Shown here: positions 1-8,596 of the stretch, piece after piece
How the letters are laid out: each line of letters opens with the position of its first letter
How positions within the stretch are numbered: the stretch's first letter is position 1
NCBI GenBank assembly: GCA_016209155.1
Contig: JACQWU010000240.1
Coordinates: 1-8,596 of the forward strand
DNA length: 8,596 nt
Origin: Candidatus Desantisiibacteriota bacterium
GTDB lineage: Bacteria > JACRDZ01
Direction of reading: 5' to 3'
The notes under the pieces: generated by a model
Databases searched by the model: none
The model's input: only the letters and a program-made list of their open reading frames with translations
Told to the model about the DNA's origin: nothing
Made by a program: the position numbers and the translations under genes

Positions 1-531
1 ACGTTCTCCTGCACTGCCTGCTATTGTTGATGCTCCATATGGCGAACCTCCGGTAATTTCGTCAATCCTCATCTGTCCCTGAAAAGCATACGGCAAACCT
101 ACTATAACCATTCCATGATGAAGAAGTGTGATATGAAAACTTAATATTGTGGATTCCTGCCCTCCATGCTGAGTAGCTGAACTTGTAAATACACTTCCGG
201 CTTTTCCTACCAGCGCGCCTTTAACCCATAATTGTCCTGTCGCATCAAGAAACTGGCGCATTTGTCCGCACATATTTCCATATCTTGTCGGTGTGCCAAA
301 AATAATTGCGTCAGCCTGCGAAAGCTCATCAACAGTACACACCGGTATATGCGCGAATTTCTTTTGCGATTCAATTGCACCCATTTTTTCAAGCAGCTCT
401 TTAGATAATGTTTCAGGTGCTCTGCGTAACTCCGGAATGGCGCCTTTTACTTCTTTAACACCTTCTGCTACAGCTTCCGCCATTCTGTAAATGTGACCGT
501 ACATGGAATAGAAAACGATTAATATTTTCAT
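1..531 (-). CDS. wrbA: NAD(P)H:quinone oxidoreductase WrbA, C-terminus cut by window edge
   Basis: This is a flavodoxin-fold, FMN-binding enzyme that reduces quinones by two electrons in the cytosol, which avoids semiquinone and superoxide formation. I translated it directly: 177 residues are visible, starting [13 protein letters not shown], of about 200 usual for the family. The N-terminal FMN phosphate loop (residues 8-13, YSMYGH), PTRYGNM with QMRQFLD in the middle, TSSATQHGG, and the late GGSPYGAST loop are all WrbA hallmarks. The ATG at 531 has an AAGGGG stretch 8-13 bases upstream. It lies 145 bases downstream of the flavodiiron gene on the same strand, separated by two hairpins, so it may be a separately controlled member of the same group. 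About 20 residues are missing beyond position 1. The family call is firm; only the full length is unseen. Confidence 0.95.
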
Positions 532-557
532 AGTAGATATCCCCTTTTTATCTGGAT

Positions 558-602
558 GTGCCATTAATACCCTGCATTTCTAAGGCAGGGATGAATTGGC
601 AC
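558..602. repeat. Long imperfect hairpin in the wrbA leader
   Basis: GTGCCA (558-563) pairs with TGGCAC (597-602), and inside it CCCTGC (570-575) pairs with GCAGGG (585-590) across a 9-base loop. The two stems are separated by a 6-by-6 internal loop. It sits 27 bases upstream of the wrbA start codon, so it would be in the leader of any transcript entering wrbA from above. It may be a relative of the CCCTG hairpins at 643 and 4329, an end hairpin of an IS200/IS605-type element, or a leader structure affecting wrbA expression. The sequence does not decide between these. Confidence 0.6.
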
Positions 603-642
603 AAAAATAAATAATAAAGAATTCCTATCAGAGACAGAAGAT

Positions 643-666
643 ACCCTGCGGTCTCTGCCGCAGGGT
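643..666 (-). terminator. REP-like hairpin after the flavodiiron gene
   Basis: A perfect 9-bp stem, ACCCTGCGG (643-651) with CCGCAGGGT (658-666), closes a 6-base loop 10 bases past the flavodiiron stop codon. The stem is GC-rich in very AT-rich surroundings. The run after it on the minus strand (ATCTTCTG) is only weakly T-rich, so termination may be partial. The flanks (GAAGAACCCTG on the minus strand, closing with GGGTATCTTC) resemble the hairpin at 4329-4345, which points to a dispersed palindromic repeat family co-opted as a 3' structure. Confidence 0.6.
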
Positions 667-676
667 TCTTCATATT

Positions 677-1867
677 TTATAACATTATTTTGTCCGCAAA
701 ATTCTTTCCATATTCATAACATTGTTTTGATTCATTTTCATCAGGAACATATTTAAATTGAATACCCGGCTGTACTATTTCTATCCCTGTTTCCTTTAAA
801 ATATTTTCTATTGATTTTACAGCTCCGCCGCTCCATCCGTAAGATCCAAAGGCACACCCGATTCTATTTTTTGGTTTCAATCCTTTCAGAAATTCGAGGA
901 ATCCGGCGATTGTAACAAGCATATCATTATTATGAGTTGATGAACCGATTATAAACCCTTTGCTGTCGAGCATCTCTCCTACTACTTCAGTCCTGTCTGC
1001 CTGGTTTATATCAAAAAGTTTTACTTCTATTCCGCTGTCTATTATTCCATTAACTATTTTTTTTGCCATCTTTTCAGTTGACTGCCACATTGTTTCATAA
1101 ACAACAACAATTTTTTTCTTAGTTTCATTTTTTCCCCATGATAAATAAGCATTGATAATTTTCATCGGATCTTTTCGCCAGATAATTCCGTGGCTGGGAG
1201 CTATTATCTTTATGGGGATACCCATTTTTACAACATCTTCAATCTTTTTCACCACAAGGCTGCTGAACGGCCATAAGATATTTGCGTAATATTTTACAGC
1301 TTCCTCCATCACAAAATTTAAATCAACTTCATCATCAAATATTTTTGATGACGCATAATGCTGGCCGAATGCGTCATTTGGTAAAAGCATTTCTTCTTCA
1401 GGGCAATAAGTGAACATACTGTCAGGCCAGTGAAGCATTGGCGCTTCCACAAACATCAGCGTCCTTTTCCCTAATTCTAATTTGTCACCTGTTTTTACAA
1501 TTTGAAAATCCCAATTTCCATAATAATTTTTATATAATCCTTCCTTACATTTTTGCGTACCAAAAACTTTCGCATTAGGACAAAATTTAATTATTACAGG
1601 GAGCGCGCCTGAATGATCGGTCTCCACATGATTGGCGATAATATAATCTATTCTTGAAGGGTCAATAACCTGTTTTATATTTTCAAGCATTTCACCAGCA
1701 AAAGGACCGTATACAGTATCGACTAAAGTAATTTTCTCATCTATTATTAAATAGGCATTATATGTACTTCCTCTTTTTGTATTATATGTATGGCCGTGAA
1801 ATTTTTTCACATTCCAATCAGTAGCTCCAACCCAGAATATGTTATTTTTTATTTCTATTTTGCTCAT
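677..1867 (-). CDS. fprA: Class A flavodiiron protein (O2/NO reductase)
   Basis: Flavodiiron proteins reduce O2 to water and/or NO to N2O in the cytosol, taking electrons from rubredoxin or F420H2. The 396 residues match the two-domain class A length. The N-terminal metallo-beta-lactamase-like domain (about 1-250) carries the complete diiron set: H80, E82, D84 and H85 in the HVETDHSG motif, H146, D165 in NDAFGQH, and H226 in PSHGIIWR. The flavodoxin domain (about 253-396) begins at KIVVVYETMW, with SSTHNND and FGSYGWSGG as flavin loops. No rubredoxin or flavin-reductase domain is fused, so it needs a separate donor; the anchored rubredoxin at 3489-3728 is a candidate. The ATG at 1867 is preceded by a perfect AAGGAGGT 8 bases away. 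It follows the response regulator gene by 59 bases and is probably co-transcribed. O2 versus NO preference cannot be read from the sequence. Confidence 0.96.
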   Translation of the reverse strand: MSKIEIKNNIFWVGATDWNVKKFHGHTYNTKRGSTYNAYLIIDEKITLVDTVYGPFAGEMLENIKQVIDPSRIDYIIANHVETDHSGALPVIIKFCPNAKVFGTQKCKEGLYKNYYGNWDFQIVKTGDKLELGKRTLMFVEAPMLHWPDSMFTYCPEEEMLLPNDAFGQHYASSKIFDDEVDLNFVMEEAVKYYANILWPFSSLVVKKIEDVVKMGIPIKIIAPSHGIIWRKDPMKIINAYLSWGKNETKKKIVVVYETMWQSTEKMAKKIVNGIIDSGIEVKLFDINQADRTEVVGEMLDSKGFIIGSSTHNNDMLVTIAGFLEFLKGLKPKNRIGCAFGSYGWSGGAVKSIENILKETGIEIVQPGIQFKYVPDENESKQCYEYGKNFADKIML

Positions 1868-1926
1868 TTTTTAGTACCTCCTTATTGGTCTGGCAGTTTT
1901 AGATTGCTTCACCTTCGATAATGACG

Positions 1927-2661
1927 TCATTTAATATATTTTTTATTTTTTTGATGTTTCTTGCGGTATTGCGTGGGGGTATATTTAACAAGTTTATTAA
2001 ATTGCCTGATAAAAGATTCAGAATTTTCATATCCCAATTTTTCCGAGATTTGGTTAACATTATAACCGGATTTAGTAAGGAGCTCTTTTGCTTTACCCAT
2101 TTTTATTTTCAGCTTGTATTCACTGAAGTTTACACCTGTATTTTCTTTAAATATTCTGCTTAAATATTTAGAGCTTAACCCCACAACTCTGGAAACATCA
2201 TGGAGGTAAATTTTTTTATAACAATTTCTCTCTATAAAATTTTTTGCTTTTTTAATCTTGTCTGAAATATCTCCTGTATCTATATTTTTTCCCAGCTGCT
2301 TTATATCCAGCAACCGTTCTATTATTTCTTTTGTTTTGTCAATATTCATCGGTTTTTCGAGATAATCATCAGCGTGCTCTTTTAGCGCATTTATAGCTAT
2401 ATCCTTTGAGCTGTAACCCGTTAGAATAATAATTTTAACTTCGGGGTCTGTTTTTTTTATATCCTTTAATACCTCAATCCCATTTATCCCGGGCAGCATT
2501 ATATCTAAAATAATAAGATCAATATTGTTCGCTGACTTTAATAGTTGCAGCGCTGTTTTTCCATCCGGGGCCTCTTCCATATCATAATCATTCAAAAAAT
2601 ATTCTTTAAATTCAGTCCTAAAACTCTTATCATCATCTATAATTAATATTTTATTCGGCAT
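1927..2661 (-). CDS. Response regulator with C-terminal AraC-type DNA-binding domain
   Basis: This is a 244-residue two-component transcription factor. The receiver domain (about 1-120) has the acidic pocket D9-D10-D11, phosphoacceptor D53, switch residue T81 and conserved K103, so it should be phosphorylatable. The AraC/XylS-type double helix-turn-helix is at about 138-238, with the typical second HTH and closing motif (ISEKLGYENSESFIRQF, then YTPTQYRK). There is no adjacent histidine kinase in the window, so its partner is elsewhere. It is the first gene before the flavodiiron protein, which makes control of that gene (and itself) a reasonable guess. A GGGGAAGG purine run sits just upstream of the ATG. 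The C-terminal tail is lysine-rich (HQKNKKYIK). AraC proteins bind direct repeats on one DNA face, which is why I mention it in connection with the triple repeats at 3804, 4606 and 7635. That link is inference. Confidence 0.93.
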   Translation of the reverse strand: MPNKILIIDDDKSFRTEFKEYFLNDYDMEEAPDGKTALQLLKSANNIDLIILDIMLPGINGIEVLKDIKKTDPEVKIIILTGYSSKDIAINALKEHADDYLEKPMNIDKTKEIIERLLDIKQLGKNIDTGDISDKIKKAKNFIERNCYKKIYLHDVSRVVGLSSKYLSRIFKENTGVNFSEYKLKIKMGKAKELLTKSGYNVNQISEKLGYENSESFIRQFNKLVKYTPTQYRKKHQKNKKYIK

Positions 2662-2699
2662 ACCTTCCCCAATTTTTTATTCTGCCGCTAAGTATCTTT

Positions 2700-2740
2700 A
2701 TTATACATTATTATACATCCATTAAGTAATATACATTATT
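2700..2740 (-). promoter_or_regulatory. Probable promoter region of the response regulator unit
   Basis: Read on the minus strand, ATGTATAAT occurs twice (2718-2710 and 2708-2700), ten bases apart, and TATACATTATT (plus strand) recurs at 2702-2712 and 2730-2740. Either TATAAT could be a -10 box lying about 40-50 bases before the ATG at 2661. No good -35 box is visible. The 10-base spacing of the repeats is compatible with a binding site, perhaps autoregulatory, but low-complexity AT sequence can do this by chance. Confidence 0.35.
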
Positions 2741-2919
2741 TCCTGACTCTTGCATAGCAAGATTCAGGAATCGCCAATACATCCCGAAATCCTGCGTCTT
2801 CGGCGATTTTACTCCTCACCGTACTGGTTAAGTACGGTTGCGTCGTAAAATCACCTGCCAGACTTGTTTTTCTGGCGTCCTGGCAATTTTACCTGAATCT
2901 AAAAGTGCAAGATTCAGGT
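2741..2919. repeat. Composite ~180-base intergenic element of nested hairpins
   Basis: Four inverted repeats follow one another. At 2741-2753/2757-2769 a 13-bp stem with one mismatch has loop ATA. At 2805-2812/2845-2852 GATTTTAC pairs with GTAAAATC and encloses ACCGTACT (2818-2825) with AGTACGGT (2831-2838). At 2857-2862/2871-2876 GCCAGA pairs with TCTGGC. At 2891-2900/2910-2919 a perfect 10-bp stem ACCTGAATCT/AGATTCAGGT closes the element. The first and last hairpins share the GATTCAGG arm, so the element has related ends. It fills nearly all the space between the response regulator promoter and the membrane protein gene, and the right-hand hairpin contains that gene's stop codon. It looks like a non-autonomous dispersed repeat rather than a gene: I see no ORF in it. 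Confidence 0.75.
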
Positions 2920-3321
2920 ACTATTATTTTTTTCTAACTGTAAAACATGAAATAAAGCGTAACCTGCGAAAAAATCAGCACAGGCAAGCATAATATCAGG
3001 TAAGGTGGATGTGAAAATCCATAATCCTAAAGGCGGCCGTTTTATTAAATATTCATAAATACTTAAATGTCCCATTAAAACAGCCGCATAAACAGCGAAG
3101 ATACCGTTTAATAAATAACCATAAGCAGAAGTTTTAGGTGACATAAATAAAGCACTTATTAAAATTAAATCAATCAATGGAAACAAAAAAGCAAAAAGAT
3201 TTGTTTTATCAATAATATCAGGATTGGTTTTTAAATATATCGGATGAATCCGTAGATGTAATAATAATGCGCCAAATGCTAATAATATTAAAGCTATCAA
3301 TAAACTCCTGCGTATATTCAT
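2914..3321 (-). CDS. Four-helix integral membrane protein, family not recognised
   Basis: The product has 135 residues with about four hydrophobic segments (roughly 5-22, 43-60, 68-88 and 103-127), short loops and a positively charged N-terminus (MNIRR). I do not recognise the family. It is the last gene of a three-gene unit with the anchored rubredoxin and the 39-residue membrane peptide (27-base gap upstream), so it may be the membrane partner of that electron carrier, for example a subunit that hands electrons to rubredoxin. No heme-ligating or quinone-binding motif can be claimed, although several histidines (in LHLRIHP near residue 21, GHLSIYE near 84, FHVLQL near 124) lie at helix ends. 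The start at 3321 has AAGGAGA six bases upstream. Its TGA stop lies inside the terminal hairpin of the repeat element, so the last residues may have been altered by that element. Confidence 0.75.
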   Translation of the reverse strand: MNIRRSLLIALILLAFGALLLHLRIHPIYLKTNPDIIDKTNLFAFLFPLIDLILISALFMSPKTSAYGYLLNGIFAVYAAVLMGHLSIYEYLIKRPPLGLWIFTSTLPDIMLACADFFAGYALFHVLQLEKNNST

Positions 3322-3348
3322 AATATCTCCTTTTAAAAATTAGGATAA

Positions 3349-3468
3349 TTAATTTTTAGCAAAACGAGATGAAAAATCAATTACATAAGCAAGATATAAA
3401 GTAAAACTGATTGCAATAAAATGTAAAATCCACCATCCCAATTTATACCGTAAAAAATTTTTCAACAT
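3349..3468 (-). CDS. 39-residue single-pass membrane protein sharing the rubredoxin anchor
   Basis: This short gene reads MLKNFLRYKLGWWILHF and continues through one hydrophobic helix (about 11-30) to a short tail ending SRFAKN. It starts at 3468, seven bases after an AGGAG ribosome site, and lies 20 bases after the rubredoxin stop. Its segment GWWILHFxxIS is the same as the C-terminal anchor of the rubredoxin just upstream, and the two genes share a 22-base identical run (3417-3438 and 3536-3557), so one arose by duplication of the other's 3' part. It keeps the anchor but has no cysteines. It may dimerise with the rubredoxin anchor or be a small subunit of the same membrane complex. The function is unknown; that it is a real gene is supported by the ribosome site, tiling and homology. 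Confidence 0.8.
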   Translation of the reverse strand: MLKNFLRYKLGWWILHFIAISFTLYLAYVIDFSSRFAKN

Positions 3469-3488
3469 AATTTTGCTCCTGTAAAATT

Positions 3489-3728
3489 CTATTTAAAAAT
3501 CAGACGACCTAAAATATAAACTAAGCTTATTCCTGTAAAATGTAAAATCCACCATCCGGGTTGAAAAAGTTTAAAATGATCACTCCACTTTATTATAGAA
3601 GGCTGCATTAAAACAAAAGCCGGCTGATTAGCTCCGCATACCGGACATTTTTCTGGTACTTGATCATGACCATCAATGCTTATGCAGTTATGAATATATC
3701 CGCATACTTTACATTGGTACTTTACCAT
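3489..3728 (-). CDS. Membrane-anchored rubredoxin-like protein
   Basis: The 79 residues have two parts. Residues 1-38 form a rubredoxin-like iron site with C6-x2-C9-G-Y and C28-P-x-C31-G, of the short type seen at the C-terminus of rubrerythrins (18 residues between the pairs). Residues about 57-77 are a single hydrophobic helix beginning GWWILHF. The iron domain therefore should sit in the cytosol, tied to the inner membrane. Rubredoxins carry single electrons to flavodiiron proteins, superoxide reductase and rubrerythrin, all relevant here. It heads a three-gene unit with AGGAG seven bases before its ATG, a TATAAT at 3771-3766 and the triple repeat further up. C15 is an extra cysteine outside the site. 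The call of a rubredoxin fold is firm; the redox partner is inference. Confidence 0.9.
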   Translation of the reverse strand: MVKYQCKVCGYIHNCISIDGHDQVPEKCPVCGANQPAFVLMQPSIIKWSDHFKLFQPGWWILHFTGISLVYILGRLIFK

Positions 3729-3765
3729 AATATTCTCCTGAATTTGTTCATTAAAATTAATTTTT

Positions 3766-3829
3766 ATTATACTTTTTTTAAAAGATATAGAAATAGGTTA
3801 ATACCACTTTTTATTGACTTTTTTCCACT
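3766..3829 (-). promoter_or_regulatory. Promoter of the rubredoxin unit with triple direct repeat
   Basis: On the minus strand AGTGG (3829-3825), AGTCA (3819-3815) and AGTGG (3808-3804) stand at 10- and 11-base intervals, separated by A-rich spacers. The -10 box TATAAT is at 3771-3766, 33 bases from the last repeat, and about 38 bases before the ATG. There is no good -35 box, as expected of an activator-dependent promoter. The same repeat with the same spacing is found upstream of the OsmC unit and of the unit starting at 7515. Confidence 0.6.
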
Positions 3830-3837
3830 ATTATATC

Positions 3838-3858
3838 GCGGTCAGGAGACCGCTCCTG
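3838..3858 (-). terminator. GC-rich hairpin after the OsmC gene
   Basis: GCGGTC (3838-3843) pairs with GACCGC (3848-3853) over loop AGGA. An alternative fold pairs CAGGAG (3843-3848) with CTCCTG (3853-3858). It begins 17 bases past the OsmC stop and is GC-rich in an AT-rich spacer, so it can end that transcript, although no T-run follows directly. The pair of mutually exclusive stems is typical of dispersed palindromic repeats, so it may be one that doubles as a terminator. Confidence 0.55.
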
Positions 3859-3874
3859 CCATTTATCAAATTGT

Positions 3875-4300
3875 TTATTGCTCCAGTTCAGCATTCATTG
3901 TAATTTTCGCGTTTAGTAATCTCGATACCGGACAGCCGGACTTAGCGCTATTTGCCGCTGCTAAAAATGCCTGCTCATTGGCTCCAGGAATTTTTGCTTT
4001 TACATCTAATAGTACAGCAGTAATAGTGAACCCTGCATCAGTTTTATCTAACGTAACAGTAGCTGTAGTACCTATCTTATCAGGCAGCATACCGGCTTTT
4101 TCCAACTCCCCGGAAAGCGCCATTGAAAAACAGCCCGCGTGCGCTGCGGCAATCAATTCTTCAGGGTTAGTTCCAATCTCATTTTCGAAACGGCTACTAA
4201 ATGAATATTTTGTGCTTAAAAGAATACCGCTTTCTGTCGAAACTGTTCCCTGTCCATTTTTTAATCCGCCATGCCATACAGCTGATCCTTTGCGTTTCAT
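3875..4300 (-). CDS. osmC: OsmC/Ohr-family peroxiredoxin
   Basis: OsmC proteins are homodimeric cytosolic thiol peroxidases that reduce organic hydroperoxides, usually recycled by lipoyl proteins or thioredoxin. The 141 residues fit the family. Peroxidatic C57 is in the AAAHAGCFSMAL helix, resolving C123 is in SGCPVSRLL, and R37 and E47 (in NPEELIAAA) complete the active site. The start MKRKGSAVWHGGLKNGQG is that of true OsmC rather than Ohr, so I prefer OsmC. Its ATG overlaps the TGA stop of the upstream small gene (ATGA), with AAGGA seven to eleven bases before, so translation is coupled. The promoter upstream of that gene carries both the shared triple repeat and a 7-1-7 palindrome, consistent with redox control. 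Family assignment is secure. Confidence 0.95.
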   Translation of the reverse strand: MKRKGSAVWHGGLKNGQGTVSTESGILLSTKYSFSSRFENEIGTNPEELIAAAHAGCFSMALSGELEKAGMLPDKIGTTATVTLDKTDAGFTITAVLLDVKAKIPGANEQAFLAAANSAKSGCPVSRLLNAKITMNAELEQ

Positions 4301-4506
4301 GTTAATTCCTTTCTGAGAAAGAAGTTATCCCTGTGGTTCACAGGGTTCTTCATTGGTGTTTTCCCTTTTTCGAGGCGATTTTTTAAGAAGCTTAATAATT
4401 CTTTTTGCGTTACTCCAGCATCCACCATATATTGAATACTGACCGCGTGTTCCATTTCCAATCCTCTGCTCAAAATTTTATTTAATTCCATTTTTATTTT
4501 ATCCAT
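4297..4506 (-). CDS. Small ferritin-helix-like protein 1, C-terminus running through a repeat
   Basis: This is a 69-residue soluble protein predicted to be helical. Residues 1-42 (MDKIKMELNKILSRG, then EHAVSIQYMV, QKELL) resemble the first helix of ferritin-like domains, where ExxH and QY line the iron site, but there is only room for one to two helices, not the four-helix bundle. It is paralogous to the 55-residue protein at 6835-7002: 31 of the first 42 residues are the same, and the DNA is visibly similar. Residues 54-60 are encoded by the hairpin at 4329-4345, just where the paralog stops, and the rest (NFFLRKELT) is translated OsmC leader. The tail is therefore probably acquired, not functional. 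A GGGAGG ribosome site precedes the ATG. It overlaps OsmC by four bases. It could oligomerise into a metal site or be a decayed ferritin; function unknown. Confidence 0.7.
   Translation of the reverse strand: MDKIKMELNKILSRGLEMEHAVSIQYMVDAGVTQKELLSFLKNRLEKGKTPMKNPVNHRDNFFLRKELT
4329..4345. repeat. CCCTGTG hairpin inside the end of a coding region
   Basis: CCCTGTG (4329-4335) and CACAGGG (4339-4345) form a 7-bp stem with loop GTT. With its flanks (minus strand ATGAAGAACCCTG at one side, ATAACTTC at the other) it matches the hairpin after the flavodiiron gene. It lies within the ferritin-helix-like gene, 29 bases before the OsmC start, so it would fold in the coupled mRNA near the OsmC ribosome site. 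Confidence 0.6.
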
Positions 4507-4547
4507 TCATAACCTCCCTTTTATTCAGACATTTATATTTCTCTATT

Positions 4548-4573
4548 TATGTTAAAAGATAACATAATGTTAT
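4548..4573. promoter_or_regulatory. Overlapping palindromes, Fur/PerR-type 7-1-7 operator candidate
   Basis: ATAACAT (4559-4565), one base, ATGTTAT (4567-4573) is a perfect 15-base odd palindrome of the 7-1-7 form used by Fur-family regulators. TATGTTA (4548-4554), five bases, TAACATA (4560-4566) overlaps it, giving three alternating half-sites. The palindrome covers the inferred -10 box (TAACAT, 4572-4567) of the OsmC unit, where a bound repressor would block RNA polymerase. Peroxide-sensing PerR is the attractive candidate for an OsmC gene. AT-rich DNA makes short palindromes cheap, so this is moderate evidence only. Confidence 0.45.
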
Positions 4574-4631
4574 TTTATTTCAGGAAAGTTTTGAATTGGT
4601 AGAGTCTACTTTTATGTGACTTATTTCCACT
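4567..4631 (-). promoter_or_regulatory. Promoter of the OsmC unit with triple direct repeat
   Basis: On the minus strand AGTGG (4631-4627), AGTCA (4621-4617) and AGTAG (4610-4606) occur at 10- and 11-base intervals, as in the other two copies. A -10-like TAACAT (4572-4567) follows at 34 bases and overlaps the 7-1-7 palindrome. From the -10 to the ATG at 4506 is about 60 bases. Confidence 0.55.
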
Positions 4632-4654
4632 TTTAGTTATGGATTTATGTTGTA

Positions 4655-4717
4655 ATGAAGAACATCGCGGCAGGCTGGGAGGTGCTTCATTTGTAACTTA
4701 TTCTATAAATAGCACCT
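4655..4717 (-). repeat. Inverted repeats and repeat remnant at the sugar dehydrogenase 3' end
   Basis: AGGTGCT (4680-4686) and AGCACCT (4711-4717) are perfect 7-base arms around the stop codon, and ATGAAG (4655-4660) faces CTTCAT (4685-4690). On the minus strand the stretch reads CTGCCGCGATGTTCTTCAT, close to CTGCCGCAGGGTTCTTCAT at 657-673, so this looks like a degraded, inverted member of that repeat family. With a 24-base loop it is a poor intrinsic terminator, but nothing better ends the five-gene unit. Confidence 0.4.
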
Positions 4718-5775
4718 TCTTTATCATCGGAAACAAGAAGCGCGCCATCGGGAATTACCAGGACATCAACCGGACGGCCCCAACCCATCCAGCCATCAGC
4801 AAAGACTTCATATTTTACCGGATTATTTCCTTCGAGTTCTACAAGTGTCACACGATAACCAATTGGGATACTGCGATTCCATGAACCGTGCTCTGCTATG
4901 AATATTTGATTTATATATTTTTCAGGAAACATCTTCCCGGTATAAAATCGCATCCCTAATGATGCTACATGAGGTCCAAGTTCAATAGAGGGCGGAACAA
5001 ATTCTTCAGGTTTATGCCCATAACCAAATTCAGGGTCCAAAATAGCTTTGTTATGAACATAAGGGAATCCAAAATGAAGACCTTTTACAGGAGCGTGATT
5101 CAATTCATCATGCGGAATATCATCACCAAGCATATCACGCCCGTTATCTGTGAACCAAAGTTTTTTTGTTATTGGGTGAAAGTCAAATCCAACCGTGTTT
5201 CGAACTCCACCGGCAAATATTTCTAATCCGCTTCCATCTGGCATCATACGCATAATAGAAGCATATCTTTTATCACTTTTCTCACAAACATTACATGGTG
5301 CTCCTACGGGGACATAAAGCATCCCATCAGGCCCAAAACGTATAAATTTCCATCCATGAAGAGTATCTTTTGGAAAACTGTCATTAATAACAATAGGTAC
5401 CGGTGGATTTTTCAGATGATTTTCTATGTCATCATATCTAATAATTCTGCTTATTTCAGCAACGTAAAGCGCGCCATCTTTAAATGCGACACCGTTGGGC
5501 ATATTTAGATTCCGAGCAATTATGATGATTTCATCTGCTTTATTATCTTTGTTTTTATCAAGAACAGCATATATATTACCAGCATCTCGTGTACCTACAA
5601 ATAAAATTCCTGTTGGGCTTAAAACCATTGAACGCGCTCCATTAATATTATCGGCATAAACATCAATATGGAATCCCTGAGGCAATTTTATTTTGTCAAG
5701 CAGAGGCTCAGCATTAGTACAAGCTGCGAGATGTAATAATATCAATACAATAGGTAAAGCTTTAAATCTCAACAT
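4687..5775 (-). CDS. Lipoprotein, sorbosone/PQQ-type sugar dehydrogenase family
   Basis: This 362-residue beta-propeller protein belongs to the glucose/sorbosone dehydrogenase family (COG2133 type), whose known members oxidise sugar aldehydes or aldose with PQQ. A lipoprotein signal peptide ends in the lipobox LAAC with C19; T20-N21 follow, so an outer-membrane or periplasmic location is expected. Landmarks include H140, placed like the catalytic His before the FGPDGMLYVPVG strand, a calcium-loop-like DKNKDNKAD (73-81), GVRNTVGFDFHP and AEHGSWNRS near 300. A CNVC pair (161-164) is suggestive of a disulfide. It is the last gene of the unit starting at 7515. The ATG at 5775 has AAGGA about ten bases upstream. 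Many family members are not proven to bind PQQ, and there are no PQQ synthesis genes here, so the substrate and cofactor remain open. Confidence 0.88.
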   Translation of the reverse strand: MLRFKALPIVLILLHLAACTNAEPLLDKIKLPQGFHIDVYADNINGARSMVLSPTGILFVGTRDAGNIYAVLDKNKDNKADEIIIIARNLNMPNGVAFKDGALYVAEISRIIRYDDIENHLKNPPVPIVINDSFPKDTLHGWKFIRFGPDGMLYVPVGAPCNVCEKSDKRYASIMRMMPDGSGLEIFAGGVRNTVGFDFHPITKKLWFTDNGRDMLGDDIPHDELNHAPVKGLHFGFPYVHNKAILDPEFGYGHKPEEFVPPSIELGPHVASLGMRFYTGKMFPEKYINQIFIAEHGSWNRSIPIGYRVTLVELEGNNPVKYEVFADGWMGWGRPVDVLVIPDGALLVSDDKEGAIYRISYK

Positions 5776-5842
5776 GAGATAATATCCTTATTTATTTCAT
5801 ATTGACTGTATTTCTTTTTTTCACTAATTTTTCCGCCTCAAT

Positions 5843-5989
5843 CTAATCAGCTAAATCATTACCATGCGCGTAATTTCTTTTTTCATAAAGATTATACGCA
5901 ACCTCGCTGATTTTTTTATCCAATTGTGTTTTTGATAAATGATCCTTTGAAACTTTAGAATTTAAATCTAAATCGGTTTTTTTTGCCAT
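5843..5989 (-). CDS. DUF2934 small protein, truncated by an in-frame TAG
   Basis: The 48 residues begin MAKKTDLDLNSKVSKDH and contain ISEVAYNLYEKRNYAHGNDLAD. This is the DUF2934 signature (AYxLYExRG, HGxDLxDWxxAE), a family of small uncharacterised proteins. The reading frame stops at TAG (5845-5843) exactly where the family has its conserved Trp of DW. After the TAG the same frame continues with IEAEKLVKKRN and ends at TAA 5792, which restores the family's ending and brings the gene to within 16 bases of the next start. One base (TGG to TAG) accounts for this, so it is either a recent nonsense mutation or a sequence error; the shortened protein keeps most of the domain. A strong AAGGAGA lies upstream of the ATG. 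Function unknown. Confidence 0.8.
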   Translation of the reverse strand: MAKKTDLDLNSKVSKDHLSKTQLDKKISEVAYNLYEKRNYAHGNDLAD

Positions 5990-6029
5990 TGGTAATATCT
6001 CCTTTTTTTAAATTAAGTTTAGTTGAATT

Positions 6030-6812
6030 TTATAGTAAAATAAACAATAATCTCAGCTTGCTACGAGGTATCTTATTTTCCAGTTTTTTTAAAAATTTTT
6101 GTATTCTTTTTGCATTTGTTCCGATATCGCTTCTGCCGACTCTTGAGACAGAACTGAGGTCAATCCGGCTTGAATTATCAAAAGGTGTGATACGTATCAC
6201 AATATCATCCTTGAATCCAAACCAGAATGTTCTGTCTGTTGCTTCAATGAATCCCTCATTTTGTTTTGTATTTACAATTTCCCAGTTCATTTCCTTAGCT
6301 ATTGCGAGGCAAAGTTCATACGCATCTATCTTTATAAGTTTAATTATAGTGGGTTTAATATCCGGATATGCTTTAATCTGCTGTGAACTTATCTGTTTTC
6401 CACCATATTCAGGAGGATTTGGAGCGTCTTTACGCAGCTTCAAAATCATATCAAATTCGGGTGGATTTTCTATGTCGGTAGTAATATCATGGATAGCCGG
6501 AACGCTCTTAGCAGTATACATCCATTTTAGAGCTATACTTAACACTGAAATACTTATTAAAAAGCCAATTATAGAAAGAGTAAATGCGGGTTTAGATTGT
6601 TTATTTACTGTAAGTATACAAAGGACTAAGGTTATGACAAATGCAATCATTTCAGCGTATACTGCCCACCTGAATATTTTTAGACCGGTTCGGAAATCCC
6701 ATAATGCCCATCTCGTACCTAAGCCGGAGAAAATAGCGGTTAGAGTAAAAACGATTGCTAAATAGAAACCTGCAAATGCAAAAATTAAAATATTGTTTTG
6801 CTCTTTTATCAT
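6030..6812 (-). CDS. DUF1499 membrane protein
   Basis: The product has 260 residues. Three membrane helices (about 8-30, 48-69 and 77-97) are followed by a C-terminal DUF1499 domain (about 105-250). The VPAIHDITTD stretch at 104-113, then GFIEATDRTFWFGFKDD, IRITP and SRVGRSDIGTNAKRI, are recognisable DUF1499 features. The domain faces either the periplasm or cytosol; its role is unknown. A longer reading frame opens with TTG at 6830, but I chose ATG at 6812 because GGAG lies seven bases before it and the TTG has no ribosome site. It is third in the unit between the ferritin-helix-like gene (22 bases upstream) and the DUF2934 gene (40 bases downstream). Confidence 0.88.
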   Translation of the reverse strand: MIKEQNNILIFAFAGFYLAIVFTLTAIFSGLGTRWALWDFRTGLKIFRWAVYAEMIAFVITLVLCILTVNKQSKPAFTLSIIGFLISISVLSIALKWMYTAKSVPAIHDITTDIENPPEFDMILKLRKDAPNPPEYGGKQISSQQIKAYPDIKPTIIKLIKIDAYELCLAIAKEMNWEIVNTKQNEGFIEATDRTFWFGFKDDIVIRITPFDNSSRIDLSSVSRVGRSDIGTNAKRIQKFLKKLENKIPRSKLRLLFILL

Positions 6813-6834
6813 TTTTATTCTCCGTTTCAATTCT

Positions 6835-7002
6835 CTAATCCTTTTTTATTTTTTCCATAGTTCGAATTGATTTTTTTAAGGTATTCAATAATTCTTTTTG
6901 AGCCAATCTGGCATTGACCATATATTGAATCCTGAAAGCGTGTTCCAGTTCCCTTCCCCTGCTCAGTATTTTATTTAATTCCTCTTTTATTTTATCCATC
7001 AT
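6835..7002 (-). CDS. Small ferritin-helix-like protein 2
   Basis: The 55 residues run from MMDKIKEELNKILSRG through ELEHAFRIQYMV to a basic tail MEKIKKD. It is highly helical, without cysteines or membrane segment. It is the paralog of the protein at 4297-4506 and shows the natural end of that family, so the protein is short by design and not cut. The EHAxxIQY stretch resembles helix A of ferritin-like proteins. Two ATGs stand in a row (7002 and 6999); AAGG lies upstream and the paralog suggests the second may be the real start. It sits 24 bases after the barrel-like gene. Both copies are in units with the same triple-repeat promoter. Function unknown. Confidence 0.75.
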   Translation of the reverse strand: MMDKIKEELNKILSRGRELEHAFRIQYMVNARLAQKELLNTLKKSIRTMEKIKKD

Positions 7003-7026
7003 AATATCCTTTTAATTCACTACTAC

Positions 7027-7515
7027 TCACTGAAAATAATATCTGACGCCAAACCCCGCGTTCATTTTAAATTCTGAACCTGGTATCAGGTCAAGAATAG
7101 GTACAACTTCAAGAAAAATTTCAATAGGGTCGATTGAAAAAAGATAATTTATTCCTATTGGAATCCGAATACCGGCTTTTGTATCCGCATTCTTATCAGT
7201 TATAAATTTGATTCCTGTACCAACACCATAATAAAGAATAATATCTTTATTCATATTTAATTCATTTAATTTATTAAAGTTGTGCACAAGATAATCAAAA
7301 TGGAGATTTAAGTTGTTATTATTTCCTGTTGACCATGCAATGCCGCCATCAATTGCAATGTCTGGCCCTGTCCACATTTTGCCGCTTAATCCACTCGGCT
7401 CACCCAAAATAATTCCTAAACCAAGTTTCCTGTTTTGTGGTATATTAACCTGCGCTGACGCGCTGATACAAAGTAATAATGTAATTAATCCAAAAAAAAT
7501 AAATGTTTTAAACAT
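7027..7515 (-). CDS. Exported protein, probable small outer-membrane beta-barrel
   Basis: The 162 residues start with a clear signal peptide (MFKTFIFFGLI) with likely cleavage after ASA at 19-21. The mature part alternates hydrophobic and polar residues as in beta strands, with glycine and aromatic residues, e.g. LGLGIILGEPSGLSGKMW, HFDYLVHNF and LYYGVGTGIKF, and ends in YYF-Q, close to the C-terminal aromatic signature of outer-membrane barrels. It resembles widespread small uncharacterised barrel proteins with the LGEPxGLSGK motif. This supports a diderm host. It is the first gene of a five-gene unit; AAGGAGA lies before the ATG. No function can be given beyond an envelope role. Confidence 0.8.
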   Translation of the reverse strand: MFKTFIFFGLITLLLCISASAQVNIPQNRKLGLGIILGEPSGLSGKMWTGPDIAIDGGIAWSTGNNNNLNLHFDYLVHNFNKLNELNMNKDIILYYGVGTGIKFITDKNADTKAGIRIPIGINYLFSIDPIEIFLEVVPILDLIPGSEFKMNAGFGVRYYFQ

Positions 7516-7596
7516 ACCATCTCCTTTTGCTCATAATAACACAATTTTACTTTTTATTTCTATTCTAAGAGCGCTTGTTGATCTATAACTATGTTT

Positions 7597-7660
7597 ATTA
7601 TATAAAAAAAGATAAAAATGTTAATTGGTTGATTCCCCTTTTTATTGACTTACTACTACT
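7597..7660 (-). promoter_or_regulatory. Promoter of the five-gene envelope unit with triple direct repeat
   Basis: On the minus strand AGTAG (7660-7656), AGTCA (7650-7646) and AGGGG (7639-7635) repeat with 10- and 11-base steps, then TATAAT (7602-7597) follows 33 bases later. The spacing is the same as in the rubredoxin unit. The -10 lies about 80 bases from the ATG at 7515, so the leader is fairly long. The outer two repeats are more diverged here than in the other copies; the central AGTCAATAAAAAG is fully kept. Confidence 0.55.
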
Positions 7661-7747
7661 TTCGGTAAAAGCGAGAACAAACCGGTTTTGGTTTCGTTCA
7701 TGGGGGGGTAAAGATGCAGGGACTGCCAGAGGAAGATAGAAACAATG

Positions 7748-7931
7748 GGTGTGAAAAAATTGAAAATATAAAAACAAAAATTTCCATCTTGAATTTTTGG
7801 TAGGGGTTCGATTTATCGAACCCTTTTACGGGCTTGATAAATCAAGCCCCTACAATGTTTAATTTTCATTTTTTATCGAGATAGGGGGTCTCTGATATAA
7901 AAAACGCGTTTTTATCAATTTTTTTCACACC
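7748..7931. repeat. ~180-base inverted-repeat-bounded intergenic element
   Basis: GGTGTGAAAAAATTGA (7748-7763) is matched in inverse at 7915-7931, with one extra T in the run. In between lie the double hairpin at 7800-7853 and an AAAAACGCGTTTTT palindrome (7900-7913). There is no convincing ORF. The arrangement resembles a small non-autonomous mobile element with terminal inverted repeats, but no target-site duplication is evident. Together with the hairpin at 7966 it fills most of the 530-base gene-free stretch between the superoxide reductase and the unit at 7515; the remaining part (7661-7747) holds only a run of seven G (7702-7708) and nothing else I can name. Confidence 0.45.
7800..7853. 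repeat. Double-hairpin palindromic repeat
   Basis: Two similar hairpins stand side by side: GGGTTCGAT/ATCGAACCC (7804-7812/7815-7823) and GGGCTTGAT/ATCAAGCCC (7830-7838/7841-7849), each with a two-base loop and joined by TTTTAC. GTAGGGG (7800-7806) and CCCCTAC (7847-7853) bracket the pair. This twin-stem plan with bracketing arms is a typical dispersed repeat of bacterial intergenic DNA. No coding role. Confidence 0.8.
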
Positions 7932-7965
7932 TTCTCAGTTATTGGTGGAAATTATTGCAGTTAAT

Positions 7966-8009
7966 GTAGATACGCAAAATTTTGGAGACGCAAAATTTTG
8001 CGTCTCTAC
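7966..8009. repeat. GTAGAGACGCAAAA-type palindromic repeat, possible SOR terminator
   Basis: The arms 7966-7984 and 7991-8009 are complementary at 18 of 19 positions around a 6-base loop, and a perfect 22-base palindrome (7985-8006) overlaps the right arm. The element looks like a palindromic repeat (GTAGAGACGCAAAA plus its complement) in which the central part has been duplicated. It begins about 37 bases past the superoxide reductase stop and could end that transcript. It is likely a dispersed repeat family. Confidence 0.75.
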
Positions 8010-8045
8010 AAAATATCGGTTACCTTCTCATTTAAAATATGGAAT

Positions 8046-8438
8046 TTACCCCATTAACTCTTTTGAGCTCATCCACAACCCATGTATATTGCAGTAGCTT
8101 GAGGCATAAATTGTTCCGGGTTTTTCTGTCTTAAAACTTAAGGTAATTTCATGATGTGTATATACTGAACTTGTATCAGCCCCTTGAGCAGATTCTCCGT
8201 GAGCGCTAAATTCCGACCTGCCTATATAGCAGGGAAATTTTTCTCCCTTTGGGTGGAAATAAACGTCGATCCATCGGATATGATGTTCTGTTTTATTCGG
8301 ATGAGCTATTTCCTTGCCGACAGAAACCGTAACTTTAATGAAATCTCCCTTTTTTAATTTATCCGGTGCTTCAATCACGGGGACATGTTTTTCCTTTTTG
8401 AAATCATCGGACTGGAATAATTCTTTAAAATCCGCCAT
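8046..8438 (-). CDS. sorA: Superoxide reductase, one-iron neelaredoxin type
   Basis: This cytosolic enzyme reduces superoxide to hydrogen peroxide without making O2, typical of anaerobes. The 130 residues form the single SOR domain. All ligands of the Fe(His4)(Cys) centre are present: H18 in EKHVP (with E16 and K17, the residues that gate and attract substrate), H46 and H52 in HPNKTEHHIRWI, and C116 and H119 in the CNIHGLW motif. The N-terminal desulforedoxin domain of two-iron desulfoferrodoxins is absent; instead a desulforedoxin-like protein is encoded 27 bases upstream. AAGGAG stands seven bases before the ATG at 8438. Electrons should come from rubredoxin or that small protein. Assignment is very secure. 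Confidence 0.96.
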   Translation of the reverse strand: MADFKELFQSDDFKKEKHVPVIEAPDKLKKGDFIKVTVSVGKEIAHPNKTEHHIRWIDVYFHPKGEKFPCYIGRSEFSAHGESAQGADTSSVYTHHEITLSFKTEKPGTIYASSYCNIHGLWMSSKELMG

Positions 8439-8465
8439 GTTAATCTCCTTTTCAAAATTTTAAGA

Positions 8466-8596
8466 TTACATACATCTCATATCCTCTCCGCAGCAAACAA
8501 GATCACAAGTATCACAGTCGGATATATCCTCGAACGCGATAACCTTACCGCATGAATCACAGATATATTTATTCTCTTTTTTTGCTTTTTGATTTA
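8466..8596 (-). CDS. Desulforedoxin-like small metal protein, N-terminus outside window
   Basis: I translated 42 residues ending at TAA 8468-8466; the start lies beyond the window. The visible part reads a lysine-rich stretch, YICDSCGKVIAFED, ISDCDTCDLVCCGEDM and RCM. C12-x2-C15 and the adjacent pair C34-C35 followed by GEDM are the Fe(Cys)4 pattern of desulforedoxin, the domain fused to the N-terminus of two-iron superoxide reductases. Three extra cysteines (C27, C30, C41) are unusual: the C27-x2-C30 pair is inserted in the loop, so a zinc ribbon or a different iron site is an alternative. Its place 27 bases before the superoxide reductase suggests it is the electron donor or a partner subunit. 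Numbering is relative to the first visible residue. Confidence 0.8.
   Translation of the reverse strand, partial: NQKAKKENKYICDSCGKVIAFEDISDCDTCDLVCCGEDMRCM

Follow-up and report, generated by a model that had tools for sequence, protein, structure and literature searches.

A four-part direct-repeat box and a linked AraC-type response regulator probably controlling a general stress regulon in largely uncultured bacterial phyla

Gene content of the window and its three box copies

The window, i.e., the whole stretch of 8,596 nucleotides from a Candidatus Desantisiibacteriota bacterium that was analysed, carries the following genes:

677..1867, minus strand: flavodiiron protein FprA (Pfam), downstream of the regulator gene
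1927..2661, minus strand: response regulator with receiver and AraC-type HTH, the proposed box-binding protein (Pfam Response_reg 9e-28, HTH_18 1e-21)
2914..3321, minus strand: membrane protein, no Pfam match, probably in the box 1 unit (order kept in the relative G001)
3489..3728, minus strand: rubredoxin-like protein, C-terminal membrane helix, box 1 target (Pfam RUBY_RBDX; box 63 nt before the start)
3875..4300, minus strand: OsmC-like protein, second in the box 2 unit (Pfam OsmC 3e-18)
4297..4506, minus strand: short ferritin-helix-like protein, opening the box 2 unit (similar to the N-terminal part of a ferritin-like protein under box control in the relative G003)
6030..6830, minus strand: DUF1499 protein, box 3 unit (Pfam DUF1499 2e-23)
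6835..7002, minus strand: second short ferritin-helix-like protein, box 3 unit (no Pfam match)
7027..7515, minus strand: DUF3996 protein, opening the box 3 unit (Pfam; box 107 nt before the start)

The initial annotation had described a triple direct repeat in three minus-strand copies, all of which we found at the positions given, with steps that re-measure as exactly 10 and 11 bases: AGTGG-AAAAA-AGTCA-ATAAAA-AGTGG (3829-3804), AGTGG-AAATA-AGTCA-CATAAA-AGTAG (4631-4606) and AGTAG-TAGTA-AGTCA-ATAAAA-AGGGG (7660-7635). The three repeats are thus present, but the element is not triple, as a fourth conserved part, with the consensus (AG)CCAATT, follows the third repeat and overlaps the -35 position. 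Matches by chance average 0.10 per shuffled window, and three were reached in none of 200 shuffles. The complete boxes and their -10 elements are:

3792..3829, minus strand: box 1 with its four sub-sites, preceding the rubredoxin-like gene (no mismatch to the pattern, 49.7 bits)
3766..3771, minus strand: -10 TATAAT of box 1, 32 bases past the third repeat
4594..4631, minus strand: box 2, preceding the genes for the short ferritin-helix-like protein and OsmC (0 mismatches, 42.4 bits)
4572..4577, minus strand: best candidate -10 of box 2, TAAAAT, 28 bases past the third repeat (uncertain)
4567-4572, minus strand: alternative candidate -10 of box 2, TAACAT, 33 bases past the third repeat, by eye
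7623..7660, minus strand: box 3, upstream of the DUF3996/ferritin-helix-like/DUF1499 unit (1 mismatch, 41.9 bits)
7597..7602, minus strand: -10 TATAAT of box 3, 32 bases past the third repeat

A TATAAT-like hexamer had been placed 33 or 34 bases away in all three copies; a TATAAT does follow boxes 1 and 3, at 32 bases, while at box 2 the assignment of TAAAAT is uncertain because its spacing departs from the usual one. Box 1 is also found upstream of the orthologous gene in G001, where fprA, too, is box-controlled (G001:C94 box 6943).

Architecture of the box and its promoters

The 38-bp box has the consensus RGTGG-A5-AGTCA-WAAAAA-AGYRG-AATCA-GCCAATT, with a TATAAT of the housekeeping type at a fixed distance, about 20 nt downstream. 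Its sub-sites begin at columns 1, 11, 22 and 31, forming tandem direct repeats about one helical turn apart, and sub-sites 2 and 4 are moderately similar (0.49). The most conserved bases are AGTCA, which lie near -60, and the gap between CCAATT and the -10 element measures 20-21 nt. The spacers vary in sequence from copy to copy; their A-richness is nevertheless conserved, GC-rich genomes included (A fraction 0.84-0.87 vs 0.23-0.34 in the 60 nt upstream), and is equal in loci exceeding 50% GC. Immediately upstream of the box, the information content drops to about zero. The comparison of orthologous promoters that had been proposed bears out conservation, boxes being 71-87% identical vs 33-42% for the 60 nt upstream.

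Boxes and target genes in the window genome and its relatives

We found about 11 boxes in the window genome (G000, covered by sequence searches and about 0.5 Mb of its contigs), 11 in G001 and 29 in G003, vs 0 in the reversed control, while G002 has neither boxes nor the regulator. In 248 kb, 47 sites scored above 20 bits, and none did so in shuffled or reversed sequence. The random scatter that had been named as a refutation was not seen; the boxes sit upstream of stress genes. These encode OsmC, superoxide reductase, superoxide dismutase, ferritin-like proteins, Ku, cyclopropane synthase, Hsp20, DoxX and BON proteins, a broad set of stress genes such as general stress responses governed by sigma-S, sigma-B or EcfG have. 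Genes for DUF1540, DUF2934, DUF1499, DUF3996 and receiver-only proteins are also among the putative targets. Among 98 genomes scanned, the matches to the plain triple pattern that fell outside the phylum of the window (G036 and G043) are likely due to chance, as they lie in coding-like or repeat-like sequence with spacers that are not A-rich; a match with 1 mismatch in the window genome (G000:C287) was dropped on the same grounds.

The regulator and its conserved locus

The receiver domain of the regulator spans residues 5-114, and its C-terminus is a two-HTH domain of the AraC family (HTH_18 and two HTH_AraC stretches) that matches the YesN domain 3lsg. It scored below the curated cut-offs of the NCBIfam equivalog regulators (AryK, PocR, AraC and others), with 78 bits at best vs 208-1550, and a winged-helix (Trans_reg_C) domain is absent from its Pfam matches. 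As a rule, the locus runs from the regulator through a PAS histidine kinase and a receiver protein to the box, the kinase in some genomes having GAF or Cache besides PAS; in the window, the kinase gene does not adjoin that of the regulator. The regulator is the sole DNA-binding protein of the conserved locus, whose other products are the kinase and receiver-only proteins; no sigma gene was found within it.

Distribution of box and regulator across phyla

A matrix trained on three genomes only, that of the window and the two box-bearing relatives, also detects the box outside this training set, namely in Omnitrophota and Elusimicrobiota. Boxes of 28-47 bits lie beside four of five distant full-length regulator orthologs (Omnitrophota, Elusimicrobia), whereas control loci (n=75, 1.15 Mb) reach at most 8.6 bits. 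Among Omnitrophota, boxes occur in 34/41 regulator-bearing genomes vs 6/244 others (both/regulator only/box only/neither: 34/7/6/238), and among Elusimicrobiota in 17/22 vs 2/225 (17/5/2/223); Fisher values on this co-occurrence ignore relatedness. Likewise, in a domain survey of 386 genomes, all seven with the regulator have boxes and every other genome has at most one. In 45 of 50 genomes, a box and the regulator gene are no more than 5 kb apart, and in 20 no more than 300 bp; at six loci, a box directly precedes the gene. The protein encoded at 1927-2661 had been proposed to act on the box, and this gains support from the co-occurrence and co-localisation of its orthologs with boxes across phyla.

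In six Omnitrophota genomes, the box was detected without the regulator, convincingly so in three (G134, G286, G369), and a repeat search at a looser cut-off found no regulator in any of the six. Conversely, five Elusimicrobiota and seven Omnitrophota genomes have the regulator and no pattern match, some of them with weaker or missed boxes. Draft genomes may account for part of both kinds of cases.

Proposed mode of action and alternatives

Direct-repeat binding is typical for HTH proteins of the AraC family (PMC9723621). The box is very probably where one sensor-coupled, AraC-type master stress switch binds DNA, and we consider it highly likely, judging from sequence, that this two-component activator drives, from promoters of the housekeeping type, a general stress regulon with a redox leaning. 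The PAS histidine kinase (with GAF or Cache in some genomes) would phosphorylate the receiver domain, and the active regulator would bind as two head-to-tail monomers on one composite site, each fitting one HTH after the other into consecutive major grooves. The distal monomer would occupy RGTGG-N5-AGTCAAT and the proximal one AGYRG-N4-AGCCAATT, overlapping the -35 position, while phased A-tracts between the sub-sites may assist DNA bending. The proximal monomer is predicted to bring in the housekeeping RNA polymerase, in a class-II-like manner, at promoters that have a TATAAT but no consensus -35; it is the geometry that points to activation rather than repression.

Regulators of the OmpR/PhoB type also bind direct repeats of about 11 bp that overlap the -35. 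Such a winged-helix response regulator, or another protein, might bind the box, with the AraC-type gene only carried along in the stress island. This is unlikely. The box geometry resembles that of Pho boxes, and no AraC-type ortholog was detected in several Omnitrophota genomes with boxes; yet the conserved locus holds no second DNA-binding protein, the survey of 386 genomes ties boxes to the regulator, and the alternating sub-sites suit a two-HTH monomer.

Even less probable is a dedicated alternative sigma promoter, with CCAATT as the -35, TATAAT as the -10 and the upstream repeats as an UP element, although the target set is like that of sigma-driven stress regulons and the A-tracts are like UP elements. 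The highly conserved AGTCA lies outside the reach of sigma contacts, the distance from CCAATT to the -10 exceeds that of a normal spacer, and neither the housekeeping type of the -10 nor the sigma-free locus fits. An origin by chance, or from the spread of a mobile or simple A-rich repeat, has next to no probability. It would suit A-rich sites in an AT-rich genome, but is excluded by shuffled and reversed controls that are empty or nearly so, the information drop upstream of the box, boxes kept where the flanks have diverged and A-richness undiminished above 50% GC; the spacers, too, differ between copies.

Relation to known systems

A literature search, in which subscription journals were thinly covered, found no published description of the motif, the regulator or the regulon. 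We see an even chance that Omnitrophota, Elusimicrobiota and the small phylum of the window share an old, sigma-independent master system for general stress, which relies on an AraC-type two-component regulator with a four-part direct-repeat promoter box and fills the role played elsewhere by sigma-S, sigma-B or EcfG. The regulons of these sigma factors overlap the box targets in OsmC, cyclopropane synthase, Ku, Hsp20, superoxide defence, ferritin-like, DoxX and BON proteins; unlike them, the box promoters combine a housekeeping-type -10 with a putative activator box, a sigma-free conserved locus and proposed control by a response regulator. The phyla concerned are almost entirely uncultured, and for such organisms without genetics the regulator-box pair makes a regulon readable, with as many as about 30 boxes in a genome. 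Genes for stress, oxygen defence and dormancy can be listed in this way from sequence, among them many whose function is unknown (such as those for the DUF and receiver-only proteins named above). The pair also makes it testable whether a two-component activator, acting on housekeeping promoters, can run a whole-cell stress response in place of an alternative sigma factor.

The two-HTH DNA-binding domain is common to the regulator, AraC/XylS-family activators and AraC-type response regulators (AraC I1-I2, YesN-like), and the order of receiver and AraC HTH is that of the YesN type. AraC-type operators (AraC I1-I2) likewise consist of tandem direct-repeat sub-sites one helical turn apart, the last overlapping the -35; the box differs in its own sequence and its four-part architecture with conserved A-tracts, and its regulon is a large stress regulon, whereas the known AraC-type systems serve a local carbon-source or transport operon. 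The tandem direct repeats of about 11 bp in place of a -35 are shared with PhoB/OmpR-type boxes, which have another sequence, and the regulator linked here has HTH_18/HTH_AraC and no winged-helix Pfam match. DosR (DevR) of mycobacteria belongs to the NarL/LuxR type and has a palindromic box. Its dormancy regulon has features resembling those of the box regulon, namely two-component control (here proposed), dormancy and redox genes, and tens of boxes with several near the regulator; unlike DosR, the present system has an AraC-type regulator and a direct-repeat box.

Box sequence and conservation

We found that the triple direct repeats proposed in the initial annotation are all present in the window, at the positions given and with 10- and 11-base steps, and three matches were not reached in any of 200 dinucleotide-preserving shuffles of it. 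The TATAAT-like hexamer placed 33 or 34 bases further on is TATAAT after 32 bases at 3829 and 7660; at 4631 the best candidate, TAAAAT, comes after 28. The features concerned are:

3829-3804, 4631-4606 and 7660-7635 (minus strand): repeats of the three boxes
1927-2661 (minus strand): regulator gene, product with a receiver domain and an AraC-type two-HTH domain
677-1867 (minus strand): gene of the flavodiiron protein FprA

G000, the genome that contains the window (3.08 Mb in 352 contigs; 79% complete), carries one more exact copy of the repeats, 5' of a cyclopropane-fatty-acid synthase gene, and a one-mismatch copy 5' of a gene whose product is CoA-disulfide-reductase-like and has a rhodanese domain. 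Two genomes of the same phylum possess copies 5' of the cyclopropane synthase ortholog, of a unit encoding DUF1540 and dienelactone hydrolase proteins, and of the Ku gene. Alignment of the copies revealed a fourth conserved element, NSYWATT, located 3' of the third repeat. The analysis covered four genomes of this phylum. Searches with the resulting 38-bp pattern gave 8 sites in G000, 7 and 19 in the relatives G001 and G003, and none in a third relative, G002; an improved pattern gave 11, 11, 29 and 0, respectively. A weight matrix built solely from 34 sites of the window's phylum scores above 20 bits at 47 positions across 248 kb; five Markov shuffles and the reversed sequence yield no such match. 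The box consensus is RGTGG AAAAA AGTCA WAAAAA AGYRG AATCA GCCAATT. Box identity between relatives is 71–87% in the orthologous promoters of four genes (cyclopropane synthase, rubredoxin, dienelactone hydrolase and an unnamed 105-aa gene), as against 33–42% in the 60 nt upstream (ungapped).

Among 147 distinct boxes, information falls to about zero immediately 5' of the box; apart from the box itself, conservation is found mainly in the -10, some 20–21 nt 3'; the best TATAAT-like hexamer lies at offset 19–22 in 97/147 boxes vs 24/145 upstream controls. The last part of the box falls at roughly -39 to -33. A conserved tandem direct-repeat box ends at the -35, with the -10 at a nearly fixed distance. 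The A-tracts separating the sub-sites are 84–87% A, even in loci exceeding 50% GC. Since columns 1–6 best match column 22 and columns 11–17 best match column 31, the box can be read as a tandem pair of composite sites.

Association of the box with the regulator

The box is linked to the two-HTH response regulator. Regulator orthologs occur in G001 (84%) and G003 (69%), and G002 has neither an ortholog nor a box. A one-genome-per-species scan detected five full-length orthologs (49–57%) in Candidatus Omnitrophota and Elusimicrobia, below which matches fall sharply to mostly receiver-only proteins. The matrix trained on the window's phylum alone scores 28–47 bits beside four of these five; its maximum in 75 control loci (1.15 Mb) is 8.6 bits. 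Among the matches listed, none reached an NCBIfam equivalog cut-off for the regulator.

Co-occurrence was counted in genomes that are mostly metagenome-derived drafts.

Co-occurrence of box and regulator
Omnitrophota (285 genomes): both 34, regulator only 7, box only 6, neither 238
Elusimicrobiota (247 genomes): both 17, regulator only 5, box only 2, neither 223

In a domain-wide survey of 386 genomes, exactly seven encode a full-length regulator (E below 1e-50) and all seven have boxes; six genomes without it contain a single box apiece, a rate matching that of the reversed control. The Fisher values (6e-31, 6e-20 and 7e-12 for Omnitrophota, Elusimicrobiota and domain-wide) are too optimistic given the kinship of the genomes, and the groups are concordant. 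Among the regulator-only genomes, G782 has a 36-bit box that the pattern missed, G829 and G919 have a weak box (15–17 bits), and G281, G289, G297 and G319 encode regulators of a diverged clade whose HTH region is altered. Where box and regulator share a contig (50 genomes), they lie within 5 kb in 45 and within 300 bp in 20.

The regulators of Omnitrophota G208, G281, G289, G297, G319 and G321 form a sister clade (support 1.0) that lacks one residue and has an altered HTH1 motif. Because these genomes have no good boxes, the clade may read a different one.

Binding to direct repeats is limited to few HTH regulators, mostly of the AraC family (PMC9723621). Two regulator monomers, phosphorylated by the adjacent kinase, would bind the box head-to-tail and activate transcription in a class-II-like manner. 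AraC-type two-component regulators are a known kind of system; one acting as a stress regulon across several phyla is, as far as can be told, new, and our literature search found no description of the box motif, regulator or regulon.

Organization of the regulator locus

G001, G003 and several loci from Omnitrophota and Elusimicrobia share the usual order, with variations: regulator, histidine kinase, receiver-only protein, box and second receiver-only protein. Further on come genes for, e.g., superoxide reductase, a ferritin-like protein or 2-oxoacid:ferredoxin oxidoreductase. The kinase possesses PAS and, in some loci, also GAF, Cache or HAMP domains. Autoregulation is suggested by six loci in which the box lies immediately 5' of the gene for the regulator. 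The window locus has no kinase gene; contig C109 of G000 encodes a homolog of the kinase catalytic core (50% identical; L064 9406-9996), cut by the contig end and near three further boxes.

In the window, the FprA gene directly follows the regulator gene (1868-1926); in G001, the histidine kinase, receiver protein and box separate the two (L060 6943-9187). Between the regulator and its upstream gene lies a repeat-rich stretch (2740-2920) with near-identical ends, aagattcaggaa and aagattcaggta; in G001 this place is occupied by an Fe/Mn superoxide dismutase gene. The kinases of L059 and L060 (G003 and G001) share several cysteines at equivalent positions in the stretch that separates their PAS and kinase domains (CxCVGIRI ... 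CxCIRV ... FYCN), where Pfam detects no domain; a redox sensor based on a metal or Fe-S could be bound there. In Elusimicrobiota (L274-L283, L289, L293), the regulator-adjacent box is often 5' of a gene for a 400–475 aa protein that has a receiver-like motif and whose N-terminus is rich in proline and alanine, a place taken elsewhere by a short receiver protein.

Predicted regulon

Genes found 3' of boxes encode rubredoxin, OsmC, superoxide reductase, Fe/Mn superoxide dismutase, ferritin-like proteins and FprA. Others encode carboxymuconolactone-decarboxylase (AhpD-like) and CoA-disulfide-reductase-like proteins, cyclopropane synthase, dienelactone hydrolase, Ku, Hsp20, DoxX, BON, DUF2934, DUF1540, phosphoribosyltransferase, multihaem cytochromes and 2-oxoacid oxidoreductase. 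Receiver-only proteins are the commonest, a count biased upward as many loci were taken around the regulator. Judged by its gene families, the target set looks like that of a general stress or dormancy response, with an accent on redox functions.

Two paralogous window proteins of 69 and 55 aa (4297-4506 and 6835-7002, minus strand) match only the N-terminal helix of a 160-aa ferritin-like protein encoded 3' of boxes in G003 and Omnitrophota. We read them as truncated or stand-alone ferritin helices retained in the predicted regulon. A small DUF2934-like gene (48 aa; 5843-5989, minus strand) has no box of its own; its relatives in G001 and Omnitrophota are positioned 3' of boxes.
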